46,553 nucleotides of DNA from Candidatus Poseidonia sp. (GTDB taxonomy: Archaea; Thermoplasmatota; Poseidoniia; Poseidoniales; Poseidoniaceae), in contig JAUREJ010000007.1 of NCBI GenBank assembly GCA_030827475.1, forward strand, positions 23,734 to 70,286. Reading direction: 5' to 3'. The notes beneath the pieces are model-generated. The model ran no database searches. It saw nothing but the letters and a program-made list of their open reading frames with translations, and had not been told where the DNA came from. The translations under genes and the position numbers were made by a program. Shown one piece after another: positions 1 to 46,553 of the stretch. Position 1 is the stretch's first letter. Every line of letters starts with the position of its first letter.

Positions 1-194
1 CACACAACCGTTTTGCTGGGCCGTGACCTCCTTCGGAGAGCACCATCCTATGCAACCACCCGACAAGCGGATGAGGTGAATGTGAACAGACCTCCCACCC
101 ACCGTTGCCTTTTGAACCCTGTGCAAAAAATTCGCCTTTCCCTCGGATTTTAGCGAAACGGTTTCTTCAAGAAGGCTGGGGCTGTGGGTGGTTC

Positions 195-683
195 GTGCCA
201 TCGACTGAACTTGGGACATTGGATGTGTTTCGTTCCACGGTTGAGGTGATGCTGGCGGACGGCGTCTTGACCCGTGAGGAAAAACGGTTGATCATCAAAC
301 TTGCAAGCAGCCTTGGTCTTTCCTCAGAGGAACCCGCCTATGTTTACGAAGCCATTCAGAGCGGAACGGAAACCAAAGCTGGCGCGCCGATATCGGCCGA
401 GAACATGCGTTCGATTTACACCAAGGTTTTCGAAGTCGCCATCGTGAATGCATCGCTTTCCAAAGACGAGTTTCGGGTTTTGGCCCATCTCCGGTCACAA
501 TTTGACATCGACGACAACTTGCACGCTGAAATCGAGCATGAATTGCGCGAAATGGTGAGGGAAAAGTACGAGGACAAAGCGGTCATCGATACGCTGATGG
601 GCACCCTAAGAGACTCTGTTGGATTGGTTGGTGATTTGTTCGATAACTTCCGAAAGAAATCCAACGATGGTGAATCAAGGTGA
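195..683 (+). CDS. TerB-like domain protein (helical, acidic)
   Basis: The protein is all-helical and charged. Its early stretch LADGVLTREEKRLI has the look of TerB/tellurite-resistance-like domains, where an acidic D-G-x-(L/I)-x-x-E-E turn sits between helices. No catalytic motif or membrane segment is seen. The start is uncertain: the frame is open from TTG at 105, but the first 30 residues from there look unlike coding sequence, so GTG at 195 is preferred; TTG 219, GTG 225 and ATG 249 are also possible. The stop overlaps the next gene's GTG start (GTGA at 680-683), so the two are very probably translated together. The role is unknown; TerB-like proteins are linked to envelope or metal stress in bacteria, which is only a hint here. 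Confidence 0.6.
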   Translation: MPSTELGTLDVFRSTVEVMLADGVLTREEKRLIIKLASSLGLSSEEPAYVYEAIQSGTETKAGAPISAENMRSIYTKVFEVAIVNASLSKDEFRVLAHLRSQFDIDDNLHAEIEHELREMVREKYEDKAVIDTLMGTLRDSVGLVGDLFDNFRKKSNDGESR

Positions 684-1300
684 ACCCGTTTCTGGACGAC
701 TGGCTGGAGGAACAATCGCCTCGGCAGTTAACCTCAAAGCGCCGGGCGTTGAAGTTCCTCAACCGTGCCTACGCAGCCTGCGTGAGCGACTTGCTGAACA
801 AACCCCGCACGGATTTGACCTCAGAACACAACGTGTTTTCCTTTCATCACGGGACACCTTTGCCCGACCTTCGCCTCATCACCTCGTGGTTGTTGACCCA
901 TGCGCCGAACAAACGAACCCTCGCCCGGTTGATCCCTGCGTTATGGAAGCGTCACGGAAAAGAAGACCTCACCGTTGCAGGAATGTTGCTTGCAAACCTC
1001 GAGGATGAGGTGCTCGGACAAGAAGGGTGGATGGCGTTTATTCATCTTCTTCAGCGGCGCGAGCCGTTGATGGTGGTTCTTGAAGTGGCAGAGGAATTGG
1101 TGAGAGGTGGGCGGCCGGTCCCTGACAACGCTTGGATGGAGGCCGCGGCCCAACAAAGCCCCAACTGGCACCAATATTGCGTGTTGTTCCTATCGCTTCG
1201 CAAGGACGGTGAAACCGCGAACCGTTTGGTTGCACAAGCCCCAAAAGGCGGTGAAATGTTCGAACGCATTCGGGCTCACCTGCTCGGGTCGGAGCATTGA
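680..1300 (+). CDS. Conserved-looking hypothetical helical protein (206 aa)
   Basis: I do not recognise a family. The 206-residue protein starts with GTG at 680, overlapping the stop of the TerB-like gene by four bases. It is rich in Leu, Arg and Trp, appears wholly alpha-helical and has no signal peptide or membrane segment. Several helix-pair-like blocks (around residues 60-85, 85-110 and 120-140) recall HEAT-type repeats, but they are too irregular for a call. It lies in a rightward run with the TerB-like gene before it and a short unknown gene and mobA after it, so cotranscription is likely. No function is proposed. Confidence 0.65.
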   Translation: MNPFLDDWLEEQSPRQLTSKRRALKFLNRAYAACVSDLLNKPRTDLTSEHNVFSFHHGTPLPDLRLITSWLLTHAPNKRTLARLIPALWKRHGKEDLTVAGMLLANLEDEVLGQEGWMAFIHLLQRREPLMVVLEVAEELVRGGRPVPDNAWMEAAAQQSPNWHQYCVLFLSLRKDGETANRLVAQAPKGGEMFERIRAHLLGSEH

Positions 1301-1325
1301 TGGAGGGTGGCCGGAACTCAGGGCC

Positions 1326-1535
1326 ATGACTGAACGCCTCCTGCCGGCTGAAGACCCCGTCTTGGAAAACGTTCTACGCTGGACCGTTGACCGTGATGCG
1401 AAGGATGTCCGCCGCTTGCTTGAATGGTTGCCCGAAGCGCGATCAAGCCGGGAACGAAAGGCACTTTTGAACCGTGTTCGGAGCCTGCTCCAAGAGCTTG
1501 AAGCCGCTCTGGACCAACTCGACAACATGCACTGA
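1326..1535 (+). CDS. Small hypothetical protein (69 aa)
   Basis: A 69-residue helical protein beginning at ATG 1326, 25 bases after the stop of the preceding gene and ending 9 bases before mobA. It has an Arg/Asp-rich first half (VDRDAKDVRRLLEWL) and a heptad-like leucine pattern at the C-terminus (LLQELEAALDQLDNM), suggesting a short coiled coil or helical hairpin. The frame stays open further upstream inside the previous gene, but the ATG fits the gene spacing best. Family and function are unknown. Confidence 0.5.
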   Translation: MTERLLPAEDPVLENVLRWTVDRDAKDVRRLLEWLPEARSSRERKALLNRVRSLLQELEAALDQLDNMH

Positions 1536-1544
1536 GGCCCTTGT

Positions 1545-2078
1545 ATGACGGTCACGGCGCTTATTTTTGCTGGTGGAAAAAGCCGGCGGATGGGAGAGGA
1601 TAAAGCCACCATGTTTGGTGGTGTTGACCGTCTTTGCGAGGTCCTTGAACGAGCCGGAATTGAGCGAATTGTTGTGCTTGCGGGAAGTGAAGAACGGGTT
1701 TCCTTGTTCGGACAAGAAGCCGTAGCAGACCCCGAAGGTGCAGAGGGGCTTCATCAGGTGGTGCATTGGGCTTGGGAACGGTTTGAGGGGCCGTTGCTCC
1801 TGGTCCCGTGCGATGCATTTTTGCTCAACGTTGCGGCGGTGGAGTTTCTGCTCCAACACACCACCGACGGAGCCGTTCCTCTCGACCAGAAGGGGCAGCG
1901 CCAGCCGTTGTTTGCCGTGATACCGGCGGACGCTTTTTTGCCAGAGAATGCCTCCTCGGTGGGTGATCTCGTCTCTGCAATCCCGAGCGTGAACCCCGGC
2001 CCTCATGCCGAGGCTTTCACGAATTTCAACACACCCGCGGAGGTTTTGCACCATCGAGAAGCACGCCGTTTGGCGTGA
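1545..2078 (+). CDS. mobA: Molybdenum cofactor guanylyltransferase (MobA-like)
   Basis: MobA transfers GMP from GTP to molybdopterin cofactor to form the guanine dinucleotide form. The 177-residue protein has the nucleotidyltransferase fold signature at its N-terminus: LIFAGGKSRRMGEDKA at residues 6-21, with the GGxSxRMGxDK loop that binds GTP. It also has a metal-binding aspartate in LLLVPCDAF at about residue 87. The length is slightly below the usual 190-200 residues. It closes the rightward run that begins with the TerB-like gene. It ends inside the 3' end of the convergent purN, overlapping by 53 bases. MoeA (37.2 kb) and a tungstate/molybdate importer (38.9-41.1 kb) in the same window fit a molybdo- or tungstoenzyme user. 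A related nucleotidyltransferase with another substrate cannot be excluded. Confidence 0.85.
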   Translation: MTVTALIFAGGKSRRMGEDKATMFGGVDRLCEVLERAGIERIVVLAGSEERVSLFGQEAVADPEGAEGLHQVVHWAWERFEGPLLLVPCDAFLLNVAAVEFLLQHTTDGAVPLDQKGQRQPLFAVIPADAFLPENASSVGDLVSAIPSVNPGPHAEAFTNFNTPAEVLHHREARRLA

Positions 2079-2712
2079 GCGTCACACGACCCGTTGCAAT
2101 CCACGAGAGAACGCGGGGATAGAGGCGGTGTTCTTCGATTTTGACGCGGTCGCTCAGCGATGACTCCGTGTCGTCGTGGAAAACCGGGACAGGGGCTTGC
2201 GCAAGAACGGTTCCCGTATCCATGCCCTCATCAACCATGTGAACGGTGCATCCACTCAACTGCGTTTTCGATGCAAGAACATCCCGGTGCGCATGAGCAC
2301 CAGGAAAATTCGGCAACAAGGACGGATGGATGTTCACGATGCGTCCGCCCCACTGCTCCAACATCACAGGAGAAAGCAGGCGCATGTAACCTGCGAGCAC
2401 GATGAATTCAATCTCGTGGGCTTGCAGTTCAGCGAGCAGACGTTGTTCGTGTTCTTCCCGTGACAGCCGTTGACCAGCGTCGTCGACTTGGTCGACCACA
2501 ACACAATGAACGTTCAAATGGTGAGCTCGTTCAAGGCCGTAAGCATCGGCCCGATTTGAAATCACCACCGTCGTCACATGAGGAAGGCCGTTGGTTCGCT
2601 GGGCTCGAACCAACGCCTCCATTCCACTCCCCGAACCGGAGAGCAGAACGGCGCAACGGAGCGGGGCCTCCGGAGAGGCAATACGGCCACAGAGAAGGGT
2701 TGGAGGGGCCAT
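2026..2712 (-). CDS. purN: Phosphoribosylglycinamide formyltransferase
   Basis: PurN transfers a formyl group from 10-formyl-tetrahydrofolate to GAR, the third step of purine synthesis. The catalytic triad is visible with the family spacing: N127 and H129 in NIHPSLLP and D165 in DEGMDTG (E. coli N106, H108, D144). The phosphate loop reads GSGSG (26-30), where most family members have GSN, so the Asn that contacts the GAR phosphate is replaced by Gly. There is an N-terminal extension of about 18 residues before the first strand; an internal start is possible, but no closer ATG is seen. The gene converges on mobA with a 53-base overlap. purH lies 800 bases away on the same strand. Confidence 0.93.
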   Translation of the reverse strand: MAPPTLLCGRIASPEAPLRCAVLLSGSGSGMEALVRAQRTNGLPHVTTVVISNRADAYGLERAHHLNVHCVVVDQVDDAGQRLSREEHEQRLLAELQAHEIEFIVLAGYMRLLSPVMLEQWGGRIVNIHPSLLPNFPGAHAHRDVLASKTQLSGCTVHMVDEGMDTGTVLAQAPVPVFHDDTESSLSDRVKIEEHRLYPRVLSWIATGRVTLTPNGVLLDGAKPPRVC

Positions 2713-2799
2713 GGTCCTCCCATGATTCGGTGCGATTCAACCCTTTCCCAACAAAACCAAGGATTTTAGCCACCGCCCCACCCCCTCAAGCCGAAGGAC

Positions 2800-3312
2800 A
2801 TGTCGGAAACACCCGTGTCCACTTCGGTGCAGCGAAAGGCCGAGGCTCAACGCCTCGCAGAAGCCTACGCTACGCTTTCAGACTCCGAGGTCATTCATGC
2901 GGTCCTTGCTGAACACAAGCCAAGCGCAAACCCCATTGTTCGAAGCCTATGGATTGGGTTTGGGAGCATATTCGTCGTTCTCGCAGGCATCGGTGTCTTT
3001 GTCCCCGGCCTGCCCACGACATCGTGGCTTGTCCTCGCCGCATATTGTTACGGTCGCTCGTCCCAACGTTTGTTCCTGTGGTTGTTGACCAACCGGATGT
3101 TTGGGTCCTCCCTACTCGCCTATTATCGGTCAGGCAGAGCTCTCCCCCTGCACTCGAAAATCATCATTTGTGGCTTGATTTCCTTTGTTTCGCTCACATC
3201 CATATGGTACATCACAAAACTTGGTGACCCTGGATTCGGTCAAACGTTGATCGCCATCGTCGCCATCACAGGTGTTTGGTGGGTGGGGTGGCGCGTACCC
3301 TCAACCGTCTAG
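2800..3312 (+). CDS. DUF454 (YbaN-like) inner membrane protein
   Basis: The 170-residue protein has a charged N-terminal 45 residues, then three or four membrane segments. The family block FVPGLPTTSWLVLAAYCYGRSS (split here by its core PGLPTT at about residue 68) matches the DUF454/YbaN signature, in which a PLLPTTPF loop joins the first two helices and is followed by a FARSSxR motif. No biochemical role is established for the family. A T-rich stretch at 2762-2768 (ATTTTAG) could serve as a TATA box. The gene ends four bases inside the convergent DUF6356 gene, and the two small membrane proteins may be functionally linked. Confidence 0.82.
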   Translation: MSETPVSTSVQRKAEAQRLAEAYATLSDSEVIHAVLAEHKPSANPIVRSLWIGFGSIFVVLAGIGVFVPGLPTTSWLVLAAYCYGRSSQRLFLWLLTNRMFGSSLLAYYRSGRALPLHSKIIICGLISFVSLTSIWYITKLGDPGFGQTLIAIVAITGVWWVGWRVPSTV

Positions 3313-3497
3313 GACGGGTCCTCTTCTGTCAATTGATTGTAGACATCCACAACATCGCTTGCAGCGGACATGAACACGTTTGGATAGACGGCATGGATGA
3401 GCAACAGCGGAATCGCGATGGTGAAGCGGAACGCCATGTGCAATGCTCTTCGAAAATGCCCGAAATATGTCTGATTGACGTCGTCTAAATGGCCCAC
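3309..3497 (-). CDS. Small DUF6356-like membrane protein
   Basis: A 62-residue protein starting with GTG at 3497. It carries the features of DUF6356: an N-terminal DVNQTYFGHFRRAL block, a single hydrophobic helix (about residues 23-45), the HAVYPNVF motif and a C-terminal amphipathic helix (VVDVYNQL). The family is uncharacterised. It lies between purH and the convergent DUF454 gene, overlapping the latter by four bases. It starts just after the purH stop region on the same strand in the opposite order, so it has its own promoter or is read from upstream. The identification rests on motif memory. Confidence 0.65.
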   Translation of the reverse strand: MGHLDDVNQTYFGHFRRALHMAFRFTIAIPLLLIHAVYPNVFMSAASDVVDVYNQLTEEDPS

Positions 3498-3506
3498 TTT
3501 TTCACC

Positions 3507-5150
3507 TCAATGGCGGAACAGTCGATGGCCGGTAAAGACCATTGAAACGCCCCGCGCGTTTGCTTCATCGATCACTTCTTGGTCTCGAACCGAGCCACCG
3601 GGTTGAACGATGGCGATGGCTCCGGACTCAGCGGCTTGCTCCAAACCGTCTTTGAAAGGGAAGAAGGCATCAGACGCAAGAACGCAGTTCTTTGCTCGCT
3701 CACCCGCACGCCGAGCGGCGATTCGAACGGCTTCGACCCTGCTGGTTTGACCTGGCCCGATGCCCACCGTGGCCGTCCCTTGGACCATGACGATGGCGTT
3801 GGACTTGACCTGCTCACAAACGCGAACGGCGAATTTCATGCTGTCCAACTGCTCCGGAGTGGGTTGTGCGTCCGTGACGGTTTTCGCTTTCGTCCAATCG
3901 ATCACCGGAGGCTCTTCGGTTTGGACGAGTAAACCCCCCTCAACCGGCTTTCGAACCACGCTTCGCTGAAGTGGAGCAAGTCGCCCGTTTGGGGAACGGA
4001 GGGTCAGAAGTCGGCGGTTCTTTTTGGCCATCAACCGTTCTTTGGCCTCCGCCGTGTAACCCGGCGCCATCATCACTTCAACGAACAAGTCGCCAACTGC
4101 CTCTGCAGTCTCCAATTCCACCGTTTCGTTGAAGCAAATAATGGAGCCAAATGCAGACTCTGGGTCGCTGGCCAGCGCCATTTCGAACGCCGCTCGCTGG
4201 GTAGCGCCCAAGGCCGCTCCGCAGGGATTGTTGTGCTTCACAATCACGCAGGCATGCGGGGTGTTGGGCCACTCATCGGTGGACAACGAGCGGCAAAGGC
4301 GTAACGTTGCGTCAGCATCGCTGTAATTGTTGTAGGACATCGCTTTCTCACCCTCGACGGGGGCCGTCACCAGCGTTGTTCCATCCTTGGGTGTGTCTTG
4401 GTCGATGTACAGAGCCGCAGCCTGATGCGCGTTTTCTCCATAGCGAAGCGTGGTGAGCTGATGGCTGACTGAAAACACAGAGGTTGGAAATCGCAAGCGT
4501 TGCTCGTCCAAGACATCGAAGGTGGCTGGGTCACCCCGATAGCGCCGATGGAGTTCTTGGGCGATTGCAGCATCGTAAGCGGCGGTGTGCTCAAAGGCTT
4601 CCAATGCAAGGGTTTGGCGCAAATCCATACTTACCTTATCGACGCTTCCAGCATCTCGAATGGCGGCGAGAATGCTTTCGTAGCGACCAGGGTTGGTTGC
4701 AATCAACACGTGTTGGTGATTTTTCGCCGAGGCGCGAACCATGGTTGGCCCTCCGATATCGACCATCTCAAGCAGAGCGGGGTCGTCGAGGGGGGGCTGG
4801 GTCGCTGCGGCTTCAACAAACGGGTAAAGGTTGCATGCAACCACCCGAAGAGGAACGTATCCGAGGCGTTCAAGTTCCTCTTCATCGCTTTCTTGGTGGA
4901 GACGGGCAAGCAAGGGCCCGTGAATGGCGGGGTGAAGGGATTTCACCCGGCCGTCGAAAATTTCGGGGTGTTGGGTGACATCCGATACGGACATCACCGG
5001 AAGACCTGCCTCCGAAAGCGTTCGTGCTGTGCCCCCCGTGGACACCAATTCGAAGCCGAGTTCCACCAATCCTTTGGCAAACGAGACGATGTCGGTTTTG
5101 TCCCAAACACTGAGCAGGGCTCTAGGCGGCGGCGAGGAAACGTCACTCAT
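3507..5150 (-). CDS. purH: Bifunctional AICAR transformylase / IMP cyclohydrolase
   Basis: PurH carries out the last two steps of IMP synthesis. The 547-residue protein has both domains. The N-terminal MGS-like cyclohydrolase domain shows STGGTA at 38-43 and KSLHPAIHG at 70-78. The C-terminal transformylase domain shows RYGENAHQ, the catalytic KHNNPCGAA block, and the closing pieces DAFFPFKD and IVQPGGSVRD. The frame is open to 5198, but the ATG at 5150 (MSDVSS...) sits just before the first strand and is preferred. It follows the chaperonin gene by 75 bases on the same strand. A bacterial-type fused PurH is common in Marine Group II relatives but absent from many archaea, which use PurP/PurO. 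Confidence 0.96.
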   Translation of the reverse strand: MSDVSSPPPRALLSVWDKTDIVSFAKGLVELGFELVSTGGTARTLSEAGLPVMSVSDVTQHPEIFDGRVKSLHPAIHGPLLARLHQESDEEELERLGYVPLRVVACNLYPFVEAAATQPPLDDPALLEMVDIGGPTMVRASAKNHQHVLIATNPGRYESILAAIRDAGSVDKVSMDLRQTLALEAFEHTAAYDAAIAQELHRRYRGDPATFDVLDEQRLRFPTSVFSVSHQLTTLRYGENAHQAAALYIDQDTPKDGTTLVTAPVEGEKAMSYNNYSDADATLRLCRSLSTDEWPNTPHACVIVKHNNPCGAALGATQRAAFEMALASDPESAFGSIICFNETVELETAEAVGDLFVEVMMAPGYTAEAKERLMAKKNRRLLTLRSPNGRLAPLQRSVVRKPVEGGLLVQTEEPPVIDWTKAKTVTDAQPTPEQLDSMKFAVRVCEQVKSNAIVMVQGTATVGIGPGQTSRVEAVRIAARRAGERAKNCVLASDAFFPFKDGLEQAAESGAIAIVQPGGSVRDQEVIDEANARGVSMVFTGHRLFRH

Positions 5151-5225
5151 AACGGGAAACCCGTTATCGCATTTGCCCCGTCCGATGCACTTGAACATAG
5201 CGCAAAGAAGGCATGGCCTTCGGAT

Positions 5226-6809
5226 TCAATCTCCGCGGGCGGAGATCACTTGGTCAACGCGAAGCAAACCACAAGCGGTTTCGGTGGCGGCCTCCAGTGC
5301 GTGGCGCAGGGTCGCTGAGGGGAGCCAGGTGGTGTGAATTTCTTCGACCCGCCCTTGCTCGTTAATGCCTGAACTCCACGAGCCTGCCCGGTGGGCGGCT
5401 CGTAGGGCCAGCAGCGTGTCAAGCCGCTCAACACCGGCGTTTTGAGCAAGCGTTGAAGGTACGGTTTCAAGCGCCCGTGCAAACGCCTCCATAGCCAGTC
5501 GCTCCCGACCCGCTTGTTGCTCTGCAGCCTCCTTGATGCGAAGGGAGGCACCCATGTGCAGAGAACCCCCGCCACGAACAACGGCGTTGCTCGACATCGC
5601 TAACGATGTGGAACGAAGGGCATCGTACAAGCCCCGAATAACTTCCTCGACAGCGGTTCCATCTCCACCGCCAACATCCAAGGTCACCAGCCCCGCATCG
5701 AGGCCCACGTGGAGGCAAAGGCGCTCTCGGCGTCCGTCCAGCCCTTCGCTGGTTTCAATTTCCAACCGCTCAAAGACCCCAAGTCGCGCTTCATGGGCAT
5801 CATCAAGGTGGTCGCACATGGCCGCACCGGTCGCTTTAGCGATGTCCTCAACGCCTGAGCGCTCCAAACCTCCCAAAACGAAGCAGCCAGCGTCAGTAAG
5901 GTCATGGAAAATGCTCGGTTCAATGGTACCAGCACAGAAAATCGCATTTGCTCCCGTGCGGAGAACCGCCGTTGTTTTCGCTTTGAGCAGGCCCTCCTTC
6001 GCCTCCATGAAGGAAAGCCACTGCTTTGCATTTTCAACTTCGATATCGGCATCTCGAACGGTTGCTTCCTCGTCGAGAGGGCAAGTCAACACCAAGACGC
6101 GTCCGTTTTCAAGAGATCGGGGAAGGCGATCCAGGTGAAGGGCGGTGTCAAGCATCAACCCCGGAATCAGGCGGGTATCGGACAGGTTACCCTGGCCACG
6201 CTTGGTCATACGGACGTCTTCATGGTCAACACCTTCCTCCGACTGGACAAGGCGAAGACTCTCGACCACCAGGTTGGCAAGAGCGTCGCTCCCTGCATCG
6301 GCCGAGGTCCCGTTCATTGCCGTCCGTGCAACGGCCAGCAAGCGCGAGGGGTCTTCTTCACACGTTTCGGAGCGCTCATCAATGCACGTCAGCGTGATCG
6401 AGAGGGCTTCCTGAAAGCCGTTCACCACCACGAGGGGGTGCAGGCCCCGCTCAAGCAAGCGCCCAGCTTCACGCATGGCTTCACTGGCGAAGAGCAAACA
6501 TCCGGTGACGCCGTCACCGCAGGCTTGTTCTTGTGACTCGGCCAGTTGAACAAAGGCCTTTGCAGCAGGATGTTTCACCAGAAGTTCGGCGACAATTTTT
6601 GCTCCGTCGTTCGTGACGGCGGTCTCGCCGTTGGTTTTGTAGAGCATTTTGTCCAAGCCTTGAGGGCCAAACGTCCCCTGCATGAGATCGCCGAAGGCAA
6701 CAGCCGCCGTCACCAATTTCTGCGTGACGGCAACCCCGCTGGTCACGCTGGTGGTTGGTCGAACAATGGCGACGGGGGCACGACCGCTACCGTCATTGTG
6801 CCCAGCCAT
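5226..6809 (-). CDS. Group II chaperonin (thermosome-like), divergent paralogue
   Basis: The 527-residue protein has the layout of a CCT/thermosome subunit. It has GPQGLDKML (48-56), NDGAKI (67-72), the ATP-phosphate loop GDGVT (98-102; normally GDGTT), a YDAL aspartate block before the GGG loop at 413-415, and a closing LLRVDQVISA. It folds proteins by ATP-driven lid closure in a double ring. Several signatures are off-consensus: GDGVT for GDGTT, RGGGSLHM where GGGAxE is usual (the Glu is lost), and no D-x-x-x-x-G-V-x-DP block. It may therefore be a specialised or second subunit. Upstream, the minus strand carries an inverted repeat (GTTCAA/TTGAAC, 6811-6840) and an A-rich TATA-like stretch, which could be a stress-control site. 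Confidence 0.88.
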   Translation of the reverse strand: MAGHNDGSGRAPVAIVRPTTSVTSGVAVTQKLVTAAVAFGDLMQGTFGPQGLDKMLYKTNGETAVTNDGAKIVAELLVKHPAAKAFVQLAESQEQACGDGVTGCLLFASEAMREAGRLLERGLHPLVVVNGFQEALSITLTCIDERSETCEEDPSRLLAVARTAMNGTSADAGSDALANLVVESLRLVQSEEGVDHEDVRMTKRGQGNLSDTRLIPGLMLDTALHLDRLPRSLENGRVLVLTCPLDEEATVRDADIEVENAKQWLSFMEAKEGLLKAKTTAVLRTGANAIFCAGTIEPSIFHDLTDAGCFVLGGLERSGVEDIAKATGAAMCDHLDDAHEARLGVFERLEIETSEGLDGRRERLCLHVGLDAGLVTLDVGGGDGTAVEEVIRGLYDALRSTSLAMSSNAVVRGGGSLHMGASLRIKEAAEQQAGRERLAMEAFARALETVPSTLAQNAGVERLDTLLALRAAHRAGSWSSGINEQGRVEEIHTTWLPSATLRHALEAATETACGLLRVDQVISARGD

Positions 6810-6863
6810 AGTTCAACCCGGGGGTTGCTTGTTTTTGAACCCTCTAGCGAGGGGCGGTTCAGG

Positions 6864-7331
6864 TCAACTCTTGGTGCTCTTCTTCGCGGCAGGGGCTTCC
6901 TCTTCGGCTTCTTCCTCAAGGGCTTCTTCAGCGGTTTCCTTGGCAACTTCGGCGGCTGCTGCGACGGCGGCTTCTTCAGCCTTGGCGAGAATGTCTTCCT
7001 CGCCCATGCGTTCCCCGGAGGCTTTCTCAAGAATTATGGCGGCCGTAGCGGCCATGGAGGCGTTGACGTACGGTGCTGCGCGATAGAGGTATTGGGCGTA
7101 GAGGCCCAAGGAACCAAGAACGGCACCTGAAGCGATAATGAAACTGTTGTTGTTGCGTTGCAGGTCATCGGGGTCCATGTTGGTCGCCTCTCCAGTCTCG
7201 ATGAGGGTCAACCCTTGGAGGCCGTGGAAATAAGTGTTCGAAAAGACCTCAATGACGGCCCAAACGGCGTAGATGATCATCAACATGGAGCCTGCGGTCA
7301 TCCATGAGCGATTCTCAAGAATGAATCTCAT
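6864..7331 (-). CDS. Membrane protein with Ala/Glu-rich cytoplasmic tail (155 aa)
   Basis: I do not recognise a named family. From ATG 7331 the protein has a hydrophobic segment at about residues 9-32, a polar middle with an NNNSF stretch, a second hydrophobic segment at about 62-85, and then a long Ala/Glu tail ending in AAKKSTKS that is probably a coiled coil. The frame is open to 7412. TATA-like sequence at about 7418-7430 and AAGGAGG on the minus strand at 7398-7392 lie upstream. An ATG at 7377 would join this frame only if the run of eight C (minus strand, 7353-7360) lost one base. Function is unknown. Confidence 0.7.
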   Translation of the reverse strand: MRFILENRSWMTAGSMLMIIYAVWAVIEVFSNTYFHGLQGLTLIETGEATNMDPDDLQRNNNSFIIASGAVLGSLGLYAQYLYRAAPYVNASMAATAAIILEKASGERMGEEDILAKAEEAAVAAAAEVAKETAEEALEEEAEEEAPAAKKSTKS

Positions 7332-7462
7332 CAAGGGATTTGCCCCGCCATTGGGGGGGGTGTTGGTCTTCGGACATGAAGTGGCCTCAAGCCTCCTTGC
7401 TTTCCATTCCAATGTTAAAGGATATACCTATATTTACAAACGAGTGTGGCTTTCCACCCGAA

Positions 7463-8797
7463 TCATCGTCGTGACTTGTTGCGCCCGGATTTTCCCCGTT
7501 TCTGAGAGCGCTCCCACCCGTTGTTCTGTCGCGTCTTTTCGTACCAGTGGCGGTTTGGTTGGTCCATGCCCTCTGGCATGTCTTCAAAAGATTCAATGCT
7601 GAGGCGAATACCTCCCAATTCGTTTTGGAGTTGCTTCACGTTTTCTCCACCCTTGCCCACCAAGGTCGAAATCATGTTTGAAGGCGCATACACGACGGCA
7701 GATGATTCACCGGTAAATTTGACCTGGCATTCAACGCCAACCCACTGGCGGACGGTTTCGACGATGCGTTGCTTCGCCATCGCCTTGACCGGCGAGTCGC
7801 CTTGCTGTCGACCTTCGATGGGAACCACCGCAATTTCTGAACCAAAAGCGAACATCTCGTGGGTCAATTTTCCGCTTGGAAATTCCACCACTTCGATGAC
7901 CGGGCGGGCGAGTTCCTCTTGCATGCCCGTGGGAGGTTTGACAGTCATCCGAAGTTCGAGGACCTGCTGAATGCGTCCGGATTCAACATGGAGAATGGTG
8001 TCAAGAACTTGGCTGACCAGACCGAGTTCAACTTTTCCAATCAAGCGTTGAACGGCCTCAAGCGCAGAGTTGGCGTGAGTCACGCCCAGCAACCCAACGC
8101 CCGCAAGACGAACATCGGCAAAGATTTCGAAATCGCGAGCCCGGCGCACCTCGTCAAAAATCACGAAGTCGGGGCGAACAAGGAAGATGATTTCGGCGGT
8201 TTTCTCAAGATCGCCCTCAAGCGGAGCGTATTGCGTGATTCGGTCGGCCAACTGCAAATCGCGCGGCGCTTCCATCGTTTTGACCAAAGCACCTACATCG
8301 GTGTCCAGGTATTCTGCAATGGCTTGCGCAAGAGTGGTTTTCCCGGAACCTGGCCGCCCGCAGATGAACACCCCGCGATGATGATTTCGCAGCCGTTCCA
8401 CCAAGCGTTCATCGAGGTCATAGTCACCCAAACTCAATTTTGCAACCGGGCGAACCACAGTGATTTCGCGAGCATCGGAAAACGGTGGCCAAGCAGACGT
8501 GATCCGGAGGTCGCCGAGTTGAATCACGCGGCAGCCCTTTCGGTCGATTTCCAAGAAGCAGTCGCTACGATGTCGGTGTGATTCAACCAAGTCGACAAGG
8601 TCTTCTTCCAAGCGTTCCAAACGGAGGGTGTCCCAACCCTCATCATCGGTATCAACTTCTACCAGCTTAAGGGCGCCGATGTCGCCTCGCTTCACCCTCG
8701 GCGGACAATCCGCTTTGAGGAACACCGTGTGAACGTCATCGCCGAGCAACGCTTCAAGATGCTCCGGTAATTCTGGGTGGTCGCCATGGGTCGCCAT
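7463..8797 (-). CDS. PilT-like ATPase with C-terminal KH domain
   Basis: A secretion-type ATPase core is present: Walker A GRPGSGKT (147-154), a Walker-B-like FVIFDE (211-216), and an Arg-rich EVRRARDFEIFADVRLAG block followed by THANS, as in PilT/VirB11-type proteins. After it comes a KH-type RNA-binding motif with GKGG at 381-384 (VGKGGENVKQL) and a basic tail (RSQKRGKSGRNKSRR). Archaeal relatives usually have the order PIN-PilT-KH and about 600 residues. Here the PIN nuclease domain is missing and replaced by about 110 acidic residues. The protein is thus probably an RNA-linked ATPase and not a pilus motor. Start choice is between ATG 8797, ATG 8812 and GTG 8839. Confidence 0.85.
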   Translation of the reverse strand: MATHGDHPELPEHLEALLGDDVHTVFLKADCPPRVKRGDIGALKLVEVDTDDEGWDTLRLERLEEDLVDLVESHRHRSDCFLEIDRKGCRVIQLGDLRITSAWPPFSDAREITVVRPVAKLSLGDYDLDERLVERLRNHHRGVFICGRPGSGKTTLAQAIAEYLDTDVGALVKTMEAPRDLQLADRITQYAPLEGDLEKTAEIIFLVRPDFVIFDEVRRARDFEIFADVRLAGVGLLGVTHANSALEAVQRLIGKVELGLVSQVLDTILHVESGRIQQVLELRMTVKPPTGMQEELARPVIEVVEFPSGKLTHEMFAFGSEIAVVPIEGRQQGDSPVKAMAKQRIVETVRQWVGVECQVKFTGESSAVVYAPSNMISTLVGKGGENVKQLQNELGGIRLSIESFEDMPEGMDQPNRHWYEKTRQNNGWERSQKRGKSGRNKSRR

Positions 8798-8851
8798 TGA
8801 AGCCCATGTCATGCCCGCAGGCCTTTGACACTTCGCCACGAACGAGGTAAC

Positions 8852-9205
8852 TCAAGCGCCGTTGGGTTGCATCAGGTAACCCGTCACCCAAAACGAACCG
8901 ATGAAACACAAGGAAAGAATGTAGGCCCCAACGGTTGGAAACGACCAAATGGCGACAGAAACTTGAGCAAAAGCGACGATGCTCCCCAAAACGGCCAACA
9001 TGGACCAGGGTCCGTTCCCTTTCAGATTGAGGTGTTGAAAGGTCGCCTCTCGCTCAGAAAGACCCCAAACGAGGGCGGTAAGGGCGCACAATGCTATGAA
9101 TGTCAACATCCCGTCCATCACGGTGCCCTGAAGGTACCACACGCCAAGACCAGCGATGAGGCTGGCGAGAAACATCCGCTGTACGGTCGTGATGTCAAGG
9201 CCCAT
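8852..9205 (-). CDS. Small four-helix membrane protein (117 aa)
   Basis: From ATG 9205 the protein is mostly hydrophobic with four predicted membrane segments at about residues 9-27, 31-48, 64-85 and 90-112. The second and third segments are joined by a short charged loop (SEREATFQHLNLKGN). No catalytic residue pattern or known family is recognised. It lies between the oxidoreductase gene upstream and the PilT-KH gene downstream, all leftward, so it may belong to the same transcript. The frame is open 13 codons further upstream, but those residues are not hydrophobic and ATG 9205 is favoured. Confidence 0.65.
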   Translation of the reverse strand: MGLDITTVQRMFLASLIAGLGVWYLQGTVMDGMLTFIALCALTALVWGLSEREATFQHLNLKGNGPWSMLAVLGSIVAFAQVSVAIWSFPTVGAYILSLCFIGSFWVTGYLMQPNGA

Positions 9206-9267
9206 GAAGCAACCGAAGTGAAAGGGATTCTTGAAATCTCGCAACGCGAAACATGCTGTCAGCGCCT

Positions 9268-10188
9268 TCAGAGGGTTTGATGACGGTCCATCCAGCGCCC
9301 TTGATCAATCAACGAATTTGCATCGGGAAAAACAACCCCTTGGCCCGCACAGGCCACGGAAAGGAAAAACCGCCATTCCTCTTCCAACGGCTCTCGGTCA
9401 TATGTTTCTACGGGAGGGGATTGCGAACCGTCATGGTGGAGAAGCGATAACGTGTTCGCTCCAAAATCGAGAAGAGCAGATCCCAATGAACCCTCAACGG
9501 TCACGGTTCGAACCTCACTTCCACGCTGCCAGGCCACCTGAACACATCCGCGCGTGCCTTCATTTGGCGATTCAAATTCAATCTGAGCGCTGGTATCGTC
9601 CAGTTCGCAAGCAAGCGTCTGCAAGGAATTCAGCGGTTCGTTGAGCAGCCATGGAACGAGGTCAAGTCCGTGAACAGCAAGCGTCTCCAGCGGCGTGGCT
9701 TGAACAGGTTTCCTCCGGGTGGTTTCCCGGACATAACAAAGGGATTGAATCGCCCCAAAGCGACCTTCGTCAATCAAGCGTTTGAGGCGTTGAACCCCAG
9801 GGTGATGGCGCAGCAAATAGCCGACGACGACAACGGCATCTGCTGGCAGTGAAGTCAGCGCTTTGACAGAAGCATCGTGGCGGTCGCTAAACGGTTTTTC
9901 GATCAACACCGGTAAACCAGCAGAAAGGGCGAGGTCCAACAGCGCAAGGTGGCTATCGGGTGGTGTGACAAGGGCGACGGCATCAAGGTGCTCCATTCTC
10001 AACATTTCCTCCATGTCTTGGTGCACGGCGTCGGCATCAAGTTTGGCCGTTGCGGCCTCATCGATATCGCAAACCGCAAGAAACGAAACCAACCCTTCCT
10101 CTCGCAATGAACAGAGAGTTCGGAAATGATTCGCGCCCCAACGACCGCAGCCCACCAACCCAATTCGTTTTGCAACGGTGGTGCGCAT
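9268..10188 (-). CDS. Gfo/Idh/MocA-family NAD(P)-dependent oxidoreductase
   Basis: The family oxidises or reduces sugars and related polyols with NAD(P). From ATG 10188 (306 residues) the Rossmann start reads IGLVGCGRWG (9-18), followed by an acidic residue at the end of strand two (VCDIDE, about 40-44). The family EKPF motif, whose Lys is catalytic, is at 97-100. A histidine in LAVHGLDLVPWLL (about residue 173) matches the D/H-x-x-x-H catalytic helix. The substrate cannot be told. The frame is open to 10359, but the extra 57 residues are Arg/His-rich and unlike the family. The gene is followed by a small membrane protein and preceded by the exporter gene. Confidence 0.87.
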   Translation of the reverse strand: MRTTVAKRIGLVGCGRWGANHFRTLCSLREEGLVSFLAVCDIDEAATAKLDADAVHQDMEEMLRMEHLDAVALVTPPDSHLALLDLALSAGLPVLIEKPFSDRHDASVKALTSLPADAVVVVGYLLRHHPGVQRLKRLIDEGRFGAIQSLCYVRETTRRKPVQATPLETLAVHGLDLVPWLLNEPLNSLQTLACELDDTSAQIEFESPNEGTRGCVQVAWQRGSEVRTVTVEGSLGSALLDFGANTLSLLHHDGSQSPPVETYDREPLEEEWRFFLSVACAGQGVVFPDANSLIDQGRWMDRHQTL

Positions 10189-10253
10189 GATTCGCTCAGG
10201 TGGCCCCCGCTCATGAGCGTGATGCTCTTGCGGACACCCCTCGTCACGTCGCA

Positions 10254-10868
10254 TCAGAGGTGCGGAACAGCCACGGCTGCTGCGAGGAGCAGCATCGTCA
10301 CGCCGATGAACAGGTCGATGCGCTGCCACGATTGGGGATTGGTCAGCCACACAGAACACCGTTTTGCACCGTAGCCAAGGGAAAAGAAAAAGACGAACGA
10401 GGCCGCGATGGCGCCGATGGTAAACGCCACCAGTGATGCGTCGTTGAAGGTCGTCGATGCCCCCCCCAACAACAGAAGCGTGTCGAGGTAAACATGCGGG
10501 TTGAGGAAAGTGAACCCAAGAGCCGCGAGAATGGTTGCTCCGAGGTCGGGGCTAGCCTCGTTGTCGAGAACCATGGCCGAGGGTTTGCGAGCCGAGAAGA
10601 GACGAAGCACGCCGTAACCGCCGATAAACGCAGCCGCACCCAAAGCCATGGGGCGTTCAATCCATGCAGCTTGCTGGAGGGCTGCTCCCACGCCGGCCAC
10701 ACCAGCAAGGATGAACAGCCCATCGCAAATGGAGCAAGTGAGGCAAACCACAAACACATGGGATTTTTGCAAGCCTTGTCGCAAAACGAAGACGTTTTGG
10801 GGGCCGATGGCGAGAATAAGGCCTAGGCTGAGGCCAAATCCGGTCAGCACCGGCGAGAGGAGGTCCAC
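10254..10868 (-). CDS. LysE/ArgO-type amino acid exporter
   Basis: The 204-residue membrane protein starts with GTG at 10868. It has the ArgO/LysE hallmark IGPQNVFVLRQGL near residues 21-33 in the first membrane hairpin and six hydrophobic segments in all. The conserved helix LGFTFLNPHVYLDT (about 115-128) is also present. ArgO and LysE export arginine or lysine in exchange for protons, protecting against toxic build-up. The exact substrate here is inferred only from family. It is separated from the lipoprotein gene by 9 bases and probably shares its transcript. A second, more distant LysE-family gene is found at 27.7 kb. Confidence 0.88.
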   Translation of the reverse strand: MDLLSPVLTGFGLSLGLILAIGPQNVFVLRQGLQKSHVFVVCLTCSICDGLFILAGVAGVGAALQQAAWIERPMALGAAAFIGGYGVLRLFSARKPSAMVLDNEASPDLGATILAALGFTFLNPHVYLDTLLLLGGASTTFNDASLVAFTIGAIAASFVFFFSLGYGAKRCSVWLTNPQSWQRIDLFIGVTMLLLAAAVAVPHL

Positions 10869-10877
10869 GAGGACACC

Positions 10878-13217
10878 TCAAGCATCGGTCTCTGACCTGT
10901 CCTCACCGTCCGAGGACGAGGATTGCCCTTCCGTTTCCGACTCCCGCGATTCCGAAACAGCAACGTCTTCTTCATGGATATAATCGTTGTACGGCGAGGA
11001 ATACTCGATGGTAAGACGAGCGGTTTCCGTCATCGTTGTGAGGTTGGTGGCGGTGATCCCAGCGGCAGAAACCGCATAGACGAAGTCGCCCATGAAGATT
11101 GAACGGCGTATGTTTCGATCGTCCCACCATCGGTTTTCACCGTCTTGATTATCGTAAAGGGACGAATGATTGACCTCGCCATAAACCTCCAGGGTTCCTG
11201 CGGTTTCGTTGACTTCAACCAACACGAGTTTAGAGATGTACTGGTAGGACCAATAGTACCGGCCGTCCTCATACCAATCGACGCTCCTGTACGTCGAAAG
11301 CGGAATGGCGAGCATGTTCTTTGGCCCCCAATATTGGAAGGCTTTGGATTCGTAAGTGGCTTCGGACCATGACCACGACCATTCGTGTGCTCGGTCCCGG
11401 CTCACGGGCGAGATGCGCAGGGCAGCATCCTGTCCAGGCTGGGTCGGGTCGGACACATCAAAGAGGGAAATTTGGGTTCCAGACCAATCCAATCCGGTAC
11501 CGTCTTCGTTAGCGGGCGCAAGGCCGATGGTCAGCAGATGGTCACGGGAAAGCGGATGGATGTAAGTTGACACGCCGGGGACCTTGAGTTCGCCGAGAAT
11601 CACGGGTTGGGTCGGGTCCGCCACGTCGATGACCCAGAGCGGGTCGATTTGTTCAAAGGTCACAATGTAGGCTCGGTCACCGTCAAAGCGTGCGCTCCAA
11701 ATGCGCTCGCCGGGAGCGATGCCGTCGACCCGCCCGGCCTCGACCAAAATTTGCTCGTCAGTCTCCATGTCCACGGAGCGAACCATGGTCACCAGTTGGG
11801 ATGACATCGGTTCTGGGTCGGCCATCCACCATCGGCCCCACTGGCCTGTGGTCGTCGCCACGCGCAGAACGCCTTCGTGTTCAGACAGTGCAAATTGGTT
11901 CACAACGGTTCCGTTCACCCGGCCCGAACCCGTGTAGAGGGTCGCATCCGGGGCGCTGATGTCAAAGGTGTGAAGGTTGGTCATTTCGTCCATGCCATCA
12001 TTGTTCCAGAACCACCACCAATCAAAGGCAGATTCCGCCAACACCAAAACATCGGTAGAGGCGTAGACTTGCGGGTAGTTTCCGACGATGTGATCAACTT
12101 CGTAATCAAACGAAGACGAGGCCAAATCGAGCGAAAAGATGCTGGAAATGCCGCGATTAAAGCCGTCTTGCGGGGCCACGAATTCCCGGCAGGCGTTTTC
12201 ACTCATTTCGTGGGTGGTGACCGTTCCAGAACTGTATTCGTAAACCTGAGGAATCAAATCCTCAAGCGTCAATTCGGCCAGCACCTCGGCGTTGGATTGC
12301 ATGGTCTGCCACGCTACTTTTTCTCGGACTTCCAAACGGAGTGGGTCGTCGTAGTCGAGGTTCCAGTAGCCGTTGGGCAGGTTCAACCAGGATTGAAGGC
12401 CTTCGACGTTCATCCATGCATGCGTCACGGTCCTCACCGTTCCGCTGACTTCACGGGCCGTGATGTATTGGCCTTCGATGTACAACTCACGGTCGACCTC
12501 GGGTTGACTGCGATTGGTGATGTCGAGAACCGTGAATTTCGTCAGGCTGTTGGTTCGCCAGTTACCGTAGGTCTCGTCCCAACCCATGGCGTCCACCACG
12601 GGGTGCGAACGAGAAATGCTCCACGGGTTCACGTTTGAGATGACCACCAATTGGTCACCGTCAAGCATCATGGCGACGGGTGAGCCGGACAGCGAAAGCG
12701 ATGATTTCGCTTCAAGGTCTCCGAATTCGGGTACGCCAAAAATGTGGAGGTTTTTTCCTTGAAGGTAGTAGATGTGGAACCCGTCGGTCTTCAAGAAATC
12801 CGCTTCATCCACGCCCGCTTCCTGATTGTTGGTTCCCGAGAAATCCTCACCTTCGACCCGATTGGGGGTGGAGCGGGGTTGACTGCTTGGAGCACCGGTT
12901 GCTGCTGCATCGCCGTCCATAGCAAACTCAACATCGTCTTCCGCCCACATACCGCCGCCGTAGTAGTACTGTTCAGCCACGGCTTGGAGCAACATCACGC
13001 GATACTCTTCCTCGATGGAACGCTTCAATTGCCGCTCAAGATCCTCACAGTCGTCGTAAGCGTACAATTGCGGACTCGTGACCGTGCGGAACGCCGTGGT
13101 CGACCAATCCTCGGGAAGTTCGACATCGGGAACTTCCACCTCTCCCTCGTAGGACAAGCATCCCGACATCAGCATGGTCAAGATCAAGCCAAGTGCGACG
13201 GTCTGTTTTCGGTTCAT
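10878..13217 (-). CDS. Secreted beta-propeller lipoprotein
   Basis: From ATG 13217 (779 residues) there is a lipoprotein signal with a hydrophobic core and lipobox LMSGC (C20), so the protein is expected to be anchored on the outer face of the membrane. The body carries the mark of the archaeal/bacterial beta-propeller family PF09826: GVDEADFLKTDG followed by repeated blades (IYYLQGKNL, VAMMLDGDQLVVIS, VLDITNRSQPEVD, AYIVTFEQIDPLWVIDVADPT, of which similar D-(I/V)-(T/S/A)-(N/D)-P turns recur). The C-terminus is acidic and Ser-rich. The start lies 38 bases from a perfect inverted repeat that is also found before the neighbouring membrane regulator. A ligand-binding or sensing role is inferred, not shown. 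Confidence 0.88.
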   Translation of the reverse strand: MNRKQTVALGLILTMLMSGCLSYEGEVEVPDVELPEDWSTTAFRTVTSPQLYAYDDCEDLERQLKRSIEEEYRVMLLQAVAEQYYYGGGMWAEDDVEFAMDGDAAATGAPSSQPRSTPNRVEGEDFSGTNNQEAGVDEADFLKTDGFHIYYLQGKNLHIFGVPEFGDLEAKSSLSLSGSPVAMMLDGDQLVVISNVNPWSISRSHPVVDAMGWDETYGNWRTNSLTKFTVLDITNRSQPEVDRELYIEGQYITAREVSGTVRTVTHAWMNVEGLQSWLNLPNGYWNLDYDDPLRLEVREKVAWQTMQSNAEVLAELTLEDLIPQVYEYSSGTVTTHEMSENACREFVAPQDGFNRGISSIFSLDLASSSFDYEVDHIVGNYPQVYASTDVLVLAESAFDWWWFWNNDGMDEMTNLHTFDISAPDATLYTGSGRVNGTVVNQFALSEHEGVLRVATTTGQWGRWWMADPEPMSSQLVTMVRSVDMETDEQILVEAGRVDGIAPGERIWSARFDGDRAYIVTFEQIDPLWVIDVADPTQPVILGELKVPGVSTYIHPLSRDHLLTIGLAPANEDGTGLDWSGTQISLFDVSDPTQPGQDAALRISPVSRDRAHEWSWSWSEATYESKAFQYWGPKNMLAIPLSTYRSVDWYEDGRYYWSYQYISKLVLVEVNETAGTLEVYGEVNHSSLYDNQDGENRWWDDRNIRRSIFMGDFVYAVSAAGITATNLTTMTETARLTIEYSSPYNDYIHEEDVAVSESRESETEGQSSSSDGEDRSETDA

Positions 13218-13240
13218 GAACAGGACTCGCCACCTGCTTG

Positions 13241-13247
13241 ATATTAA
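13241..13247 (-). promoter_or_regulatory. TATA-like box of the beta-propeller lipoprotein gene
   Basis: On the minus strand this reads TTAATAT, 24-30 bases before the ATG at 13217. That is the distance expected in archaea for a nearly leaderless transcript. It sits directly between the ATG and the inverted repeat at 13255-13276. Confidence 0.5.
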
Positions 13248-13254
13248 CGAGTTG

Positions 13255-13276
13255 GTAAATTGATTGTACAATTTAC
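13255..13276. promoter_or_regulatory. Operator-like inverted repeat (site 1)
   Basis: A perfect inverted repeat: GTAAATTG, a six-base spacer (ATTGTA), CAATTTAC. It lies just upstream of the TATA-like box of the lipoprotein gene and covers the TAA stop codon of the winged-helix gene. A related sequence stands at 14155-14176 before the regulator itself; 20 of 27 bases agree over the extended alignment. The likely ligand is the winged-helix regulator encoded between the two sites. Confidence 0.6.
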
Positions 13277-14118
13277 AGAGATTCTTGCATCAATCGGCTC
13301 GTTTCCAAGCGTTCTGAACCGGTTTGGGAAACGCGCCACGTCTTGCGCTCGTTGCCGGTAGCCCGTTCGATCAGTTCGTTCGTTTTGAGTTCGTTGAGGT
13401 GGTGGCTCAAGAGTTGCCGAGAAATGGCAAGACGTTCCCTCAACTCCTTGCTTGTCGTGCCGACTTGCCCTTTTTCAGCGAGAACTTCGAGCACCGCAAG
13501 CCGGGTTCCCGTGAGCGGATTTTGAAAGCGCTTCCGCTCCTGCCTGGGTATGGAGGACGAGGCGTACCTCCGGTTTTTTCCGGATTTCCATGAGAATATT
13601 TTCCCTTCACGCTCCAGGTTGTTCGTGTGGTATGCGGTGACACCGTTTGCAAGACCGAGGCCGTCCCGTAGGGCAGAGAAATGGATGCCTGCATTGGCTT
13701 CAATGTACCCAAGAACGCGTCCTTTGGTCAAGTCGTCTTCTCGGTGACGACCCCTTTTCGCCATCATGGGGGCGACCAGAGCAACCAAGACCACCACGCG
13801 CATGAATTCAATGAACAATCCAGAAAGGAACACCAGGCACATCCCCAGCAACCCCCCCGTGAGGAAGGGATTGGTCGCCGTTTCCCCAGCAGGTGCATCG
13901 AGAACTGGGGCTTCAACTGCGGATTCGGGAGATTCGACTCGTGCTTCTTCGGCGTCTGCCGATTCGTCCTCGCCAGCGGCTGGCTGAAATGCGGTGTTGT
14001 CGTCGGAAACGGTCTCCTCGGCGAGGGATGACCGTTCAGAAGCCAAGTTGAGGGTCCCGTAGACGGTCGAAAGGAGGCACATCAGGACGAGGATTCGAAC
14101 CGGCCACACCCCTCGCAT
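13273..14118 (-). CDS. Membrane-anchored tandem winged-helix transcription regulator
   Basis: The 281-residue protein has an N-terminal hydrophobic segment (7-23; signal or anchor), an acidic Ala/Glu-rich stretch (28-82), a strong membrane segment (about 88-120) and then two winged-helix domains. The first (about 128-190) contains GIHFSALRDGLGLANGVTAYH with a wing ending RRYASS. The second (about 203-275) contains TSKELRERLAISRQLLSHHLNEL. This is the layout of archaeal membrane-bound one-component regulators, with DNA binding inside and an outside or membrane sensing part. It precedes the beta-propeller lipoprotein gene on the same strand, and both have a matching inverted repeat before their TATA-like box, suggesting autoregulation and control of the lipoprotein. 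Confidence 0.85.
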   Translation of the reverse strand: MRGVWPVRILVLMCLLSTVYGTLNLASERSSLAEETVSDDNTAFQPAAGEDESADAEEARVESPESAVEAPVLDAPAGETATNPFLTGGLLGMCLVFLSGLFIEFMRVVVLVALVAPMMAKRGRHREDDLTKGRVLGYIEANAGIHFSALRDGLGLANGVTAYHTNNLEREGKIFSWKSGKNRRYASSSIPRQERKRFQNPLTGTRLAVLEVLAEKGQVGTTSKELRERLAISRQLLSHHLNELKTNELIERATGNERKTWRVSQTGSERLETSRLMQESL

Positions 14119-14154
14119 GATGGAGGTAAGGCGATTGAGAATATCAGCGCCTTG

Positions 14155-14176
14155 GTAAAATGGTTTGCCAATTTAA
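14155..14176. promoter_or_regulatory. Operator-like inverted repeat (site 2)
   Basis: GTAAAATG, a six-base spacer, then CAATTTAA: an imperfect version of the perfect repeat at 13255-13276. It starts 37 bases before the ATG of the membrane winged-helix regulator (38 at site 1), with a TATA-like TGATATTC on the minus strand between (14146-14139). The identical geometry supports one shared binding protein. Confidence 0.55.
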
Positions 14177-14187
14177 TGATGGGGGGT

Positions 14188-14328
14188 GGGCAGAGGGAGA
14201 TTAAGGCCGATTACTCGGCCAACTGCTTCTTATGTTGCCCCGTTCTCAACCTCTGCCCGTGTCCGAAAGCGGAACACTTTGCATAAACAAAATGTCTGCG
14301 ACCACTTGGCCGCTTCACTCAAGGACAC
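14188..14328 (-). ncRNA. Candidate structured RNA (unknown class)
   Basis: This non-coding stretch holds four helices. Read on the minus strand: GCGGCC-AAGU-GGUCGC (14313-14298); GUGUUCCG/CGGACAC with one bulge (14277-14259); a nine-pair stem CCUCUGCCC/GGGCAGAGG (14250-14258 with 14188-14196) that encloses GGCCGA-GUAA-UCGGCC (14220-14205). The GUAA loop is of the stable GNRA class. The first hairpin pairs fully only on the minus strand, through a G-U pair; the plus strand would have an A-C mismatch. A TATA-like CTATATAAATG on the minus strand (14358-14348) would place the start near 14328. No match to tRNA, 5S, SRP or RNase P RNA is recognised. It could also be a long leader of the regulator gene. 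Confidence 0.42.
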
Positions 14329-14339
14329 CCCTACCCCCC

Positions 14340-14371
14340 CCCCTCGTCATTTATATAGTCGGGACGAGGGG
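14340..14371. promoter_or_regulatory. Inverted repeat enclosing a TATA-like box
   Basis: CCCCTCGTC (14340-14348) and GACGAGGGG (14363-14371) form nine complementary pairs around ATTTATATAG. The box suits a minus-strand promoter for the RNA candidate at 14188-14328, and the flanking arms could bind a regulator or form a hairpin. A run of ten C (14334-14343) lies next to it. Confidence 0.4.
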
Positions 14372-14373
14372 TC

Positions 14374-14391
14374 GCCTAAGAAAAAATAGGC
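14374..14391 (-). terminator. Probable terminator after the receiver gene
   Basis: On the minus strand GCCTA, then TTTTTTCT, then TAGGC, about 30 bases after the stop codon at 14420. The U-rich run fits archaeal termination; the short stem may be incidental. Confidence 0.4.
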
Positions 14392-14419
14392 TAAAGCAGA
14401 ACGCTTTCACTCTTCTTCA

Positions 14420-15091
14420 TCAAAGTGAAGGGAGCATGCCTTGCGAAGCCGCATAGCCGAGGCCCGAGATCATAAGCACCACGAACAAGAACAGCAAACG
14501 GCGTTTTCCTTTCTTCTTCGGTTTTGTTGGTTCTGAGGTGGCAACGATAAGGGCGGGTATGGCGTCCAAGGGAGGAAGTTGCCCGGGAAGGGGCAGGGGC
14601 AAGGGCAGCGGGGCGCTCATCGGCCCCTCATCGGCCTCAATTTGAACGCGGTCGGGGTACAATTCATCCAAGTCTTCCAGGCCGGGTGCGGTGGGTATCG
14701 GGCCAAGGATCTTCGTCCAGGCCGCTTCAAGCGCTTCGCTCGAAATTGGTTTTTGCAGCCACGTCACGGCTCCAGCCGAATAGGCAGCATCCCTTGCGAT
14801 ATCGGCCATACGAGCGGGGGCAACGAATACGATTCGGCTTTCACCACCGTGTTCTCGCATCTCCAGTGCAGCCAGATGGCCGTCCAACGAAGGGATGTCA
14901 AGGGAAAGGACAACGAGTTCGGGGTCCAATCGGATGTATTCGTCAACGGCTTTATCCCCGTCTTCGCATTGTTCAACAACGAAATTTCGTGTCTTGAACA
15001 AGTTTGCAAGGCGCATGCTCGACATGGGGTTGTTGTCGACGATGAGCACGGTGGGTGCTGTTTGGTCGTCCACTTCCGTGACCAATCCCAT
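14420..15091 (-). CDS. Membrane-anchored receiver (response-regulator) protein
   Basis: From ATG 15091 the 223-residue protein starts with a CheY-like receiver domain (about 13-130): LIVDNNP with D19, the phospho-acceptor D65 in LSLDIPSLDG, and K114 in LQKPIS. The usual Thr/Ser switch position appears as Ala in FVAPA. After a proline-rich linker (LPLPLPLPG at 162-170) and a basic stretch (KPKKKGKRR) comes one membrane segment at about 199-215. The layout is thus a receiver tethered to the membrane by a C-terminal anchor, with no DNA-binding domain. No histidine kinase lies in the window. It may act as a phosphate sink or a localised partner of an unlinked kinase. Confidence 0.82.
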   Translation of the reverse strand: MGLVTEVDDQTAPTVLIVDNNPMSSMRLANLFKTRNFVVEQCEDGDKAVDEYIRLDPELVVLSLDIPSLDGHLAALEMREHGGESRIVFVAPARMADIARDAAYSAGAVTWLQKPISSEALEAAWTKILGPIPTAPGLEDLDELYPDRVQIEADEGPMSAPLPLPLPLPGQLPPLDAIPALIVATSEPTKPKKKGKRRLLFLFVVLMISGLGYAASQGMLPSL

Positions 15092-15135
15092 GCCTATCAA
15101 CAACCCGCAACGGGTGCTGGCTCATCAATCAACCG

Positions 15136-15558
15136 CTATTCTTCCTCGCCAGACGCTGGAGTTGAGAGGTCTTCCACTGGCCCGTCTCGAGGTTGAGCAA
15201 ACGTTTCTCGAACCACATCGCTTTGCGCCTGCTCCTCTTGCCGCTTGCGTTGGACATCGGGCGCTTTGGTGAACTGCATCTGGAGTTCGCTGATGACCGC
15301 CCTGAGCATTTGTGTCTCCCGGTCGCTCAAGTTCCCTTGCGTTTTCTTTTGGAACATTCTCAACACTTCGATGCCCTCTTTGGCCTCGAGAAGATTGTAG
15401 TGGAACGCGCCCTCGTGATCGGGGACGTAGCCCATGTGCAACATCGTTGACCTCTGGAGCATTTGAACCACTTGAAAAAAGCGGGCTGCGTCTTCGTCCG
15501 CAAACATATCGGCCATGATTTGTGGAACACGCCGAGGTTCTTTTGCCCTGCGCCTCAT
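15136..15558 (-). CDS. DUF1844-like small protein
   Basis: A 140-residue protein whose middle matches the DUF1844 pattern: a short hydrophobic N-terminal helix (FFQVVQMLQRSTMLHMG), a helix with KEGIEVLRMFQKKTQGNL, then SDRETQMLRAVISELQMQF. The tail is acidic. Function of the family is unknown. Its ATG overlaps the ftsY stop (bases 15555-15558), so it is translationally coupled to the SRP receptor, which suggests a role near membrane targeting. This link is inference from position only. Confidence 0.7.
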   Translation of the reverse strand: MRRRAKEPRRVPQIMADMFADEDAARFFQVVQMLQRSTMLHMGYVPDHEGAFHYNLLEAKEGIEVLRMFQKKTQGNLSDRETQMLRAVISELQMQFTKAPDVQRKRQEEQAQSDVVRETFAQPRDGPVEDLSTPASGEEE

Positions 15559-16937
15559 TCAAACAGCTGGTCGAGCAGCCAAGCGGGTTGGAACTGAAGC
15601 AAGTCCCCGTATTCCTGTCCGACACCGGCAAACACGATCGGGCGGCCGGTTGCAAAGGCAATCGAAAGCCCTGCACCCCCTTTGGCATCGGTGTCCATCT
15701 TCGTCAAAACCGCGCCGTCAAAGCGCATGATCTCTTGGAACATTCTTGCCTGTTCCACGGCGTCGTTGCCCGCCAATGAATCGCCAACGAACAAGGTGAG
15801 GTGGGGATTCGTGACCTTGCGAACCTTATTCAATTCGTTCATCAGGTTCGTTTTGTTTTGCATGCGTCCTGCGGTATCAACGAGAACCACATCGATTTTT
15901 TTCGCTTTGGCAGATTCGATGGCGTCGCGTGCGATGGCTGCCGAATCACCCCCCCGTTGACTGGAGATGCACCGAATGCCGAGGCGTTCACAATGCGATT
16001 CAAGTTGTTGAATGGCTCCAGCACGAAACGTGTCTCCTGCAGCAGCGATGACGGAATGGCCGTTGTTGAGCAAGCGGTGTGCAATCTTCGCAGCCGTGGT
16101 TGTTTTTCCCGTACCGTTGACGCCAACGAGCATGATCACAACCGGAACATCGCCACTGTCGATAAAGCCTTGAACGGTGGCGTCAAAATCCCAATAGCCT
16201 GCTTCCAGCAAACCGTGAAGGGCTCGCTTGAGCGCTGCCTCAAGGACCTTGGAAAGTTCTGCACCTTTGCGGAGCCGAGCGCCCACAAGCGCTGTGCGGA
16301 GGCTGTCGATGATGGCTCTTGTTGCGTGATGTGAAATATCGGATTCAAGCAACACCCATTCAAGTTCCTCAAGCAGGTTGTCCAAGGCTTCGCCGGCCTT
16401 GATGATGCGCCCACCATCGGTGACGACCCCCCCGCCAAGGTCCACGGCGATGTTTGATCCGGCTTCCGTCTCAATGGTCGTTGTCCGGGTCCCGCCCCGA
16501 GGCGCCTGTTGCACCTCGACCAACTGCCTGCCGGTGGTCGTCCGCATCATGGTAAGGTCAACGCGAGAGCCTTCGGGCCTGGAGACCTCGACTGCACCGC
16601 GCTTTTTCATCGCCTTCGCTGTTTTCCGTTCCCGATCTCGTTCCTCTCGCTCCAGACGTTTTCGCTCCTTTTTGGGCAGTTGGAGGGGTACGGTGGGCTC
16701 GTCGTCATCCCATGTGTCCCAATCGTCGTCTGATTCATTGGGCCCCGGGTCAGCAGGCTGAAAAGATCCCACCTCGGTATCGAGGTCCTCCCAATCCTCT
16801 GATGGCGAGGAGGCTTGCTCTTTGGAATCAAGGTAGGCTTTGGCCTCCTCAGAATCAGCTTCCACCGAAAGGGCCTCGCCATCGGTTTCGTCGGCGACTT
16901 CGTGGATGCGTTTGCGAAAGCGGTCAAACAATCCCAT
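15555..16937 (-). CDS. ftsY: Signal recognition particle receptor FtsY
   Basis: FtsY is the membrane-side GTPase that receives SRP with its ribosome-nascent chain. The 460-residue protein has an acidic N-terminal A domain (about 1-165, with WEDLD and DDDWDTWDDDE stretches), an N domain (about 180-260) and the G domain. In the G domain are G1 GVNGTGKTT (272-280), the insertion-box DTFRAGA (302-308), DTAGR (354-358), TKMD (412-415) and the closing FAGVGQEYGDL. It sits in the archaeal cluster prefoldin alpha-ftsY, 10 bases after the prefoldin stop, and overlaps the DUF1844 gene by four bases. Confidence 0.97.
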   Translation of the reverse strand: MGLFDRFRKRIHEVADETDGEALSVEADSEEAKAYLDSKEQASSPSEDWEDLDTEVGSFQPADPGPNESDDDWDTWDDDEPTVPLQLPKKERKRLEREERDRERKTAKAMKKRGAVEVSRPEGSRVDLTMMRTTTGRQLVEVQQAPRGGTRTTTIETEAGSNIAVDLGGGVVTDGGRIIKAGEALDNLLEELEWVLLESDISHHATRAIIDSLRTALVGARLRKGAELSKVLEAALKRALHGLLEAGYWDFDATVQGFIDSGDVPVVIMLVGVNGTGKTTTAAKIAHRLLNNGHSVIAAAGDTFRAGAIQQLESHCERLGIRCISSQRGGDSAAIARDAIESAKAKKIDVVLVDTAGRMQNKTNLMNELNKVRKVTNPHLTLFVGDSLAGNDAVEQARMFQEIMRFDGAVLTKMDTDAKGGAGLSIAFATGRPIVFAGVGQEYGDLLQFQPAWLLDQLFE

Positions 16938-16947
16938 GAAACTCCCC

Positions 16948-17514
16948 TCAATCGTCCAGTGTCAAATCGTTCCCAAACATTCCGCGTTTACGGGAACGAC
17001 GAGATGGTGCTGATGGCGTTACCTCTTCCTCGTCCGACTCAGGTGCCGCGGGCTCGACGGTGGACAAGGCAGGTGGTGGAGACGGTTGTTTCATCTGTTC
17101 CGCCAAGGTGTTGAATGACGTGGCTGCTTGAGCGAGCGAGGCTTCTGTCTGGTCGGCTTGGACTTTGAGTTCATCCCGAAGGTGTTGGATGTCGCTTTGC
17201 CGTTCGGACGTCAGCGTTCGTGCGTCGCTCCAAGGGCGTTCTCCAAAGATTCCCGAGCCGAGGTCGACCAAGGCAACGCCTTCTTCGGCGCCAGCATGAC
17301 GGTAAGGCAGGCTTACCCCTGAACCAATGGGGAGGTGGGTGGAGATGGTTTTGCCGTTGTCGTGGCTGAGCAAGGTGGCGAGGACGGCGTCGGTGACGGC
17401 GTGTTCAGCAAGCACGGTGTCCACCTGCTCGATTCGGAGGTTGATCTCGTCCATACGTTTGCGCAACGCTTCGACTTCTTGCGCCAAGCGTTGGAGTTGG
17501 GCACGGTCGACCAT
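16948..17514 (-). CDS. pfdA: Prefoldin alpha subunit
   Basis: Prefoldin captures unfolded proteins in its tentacles and passes them to the group II chaperonin, here encoded 10 kb away. The 188-residue protein has an N-terminal coiled-coil helix (about 1-45), a beta-hairpin region with the family sequence LPIGSGVSLPY (about 61-71) and VALVDLGSGIF (80-90), and a second long helix (about 100-142). After it there is an unusual acidic, Pro-rich tail ending in RRSRKRGMFGNDL. The gene order with ftsY is typical for archaea. Upstream it faces the rightward HxlR-type regulator, sharing a 123-base gap. Confidence 0.92.
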   Translation of the reverse strand: MVDRAQLQRLAQEVEALRKRMDEINLRIEQVDTVLAEHAVTDAVLATLLSHDNGKTISTHLPIGSGVSLPYRHAGAEEGVALVDLGSGIFGERPWSDARTLTSERQSDIQHLRDELKVQADQTEASLAQAATSFNTLAEQMKQPSPPPALSTVEPAAPESDEEEVTPSAPSRRSRKRGMFGNDLTLDD

Positions 17515-17637
17515 GGCGCTCGTCCCTCGGAGTGGCTTGGGGTTGAAGAAGCCCCCGTTAAGAGATGGTGGGGCAACGCTTCTGTGACTGGAGTGGACTT
17601 TTTGACGACCAAATTGTGGTCGGGCTTGGCGGTGGAC

Positions 17638-17982
17638 ATGGACGAAAACTGCAACCCGACCTTCGGAAAGGTGGATAGCATCCTTGACCTTCTCACGAAA
17701 TCAAAATCGCTTCATGTCCTGATGGAATTGGACAGGGACGAAAATCCGCTGCGCTTTACGGGAATCAAGCGCCGTGTGCGATCGTCGTCAACAACCGTCT
17801 CTAGACGCATAAAAGAAGTGGAGGCTGCAGGGCTTGTTGCTCGGTACTTGCATGACGACGATTCGCGGTCTGCTGTTTACGTTCTCACGGCGAAGGGGAA
17901 GAAATTGAGTCCAGTCATGCAATCCCTGTACGAATGGGCCGAGGGCTGGAGCATATCACCGACCACCATGGTCGATTCTTGA
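17638..17982 (+). CDS. HxlR/MarR-type winged-helix regulator
   Basis: From ATG 17638 (114 residues) the protein has a single winged-helix domain: SILDLLTKSKSLHVLMEL (helix 1), LRFTGIKRRVRSSSTTVSRRIKEVEAAGLV (helices 2-3 of the HxlR/PadR class) and a wing with RYLHDDDSRSAVYVLTAKG. The end is a short helix (MQSLYEWAEGW), as in HxlR proteins. GTG 17632 is an alternative start. The gene lies on the plus strand between L18a and prefoldin alpha, two leftward genes that are normally adjacent in archaea, so it interrupts that cluster. Its target is unknown; the divergent gap with pfdA is a natural candidate. Confidence 0.8.
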   Translation: MDENCNPTFGKVDSILDLLTKSKSLHVLMELDRDENPLRFTGIKRRVRSSSTTVSRRIKEVEAAGLVARYLHDDDSRSAVYVLTAKGKKLSPVMQSLYEWAEGWSISPTTMVDS

Positions 17983-17990
17983 GAGGAGGC

Positions 17991-18263
17991 TCACTCGTCT
18001 TCTGCGACGGGAGCAAGGGTGCCGCCCTGGGCTGCAATCTCCTCACGGAAGTGGTGAAGGATGGAGGGTTCGGTTGAGGTCCGAGGGTCGATTTCGTCGA
18101 TGGTAACGATTTGCACGGTGCGCCGCTTCATGCGATGGCGAGAACCGAGGGTGGAGTAGACGTGTTCTACGGCTGCGTCGCTGTTTTCTGCGGGGACATC
18201 GTAGGAAAAGTGTTGTCGTTGGCTGCCAAAGGGCGCCGTTCCAGTGATACGGTAGGCCTTCAT
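17991..18263 (-). CDS. rplX: Ribosomal protein L18a/LX (eL20)
   Basis: A 90-residue protein from ATG 18263 with the archaeal LX pattern: MKAYRITGTAPFG at the N-terminus, then the helix SDAAVEHVYSTLGSRHRMKRR with the invariant GS-(R/K)-H-x-x-KR sequence, and IVTIDEI as the closing strand. It is a component of the large ribosomal subunit. An earlier ATG at 18287 would add eight residues. In archaea this gene usually stands directly before prefoldin alpha and ftsY; here an opposite-strand regulator separates them. The C-terminus (residues 60-90) is longer and more acidic than usual. Confidence 0.88.
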   Translation of the reverse strand: MKAYRITGTAPFGSQRQHFSYDVPAENSDAAVEHVYSTLGSRHRMKRRTVQIVTIDEIDPRTSTEPSILHHFREEIAAQGGTLAPVAEDE

Positions 18264-18362
18264 CGGGTCGCCCGACTCGCCATCCATCCTTAAACGCGCT
18301 GGCGCGCAGGTGCTTGAGCATCCAACCGATAGATTGAGGCAAAACGGCCTGTTGGTGTTTTC

Positions 18363-21300
18363 ATGCGCGTCGGGTTGATGGTGCTCTTGCTCCTTCTCCC
18401 CCTGGCCTCAGGCTGGCAGACATCTGCGGCGCCCAAGCCAATCCAAGAACTGCCCCCTTTCGGAGAAGAGCGTTTGCTCGTGCTCGAAGAAGGGGTGTGG
18501 ACGTCCCAGGATTGGCAGGAACTCCTTGAGGAAGGGGTTCAACCTCTGCGTTCCGTATCGCCACATGCGCTGCTTGTCTGGACGGGTGGGCCCTTGGAAA
18601 CGATTCCGGGCGTCAAATCATTACCGTTCAACGATGCGGCTTTTTTACAGCCGCTGAGGCCTTTGGACGATGGTGAAATCACCGTTCGCGTTCTTTTCGA
18701 GCCTCGCCTTCCGCCGAGCGCAGTGGCCCAACTGAACAACCACCTCGCCATGGTGACCACATCCGGTTTGCTCGCTCAGGAGGGATGGGCGTCGCTACCG
18801 GCCTCCACGGTCATCACCGTGCCCCGGGCGGTCGCGATGAATGAGCTCCCCCTTCTCGAAGGCGTGTTGTGGGTGGAACCCGTGCTGTCACCGAACGGTC
18901 GCAACGACCAAGCTGCTGAATTGCTCCAAACAGGGTCGTATGATGCTGTTCCGTTCTGGAACGTTGGTTTGAACGGTCACGGCGTCGTGTTGGGGGTTGC
19001 TGATAGCGGCCTTGACGCCGACCACGCTTGTTTTCGAAACGCTACCACGAGCATGAGCACGCATGCAGAACCGAATGCAACCTATCCTGCCGTTGGCATC
19101 TTTGGTGATGACCATCGTAAGATCCTCCACCTCAACACCACCATCGACGGCAACGACACGCCCGGCCACAGCGATTACCGACACGGAACGCACGTCATCG
19201 GCTCTTTGGGGTGCTACGAAGTAGGCGCCCAACGCAACGGCACGTTTCCAAGCAACGGATCCACCTTGGCCTACGGAGCCAAATTGGTGGTTCAAGACAT
19301 CGTATCGGACGACGGTTGGGTGCCGCCTTCCGTCGATGAATTGTTGTGGGAGGCTTCCGCTTACGGTGCCGTGATCCACTCCAATTCGTGGGGCGACGAC
19401 ACCACGGCTTACACGGAACGTACCGGAAGATTTGACGCCTATGCGAGAGCCATGCCTTGGTCCGTCGCCGTGATCGCACCGGGAAACAGCGGAGAGGGGA
19501 TTCTCGAACCGGCCAACGGACGCAACGTGGTTTCTGTGGGTGCGAGCACCAAATCGTCCCAGCCCGAACGGTGGCCGTCCTCATCGTACGGTCCGACCGA
19601 AGCAGGAACGGACGGCGTGTTTGTTCTGGCTCCGGGGGCTACCATCTCTTCAGCGGCTGGCGATGGTTTTTGGTCGTCAAACAACAACAACCTTCGGCCA
19701 TCTTCGGGGACCAGCATGGCGACGCCGCTCGCCGCCTCCGCCATGGGCGTCCTCCAGCAAATGTACGAGGAGGGTTGGCTTCACGGCGCCCATGAGCCGC
19801 TGACGCCCGTGGCGATCAGTGCTCCCGTATGGTCGTCACCGGCCAACCCAGAGACCGTTTTGCTTGGAGAAGGGTTTACGCCATCCGGTTCCTTGTTGCG
19901 CGCCACCGTCGCCATGGCGACCCACCCCCTCGAAGCGTCAGAACGCAACGGCGGCTCGAACACCGACGCCCTTCACAACCCCTATGACGGGTGGGGCGTG
20001 ACGAATTTGTCTCGACTTCTCGATGTTGGGGCGTTGGAAAACGGGACCTCACCCTCCACCTCACTGTGGGTTCATGACAGTTATCGGATGGACAAGGGCG
20101 CCGTTTCAACCTGGTTTGAAACCTATGCGAGCGGAGCCAATAACCTCTCGGGTCTAAGCGAGCTTTCGTGGGACGGGGCAGGTGCAGCAGGGCCGTTTTT
20201 GCAAACCGGTGATGTGTTTGAAGAACGCTTCACACCGATGAATAACCGGTCCGTTCGTTTACGGCTGGCTTTCCCCGCCCAACCCGAACCAGCGATGGTG
20301 GACGACCTCCAATTGCGTGTCGTGCTGGAGAACGGGCGGGTTTTGCTTCCCGACCGTTTGAACGCCGATGGGGAGCCGGTGATGTACAACGCAAGCGTGG
20401 CGGACTTCTACGACACCGATGTGTTTCCAAACTCGAACGAAACGGTGGTCGGCATCGACATTCCCGCACACTACCTCGCCGATGCATCGTGGTTTGACGT
20501 CCAAGTGGTCGCACGCTATGTTCAGCCCGGTGGGCTGCCTGGAACCGTTGGGCTGGACGGGGATGCTGCGGGCTTCAGCCTGGTGGTGCAGGGCGTTGAG
20601 CGTGATGCAACCGACCACCTCGACGGAGACGGTGACGGAGTTGCCAACCTTGACGACCTTTGTCCGTTCGAAGATGCGACCGCTGCTGACGATGACCAAG
20701 ACGGGTGTTTGGACGACGGTGATGGGGACGGCGTAGCCGATCCGTACGATGCATGTCCGGCGGTCAACGCTGCCGAATACGATGCGAACGCGGACGGGTG
20801 TTTTGATGACACCGACAAGGACGGAGTCACCGACAACATCGATGTCTGCGTCACCGAGGACCTTGCATGGCCCGTGACCGCTTCGGGATGCTATCCGGTT
20901 GATGCCCCGCCTTCGCTCTCAGTGTCCTCTTCTCCAGCAAACAACACCACGCTGGACAGAACCGTCCTGATCGAATGGGCGCTTGTGGATGTGGACGGGG
21001 ACGGAGCAAACGTGACCCTCTCCCTCGTCTTCGCCGACCAGCCCAGCACCACGGTAGCAACCTGCAGCCAATTTGTTGAGGTCGCTGAGCCGCATACTTG
21101 CGTGTGGAGGCTTCCCGACGACCTTGTTCCGTTTTATATCGCTGAAGCCCGTTACGACATCATCGTCGGCATTGAAACCGGGAACCGCTCACCCGCCGCC
21201 GTCGACGAGCGGCTGTTCGAGGTCATCGTCGTGAACGTGCTCCTGCCGCAAGCAGCAACCATCGTTCCTGAAGGGGCCGGTGGCGATGCGGGAAGTTCGA

Positions 21301-21461
21301 CCATCATCGTTGGCGTATTCGGTCTCCTGTTTGGCGCGCTCGTGGCTCGGTGGAGTCGATGCCGCCGTCGGGTTGGCGAGCCCCCGGGTGTTGCCGATCC
21401 GTTTCCACGGGCGACGGCGGAGGGTGTGCATCAAGAGGTTCAAGGAAAAACGGCCCCTTGA
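18363..21461 (+). CDS. Secreted subtilisin-family (S8) protease with type 3 calcium repeats
   Basis: A 1032-residue protein with a signal peptide (1-22), a propeptide-like region (about 30-185), then the S8 catalytic domain: D214 in GVADSGLDADH, H274 in HGTHVIGS, N375 in APGNSG (oxyanion hole) and S451 in SSGTSMATP. A beta-sandwich-like region (about 530-740) follows. Next come thrombospondin type 3-like Asp-rich calcium repeats (about 753-855; DGDGDGVADPYDACP and similar), a further Ig-like part, and a C-terminal membrane helix (about 982-1002) with an Arg-rich stop. The enzyme is probably held on the cell surface and digests proteins or peptides from seawater. This fits the protein-degrading lifestyle inferred for Marine Group II. 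Confidence 0.95.
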   Translation: MRVGLMVLLLLLPLASGWQTSAAPKPIQELPPFGEERLLVLEEGVWTSQDWQELLEEGVQPLRSVSPHALLVWTGGPLETIPGVKSLPFNDAAFLQPLRPLDDGEITVRVLFEPRLPPSAVAQLNNHLAMVTTSGLLAQEGWASLPASTVITVPRAVAMNELPLLEGVLWVEPVLSPNGRNDQAAELLQTGSYDAVPFWNVGLNGHGVVLGVADSGLDADHACFRNATTSMSTHAEPNATYPAVGIFGDDHRKILHLNTTIDGNDTPGHSDYRHGTHVIGSLGCYEVGAQRNGTFPSNGSTLAYGAKLVVQDIVSDDGWVPPSVDELLWEASAYGAVIHSNSWGDDTTAYTERTGRFDAYARAMPWSVAVIAPGNSGEGILEPANGRNVVSVGASTKSSQPERWPSSSYGPTEAGTDGVFVLAPGATISSAAGDGFWSSNNNNLRPSSGTSMATPLAASAMGVLQQMYEEGWLHGAHEPLTPVAISAPVWSSPANPETVLLGEGFTPSGSLLRATVAMATHPLEASERNGGSNTDALHNPYDGWGVTNLSRLLDVGALENGTSPSTSLWVHDSYRMDKGAVSTWFETYASGANNLSGLSELSWDGAGAAGPFLQTGDVFEERFTPMNNRSVRLRLAFPAQPEPAMVDDLQLRVVLENGRVLLPDRLNADGEPVMYNASVADFYDTDVFPNSNETVVGIDIPAHYLADASWFDVQVVARYVQPGGLPGTVGLDGDAAGFSLVVQGVERDATDHLDGDGDGVANLDDLCPFEDATAADDDQDGCLDDGDGDGVADPYDACPAVNAAEYDANADGCFDDTDKDGVTDNIDVCVTEDLAWPVTASGCYPVDAPPSLSVSSSPANNTTLDRTVLIEWALVDVDGDGANVTLSLVFADQPSTTVATCSQFVEVAEPHTCVWRLPDDLVPFYIAEARYDIIVGIETGNRSPAAVDERLFEVIVVNVLLPQAATIVPEGAGGDAGSSTIIVGVFGLLFGALVARWSRCRRRVGEPPGVADPFPRATAEGVHQEVQGKTAP

Positions 21462-21569
21462 AGCACTTTTTTTGGAAAAAGGTGTTGAAAGGATGTCAAA
21501 ATCGCGAGGTGAACCTTGAAGTCCAGTGCCATGCTCGGTCAACCCGCCCAAGCGGCAAGGTGACGAAAA

Positions 21570-22574
21570 ATGAGCGACCGCCTATATGTTGGAATTGACC
21601 TAGGAACCTACCAATCAACCATCGCCTCAAGCGCTGGAAAATTGCACACCATTGAGACCGTCGTTGGTCGCCCAAAAGACCCTGTCGCACGCAATTTCCT
21701 CGGGCGAGATGTCCTCTTTGGTGACGACGCTTTGAAGAACAAACTCGCTTGCAACCTGTATCGCCCTATGGCCGCTGGTGTTACCCAAGACGACGAAGCC
21801 AACTTGGCCGCTGCCAAGGCCTTCGTTTCCCACCTTCTTGAAACCGTAGACCCTGAGGAGTTCGACGAAGTTCTCGGCGTCATTTGTTCGCCGAGTCACG
21901 TTTCGTTCACGGACAAATCCAACCTCGTTGCCACCCTTCGAGGTCAGGTCAACGCCATCATGGTCGTCACGGAACCTTTCGCTACCGGCTACGGCATCGA
22001 CCAGCACATGGGATCCATCGTGGTCGACATCGGCGCAGGAACTACCGACATCGCAAGGCTGTACGGAACCTTCCCAACCGACGACGATCAAGTAACCATC
22101 ACCGAAGCCGGAGATTGGCTTGACAACCAACTGATGACGCTCATCCAAAAGAAGTACACCGGCGCCCAAGTCACGAAGGACATGGTTCGCAAGTGGAAGG
22201 AGGCCTCCTCCTATGTCGGCGGCGATGTTCGGGAAGTCACGGTTGACCTCTCTGTGGAAGGAAAGCGCCAGGTTGTTGACATCGGCGACTTGATTTTGGA
22301 AGCATGCGAATTGATCATCCCGAAGATTGGAAACGCCATCAAGAAAATTGTCGCTGGCGCTGACCCCGAATACCAACAGTTGCTCCGCAACAACATCATC
22401 CTCTCCGGCGGCGGCTCCTTGATCGAAGGCATCTCGGTGCGCATCGCCAAGGAAATCTCCGACATCGGCGATGTCAAAGTTTGGTGCATTGAAGACCCCA
22501 TCAACTCGGTGGCTGCAGGCGCTCTCAAACTCGCCAGCGAAATGCCAGATGATATGTACACTGCTATCAAGTGA
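21570..22574 (+). CDS. Actin-like ATPase of MreB/MamK appearance
   Basis: The 334-residue protein has the full actin-fold nucleotide site: phosphate 1 GIDLGTYQST (8-17), catalytic-type Glu in TEPFATGYG (E135), phosphate 2 VVDIGAGTTDIA (151-162) and the adenosine motif ILSGGGSLIEG (277-287). It lacks the peptide-binding domain of Hsp70, and its length is that of MreB, ParM or MamK. From memory, the stretch of GYGID, VDIGAGTTDI, then DDQVTITEAGDWLDNQL most resembles MamK-type filaments of magnetosome bacteria. No magnetosome gene is seen nearby, so a general filament role is more likely. A coiled-coil gene follows at 22667 on the same strand. A T-rich stretch at 21464-21472 separates it from the protease gene. 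Confidence 0.85.
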   Translation: MSDRLYVGIDLGTYQSTIASSAGKLHTIETVVGRPKDPVARNFLGRDVLFGDDALKNKLACNLYRPMAAGVTQDDEANLAAAKAFVSHLLETVDPEEFDEVLGVICSPSHVSFTDKSNLVATLRGQVNAIMVVTEPFATGYGIDQHMGSIVVDIGAGTTDIARLYGTFPTDDDQVTITEAGDWLDNQLMTLIQKKYTGAQVTKDMVRKWKEASSYVGGDVREVTVDLSVEGKRQVVDIGDLILEACELIIPKIGNAIKKIVAGADPEYQQLLRNNIILSGGGSLIEGISVRIAKEISDIGDVKVWCIEDPINSVAAGALKLASEMPDDMYTAIK

Positions 22575-22666
22575 TACGGCGTTTGTTGCGGGGTGTGAAA
22601 TACCCCCTGTGAACCCAGCGCTGTGCGGTAAGGTTCAAGTGTGGTAAATCTGCGATGCGTTGCCGT

Positions 22667-23935
22667 ATGGCCGTAGAGAGTTCCTCACCAGGTGGCGTCC
22701 GACGAGTCGGAGGCACGACGAACGACGAGCGAGCGGCCCTCGAAGGGATGCTCAAAGGTTACCCCGTCGAACAACTCGTCGACGAAGTGCTGGTGGCGTG
22801 GGATGAACTGGGCAAACGCAACGACGAACTTGTCACCGTCAAACAACGGCTTCGAGTGGTCGAACTCGATTTGGCCGAGCGTCACGATACCGTCGCACCC
22901 GAGGTTGCTCGTCTTGCAGAGGCGGAGCAAACGCTGAAGGACAACGACGCTAAAATCATCCACTTGGAACGAATGCTCGAGGACACCAGGGCGGAATTGG
23001 TGGCCCAGCAATCCTCCCTCTCCCACGAAGAGCGAACGTCCATGGAGCGCGAAGTCGCTCAACTCCGCGACCTCACCGCTCAACAAGACGACGTGATCGG
23101 AGAATTGGAAGGGCGCATGGCGCAAATGGTCACCGCCCTCGAGAAGGCCGCCGATGCTGGCTTGACCTCCGTCACCGCTGAAGAGGTTCGTTTGCTCAAA
23201 CAACAAGTTGACGAGCGGCAACGCCAGCTCGACGTGGAACGGGCTGCTGCAGAGGCTCTCGAAGAAGAGCGCCAGCGCCTTCGCGACATCGCCGACCGAC
23301 TCCGAGGTTTGTTGGACGCCCGCGACCGCCGGCTCGGGGAATTGGAGGAACAATTAGAGCGCGTGATGCAAGGACCCCGCTCCGTTTCGGCAGAACACGA
23401 TTACTTGGTTGAACAAATCGAGGAGCTCAAGCGACGCTTGTTGGAGCGAAATCGCGAATACGAATCCCTGCGACGTCGAGAGCGCCGGTTGCATAACGAC
23501 GTGTTTGAGCGCGACGAGCGTTTGCAACAGATGACCCTCACGATGACCGATTTGGAAGCCGCACTCCAAGACCGAACGGCGGAGCTCCGAGAGCTCGAGG
23601 AACAACGAAGTTCCATGGAACATGAACTTCACTCGGCTCGACGCAGCGAGCGAACCCGAGAGGTGGTTGGCCGAGTCTTCGCAGACTCTCTTTCGCTGGT
23701 CCGCAGTCACGAGAGTCGAGAGTTGAAACGCGAATTGTACGCCAACGCACCCGATGTTGAGCGCACCATCAGGGCCCCCTCTTCCGACGATATGGCGAAA
23801 CTCGCCGAAGGTGAGGAAATGGCGTTGTCAACCGAGGAAACCGTGATTGAGAAAGGAATTGACGTTGACGATGTCCGCCCTCCCTCGCCCGGTGGAACCG
23901 GCGACCCGGTGTTGTTTGACGACGAAACCGAATGA
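22667..23935 (+). CDS. Long coiled-coil protein
   Basis: From ATG 22667 (422 residues; ATG 22655 would add four) the protein is dominated by coiled coil from about residue 35 to 345, with dense Glu/Arg/Gln heptads (ELEEQLERVMQ, QIEELKRRLLERNREYESLRRRERRL). A tail of about 75 acidic, Pro-containing residues ends in VLFDDETE. No ATPase head or hinge is present, so it is not an SMC or Rad50 protein. A TATA-like GGTAAATC lies 21-28 bases before the preferred ATG. It follows the actin-like gene by 92 bases on the same strand, across a small GGGGT/ACCCC hairpin (22590-22606). A role as filament adaptor or organiser is inference. Confidence 0.75.
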   Translation: MAVESSSPGGVRRVGGTTNDERAALEGMLKGYPVEQLVDEVLVAWDELGKRNDELVTVKQRLRVVELDLAERHDTVAPEVARLAEAEQTLKDNDAKIIHLERMLEDTRAELVAQQSSLSHEERTSMEREVAQLRDLTAQQDDVIGELEGRMAQMVTALEKAADAGLTSVTAEEVRLLKQQVDERQRQLDVERAAAEALEEERQRLRDIADRLRGLLDARDRRLGELEEQLERVMQGPRSVSAEHDYLVEQIEELKRRLLERNREYESLRRRERRLHNDVFERDERLQQMTLTMTDLEAALQDRTAELRELEEQRSSMEHELHSARRSERTREVVGRVFADSLSLVRSHESRELKRELYANAPDVERTIRAPSSDDMAKLAEGEEMALSTEETVIEKGIDVDDVRPPSPGGTGDPVLFDDETE

Positions 23936-23936
23936 T

Positions 23937-24749
23937 TCAGTTCGTGCATGCGCCAACCAACGAGGTCAATCGCTCGCTGAGCTCGTCCATTGAACCTGCA
24001 TCCTCCGTCACCGTGCCGGTCACGATCCAGTTCGCTCCGGCATCAACGGCTGCACGAACAGCCTCCGGCGTACGCAAGCCACCTCCAACTAGAAGCGTCA
24101 GCCCCTCAACATCGGCGACCGCCCTGATCAGATTTGGATGGACGGGTTCGGAAGCGCCGCTTCCGGCCTCCAAATAAAGCAGGGAAAAGCCAAACATGTT
24201 GGCGCACAAGGCGTAGGAGCGGGCGAGTTCCGTGTCCTCCGGTTGAAGAAGTTCCGCTGCTCCGACCTCACCGACCCGCCCACCGGGCGCACACACGACG
24301 TAGCCGGTGGGCAAGGCCTCGACCCCAAAGCGTTCCAGGTGCGGTGCACCTCGGACCTGTTCACCGACGAGGAATTCCCTCTTTGTTGAATTCATGAGCA
24401 TCATAAAGGTGATGGCGTCAGCGGCCGGGGAGAGTGCATGAGCACCCCCTGGAAAGAGAACAACAGGAATGTCCCAACGTTCTTCATCGCCCTCTGGATC
24501 TTGGCTTGCTGCAAAGATTCGCAATTCAAGCGCCTCTTGAATCGCCACGCAGGTGGCATGGACCACCGTATCGGGGGTGTCGGTTGACCCACCGACAAAA
24601 ATCATCGCTGTCCCACATTCAACGGCGACCATCGCTCGCTGTGCGGCCACGTCAGGCGATTGTTTGGCCGGGTCGATGAGCGTGATGTGGCGGGCACCCT
24701 TGTGCGGCTTGCAAACTTTGGAAAGTACCGAACCTTCACCAACATTCAT
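23937..24749 (-). CDS. Geranylgeranylglyceryl phosphate synthase
   Basis: GGGP synthase joins sn-glycerol-1-phosphate and geranylgeranyl diphosphate, the first committed step of archaeal ether lipid synthesis. From ATG 24749 (270 residues) the TIM-barrel landmarks are present: HITLIDPAKQS (metal-binding Asp), MIFVGGST, VVLFPGGAHALSP, YLEAGSGASEP and VGGGLRTPEAVRAAVDAGANWIVTGT cut at its core GGGLRTPEA, the phosphate-binding loop. The frame is open to 24896, but the added N-terminus is Arg/Pro-rich and would run into the divergent ABC gene. The coding end is one base from the end of the convergent coiled-coil gene. Confidence 0.93.
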   Translation of the reverse strand: MNVGEGSVLSKVCKPHKGARHITLIDPAKQSPDVAAQRAMVAVECGTAMIFVGGSTDTPDTVVHATCVAIQEALELRIFAASQDPEGDEERWDIPVVLFPGGAHALSPAADAITFMMLMNSTKREFLVGEQVRGAPHLERFGVEALPTGYVVCAPGGRVGEVGAAELLQPEDTELARSYALCANMFGFSLLYLEAGSGASEPVHPNLIRAVADVEGLTLLVGGGLRTPEAVRAAVDAGANWIVTGTVTEDAGSMDELSERLTSLVGACTN

Positions 24750-24845
24750 GCGACTCGTTGCAAGGTCGTTGAGGAAAGGGCATAGGGCTTGCGCTGAGCG
24801 CCGAGGCAGGGGAGTCTTCTCAAAGGGCCGCTTGCTGGCCGGTAC

Positions 24846-26624
24846 ATGAGCGAAGGCGGTCCGTTTCGACGCTTGCTGACGTTCATGCACCCGCATCGAG
24901 GCACGGTGCGGTTGGCCACGTTCTGTTCCATCGTCAACAAGATTTGGGACCTCGCACCGCCGTTGTTGATCGGGCTTGCCGTCGATGTTGTCGTGCTGAA
25001 GGAGAAATCAACCCTTGCCGGCCTTGGCCTCGTTGACCCCTGGCATCAACTTGTGGCCCTTTCGGTGCTGACCTTCCTTATTTGGGGGTTGGAATCGTTG
25101 TTCGAATACTTCTACGGTGTTTTGTGGCGGAATTTGGCCCAAACCGTACAACATGAATTGCGGCTCGAAACGTTTGACCACGTTCAAAAACAGGGAATGG
25201 CCTGGTTTGATGACCGTCAAAAGGGTGATATCCTCGCCATCTTGAACGACGACATCAACCAGCTTGAGCGGTTTTTGGACAAGGGCGCCAACGACCTTTT
25301 GCAGGTCAGCACGACCGTGGTGGTGGTCGGGGCGGTCTTCCTCGCCATTTCCTGGCAGGTCGCCTTGTTTGCCGTTCTCCCCATTCCGCTCATCGTCTGG
25401 GGTTCGTTTCGTTATCAGCGTAGTCTTGAACCAAGATACGCCAAGGTTCGATCTGCTGCTGGCCAGATGAACGCCCTGCTCGAAAACGACCTCTCAGGCA
25501 TGTCAACGGTCCAGTCGTTTACGGCTGAACAACACGAACTGGAACGTGTACGTTCGCTCAGCAATGCGTATCGTGATGCAAATCGAGAGGCGATTCGGCT
25601 TTCGGCAGCGTTTACACCTTTGATTCGAATGGCCATCTTGGTCGGGTTCACCGCCACGCTCCTCCTGGGGGGCTGGTTGACTTTGGAAGGTGCAATGGCG
25701 GTGGGCGCCTATTCCGTACTTGTTTTCATGACGCAACGCCTGCTCTGGCCACTGACGAGACTGGGCGAAACCTTCGACTTGTACCAGCGGGCCATGGCGT
25801 CGTCCACGCGTGTGCTCGACGTGCTGGATGCCCCCATCGTGCTCAAGCAGGGTACGTTTGAACCCGAAAGGTCCGACGTCGCTTCAAGTTCTCTGATCCT
25901 TGACGACGTTACTTTTGCGTATTCGGACCGTGACCCACTCTTCGACGGGTTCTCGCTAACGTTCGAAGCAGGAAAGACCACCGGCGTCGTCGGCTCCACC
26001 GGTGCGGGAAAGACCTCGCTCATCCGTCTCCTGCTCCGGTTTGTCGAACCCAACCGGGGTCGCGTTGTGTGGTGCGACGAACCTCTTGCCGCATGGCAAC
26101 TCCAAGCCTTGCGTTCGTCCATCGCTTTGGTTGACCAACACATCACGCTCTTTCCGACCAGCATCCTCGAAAACATTCGTTACGGGCGCCCAGAAGCCAG
26201 TGACGAAGAAGTTGTGAAGGCTGCCGAGGTTGCGGAAGCCGCTGCCTTTGTTGATTCGCTGCCATCCGGTTGGGATACATTGGTTGGGGAAGGTGGCCAC
26301 CGTTTGTCGGGTGGACAACGGCAACGTGTGGCCATCGCTCGCGCCGTCCTCAAAGATGCTCCGCTGCTTGTTTTGGACGAAGCCACCTCGGCGGTTGACA
26401 ACGAAACCGAAGCGGCGCTGCAACGGAGCATTCAACGAATATCAAGAGGGAGAACGACGATTGTCATCGCCCACCGTCTTTCCACCGTTCGCCACGCAGA
26501 CCGCATTGTGGTCCTCGAACAGGGGTCTATCGTAGAGGACGGGTCTCACGAAACGCTCGTTCAAGAAAACGGCATCTATGCGAAACTGTGGGCGGTCCAG
26601 ACGGGGAACGTCGAAACGCGTTAA
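24846..26624 (+). CDS. ABC exporter (fused membrane and ATPase domains)
   Basis: A 592-residue half-transporter of the MsbA/MDR type. It has six membrane helices within about 20-320 and a coupling-helix sequence GDILAILNDDINQLE near residue 128. The ATPase has Walker A GSTGAGKTS (383-391), Q-loop Q431, signature LSGGQ (487-491), Walker B LLVLDE (507-512) and the switch His in IAHRLST. It acts as a homodimer and exports lipids, drugs or peptides; the substrate is unknown. Its start is 96 bases from the divergent GGGP synthase gene, which makes a lipid substrate conceivable but unproven. The rhodopsin gene follows by 70 bases. Confidence 0.93.
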   Translation: MSEGGPFRRLLTFMHPHRGTVRLATFCSIVNKIWDLAPPLLIGLAVDVVVLKEKSTLAGLGLVDPWHQLVALSVLTFLIWGLESLFEYFYGVLWRNLAQTVQHELRLETFDHVQKQGMAWFDDRQKGDILAILNDDINQLERFLDKGANDLLQVSTTVVVVGAVFLAISWQVALFAVLPIPLIVWGSFRYQRSLEPRYAKVRSAAGQMNALLENDLSGMSTVQSFTAEQHELERVRSLSNAYRDANREAIRLSAAFTPLIRMAILVGFTATLLLGGWLTLEGAMAVGAYSVLVFMTQRLLWPLTRLGETFDLYQRAMASSTRVLDVLDAPIVLKQGTFEPERSDVASSSLILDDVTFAYSDRDPLFDGFSLTFEAGKTTGVVGSTGAGKTSLIRLLLRFVEPNRGRVVWCDEPLAAWQLQALRSSIALVDQHITLFPTSILENIRYGRPEASDEEVVKAAEVAEAAAFVDSLPSGWDTLVGEGGHRLSGGQRQRVAIARAVLKDAPLLVLDEATSAVDNETEAALQRSIQRISRGRTTIVIAHRLSTVRHADRIVVLEQGSIVEDGSHETLVQENGIYAKLWAVQTGNVETR

Positions 26625-26656
26625 AATCCACGCGCGAAACATAGCAAAATACACCC

Positions 26657-26665
26657 CTTTAAGTA
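26657..26665 (+). promoter_or_regulatory. TATA-like box before the rhodopsin gene
   Basis: CTTTAAGTA lies 30-38 bases before the ATG at 26695, after the ABC gene's stop, and fits a separate archaeal promoter with a short leader for rhodopsin. Confidence 0.4.
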
Positions 26666-26694
26666 CTCATTTGCAAGATGCAAAGTTGAGAACC

Positions 26695-27561
26695 ATGAAA
26701 ACTGAAACCTTCTCAAAGACAACGAGCCTGCTTTTGATCGCCACACTCACCCTCGCTTTGGCCGGTACGGTCAGCGCTGAGATCGTGAACCCAGCGGAGA
26801 AATACGATGGTGAGCCACTGAAGTTGCTCACCTTCTTCCTGTTCTTCGTTGGTTACATCTCCATGGGTGCTGCTTTCGTCTTCTTCATGTCGGAGCGCAA
26901 CTCCGTCGCACCGCAATACCGAACCACGATGACCATCTCGGCTCTTATCGTCGGTATCGCTGCCTTCCACTACTACTACATGCGCGGCGTGTATACCGAA
27001 CTCGGCGACGTTTCGGTCGAGTACCGCTACATGGACTGGATCATCACCGTCCCGTTGATGGCTCTCAAGTTCCCTTCCCTTGTCGGAAAGGACGCTATCA
27101 CCGACGAAAAGTTCCTCGGAATGGGCTTCACCGGTATTTGTTTCACCGGTGCCCTCATCATGATCGGATTCGGTTACCTCGGCGAAGCCGGTGTCCTCGG
27201 TGAAGTCATGGGTTCTTCCGCTGGCGGATGGGCTGGACTCATCCTCGGTGGTGTCGGCTGGGCTATGATTATCGTGGCAACCGGTACCCCTTGGTCCTCC
27301 GGTAAGGGTGTCGACAACAGCAAGATTGCTCCTGAGCTCCTCTGGAGCGCCAACGCTCTGCGCTGGTTCATCGTGGTTGGTTGGATCATTTACCCCATCG
27401 GCTACCTCTGGTCCCCCGGTGCTGACCTCGGCCTCGGTGAGGGTAACCAAGAACTTCTGGCTGTGTTCTACAACATTGCCGACATGATCAACAAGATCGG
27501 CTTCGGTATCGTTGCATGGATGGGTGCCAAGAAGGCTACCGAAGCACTCGCAGCCGAGTGA
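26695..27561 (+). CDS. Proteorhodopsin-type light-driven ion pump (DTK motif)
   Basis: From ATG 26695 (288 residues) a signal peptide (1-28, cut after VSA) precedes seven membrane helices. Helix C reads RYMDWIITVPLMALKF: the proton acceptor is D114 and the second key residue T118, but the donor position is K125 instead of Glu. M122 stands at the spectral-tuning site (Leu in green, Gln in blue proteorhodopsin), so green absorption is expected. H92 corresponds to the His that pairs with the acceptor, D263 to the second counter-ion and K267 (FYNIADMINKIGFG) to the retinal Schiff-base lysine. It is thus probably an outward proton pump with a lysine donor, as known for Exiguobacterium rhodopsin. 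No carotenoid or retinal synthesis gene lies in the window. Confidence 0.96.
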   Translation: MKTETFSKTTSLLLIATLTLALAGTVSAEIVNPAEKYDGEPLKLLTFFLFFVGYISMGAAFVFFMSERNSVAPQYRTTMTISALIVGIAAFHYYYMRGVYTELGDVSVEYRYMDWIITVPLMALKFPSLVGKDAITDEKFLGMGFTGICFTGALIMIGFGYLGEAGVLGEVMGSSAGGWAGLILGGVGWAMIIVATGTPWSSGKGVDNSKIAPELLWSANALRWFIVVGWIIYPIGYLWSPGADLGLGEGNQELLAVFYNIADMINKIGFGIVAWMGAKKATEALAAE

Positions 27562-27590
27562 AGTCTTTCGACGGTTCTCCAAAACCCAGC

Positions 27591-27620
27591 GAGGCGTGGT
27601 GGATTCGTCCACCACGCCTC
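27591..27620 (+). terminator. Strong hairpin after the rhodopsin gene
   Basis: Thirteen perfect pairs, GAGGCGTGGTGGA and TCCACCACGCCTC, around a TTCG loop, starting 29 bases after the rhodopsin stop. No T-run follows, so it may protect the 3' end of a highly made message or block read-through rather than act as a simple terminator. Confidence 0.5.
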
Positions 27621-27670
27621 AACGGTTGACGAGCGACGCAGTCAAAGACCGGTGTCGGGGAGCATCCTCA

Positions 27671-28309
27671 ATGGAAGTCGGCCTCGTGCTCAGTCTAGCC
27701 CTGGCGGGCATGCTGCTCGGCGTGGTTGAAGGTTTGAAACCCGGACCTCTGCTCACGATGGTGATTCGAGAAACCCTCTCTGGAGGGTTGCGTGCGGGAG
27801 TTTGGACAGCAGCCGCTCCAATTTTCTCAGACGGCCCTTTGGTCATTCTGAGCTTCTTTGCTGCGGCATGGATTGCAACGAACCCATCGGTGCTCCTGGT
27901 CATCACCGTGGCCGGTGCCCTCTTTCTTGCGAAGATGGGTCTGGATTGCTACGGTTTGGAGCCCCCCGCCCCGGGGGTGATTGGTCCGGGCATCCCCAAA
28001 GACTCGTTTCTCCGAGGCGTCCTGACGAATCTGCTCAACCCAAACGTGTACGTCTTCTGGTTTTTGATCGGAGGGCCGCTCATGGCCTCCGTGGTCGAAG
28101 AGGAGGTGCTTGCTCCGATTGCATACGCCGTTTCCTTTCTCATCACGCTCATGCTGACCAAGGTCGGCGTGGCTTACGCCATTCACCGAGCGAGTGGGGG
28201 GCTCTCCGTGACCGCCTACAAGCGCCTGCTCGCAGGGTGCGGCACGGTGATGCTTGGGTTCTCATTGTTCTACGCTCTCGAGGCCTACCACCTGATCACG
28301 CAGCGATGA
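27671..28309 (+). CDS. LysE-family translocator
   Basis: A 212-residue membrane protein from ATG 27671 with six hydrophobic segments. The N-terminus has LGVVEGLKPGPLLTMVIRETLSGG, in which the family's PGP turn lies near residue 26, and a later NLLNPNVYVFWFLIGGP block matches the LysE/RhtB signature N-P-K-x-x-x-F. Members export amino acids or related metabolites. It resembles the RhtB branch more than the ArgO-type protein at 10.3 kb. It overlaps the 3' end of the convergent DUF1624-like gene by 48 bases. Confidence 0.82.
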   Translation: MEVGLVLSLALAGMLLGVVEGLKPGPLLTMVIRETLSGGLRAGVWTAAAPIFSDGPLVILSFFAAAWIATNPSVLLVITVAGALFLAKMGLDCYGLEPPAPGVIGPGIPKDSFLRGVLTNLLNPNVYVFWFLIGGPLMASVVEEEVLAPIAYAVSFLITLMLTKVGVAYAIHRASGGLSVTAYKRLLAGCGTVMLGFSLFYALEAYHLITQR

Positions 28310-29332
28310 ATGAGGTGGGCGGCTCCAACCTCGCCAAGCAGCTTCAAGCGTCCACTGGGGCCACTTCTTCCACCAAAAGGTTCCAACAAGCATCCAGGTC
28401 ATCGTGTAAGCGATGGTAACAGACATCGACAGATTGAGCCCCCAAGAGCCCTGTTCATCCAAGGAGTGAAACCAAAACAGCGGAACAAAATGGGCAACGT
28501 ACAGGGTGAGGCTGCATCGTCCGGCCCGCGCTAACCCGTTCAGCCACGTTCTGCCGTCAACCAACAACCAAAGCAGGCTCACGCCCGTCAAGGCTGCGAC
28601 CAAAAATGGACCGTTCGCCGGAAAAAACGTCAGCGCAGCCTCCCCGGTTGGCAGCGCCCATGGGGTGTTGGTTGAAAGCGCCAAAAACAACACCCCCACA
28701 GAGATTCCCATCCCAACGGCGAAGGTGTAGACGAGTGGGCGGGGCCCGGGTTGGAGAGCGATTGTTGCGCCAAACGCACCAAAAAGCACCCACGGGACCA
28801 ACGGATATGTCCCCGTCAAGAGCAAATGCGATGCTACATCAAAAGCGGTTGCTGTTGCAACCCGTGCGTCCCAGGTGGAAGGCCCCTGCAGGGGTTCTGC
28901 GAACCAAAGGAAGACAAACATGGAGGCCGCAACGATGAGGAAGACGTTGAACGGGGTTCGACCTTTTCGCCATGGGGCGGCCCACAGGGGCTCGGAGAGA
29001 ATCATCAGCCCCATCAGCGAAAGGACGCCTGGTGTGAAAGGTTGGAACAAATGGGGCGCTGAAAGGTTCACCCCTGCCTGGCAGACGAAAAGAAAAGCCG
29101 CCTGTCGCCATCGCTCCGACCATGTTCGCTGACGCTGAAGAAGGCCCCAACCAAACAACGTGACAAACAAGGGGGCGGCGAGCCCGCCGAAGCCGGAGAC
29201 AACCGTCGCTAAAATTGTCAATTCAGATGCATTAGCTGGGGTCCATGTCGCCGCAGCGTGCACCATGACCATCAACAACACAGCCAGTCCGCGCAAGGCG
29301 TCGATGGAGATTCGGCGCTCTGCCTCAAGCAT
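28262..29332 (-). CDS. DUF1624/HGSNAT-like membrane acyltransferase
   Basis: A 356-residue membrane protein with about ten hydrophobic segments. The N-terminus RRISIDALRGLAVLLMVMVHA is the hallmark of the heparan-alpha-glucosaminide N-acetyltransferase/DUF1624/DUF418 group, in which the Asp-Ala-Leu-Arg-Gly motif opens the first helix and a His ends it. Members are thought to move acyl groups across or onto envelope sugars. The substrate here is unknown. It starts three bases after the purQ stop and so is probably cotranscribed with purL-purQ, although a purine link is not evident. It overlaps the convergent LysE-family gene. Confidence 0.78.
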   Translation of the reverse strand: MLEAERRISIDALRGLAVLLMVMVHAAATWTPANASELTILATVVSGFGGLAAPLFVTLFGWGLLQRQRTWSERWRQAAFLFVCQAGVNLSAPHLFQPFTPGVLSLMGLMILSEPLWAAPWRKGRTPFNVFLIVAASMFVFLWFAEPLQGPSTWDARVATATAFDVASHLLLTGTYPLVPWVLFGAFGATIALQPGPRPLVYTFAVGMGISVGVLFLALSTNTPWALPTGEAALTFFPANGPFLVAALTGVSLLWLLVDGRTWLNGLARAGRCSLTLYVAHFVPLFWFHSLDEQGSWGLNLSMSVTIAYTMTWMLVGTFWWKKWPQWTLEAAWRGWSRPPHSSLRDQVVGLESVEQ

Positions 29333-29335
29333 GCT

Positions 29336-30184
29336 TCATCCCCGACGCGTGGCGATAACGTGGTTGACGGCGTTTCGGAAAATTTGCAACCCTTCGCCCT
29401 CCCATCCATCCATGGCGTCGCCAACGGCCGTTGATGAGGGGTGGGTGTGGTTCGGATGCAGCCAACGAGCGTACACGGCTTCGGGATGTGGCATAAGCCC
29501 AAACACGAGGCCGGTGCTGTCGCAAATGCCTGCAATGTTTCGCATGCTTCCGTTTGGACTGATCGGGTACGGCAACACCGAATCACTCGATGGGGCATCG
29601 ACGGGTGCATTGGGGTCAACATAACGTACTGTTAATTGTCGATTACTTGCAAGGCGGTCCAAATCCTCGGCCGACGGCATCACGAATTTTCCTTCACCGT
29701 GTCGGACTGGGCACTCCATTCGCGTCATGCCCTTCGTCCAGATGCAGGGGCTTTCGGGGTCGAATTCCAAAGTTACCCACCGGTCCTCATAACGTCCGCT
29801 ATCGTTCAATGTTAGACTGGCTCGTTGGATGAAATCCGGGGATTGGTCGCCCTCAGGGCCCGGTAAAAGCCCGGTTTTCACCAGCACTTGAAACCCGTTG
29901 CAAATGCCGATGATGGGTTTGCCGGCATCCACGAACGCCCGAAGAGCGTCGCGCATGGCAAAACGCATACGGTTCCCCAAGAGGCGTCCGCTTCCCAAGT
30001 GGTCACCAAACGAGAACCCACCGGGAACGGCGAGAATATCGTAATCTGCGAGCGATGCGGTACCTGAAACAAAACTGTTGACGTGAACGCGCTCCGCTGT
30101 GGCTCCAACGAGTTCAAACACGGCTTTTGTCTCGTGGTCACAATTGATTCCAAAACCAAACAAAACGGCGACATGAGGGGTCAT
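29336..30184 (-). CDS. purQ: FGAM synthase glutaminase subunit PurQ
   Basis: PurQ releases ammonia from glutamine and passes it to PurL for the fourth step of purine synthesis. From ATG 30184 (282 residues) the class I amidotransferase triad is seen: C95 in GICNGFQ and H233/E235 in MPHPEAV. FSFGDHLGSG (57-66) matches the PurQ oxyanion region. It is longer than typical bacterial PurQ (about 225 residues) through insertions in the middle. Its ATG overlaps the purL stop by one base (TCAT on the plus strand, 30181-30184), so the two are translationally coupled. Confidence 0.94.
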   Translation of the reverse strand: MTPHVAVLFGFGINCDHETKAVFELVGATAERVHVNSFVSGTASLADYDILAVPGGFSFGDHLGSGRLLGNRMRFAMRDALRAFVDAGKPIIGICNGFQVLVKTGLLPGPEGDQSPDFIQRASLTLNDSGRYEDRWVTLEFDPESPCIWTKGMTRMECPVRHGEGKFVMPSAEDLDRLASNRQLTVRYVDPNAPVDAPSSDSVLPYPISPNGSMRNIAGICDSTGLVFGLMPHPEAVYARWLHPNHTHPSSTAVGDAMDGWEGEGLQIFRNAVNHVIATRRG

Positions 30185-33100
30185 CAAGCAACACCTCCCG
30201 TCAAATCCAACGTTCCCTTCCAAGCCTCGACAAGCGCATCGACATTTGAAGAGATGAGTTCTTCATCGCCGTCCACGATCACCAAGGCGGCCGTCTCGTT
30301 CACGTTCCCGAGGACCGTCAGTGGATGGCCTTTCATCGCCGTACGGAACATTTCGTCGTTTTCGGGGGCAACGGCCACGACAATACGTCCCAAGGATTCC
30401 CCCCAAAGCCGGCCCCAAAGGTCGCCTTCGCCGGTGCCGTCCACATCAATTTCAGCACCAAGTCGACCACCGATGCACATTTCGGCCAGCGCCACGGCAA
30501 GGCCACCCTCGCTGCAATCGTGAGCTGTTCGGACCAAACCTTGCCGGATGGTGTTTGCAAGAACCCTGTACGTCGCAAGGTTGTCTTCGGGTTGGTTCAG
30601 TTGCGGGACCGTTCCACCGATGCCTGGCGATGCCCCGGATTCGGTCAGCATGAAGGCCAGTTCTGAAGCGCCCAATTCTTGGCGCGACGAACCCACCAGG
30701 TACACCCGGTCGCCGGCCTGTTTGAAGTCGCTCGTGGCCGTGAAGCGAACATCGGGGTGGTCGCCAAAGAGCGAAAACAGGAGGGTTGGAGGGATGGAAA
30801 TCTTGTCCGGGCCCGAGCCGTAGTCGTTTTTCATGGAATCCTTTCCGCTGACGCAAGGCAGGCGGTAGGCTCGGCACACGCGTTCCAGTTCCCGGTTGGC
30901 CCGCACGAGTTGGGCGAGTTTGAACCGACCATCGGGGGTTTTGGTCGACTCAATGGGGTCGGGCCAGCAAAAGTTGTCTAAACCCGCCATTTTGTCAACA
31001 TCAAGCCCCACACAGACGGCGTTTCGAACCGCTTCGTCGATGGCGGCGGCTGCCATGGCCCCAGCATCAATGTCCGAGTATCGCGGCGCAATGCCGCAGG
31101 AAATGACGAGGCCGTGGGGGTTGCCATGGAGCGGCGCGATAAGGCCCGCATCACCCGGTCCGTCCCGTTCAACACCAACGAAGGGTTTCACAGCGGTTTG
31201 GGCGATGACCTCGTGGTCGTATTGGCGAACCCACGTTTCCTTGCTGGCGATGTTGGGCCGTTGTAACATCCCCAACAGCAAACGGTTGTGATCTGCGTCT
31301 TGCGGTGGGACAAATGGAAGATGTTCAGGGGGCGTCCAAGTTGATTCGAGTTCGAGTTGTGGCACGCCATCATGGAGGAAATCAATGGGCAGGTAGGCAA
31401 CGGTTGTTTCGTTGTAGCGGACATGGAAAACACCGGTGGACGTGAACGTCGCCACGGGCGTTGCCTCAACCTCGTGAAGTCGAGCGAGCTTTTCGAACGC
31501 GGTTTGGTCTTCGGGCCGTACGGCGATGGTCATCCGCTCTTGGCTCTCCGAGACGAGGATTTCCCAAGGCGAGAGCCCTGCTTGCTTGAGCGGAACTTTC
31601 GCAAGATCAATTTCGCACCCGTTCGTGTATTCAGCCATCTCGCCGATGGAGGAGGAGAGTCCCCCTGCACCGTTGTCCGTAATGCACGAAATCAAGCCAG
31701 CATCTCGAGCCTCAAGCACCATATCAAGCATTTTCTTTTGGGTGATGGGGTCGCCGATTTGAACGGCGCTTGACGGGGACTCCTCCGTCAATTCAAGCGA
31801 AGAAAAGGTCGCCCCGTGAATGCCGTCGTAACCAACCCGGCCACCGACCATGTAGACGATGTCGCCTGCGACGGGGGTTTTCACGTGAGAAGGACGTCCG
31901 TCAGTAAGGGTCCTGGGCATGATGCCCACGGTCCCGCAGTACACCAAGGGTTTCCCAATATAGCGGTCATCAAAGACGATCGCTCCGTTCACCGTTGGAA
32001 TCCCGGATTCGTTTCCACCGACGCGTACCCCTGCGTGAACCCCTCGCAACACCCGAGAGGGGTGGAACAGGTTGTCGGGCAAGTCTCCTTCCCAATCGGG
32101 CGGACCAAAGCAAAACACATCGGTGTTCGCAATGGGTCGGGCACCCAAACCCGTACCGAGAATGTCACGATTGACGCCGACAATGCCGGTCATCGCCCCG
32201 CCGTAGGGGTCCAACGCGGAAGGTGAGTTGTGGGTTTCCGCTTTCATGCAAACGCTCCATTCATCGTCCCAAGCGATGACGCCGGAGTTGTCGTGGAACA
32301 CCGAAAGAAGCCAGTCGACCTCGTTCTGCATGTCGTGTGTTGGCTTCATGATGTGGGTTTTGAAGAGGGAATCGATGACCGTGTCTTCGCCCGTCTCCTC
32401 ATCAACGTGATGGATTTTGGAGGCGAAAATCTTGTGCTTGCAGTGCTCGCTCCATGTTTGGGCGAGGCACTCGAGTTCAACATCGGTGGGTGCGTCTGGG
32501 GAGATGCCCGCGGCCTCTCGAACCGCACGTGTCTCCGGGTCACGGTAGTGGGCTTGAATCGCGTGCATTTCAGACAGATTGAGGGCGAGCAAGCCTTGGG
32601 TTGAGATCGATTCAAGCTCGTCGTCGTTGACTTCAAGGTTCACGGGTTGGGGTTCGATGAACACCTGTTCGGGCGGTGTCGGGTAGTCAAGTTGCGGCCA
32701 TGCTCGCGCCGCGCATTGCTCGGCCGTTGCCACCACAACGCGCTCAATCAACCCGTTGTGCAGGGTGCCGGCCAACCATTGGAGGTCGCATCCGTTGGGC
32801 AGGCCGTAGAAGGCGTACGTGACGTACGTCGCAATTCGTGCGTTGCGGTCGTCAGGAAATAACGTGAGAAAACCGTCAGTCGCAGCCTTTCCCGGATTGT
32901 CGGTGACCCCGGGTTTGAAACCCACGGAAACAACCCCTTCAGGGACGTTGGTAAAGAACGGGGAAGAGAGCATCAGTTCATTGGTCGCTCCGTGTTCAAT
33001 GATGGGGTCGGCAAACACATCGTCAACCCTTGCTGCAATGGCGTCGGAGGGGGTGTCCGCATCGATCAGATACCCGCATACCGTCCGGACATCCTTCACC

Positions 33101-33204
33101 TCAATCCCGTGGTCGGCCATGAGTTGGCGACGAACGACGTCACCGCGAACATCGCGCATTCCTTCCCCTTGCCGAGGCGTCACTTCCACGCGTGTCAGAG
33201 GCAT
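30184..33204 (-). CDS. purL: FGAM synthase PurL with N-terminal PurS-like region
   Basis: PurL converts FGAR to FGAM with ATP and ammonia. From ATG 33204 (1006 residues; GTG 33213 also possible) the first about 90 residues look like PurS (RVEVTPRQGEGMRDVRGDVVRRQL cut at its core GMRDVRG, then VCGYLID and ADPIIEHG). A second, similar stretch lies at about 90-165. The PurL catalytic part shows EHCKHK, KAETHNSPSALDPYGGA cut at ETHNSPS, GGRVGYDGIHG and ITDNGAGGL. PurQ is a separate gene just downstream. The architecture is thus PurS-PurL fused and PurQ free, intermediate between small PurL/PurS/PurQ systems and the large single-chain enzyme. Confidence 0.95.
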   Translation of the reverse strand: MPLTRVEVTPRQGEGMRDVRGDVVRRQLMADHGIEVKDVRTVCGYLIDADTPSDAIAARVDDVFADPIIEHGATNELMLSSPFFTNVPEGVVSVGFKPGVTDNPGKAATDGFLTLFPDDRNARIATYVTYAFYGLPNGCDLQWLAGTLHNGLIERVVVATAEQCAARAWPQLDYPTPPEQVFIEPQPVNLEVNDDELESISTQGLLALNLSEMHAIQAHYRDPETRAVREAAGISPDAPTDVELECLAQTWSEHCKHKIFASKIHHVDEETGEDTVIDSLFKTHIMKPTHDMQNEVDWLLSVFHDNSGVIAWDDEWSVCMKAETHNSPSALDPYGGAMTGIVGVNRDILGTGLGARPIANTDVFCFGPPDWEGDLPDNLFHPSRVLRGVHAGVRVGGNESGIPTVNGAIVFDDRYIGKPLVYCGTVGIMPRTLTDGRPSHVKTPVAGDIVYMVGGRVGYDGIHGATFSSLELTEESPSSAVQIGDPITQKKMLDMVLEARDAGLISCITDNGAGGLSSSIGEMAEYTNGCEIDLAKVPLKQAGLSPWEILVSESQERMTIAVRPEDQTAFEKLARLHEVEATPVATFTSTGVFHVRYNETTVAYLPIDFLHDGVPQLELESTWTPPEHLPFVPPQDADHNRLLLGMLQRPNIASKETWVRQYDHEVIAQTAVKPFVGVERDGPGDAGLIAPLHGNPHGLVISCGIAPRYSDIDAGAMAAAAIDEAVRNAVCVGLDVDKMAGLDNFCWPDPIESTKTPDGRFKLAQLVRANRELERVCRAYRLPCVSGKDSMKNDYGSGPDKISIPPTLLFSLFGDHPDVRFTATSDFKQAGDRVYLVGSSRQELGASELAFMLTESGASPGIGGTVPQLNQPEDNLATYRVLANTIRQGLVRTAHDCSEGGLAVALAEMCIGGRLGAEIDVDGTGEGDLWGRLWGESLGRIVVAVAPENDEMFRTAMKGHPLTVLGNVNETAALVIVDGDEELISSNVDALVEAWKGTLDLTGGVA

Positions 33205-33268
33205 ACGGTACACCGTGCCCTTGAGGGCATGCCGGGGTTGTTGAATGCGCTCTTTGTAGTCTGCGCTC

Positions 33269-36208
33269 TCATTTGTTTAGCATTTTTGCGAGGAAATGCC
33301 CGGTGGGACTGTTCTCGTTGGCCGCCACCGCCTCGGGTGTTCCCGTAGCAATGATTTGTCCACCACGCTCTCCGCCCTCGGGGCCCAAATCAATGACCCA
33401 GTCGCACGATTTCACGACGTCGAGTTGGTGTTCAATGATGACCAGTGTGTGCCCTTTGTCGCGGAGTTGATGCAACACCTCGATCAGTTTCGCTACGTCG
33501 CTCAGGGACAGTCCCGTCGTGGGTTCGTCCAAGATGTAGACGGTGTGTTTATTCGGCATGCGGCGCAGTTCACTTGCAAGTTTCACGCGCTGGGCTTCGC
33601 CCCCCGAAAGCGTCGTTGCAGGTTGGCCTAAGCGAATGTACCCCAAGCCCACCGCATTAAGGGTCTCAAGGGTGCGGTGAATTTTCCGGTGGTTTTTGAA
33701 GAATTCAACGGCATCGGCGACCGGCATTTCCAGAACATCGTGGATGTTCCGTCCCTTCCACATCACCTCAAGGCACTCACGAGTGTATCGCTTCCCCTCA
33801 CAGATGTCGCACGTGATCCAAACATCGGGGAGGAAGTTCATCTCCAATTTGATTGATCCCCCTCCAGCACACGCTTCGCAGCGGCCCCCTTTGACGTTGA
33901 AACTGAACTGGCCAGGCTTGTACCCGCGCTCTTTTGCGATTTTTGTGTCGGCGAACAAGTTGCGAATTTCATCAAACACCTTTGTGTAGGTAGCGGGGTT
34001 TGAACGGGGCGTTCTGCCGATGGGTGACTGGTCGATGATGATGGTCTTGTCCACGTGCTCGACCCCTTCAATGCTTGAATGGCGCCCGGGGACAGTTTCA
34101 GCACGGTGAACGGCGCGTTGCAGGGCGGGGGCGAGAATGCCTGATACCAAGGAAGATTTTCCAGAACCCGAAACGCCGGTGACGGCGGTCATGCATCCAA
34201 GAGGAAACGCTGCGTCGATATTTTGCAAGTTGTTGTGGCGAGCCCCTCTGACCACGAGGTGTTTTTTCCCTGGATTCACGCGACGCTTGGGCCACGAAAT
34301 GGATTTGCGTCCGCTGAGGTAAGCCCCCGTTACCGAAGCCTCAACCTTCATGACCTCCTCGGGCGGTCCATTCGCAACAACCTCTCCCCCTTCCAATCCG
34401 GCACCAGGGCCGAGGTCGCACAGCCAGTCGGCTTGACGCAAGGTGTCTTCGTCATGCTCAACCACGAGGAGGGTGTTGCCCAGATCGCTCAATTCCCGTA
34501 ACGTCTTCAACAAGCGGTCGTTGTCCCGCTGATGCAACCCGATGGAAGGTTCGTCAAGCACGTACATCACTCCGGTCAGGCGGCTTCCGATTTGAGTCGC
34601 CAAACGGATGCGCTGGCTCTCGCCACCTGAAAGCGTGTTCGCCTTTCGGTCAAGGGTCAAGTAATCCAAACCAACGCTGTCCAAAAAGCCCAGGCGTCCT
34701 TCAATTTCTCTGATGATATCGTTGCCGATGAACATGCTCCGTTCGTCAAGGGTTTCCAAAACATCGTGGAAGGCTTCCGGTGGGCCGTCGCCATCGGGAG
34801 ACCAAGCGCGGACCAACCCCAAAGCGTCGTGGACCGAACATTGGCTGACTTCAGGCAGACGAACACCGCCCACTGTGACATATCGGGCTGCTCGGTTCAG
34901 TTTTTCACCCGAACAATCCGAACAATCGAGGTCGGTCATGCAGGCAATGAGGCGATTGCGTGTTCGCTCAGAGGTGGTTTCGGCATAGGTCTTTTCGAGG
35001 CGCGGGACGATGCCTTCCCAAGGCTTGCTGTATTTGTATTGAGAGCCGTTTTCGGAAACGAATTCGTAGTGGATCACGGTTGACCCTGAACCGTAGAGCA
35101 GGATGTCTTTTTCATCTTCATCAAGCATGTCGAAGGGGAGCGTTGTGGAGATGTTGTAGTGCTCACATGTGCACTCCAGTAATTTCCTGTACCACGACGG
35201 TGACATGGATTGTCGCCAAGGTAAAACACAACCGTTTGAGACGCTGAGACTGCCGTCAACGATGAGTTCGGTGTTGAATTGCCGTTGAACACCGAGCCCT
35301 TGACATGTGCCGCACGCACCGAGAGGGGAATTGAACGAAAAGACACGGGGCGATAATTCGGGCATGAAGGCTCCGTGTTGCGGGCAAGCAAAATCTTCCG
35401 ACCAAGCGATGATTTGCCCTTGCTCGGTGAGCATGGCGTTTGAATTTGGACTCAATTTGGTGCCTTCTTTGGGCGGCTCCAAACTCTCGACCGCGAGGGT
35501 TCCGCCGCCGAGCCGTAGGGCTGCTTCAACCCCTTCCGTCAAGCGTTGTCTGCGGTCGCGTGTACAACGCAACCGATCGATTCGGACATCGATGTCGTGA
35601 CGGAAGTTCTTGTCGAGGGCGGGTGGCTCCTCAAAAGATGTCTCGTGACCGTTCACTCGGCCGTTGAGATAGCCCTGCTCCACCAGTTGTCGAAACAATT
35701 CGGCGTGGGTTCCTTTTCGAGCCCGCACCACCGGGCTCCATACGGCCACGGCGTGTCCTTCCATTTGCCAAAACACGTCGTCAACGATCTCCTGCACGGT
35801 TCGTCGAGCCACTTCTTGGCCGCATGTTGGACAGTGTGGTTTTCCAACACGCGCCCACAAGAGCCGAAGGTAGTCTTGGATTTCCGTGACCGTGGCTACG
35901 GTTGATCGCGGGTTGTGACTGCCTTGTTTTTGATCGATGGAAATGGCGGGGGACAAGCCTTCGATGGAATCGCAGTCGGCTTTCTTCATTTGCCCGATGA
36001 ATTGCCGAGCATAGGATGAGAGGCTCTCGACATAGCGGCGTTGGCCTTCGGCGTAGAGGGTATCAAACGCCAAACTGGATTTTCCGGACCCTGAAACGCC
36101 AGAGATAACAACGAATTTGCCCTTCGGGAGGTTGACGGTGATGTCTTTGAGGTTGTGAGTTCGGGCCCCTTTGACCTCAATCCATCCCTCTCGCTGACCG
36201 TGTTGCAA
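33269..36208 (-). CDS. uvrA: Excinuclease ABC subunit A
   Basis: UvrA recognises bulky DNA damage and loads UvrB in nucleotide excision repair. The 979-residue protein has two ABC ATPase halves: GVSGSGKSSL near residue 38 and GVSGSGKSSL again near 640, signatures LSGGESQRI and LSGGEAQRV, and UvrA-specific pieces SSYARQF and NPRSTVATVTEI. The second zinc module has the CxxC pairs CEAC and CDIC. The first has CPQH paired with CGTC, a His in place of one Cys. The only available start is TTG at 36208. UvrB and UvrC are not in the window. The gene is bacterial in type and was probably acquired by an ancestor. Confidence 0.97.
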   Translation of the reverse strand: MQHGQREGWIEVKGARTHNLKDITVNLPKGKFVVISGVSGSGKSSLAFDTLYAEGQRRYVESLSSYARQFIGQMKKADCDSIEGLSPAISIDQKQGSHNPRSTVATVTEIQDYLRLLWARVGKPHCPTCGQEVARRTVQEIVDDVFWQMEGHAVAVWSPVVRARKGTHAELFRQLVEQGYLNGRVNGHETSFEEPPALDKNFRHDIDVRIDRLRCTRDRRQRLTEGVEAALRLGGGTLAVESLEPPKEGTKLSPNSNAMLTEQGQIIAWSEDFACPQHGAFMPELSPRVFSFNSPLGACGTCQGLGVQRQFNTELIVDGSLSVSNGCVLPWRQSMSPSWYRKLLECTCEHYNISTTLPFDMLDEDEKDILLYGSGSTVIHYEFVSENGSQYKYSKPWEGIVPRLEKTYAETTSERTRNRLIACMTDLDCSDCSGEKLNRAARYVTVGGVRLPEVSQCSVHDALGLVRAWSPDGDGPPEAFHDVLETLDERSMFIGNDIIREIEGRLGFLDSVGLDYLTLDRKANTLSGGESQRIRLATQIGSRLTGVMYVLDEPSIGLHQRDNDRLLKTLRELSDLGNTLLVVEHDEDTLRQADWLCDLGPGAGLEGGEVVANGPPEEVMKVEASVTGAYLSGRKSISWPKRRVNPGKKHLVVRGARHNNLQNIDAAFPLGCMTAVTGVSGSGKSSLVSGILAPALQRAVHRAETVPGRHSSIEGVEHVDKTIIIDQSPIGRTPRSNPATYTKVFDEIRNLFADTKIAKERGYKPGQFSFNVKGGRCEACAGGGSIKLEMNFLPDVWITCDICEGKRYTRECLEVMWKGRNIHDVLEMPVADAVEFFKNHRKIHRTLETLNAVGLGYIRLGQPATTLSGGEAQRVKLASELRRMPNKHTVYILDEPTTGLSLSDVAKLIEVLHQLRDKGHTLVIIEHQLDVVKSCDWVIDLGPEGGERGGQIIATGTPEAVAANENSPTGHFLAKMLNK

Positions 36209-36291
36209 AACGCGACCTCCATCTCAACCAACCGTCAACGGTTCTTCAAGTCCTGCTTCCTTTCGTCCCGTGGCGTCGACGGCGTTTTGTG

Positions 36292-37161
36292 CTAAACGAA
36301 GGTCCGAGGAACCGGTGCTTCAAATCGAACGGGATCATCGGTTTCCGGGTGGAGGAATTCCAAGGCGCTCGCATGGAGCATGATTCGCCCGTTGGGGTTG
36401 GTGGTCGCTCCGTGTTTTTCATCACCGACCACCGGCGTACCGAGATGTTGCATGGCCATGCGAATTTGATGGCGCCGGCCCGTTTCGATCATGACCTCCA
36501 CCAACGATGTCTCTCCGTTTGACGATGCGACGTTGTAGTGCGAGACGGCTTCCTTTCCCTGTGGATGATCGGGATTGACCGCTTTGACGTTCAAGTGCTT
36601 GTCTTCCATCAGCCAAGCTCTCACGGTACCGGATACGGGGTCGGGTTGGCCTTCGACTTGCGCGAGGTAAAGGCGATGGACGCTCCGGTCTGCAAATTGT
36701 CCCTGAAGTTCTCGCTTCGCATCTTTGCTCTTGGCGAGCACCATCACGCCCGAAGTGTCCCGGTCGAGGCGATGAACGATGAAACACCACCCGTTTCGAT
36801 CTGAACGTCTGACGTGTTCCACGCACCGACTGTGCAGGGTGTCGACTTCCAGCCGGTCGGTTGCAACGGACAATTGGTGCGCTGGTTTGTTCACCACGAG
36901 CAGTGCATCGTCTTCAAACAACACATCGATGTCTACGGCGGAGGCCGTTGGTGGTGGTGTGATTTCTTCGGCTTTTGACCGTGAAAGTATGTGGACCGCA
37001 TCACCTGAAACGACCTCGTGTTTGGCGCGGTGAGCCACCTCCCCGTTCACGGTGACGCGGCCTTGGGTGAGCATTTTGCGAAGCGTTGTCGTGGTGGATT
37101 GAGGATGGACTTCTTTCAGGAACTCGAGGAGTGTGCCGTCCCGTTCAACCGTCGCCTCCAT
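36292..37161 (-). CDS. RluA-family pseudouridine synthase with S4 domain
   Basis: The enzyme isomerises uridine in rRNA or tRNA. The 289-residue protein has an N-terminal S4 RNA-binding domain (about 10-60; TLRKMLTQGRVTVNGE) and the RluA catalytic domain with HRLDRDTSG at 130-138, where D133 is the catalytic aspartate. Also seen are LVVNKPAH (88-95) and ETGRRHQIRMAMQHLG in the C-terminal half. It belongs to the bacterial type (RluC/RluD class), uncommon in archaea, and its exact target base cannot be told. It sits 9 bases after moeA and 83 bases before uvrA on the same strand. Confidence 0.92.
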   Translation of the reverse strand: MEATVERDGTLLEFLKEVHPQSTTTTLRKMLTQGRVTVNGEVAHRAKHEVVSGDAVHILSRSKAEEITPPPTASAVDIDVLFEDDALLVVNKPAHQLSVATDRLEVDTLHSRCVEHVRRSDRNGWCFIVHRLDRDTSGVMVLAKSKDAKRELQGQFADRSVHRLYLAQVEGQPDPVSGTVRAWLMEDKHLNVKAVNPDHPQGKEAVSHYNVASSNGETSLVEVMIETGRRHQIRMAMQHLGTPVVGDEKHGATTNPNGRIMLHASALEFLHPETDDPVRFEAPVPRTFV

Positions 37162-37170
37162 GATGTTCGC

Positions 37171-38382
37171 CTAGAGCACCAGCACATCAATCCATTCACC
37201 GACCTCGCCGATTTCTCCCGGTTGGAGCATGGTAAGTCCGCTAGCGCTGGCAAGACTGTCAAGGTTGCCGGAACCCTGATGTTTGGGTTGATAGGCCATC
37301 ATGCCCTCCTCGGTTGAAACGAGTTCGACCCGGCGCAACGTCACGCAGTCCATGGTGGATTTGACCCGGTCGCAGAGCTTTGCCCGAACCGTCCATTCCT
37401 TTGGGCCGTCGCTTCCAAGTGCGTGCCGAACATAATCAGCAACCAGCATGCGGAACACAACGTGACTGGATACGGGGTTTCCTGGGAGTCCGAAGATCGG
37501 CGTCCCTTTCCACAATCCAAACAGTGGAGGGGAGCCTGGGCGGATTTTCATGCGCCAAAAGTGAATTTCGCCTTCCGTCTCCATAATGCGCCGAACATAA
37601 TCAAATTCTCCCATGGACACGCCACCGGACGTCAACACGATGTCGCATTCTGCCGAGGCTATGTTGAGTGCGTCTCGTAAGCCATCGATGGAGTCTGCGA
37701 CGGCTTGATACCGAACAGGTTCATGGCCCAACCAGCGAACCAATCCCGCCAAACCGAAGGAGTTGGATTCGTAAATTTCACCGTGGAGCAAAGGCTCGCC
37801 CGGAAATTTAAGTTCGTCGCCTGTTGAGATGATCCCCATTTTCAGGCGCCGATACACGGGGATGGACGCATGCCCCATCGTCGCACACAGACCCACTTGA
37901 GCCGGTGAAAGATAGCTTCCTTTGGCGAGAGCGGTGGTGCCTTCCTGCAAATTCTCCCCTTTCTTTCGGACAAAATGGGGCTTGGGTGCTTCGTTCAAGA
38001 CCACGGTTGTCCCGTCTTCGGAAACGGTGCACATTTCGATGGGAAGGATGGCATCGCTTCCGGCAGGCATCGGTGCGCCGGTCATGATGCGAGCCGCATC
38101 GCCAACGCCAACGGAAAGTGCGGGGTTTTCCCCGCTTGCGGCCTGCGTTCCCAAGATGCGGAGGGTGAGTGGGTAGGTTGCAGAAGGATCAAAACGGCAA
38201 GCAAAACCGTCCATGGAAGAATTGTCAAAGGGTGGGTCGTTGACCAGACTTTTCAGGTCGACAGCCAACGTTCGCTGGTGTGCGTTATCGAGGGTGACGT
38301 TTTCCACGGTGAGGGTGGGTGGGGTCTTTCTGCACAAGGCCCTGGCTTCGTCGAGTTGGATAAAATACGGAGTTTCACTCAT
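37171..38382 (-). CDS. moeA: Molybdopterin molybdenumtransferase MoeA
   Basis: MoeA inserts molybdate (or tungstate) into adenylylated molybdopterin. From ATG 38382 (403 residues; GTG 38391 also possible) the family blocks are complete: DNSSMDGFA (about 53-61), ARIMTGAPMPAGSDAILPIE cut at its core MTGAPMPAG, KKGENLQEG, the MogA-like domain with GIISTGDEL and LTSGGVSMGEFDYV, and FGLPGNPVSSHVVF. A C-terminal beta domain ends the protein. The neighbour ybaK precedes it by 9 bases and the tungstate/molybdate importer gene lies just beyond, divergently. MobA is at the other end of the window. Confidence 0.95.
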   Translation of the reverse strand: MSETPYFIQLDEARALCRKTPPTLTVENVTLDNAHQRTLAVDLKSLVNDPPFDNSSMDGFACRFDPSATYPLTLRILGTQAASGENPALSVGVGDAARIMTGAPMPAGSDAILPIEMCTVSEDGTTVVLNEAPKPHFVRKKGENLQEGTTALAKGSYLSPAQVGLCATMGHASIPVYRRLKMGIISTGDELKFPGEPLLHGEIYESNSFGLAGLVRWLGHEPVRYQAVADSIDGLRDALNIASAECDIVLTSGGVSMGEFDYVRRIMETEGEIHFWRMKIRPGSPPLFGLWKGTPIFGLPGNPVSSHVVFRMLVADYVRHALGSDGPKEWTVRAKLCDRVKSTMDCVTLRRVELVSTEEGMMAYQPKHQGSGNLDSLASASGLTMLQPGEIGEVGEWIDVLVL

Positions 38383-38391
38383 GCGGTTCAC

Positions 38392-38856
38392 CTATTGTTT
38401 GACATCGCCCACAAGCGCCCTCGTCATGCGTTGAAGCTCGCTGGGCGTGATTGAAAAAACGGTTTCTGCACATCCCGCCGCACCCCATACCGTTTCGTAC
38501 CGAAAGAGGTCTTCGTCCATCACCATCGTACACGGAAGAAGATGTCCGAACGGCGGCACACCACCTGGAGCGTAGCCGGTTTGTTGTTCCACATATTTCG
38601 CTTGAGCCATACTCGGCCTGTAACCGAGCAATCGCTTGAGTTTTCGTTTTCGGTCCACGCGGTTTGCTCCGCTGGTGATGACAATCACCGGGGATTCTCG
38701 GCCTTCAAACACGATGGATTTGGCGATGTGAGCAACATCGCATCCTAACTGAAGGGCGGCATCCTCGCTCGTTCGTGTTCCTTCTTGATACCGTCGGGCG
38801 GGAAAGGAGATGCCCAATTTTGCGCACTGTTCCAACCAGAGCTCGTGACCATCCAT
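38392..38856 (-). CDS. YbaK/ProX-type aminoacyl-tRNA deacylase
   Basis: A 154-residue single-domain protein of the YbaK/aminoacyl-tRNA editing family, which hydrolyses mischarged tRNA such as Cys- or Ala-tRNA(Pro). Family blocks are AHIAKSIVFEG (about 42-52, with the conserved Lys), VITSGANRVDRKRL-like DRKRKLKRLLG and TGYAPGGVPPFGH, the glycine-rich catalytic loop. The precise mischarged substrate is not clear. It is the first gene of a leftward run with moeA and rluA and is divergent from the tungstate transporter with a 75-base gap. AlaX, another editing enzyme, is at 45.2 kb. Confidence 0.88.
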   Translation of the reverse strand: MDGHELWLEQCAKLGISFPARRYQEGTRTSEDAALQLGCDVAHIAKSIVFEGRESPVIVITSGANRVDRKRKLKRLLGYRPSMAQAKYVEQQTGYAPGGVPPFGHLLPCTMVMDEDLFRYETVWGAAGCAETVFSITPSELQRMTRALVGDVKQ

Positions 38857-38931
38857 GGATTGGCGAATGGATGCCTGTGCTTGAGGGTGATGGTAACGGT
38901 AAACTCATGGGGGGCTCCACGATGCGGGAAC

Positions 38932-40266
38932 ATGGTGGATAGCGGCGCTGTGTGGCAGGCCGTTCAGACCACTTTCCTCACCAGCGGAACAGCCACCCTC
39001 TTGGCCACCTTGATCGGTGTGCCGCTTGGGGCTTGGTGTGCCCGTCAATCTCACGGAACTTATCGCCGCCTCAAGACCTTGTTGACGGCTTTGTACGGCC
39101 TACCGCCCGTCGTCGTCGGTGTGTTCGTCTATTCGTTGTTGTCAAAGTCTGGACCGCTTGGGGCGCTGGACTTGCTGTTCACGGTTGAAGCCATGATCCT
39201 TGCCCAGACGTTGCTGATTTTACCGCTGGTCTGGGGTGGGTCTTGGACCGCTTTTGAAGGGGTTGGAAAGGCCTACAGCGACACGCTGTCAACGTTAGGC
39301 ATTGGTGAGAGAGCCCGATTGAAGATGGAAATACGCCTCGCTCGAAACGGCGTTTATCAAGCCATTGTCATCGCTTTTGGGAGGGCTATTGCTGAGGTTG
39401 GAGCGGTCATCATGGTGGGCGGCAACATCGCCGGGAAGACCCGGGTGATGACCACAAGTATCGTGCTCGAAACCTCGAAAGGAAACATGGATGTTGCTGG
39501 TTTGCTCGGAGTCCTGTTGCTTGCACTCTCTCTGCTGCTGGTGGGTCTTGCCAGCTTGGTTGAAACGCGACGACAACTGGTCAGGGTTACCCTGACTGGA
39601 GATGAACTCCCCGAACCGCACCCGTTCGGAGGTGCGTTGACAAAATCCTGCTCCGTCACCAAGGACGGTGTTGACCTCTTGAAAGCCGTGGAAGTGAACC
39701 TTGGACCCGGCACCCTCACGGCCGTTCTTGGCGAGTCTGGCGCTGGAAAAACGACGCTTTTGCGCTGCTTGGCGGGGCTGGAATCCGAAGACGTTGTGTG
39801 TGGGCCTCGGGCGTGTGTGTACGTCCAGCAGCAGCCCGTGGTCTTCTCATCCACGGTAGGCTCTGAACTCATGCTCCCTTCTCGTTGGTTTCCTCACCTT
39901 TCGCCTTCAGCGGCTGAATATGCGCGCTTGTTCGGTCTTGCCGAGAAAGTTGATCAATCCACCTTGGATTTGTCAGGGGGAGAGCGCCAACGCCTGGTAC
40001 TCGCCCGCCAACTTAGCTTAATGCCGTCCCTGCTGCTGCTCGACGAATGCACCGCAAACTTAGGATGGATGCATGTCAAAACCATCGAAGACGAGCTTCT
40101 TCGCTTGAAGCGTGGTGGTGTTTGCATCGTCATGGCTACGCACAGCATCTCCCAAGCGAATCGTCTTGCTGACCGGATCATCGTGCTGAAGGACGGTGCA
40201 GCCGTGCCTCACGACGACGACTACGTCCAACTGATGTTGACGAATGTGGCTGAGCAACGGGATTAG
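38932..40266 (+). CDS. Tungstate/molybdate ABC transporter, permease-ATPase fusion (TupB-TupC)
   Basis: From ATG 38932 one 444-residue chain holds two parts. The permease part (about 1-215) has five or six membrane helices and the TupB/WtpB-like loop FGRAIAEVGAVIMVGGNIAG cut here at its core AEVGAVIMVGGN (154-165), followed by TRVMTTSIVLET. The ATPase part (about 235-444) has Walker A GESGAGKT (267-274), signature LSGGE (347-351), Walker B LLLLDE (367-372) and switch H404 (ATHSIS). In known systems permease and ATPase are separate proteins. A frameshift or read error joining two genes is unlikely, since the linker (215-240) is a normal polar stretch. It converges on the binding-protein gene with a four-base overlap. 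Confidence 0.9.
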   Translation: MVDSGAVWQAVQTTFLTSGTATLLATLIGVPLGAWCARQSHGTYRRLKTLLTALYGLPPVVVGVFVYSLLSKSGPLGALDLLFTVEAMILAQTLLILPLVWGGSWTAFEGVGKAYSDTLSTLGIGERARLKMEIRLARNGVYQAIVIAFGRAIAEVGAVIMVGGNIAGKTRVMTTSIVLETSKGNMDVAGLLGVLLLALSLLLVGLASLVETRRQLVRVTLTGDELPEPHPFGGALTKSCSVTKDGVDLLKAVEVNLGPGTLTAVLGESGAGKTTLLRCLAGLESEDVVCGPRACVYVQQQPVVFSSTVGSELMLPSRWFPHLSPSAAEYARLFGLAEKVDQSTLDLSGGERQRLVLARQLSLMPSLLLLDECTANLGWMHVKTIEDELLRLKRGGVCIVMATHSISQANRLADRIIVLKDGAAVPHDDDYVQLMLTNVAEQRD

Positions 40267-41072
40267 ATGTAAAACGCCGGAGCGCCGTTGATGGTGTAGT
40301 TGGCGATGGTTTGCCGCCCTTCATGGAGCAGGTAATGGAGAAAAAGCGCTGAGGCTTCTTCGTTGCCTCCGTTTACGGGAAGGTAGCTGTATGGGTTGTG
40401 AACCAGTGTGTCGTTGAATTCGTACCGGTTCAAGTCGATTTTTGGTTGAAACTGGAGGGCTGTTCCACGGTCCGTGAGTGTGATGCACCCTTTTTCATCC
40501 GCCATGTTGATGGTCGCCCCCATCCCTTGACCGATTGAATAGTACCAGTCGCCCTCGGGATGCAACCCGTTGATGTCGTGAACAAGTTCAATCGAGGTGG
40601 TGTTCGCAAGGTGCTCCCAAACAGCTTGTTCTTTCATATGCGTTCCTGAATTGTCACCCCGAGACACAAAGCAGTGTTCTTCTTCTGCGATCAAGCTGAA
40701 TGCATCGATAAGGGAATTGGGCAGTTCGATGGGTGAGAGCAAAACAAAGGCATTCCAGGCGATTTGTGTTCGATTTACACCGTGGCCTTGGGCGACGAAG
40801 GTTTCCTCTTGGGCTGGAGCATGAACGATGAGCGCATCAACATCGCCGTTCGCTCCAAGGTGGAGCGCTGCGCCCGTTCCGACTGCAACGTATTCCACGT
40901 CAATACCGTGTAAAGACTCAAACTCCTCGACAAGAATGTCCAGCAATCCCGAGTCTCGCATGGAGGTGGTGGTGGCAAGTCGAAATTCGGCACCCTCTGG
41001 TGCATCTGAAACGGTGAGGCAGCCTGAAAGAAGCAGAACTGCAATGAAGCAAGAGCCGAGTGATCGGCGCAT
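40263..41072 (-). CDS. Tungstate/molybdate-binding lipoprotein (TupA-like)
   Basis: From ATG 41072 (269 residues) there is a lipoprotein signal with lipobox LLSGC (C18). The mature part has the TupA marks LATTTSMRDSGLLD (about 33-46), VGTGAALHLGANGDVDALIVHAP cut at GTGAALHLG, FVSRGDNSGTH and INGLHPEGDWY. These match the oxyanion-binding subunit of tungstate importers. It lies tail-to-tail with the permease-ATPase fusion, an unusual arrangement in which the two parts of one transporter are on opposite strands and must be separately expressed. The zinc-ribbon gene ends one base before its start. Confidence 0.88.
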   Translation of the reverse strand: MRRSLGSCFIAVLLLSGCLTVSDAPEGAEFRLATTTSMRDSGLLDILVEEFESLHGIDVEYVAVGTGAALHLGANGDVDALIVHAPAQEETFVAQGHGVNRTQIAWNAFVLLSPIELPNSLIDAFSLIAEEEHCFVSRGDNSGTHMKEQAVWEHLANTTSIELVHDINGLHPEGDWYYSIGQGMGATINMADEKGCITLTDRGTALQFQPKIDLNRYEFNDTLVHNPYSYLPVNGGNEEASALFLHYLLHEGRQTIANYTINGAPAFYI

Positions 41073-41073
41073 C

Positions 41074-41367
41074 TCAATCAAATTTCATTTGGTGGCCGCA
41101 CTCTGGGTACGTGCATGTAACGGTGTATTTGGAGCGTTTTGGTTTTGGAATCTTGAGCATTGAACCGCACATTTCACATTGCACTTTCAGCGTCTCGGGG
41201 CCTGTTGGAGCGGGTGCGTCACCCAAGGTCCGACCCACATCTTGAGACCAGCCGAGCGAATCGCTGTATTTATCGGCGCTCGTGTTCATCTTGGATTGCT
41301 TGAGGGAAAGCCGCATCTTGCGCTTCTTCTTTCCGTTCTTGCCGCCAGAAGGTGCTTTCCTCGCCAT
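41074..41367 (-). CDS. Small basic protein with C-terminal zinc ribbon
   Basis: From ATG 41367 (97 residues) the N-terminal third is strongly basic (KNGKKKRKMRLSLKQSK), suggesting nucleic acid contact. The C-terminal third has CEMC and CTYPEC, four cysteines in a CxxC-n-CxxxxC arrangement (about 62-65 and 85-90), followed by GHQM, a likely zinc ribbon. No family name is recognised. It lies between the beta-CASP hydrolase gene (54-base gap) and the TupA-like gene (one-base gap), so the three probably share a transcript. A role with the RNA-processing hydrolase is possible. Confidence 0.7.
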   Translation of the reverse strand: MARKAPSGGKNGKKKRKMRLSLKQSKMNTSADKYSDSLGWSQDVGRTLGDAPAPTGPETLKVQCEMCGSMLKIPKPKRSKYTVTCTYPECGHQMKFD

Positions 41368-41421
41368 GGGACTCGTCCCTTCCCTATGCGTGGATGTATT
41401 CAATGACTTCGCTTCCTTACA

Positions 41422-42738
41422 TCAAAAGTCCAAGATGTACGATTCGCCGTTCACGGGTTGATGGACCGTGTGACCTTGGGCTTCGAGGGCCGTGACCAAC
41501 GGAGGGCGGGCGTGGTTCGGATCGGTGTGGTAAACAATCACGTGCTTCGCTTCGCAAGCTTTTGCAAAATCAAGAATTTCTTGGTGCCCCGCATGCGTTG
41601 AAAATGAGAATTGGAGAAGTTCCAAGTCAATGTGGACGGGGGTTCCATAAATTTCGATACGCCCGGTGTCCAACAATCCGCGCCCGCCGGTGTCTCGGGC
41701 CTGATATCCGGTGAAAAACACGGCGTTTTTTGCATCGTGACGAAGCCGGTTGAGGTACCAAAGGGCTGGTCCACCGTCGAGCATCCCTGAGGTCGTTACA
41801 ATAACATCGCCAGCAAGGGCTTTTTTCTTATCCGATTTGCTTGATACTTGTTTTGCCCAACGCCAGGCGCGTTCCAAGGCAGTTCCGTCTCGCAGAGCGG
41901 AGGTATGCTCGAGGTGTGTCTTAGCAACTCGTTTTCCCATCCCGTCAACATGAACATCAAGCCAAGGCAGATGTTGGTGGAGAAGCATAATAACGTCCTG
42001 AGTCCGCCCATTCGCAAAAGCTGGAATGAGTACTTTTCCACCCCCCTTGACGACGCGTTCGACCGCATCGATGAAACGCTGTACCTCGAGGGATTTTTCT
42101 GGGTGGTCTCGTCCGCCGTAGGTTCCTTCGACGAACAGCACTTCGGCACGAACCGGTTTTGCTCCTGGAACAAGCGGGGAATCACGTGTGTCAAAATCTC
42201 CTGTCATGAGGACACTTGTAAAGGGCAGTTCAATGTGCAACATTGCAGCACCTGGAATGTGGCCCGCAGGGTGCAATGTCATCGTCCAATCGTGGTGTTT
42301 CCATGGGGTCCCAAAATCATGAACGTACCATGAATCCAATGCTGTGTCAATATCCCGCTTATCCCAAGCAAGCGGATACTTTTCAATGGAACTGACTTTG
42401 TAGCAATCATGCCACATCATCTCTGAAAGTTGAGCGGTTATGGGTGTCCCATGCAATCGCGTTCGATGGTGCGCACAAAGCCACGGCACCATTCCAAGAT
42501 GGTCAATGTGAGAATGAGTGATCACCGCATCATGGACAGGTGGGGCTTCAGAAGGATAACGTGGTGGTGAAGTTGGAGCGAGACCATAATCCAAAAGAAT
42601 TCGGGTTCCTTTTGCATCTTCGAGGACAATTCCAACATTACCAACTTCATCACCACCACCAAGATAATGGAAGCGCAAACCGGATGTTGGAGGGTCTTCA
42701 GGGTAGGAGCTTGTTCGCCCTGGAGCATAAAGGACCAT
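41422..42738 (-). CDS. Beta-CASP metallo-beta-lactamase hydrolase (RNA-processing type)
   Basis: From ATG 42738 (438 residues) the metal site begins with HSHIDH (75-80), the HxHxDH motif, then a His in AGHIPG and an Asp in MTGDFDTRDS. The beta-CASP insert includes VEGTYGGRDHP, PAFANGRTQDVI and the closing FSFSTHAGHQE and YHTDPNHA. The group includes archaeal CPSF-like and RNase J-like nucleases that process RNA. It lacks the N-terminal KH domains of archaeal aCPSF1, so it is a shorter relative. The frame is open to 42795. The gene and its upstream region are more A+T-rich than the window average. Confidence 0.88.
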   Translation of the reverse strand: MVLYAPGRTSSYPEDPPTSGLRFHYLGGGDEVGNVGIVLEDAKGTRILLDYGLAPTSPPRYPSEAPPVHDAVITHSHIDHLGMVPWLCAHHRTRLHGTPITAQLSEMMWHDCYKVSSIEKYPLAWDKRDIDTALDSWYVHDFGTPWKHHDWTMTLHPAGHIPGAAMLHIELPFTSVLMTGDFDTRDSPLVPGAKPVRAEVLFVEGTYGGRDHPEKSLEVQRFIDAVERVVKGGGKVLIPAFANGRTQDVIMLLHQHLPWLDVHVDGMGKRVAKTHLEHTSALRDGTALERAWRWAKQVSSKSDKKKALAGDVIVTTSGMLDGGPALWYLNRLRHDAKNAVFFTGYQARDTGGRGLLDTGRIEIYGTPVHIDLELLQFSFSTHAGHQEILDFAKACEAKHVIVYHTDPNHARPPLVTALEAQGHTVHQPVNGESYILDF

Positions 42739-42887
42739 GTTGTTGGGTTCATGTGACCTCTCATGAAGATGTGGGTGAGCCCCCCTTTTTTCCACTGGAG
42801 TTTTTTTTCGCTTTTCTTGATCTAAACAATTAATTTTTTTCTTCCTAAACTTGATTAACTACTCGCGACCATATCCAACGGGTTTTT

Positions 42888-42924
42888 CTCGTTCTGAATT
42901 TCCTCCTACCTTCCTCGTTCTGAA
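42888..42924. repeat. Direct repeat of 11 bases in the ferredoxin upstream region
   Basis: CTCGTTCTGAA occurs at 42888-42898 and again at 42914-42924, 26 bases apart, in the 319-base gap between the beta-CASP gene and ferredoxin. The gap also holds T-runs at 42786-42791, 42801-42808 and 42834-42840. The pair could be protein-binding sites; chance is not excluded. Confidence 0.35.
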
Positions 42925-42984
42925 AGACCCATGGGCAAAATGCTTCCAGTGGAAACGAGGGGGTCGTTGAACATCTCCCTTTCA

Positions 42985-43038
42985 CGTTCAAAAAAGAATT
43001 CAGCATTCTTCGCTTGGAGAACGAAGTCTCCTTGAACG
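42985..43038 (+). promoter_or_regulatory. Three-way-junction-like leader of the ferredoxin gene
   Basis: CGTTCAA (42985-42991) pairs with TTGAACG (43032-43038) and encloses two hairpins: AAGAAT-TCAGC-ATTCTT (42994-43010) and GGAGA-ACGAAG-TCTCC (43016-43031). All pairs are perfect, and the second hairpin abuts the closing stem. The element ends 19 bases before the ATG at 43058. It could be a regulatory RNA leader or an operator. The match to a known riboswitch class is not recognised. Confidence 0.4.
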
Positions 43039-43057
43039 GGCATTCATTCCAGCGGTC

Positions 43058-43264
43058 ATGGGCCGACTTCAAAACCATCAGTTCACCGTTCTCGAAGATC
43101 GGTGTTTCGGTTGTGGAGCATGCATTGCATTGTGTCCGGTGGACGTTCTTACTCTAACAAATCGAATGGTGTATGTGGACGAACCGAATTGTACCCATTG
43201 CCGATTGTGCATTCCTTCATGTCCTGTCTTTGCCTTGGAATTAAAACCATACAAAATTGAGTGA
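43058..43264 (+). CDS. 2[4Fe-4S] ferredoxin
   Basis: A 68-residue protein with two cluster-binding motifs: CFGCGACIALCP (16-27) and CTHCRLCIPSCP (46-57). Each has the C-x2-C-x2-C-x3-CP spacing for a [4Fe-4S] cluster. It carries low-potential electrons. It lies 18 bases before a flavoprotein gene on the same strand. In Methanosarcina acetivorans a similar ferredoxin gene stands beside geranylgeranyl reductase and feeds it electrons, which makes the pairing here suggestive. A structured leader precedes it. Confidence 0.9.
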   Translation: MGRLQNHQFTVLEDRCFGCGACIALCPVDVLTLTNRMVYVDEPNCTHCRLCIPSCPVFALELKPYKIE

Positions 43265-43282
43265 AGATGGAGGCAGTCAGTC

Positions 43283-44011
43283 ATGAATATCGGACTTCTT
43301 GGAGGGACACTTGAAAGTCTCCTTCTCGCTATTGAACTGCGAAAAAAGAAGCATCAGGTGTTCTTGTTTGAAATTGATGCAGAATTGGGAATGCCGGTTC
43401 ACTATCCAGGACGGGTTATCGATCTTGACGGTTTTGAAAATTGGTTTTCAAAAGAGCAACGAAAATTTTTGACACTCCAAGAAAACGAGCAAGGCTGGGC
43501 CTTTCGCATGGAATGGGTCATGAAATTTCTTGCCCATCAAGCAACGGCAAAAGGCGTGAGGTGTTTTCTTCGAACCCGTGTTGTTGATACTGTTCCCACT
43601 CCAGGAGGCTTTAATGTTCAACTCACAGGAGGAGAACGTTCGTTCCCCACCAATCTTGTTCTCAATCGCATCGTTGATTTTACTGAGTTCGGTGGGCCAA
43701 AGCCAGGTGATTTGAAACATCACGTGAACCGAGAACATGTTCTTGAGTACACGAGCAAGCCTCTCCGACGATGGTTTGGAGCATTGGTCTTGCAAGCCGA
43801 TGCCGCGGATGCACCGAATGCAGCACTGGAACTTCACCGAAGCGACGGACTCGCTGAAGTTTGGTGGCCTGAAAAACCAACGTGGGCACCCGAACGAGGG
43901 TTTGTTGAGGCCTACGAAGCGAACCTCTTCGGGTCACTCGACTCACTTGAGGACCTTACTTTTGATGCAGCGGTTGTTCGGGCTCGCCGCTTCTCGGCTA
44001 AGCTTGTGTAA
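43283..44011 (+). CDS. FAD/NAD(P)-binding flavoprotein, geranylgeranyl-reductase-like N-terminus
   Basis: The 242-residue protein begins with a Rossmann nucleotide-binding unit: IGLLGGTLESLLLA (3-16) in place of GxGxxG, and an acidic end of strand two in FLFEID (E30). A later stretch, FRMEWVMKFLAHQATAKGVRCFLRTRVV (split core KGVRCFLRT, about 92-100), resembles the second FAD contact of geranylgeranyl reductase and related monooxygenase-type flavoproteins. The family is usually about 400 residues, so this is either truncated or a distinct short branch; the C-terminal half has no recognised match. Its ferredoxin neighbour and the desaturase after it point to lipid or isoprenoid redox chemistry. 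Confidence 0.6.
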   Translation: MNIGLLGGTLESLLLAIELRKKKHQVFLFEIDAELGMPVHYPGRVIDLDGFENWFSKEQRKFLTLQENEQGWAFRMEWVMKFLAHQATAKGVRCFLRTRVVDTVPTPGGFNVQLTGGERSFPTNLVLNRIVDFTEFGGPKPGDLKHHVNREHVLEYTSKPLRRWFGALVLQADAADAPNAALELHRSDGLAEVWWPEKPTWAPERGFVEAYEANLFGSLDSLEDLTFDAAVVRARRFSAKLV

Positions 44012-44115
44012 ACAGGAGCATTAGGTGTGGGAAGAAACACCACTTTCATAGCCTGCACATGTTGGCGAGGACCATAACGCCTGGTGCGTTGGTGATGCAG
44101 ATGGGAGCACATCCG

Positions 44116-45192
44116 ATGGCAGATTTGAGGAAAAAGCTTCAAGAAAAAGGCCTTTTGGACAAGCCAACAGCCAAATCGTGGACCAAAATCATCGTCCTGC
44201 TCGCTGTTGTCGGTGGCTTGTACGCTGCTCACATCGCCCTCCCTTTCAAATGGGGACTGCTCTTACTCCCCCTCACCGGCTTGATCACCACCACCATCGC
44301 CATGATCGGACACGAAGGCGTTCACTCATCGGCCTGCAAGAGCAAAGCCGGAAACCTCACCCTTGCCTCCCTTGCGTTCCCGCTGTTTTCCGGATTGTCA
44401 ATGAATTATTGGCGGGAAAAGCACAACGTGAAACATCATGCCCATCCAAACGTCATCGATAAGGACCCCGATATCTACTCGTGGCCGCTGACCTTCTCTC
44501 AGGAAGAATACACGTCGAGCGGACCGCTCCGCCGTTTCTTTCAAAAATACCTTCAAGCCTACATTTTTTGGCCCATCATCACGCCACTGGTAGGTCATTT
44601 GATGCGTTACGACGGCATCAAATACATCATTAAAGCGCCTTTCGTTGCGAAGAAAAATCGTTTCAACAAGATGTGGCTGCTCGATGCGAGTTTACTGTTT
44701 GCCCACTTTTTCCTTTGGCTGGCACTCCCTATCATGCTCGGACTCTCCTGGCAGGCCACGTTCGGCTTTTACGTGCTCCTTTGGGCAAGCGTTGGTGTGT
44801 ACTTGACAGCGATCTTCATCGTCGGGCATGCAGGACGACCCATTGTCATGGAATACGACGAAAACTGGCGCTTGCAAATTGAGACCGGTCGCCGGATTAA
44901 ACTCAGCCCCGTGGGCTCGTTTTTCTTCGTCGGGCTCGACTACCAAATTGAACACCACCTTCTTCCAGCCCTGTCCCATTTCAACCTCCCAAGAGCAGCC
45001 CCTATCGTGAAGGAATATGCAGAAGAACGAGGTTGGGAATACGAAGAGGTTGGCTTTTTCCGAGCCCTCTGGGACTCGACCGTTGCGCTTGCTGTTGCAT
45101 GGAAAACGCCAGCCATTGTCATTGACGGCTCCGATGAAAAACACACCCGCCTGCTGGAAGATTTCGGCCCGGGTCACGCCGCCCTAGAGTGA
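44116..45192 (+). CDS. Membrane fatty-acid-desaturase-family protein
   Basis: From ATG 44116 (358 residues; earlier starts at 44059, 44095 and 44101 are possible) the protein has membrane segments around 24-62, 83-95, 147-165, 190-212 and 218-238. It has the three histidine boxes of di-iron acyl desaturases: HEGVH (66-70), HNVKHH (103-108) and QIEHH (277-281). The Gln-led third box is typical of front-end desaturases. The enzyme inserts double bonds with oxygen and an electron donor; the ferredoxin 0.9 kb upstream is a candidate donor. An acyl desaturase in an ether-lipid archaeon is unexpected, and its substrate could be a fatty acyl chain, an isoprenoid or a carotenoid. Confidence 0.88.
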   Translation: MADLRKKLQEKGLLDKPTAKSWTKIIVLLAVVGGLYAAHIALPFKWGLLLLPLTGLITTTIAMIGHEGVHSSACKSKAGNLTLASLAFPLFSGLSMNYWREKHNVKHHAHPNVIDKDPDIYSWPLTFSQEEYTSSGPLRRFFQKYLQAYIFWPIITPLVGHLMRYDGIKYIIKAPFVAKKNRFNKMWLLDASLLFAHFFLWLALPIMLGLSWQATFGFYVLLWASVGVYLTAIFIVGHAGRPIVMEYDENWRLQIETGRRIKLSPVGSFFFVGLDYQIEHHLLPALSHFNLPRAAPIVKEYAEERGWEYEEVGFFRALWDSTVALAVAWKTPAIVIDGSDEKHTRLLEDFGPGHAALE

Positions 45193-45228
45193 GCAAACCT
45201 CTTGACGGCCTTGCCTCTAGGTTTGGCC

Positions 45229-45990
45229 ATGACGGTCAAATTGTACCTTGAGGACTTGGAGCATGGCTACCATCGTCGATTTGATGCGACCGTAACGGCG
45301 ATCGAGGGCTCGAAGGTAGTGCTTGATCGGACCCTCTTTTATCCGTTGGGGGGCGGTCAGCACTGGGACACAGGAACACTCGCGGGTCCGAACGGTGAAG
45401 TTGAGGTGTTGGAAGTCCGAGGTCGGCAAGCGGTTCATCACGCGGTGAGTCCCGACCACCAATTGGAGGTCGGCGACGAAGTTCGCGGGACCATCGATTG
45501 GGAGACCCGGTACGCCCACATGCGGATGCACACGGCCCAACACCTCGTCAGCGGCCTCGCCTACGAATTGTTCAACGGAGTTCGAACCGTGGGCAACCAA
45601 ATTCACGCTGACCGTTCACGCATTGATTTCAACCCCATCGCTTTTGACGAGGCCATGCTCGAGCAATTGATTCAAGCAGCTAACCAACGCGTCGATGAAG
45701 GCTTGGAAGTCTCAGAATCGGTAATGACTCGAGAAGCCATGAACGCGATCATGCCCCCAGACCGCACCAACATGGATCTACTGCCGGGGAGCGTAAAGGA
45801 ACTTCGTGTGATTCAGATCGGCGACCAAATCGACATGTGCCCCTGTGCGGGAACCCATGTCACGAACCTGGCCGAGCTCGGGCATGTTGAATTTCTCGGT
45901 AAAAAATCCAAAGGGAAAGGAACGCAACGACTCTCTTATCGTTTAGAGGAGGCAAAATCACCACGAACGTTCAACGACGTCGTGTTGTGA
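45229..45990 (+). CDS. alaX: Alanyl-tRNA editing protein AlaX (medium type)
   Basis: AlaX removes serine or glycine wrongly attached to tRNA(Ala). From ATG 45229 (253 residues) the editing-site zinc ligands are seen: H101 and H105 in HTAQH, then Cys and His in CAGTH near residue 206. The N-terminal glycine-rich motif LGGGQHWDTG (40-49) is that of the AlaX-M type, which discriminates serine. The frame extends to a TTG at 45202, but ATG is preferred. It follows the desaturase by 36 bases and ends one base before the stop of the convergent partial gene. Confidence 0.92.
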   Translation: MTVKLYLEDLEHGYHRRFDATVTAIEGSKVVLDRTLFYPLGGGQHWDTGTLAGPNGEVEVLEVRGRQAVHHAVSPDHQLEVGDEVRGTIDWETRYAHMRMHTAQHLVSGLAYELFNGVRTVGNQIHADRSRIDFNPIAFDEAMLEQLIQAANQRVDEGLEVSESVMTREAMNAIMPPDRTNMDLLPGSVKELRVIQIGDQIDMCPCAGTHVTNLAELGHVEFLGKKSKGKGTQRLSYRLEEAKSPRTFNDVVL

Positions 45991-45991
45991 C

Positions 45992-46553
45992 TCAAAACTC
46001 CAAATCGTCATCCACGAGTTTTTTGATATCGTCCATCGCAGATTTCAATTTCTTCCGCTCTTCCTGCCGTTCCTTGAACGCCAACTCTTCGAAGATTTTC
46101 GCCGCCTCTGCATCGGATTCAACGGTGGTGGCTGCGGCGTGCACGCGATCGGTAAGCGCCGTATCCTCTCCTAAGCGATCGCTTCGGTCGACGGACTGAA
46201 TGGGTTTGTTCGGTACGGTCCGGGCACCGTACGAAACATCCACCGAACTGCCCACCACCCAGGTCGTTTCTCCCAACTCTTTCGCATCGTTTGCCTCAAT
46301 GCCGGACTTGCTCCAAGGATTTTGATTGCCGATGTCACGGAGAACGTTGGCCTTCGGCATCTTTCGTTGCGCCTCGAAGGAAGAGAAGACCTCTTCTTCG
46401 GTCGGTTTTGGACGTTCGGGGACCAAAGCTCCTGCCAGGCGTTGCTGCTCCATGAGCGATTCTCCGTGCGTTTCATCGTGAATGTACCGTTGCGGAGATG
46501 CCGCCATGGCCATGACCTCTTTGGCGAGTTGGAACAACGGATCGTCGGGTGGA
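45992..46553 (-). CDS. Hypothetical acidic/helical protein, N-terminus outside the window
   Basis: The reading frame is open to the window edge and reads PDDPLFQLAKEVMAM at its visible start, so the true N-terminus is probably beyond base 46553. The visible part (about 186 residues) is polar, with low-complexity stretches, a helix of AKIFEELAFKERQEERKKLKSAMDDIKKLV near the C-terminus (probably coiled coil) and an acidic end DDDLEF. No family is recognised and no membrane segment is present. It faces AlaX tail-to-tail with one base between the stops. Confidence 0.6.
   Translation of the reverse strand, partial: PPDDPLFQLAKEVMAMAASPQRYIHDETHGESLMEQQRLAGALVPERPKPTEEEVFSSFEAQRKMPKANVLRDIGNQNPWSKSGIEANDAKELGETTWVVGSSVDVSYGARTVPNKPIQSVDRSDRLGEDTALTDRVHAAATTVESDAEAAKIFEELAFKERQEERKKLKSAMDDIKKLVDDDLEF

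Follow-up and report, generated by a model that had tools for sequence, protein, structure and literature searches.

Prokaryotic actin filaments have been described together with proteins that act on them, as in the crenactin-arcadin-2 and ParM-ParR systems, where adaptor or regulator genes act on the actin filament; accessory proteins organise the filaments in MamK systems as well, MamK being the actin with which bacteria align their magnetosomes. Other MamK orthologues have been expressed in a Magnetospirillum mamK deletion strain (PMC10653835). Partners of MamK-type filaments include the coiled-coil proteins Mad20, Mad23, Mad25 and Mad26 of deep-branching magnetotactic bacteria (PMC12748827). 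Relatives of MamK are also found in non-magnetotactic cells, namely BeeR of Verrucomicrobiota, an actin that forms three-stranded tubules and to which no function has been assigned (PMC11929497), and among the haloarchaeal actins salactin has been reported as nearest to MamK (PMC10746226).

Here we compare these systems with a locus in a 46,553-nucleotide stretch of DNA (the window) from Candidatus Poseidonia sp. (contig JAUREJ010000007.1), a member of Marine Group II (MGII). In the surface ocean, MGII are described as the most abundant archaea of the plankton, and to our knowledge no member is in culture; searches of the open literature turned up no description of proteins like MamK or MreB in them. 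From named records with closely similar paralogues and from genome sizes (about 1.9 versus 1.4 Mb; PMC6864105), we take the window's family to be Ca. Poseidoniaceae (MGIIa) and its sister family to be Ca. Thalassarchaeaceae (MGIIb). The comparison shows that nearly all genomes of one of these two families have a MamK-like filament gene, with no magnetosome gene among its neighbours in the window, and it reveals a natural deletion, i.e. a sister clade without both actins and without exactly the matching part of the putative partner protein. With this deletion, and with protein fragments defined by it, the role of MamK-like filaments in the absence of magnetosomes can be tested. New here are the two actins in nearly every genome of the window's family, the confinement of both actins and of a zinc-ribbon gene to early-branching genera in the sister family, and a truncated coiled-coil protein encoded at the same locus in genera that lack actins. 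The features of the window on which the analysis centers are:

18363-21461, plus strand: subtilase with thrombospondin-3-like repeats, 1032 residues (profile matches and locus comparison)
21570-22574, plus strand, stop codon included: MamK-like actin of 334 residues, here termed alpha (NCBIfam MamK profile, PDB search and AlphaFold2 fold match)
22632-22644, plus strand: conserved element GGTTCAAGTGTGG, just 5' of the coiled-coil gene, in its long and most of its short versions
22655-23935, plus strand: long helical coiled-coil protein, 426 residues as listed; probable true start at the ATG at 22667
22718-23155, plus strand: amino-terminal module of the coiled-coil protein (approximately residues 22-167), the sole part kept in actin-less relatives
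23156-23932, plus strand: carboxy-terminal part of the coiled-coil protein (approximately residues 168-426), missing wherever there are no actins

The alpha gene is thus followed, after 80 nucleotides, by the coiled-coil gene, and as both are kept as orthologues across genera neither is a chance open reading frame. Around this group lie genes for L18Ae, prefoldin alpha, FtsY, GGGP synthase, an ABC transporter and a bacteriorhodopsin-family protein, the last of these (of the proteorhodopsin type, 26698-27561) a few genes downstream. In the loci compared, the subtilase is the gene 5' of the actin, also where the coiled-coil gene has moved, and it may play a part of its own in the actin module. 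A search of the 10 neighbouring genes at this locus with a profile library recovered no magnetosome gene; the same library, applied to a Magnetospirillum locus as a control, recovered MamE, MamM, MamN, MamO and MamP above their cut-offs.

Placement of the two actins

Examination of the nucleotide-site motifs of alpha (D10-G12-T13, E135-P136-F137, D153-IGAGTT-D160 and G280-G281-S283) across 27 relatives showed them to be invariant or nearly so, with D10, G12, T13, E135, D153, G155, D160, G280, G281 and S283 unchanged throughout. With these motifs and a score of 81.2 bits against the Pfam MreB_Mbl profile (cut-off 27), alpha belongs to the actin/MreB/MamK superfamily (PF06723). Its top NCBIfam profile is MamK (NF040964; E=7.5e-102, 340.8 bits, residues 5-333), followed by BeeR (211.7 bits), MreB (80.5 bits) and salactin (29.6 bits). 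Likewise, a sequence search of the PDB recovered MamK (5jyg; E=4.7e-65 over residues 3-329) and BeeR (E=1.5e-41). An AlphaFold2 model (pLDDT 88.5, pTM 0.86), in which the fold begins at residue 4, finds its best match in a MamK filament chain (PDB: 5ljv/5jyg; TM 0.92, rmsd 1.9, 34% identity) and its second in BeeR (PDB: 8r2n; TM 0.87). By profile and predicted structure alpha is, then, an actin-fold ATPase with intact nucleotide-site motifs that is closest to MamK. The sequence-only reading, made before any database search, had claimed both that the gene keeps these motifs and that it resembles MamK; both statements hold up.

Although the resemblance to MamK is full-length in profile and fold, the NCBIfam MamK cut-off of 400 bits is missed by the alpha (326-341 bits) as well as by the beta sequences (359-377 bits; see below). 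In a 96-sequence tree MreB forms its own clade (100/100), outside which alpha falls, and alphaproteobacterial MamK forms another (100/100); a firm placement in MreB, one of the two outcomes that the sequence-only reading had named as refuting it, was thus not observed. The alpha and the beta sequences of MGII each form a clade (100/100 for both) and pair as sisters (89/98); Methanoperedens branches next (82/89). A thinned tree lends this archaeal grouping no support and does not reject it either (AU p about 0.43), and a union of alpha with alphaproteobacterial MamK is disfavoured (AU p=0.017). Because it scores below the NCBIfam cut-off and its grouping with the alphaproteobacterial proteins is disfavoured, alpha is not a magnetosome-clade MamK; on these comparisons it is a deep MamK-like lineage lying outside that clade.

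Other family assignments were tried and rejected. As an MreB, alpha scores 80.5 and 69.9 bits with two NCBIfam profiles whose cut-offs are 293 and 365.75, respectively. As a BeeR (NF053558) it falls far under the 530-bit cut-off and is devoid of the disordered amino-terminal extension of 30-50 residues. Salactin and volactin are archaeal actins too, but alpha lies below both Pfam cut-offs (25.4 against 27.1 and 25.4 against 35 bits) and far below that of NCBIfam salactin (400 bits). Finally, its ParM score is 15.9 bits where 417 are required, and its neighbourhood is one of chromosomal housekeeping genes rather than a plasmid partition locus.

A second actin, beta, is encoded in the same genome (contig C58 of genome G000, locus L083); it has 341 residues and is 48% identical to alpha:

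L083:7439-8452: gene for approximately 338 residues with zinc-ribbon motifs, adjoining the beta actin
L083:8584-9606: beta actin, same-genome paralogue of alpha

The zinc-ribbon gene is found directly upstream of beta in the loci read, and its product may be the partner of beta. At least one actin of the alpha/beta type occurs in 143 of the 146 family genomes (21 of 21 good genomes), and most carry both. In the one-contig genome G011, beta (L077:8436-9457) is split over two reading frames, so that it is either interrupted by an indel from sequencing or has recently become a pseudogene.

The coiled-coil protein and its truncation in the sister family

The start conserved among homologues of the coiled-coil protein is M5, at 22667. 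Its AlphaFold2 model displays four long helices (residues 38-121, 124-167, 175-238 and 244-364) and a disordered acidic tail; residues 38-364 have a heptad-like hydrophobic periodicity near 3.5, above that of 2000 out of 2000 shuffles, and the last 45 residues contain 14 D/E versus 3 K/R. The same-strand coiled-coil protein of roughly 420 residues with an acidic tail that had been read from the sequence is thus confirmed. The most conserved segment (residues 239-300, with 34 of 62 positions invariant) lies inside the part lost in actin-less relatives, and a PGG motif in the acidic tail is invariant. Profile searches recovered no family beyond generic coils, a fold search with the model recovered no PDB match, and no homologue was found in the surroundings (about 6 kb) of 81 other MamK-like loci. 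MamJ and the above Mad proteins are comparable in that they organise cargo as partners of MamK-type filaments and are acidic or coiled-coil, but a pairwise comparison with the gene occupying the mamJ position in the Magnetospirillum locus L179, which itself has no family match, showed no similarity (E=3.8).

The coiled-coil gene is present in 52 of 58 family genomes, including all 18 good ones, and lies directly downstream of the actin in nearly all genera. Where a family genome has both genes (n=51), they are tightly adjacent in 45 cases, 1.5-4 kb apart in three and unlinked in three (genus g5). It is also the next gene in the actin-bearing loci read from the sister family, with at least one gap of 2.8 kb. 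The proposal of a conserved pair of a MamK-like actin and a coiled-coil protein therefore stands as regards resemblance and synteny, a coiled-coil neighbour that is not conserved, the second refuting outcome named in the sequence-only reading, having likewise not been observed. It needs amending in three respects: the actin is not a MamK of the magnetosome clade, there is a near-universal paralogue, beta, with another putative partner, and the coiled-coil protein is not an actin partner only (see below).

Immediately upstream of the coiled-coil gene, an element of the CAAGGTTCAAGARTGG type is strongly conserved at the same place in loci L084-L102 and L194-L202. We rejected GGTTCAAG as a general promoter element, since the 46 kb window contains a single instance of the pattern, at the coiled-coil gene. 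The coiled-coil gene has, in this element, a conserved upstream sequence of its own, which suggests that it can be expressed alone.

Among 108 sister-family genomes, actins were recovered in 27, all of genera g15, g17, g19 and g97, and the zinc-ribbon partner of beta in 26, each of them actin-bearing. The long form of the coiled-coil protein occurs in 20 genomes of these same four genera, and in none of the actin-less genera among the 108 genomes was a full-length version found. A further 37 genomes, belonging to the seven other genera and without exception actin-free, have only a short homologue matching the first ~20-165 residues. Eleven of these short genes, read with their surroundings, code for 131-166 residues and occupy the same locus as the long form, adjoining the GGGP synthase gene and near L18Ae where the latter is seen; most keep the upstream element CAAGGTTCAA, and neither an actin nor a subtilase is present at these 11 loci. 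Thus, the earlier proposal that the coiled-coil protein is a partner of the actin does not hold as its sole role, given that its first ~150 residues and the upstream element persist without a MamK-like actin.

A tree of five flanking genes unites the actin-less sister-family genomes in one clade (100/99), with the actin-bearing ones as a basal grade. Hence, the simplest account is that one branch saw the loss of the two actins, of the zinc-ribbon gene and of ~260 carboxy-terminal residues from the coiled-coil protein. The subtilase was lost on the same branch, except for a stray 3.7 kb subtilase contig in genome G166 that is probably foreign. As this co-loss happened once, on a branch where genomes shrank generally, and does not amount to many independent cases, it is suggestive rather than statistical proof, and the departure of the subtilase in the same event means that the lost coiled-coil part could be tied to something else. 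Truncation to a retained amino-terminal module is, nevertheless, more specific than the loss of a gene. In two apparent exceptions, G149 and G300, the contig stops where alpha would lie, and hence they provide no evidence of its absence; G149 is also without beta and its zinc-ribbon partner.

A predicted filament system and competing explanations

We propose, with a probability of roughly 55%, that these genes constitute an archaeal MamK-like filament system, in which an alpha filament and a coiled-coil adaptor position or tether a cell structure and beta supplies an additional arm. Alpha would bind and hydrolyze ATP and polymerize to a parallel MamK-like filament. The coiled-coil protein would act as the filament adaptor, a role that we infer from synteny and co-loss: its residues ~168-426, with the core at 239-300 and the PGG tail, would engage the filament, and its amino-terminal module (~22-167) would dock to a cell structure that actin-less relatives possess too. 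Filament and adaptor could then position or tether the docked structure in a coccoid cell of ~0.7 um, and beta with its zinc-ribbon partner might form a parallel or co-polymerising arm. What was observed on the side of a filament is the fold match, the intact motifs, the family-wide presence, the synteny, the co-loss and a partner truncated exactly where the actins are missing; the unlinked genes of g5, the 1.5-4 kb gaps elsewhere and the coiled-coil gene's own upstream element count against the adaptor reading.

In its working such a system would most resemble MamK with its accessory proteins, i.e. MamJ and the Mad coiled-coil proteins, from which it differs in its archaeal host and in having two paralogues with different partners. 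Crenactin and ParM belong to other actin families, and no sequence related to their adaptors was found. That the most conserved half of the coiled-coil protein occurs only in relatives still possessing the filament gene suggests that the tiny round cells of MGII have an internal positioning system not described before. As a tentative extension, whose chances we put a little short of even, MGII may have inherited a two-actin MamK-like cargo-positioning cytoskeleton that disappeared as a whole, in a single event, on the streamlined branch of MGIIb, with the cargo-side module of the adaptor left behind.

The most serious alternative, which we nonetheless consider unlikely, is that actin and coiled-coil protein are neighbours without any connection, whose order is conserved for other reasons and which were both trimmed by genome reduction in the sister family. 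The whole stretch with L18Ae, prefoldin, FtsY and GGGP synthase is indeed syntenic, the co-loss happened only once, an upstream element belongs to the coiled-coil gene itself, and g5 has the two genes apart. However, both genes remain full-length in g5 despite being unlinked, the full-length coiled-coil form is confined to genera with actins, and the gene was cut down to its amino-terminal third rather than lost, its most conserved segment being in the part removed.

Another reading is that the filament positions the archaellum or a polar adhesion structure, since archaellins occur in all genera of the family and in part of the sister family (PMC6461757, PMC6336850). We regard this as improbable: two g17 genomes have both actins and no archaellin was found in them, and genera g14 and g21 present the reverse combination, which together disfavour the archaellum as the sole cargo.

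A filament determining cell shape, of the MreB or volactin kind, is more improbable still. These actins share a superfamily with alpha, and volactin was reportedly found in a study of the determinants of cell shape in Haloferax, but the MreB profile score and the separate MreB clade speak against such an identity. Moreover, the cells of MGIIa and MGIIb are reported as ~0.7 um cocci alike in morphology (PMC6864105), though most MGIIb genera are without these actins, which disfavours a role in shape. Equally improbable is a chromosomal rather than plasmid DNA-segregating actin with a ParR-like adaptor, for which the filament-plus-adaptor design and the conserved chromosomal gene could be invoked, given the poor ParM score, the lack of plasmid context and the fact that profiles, the AlphaFold2 model and the fold search reveal no ParR-type DNA-binding fold in the coiled-coil protein.

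MamK-like genes beyond Marine Group II

A scan of named genomes showed MamK-like genes to be widespread, with representatives in Planctomycetota, Nitrospirota, Desulfobulbaceae, Acidobacteriota and Methanoperedens. Only one of 2.9 million viral contigs, a 49.8 kb IMG/VR contig, carries such a gene (L184:4001-5020). This gene groups with Planctomycetota and not with MGII; accordingly, we rejected a viral origin of the MGII actins, and the contig itself could be viral, proviral or cellular DNA that was wrongly classified. A record titled Deltaproteobacteria AH-558-G13 (L180) has an actin that scores like the MGII sequences, and this assembly is probably mislabelled or contaminated. In other archaea, MamK-like actins were seen in two Methanoperedens genomes (L146 and L154) and in another Thermoplasmatota genome of 5 Mb (G241, locus L103), whose actin, at 435.7 bits, lies above the MamK cut-off.
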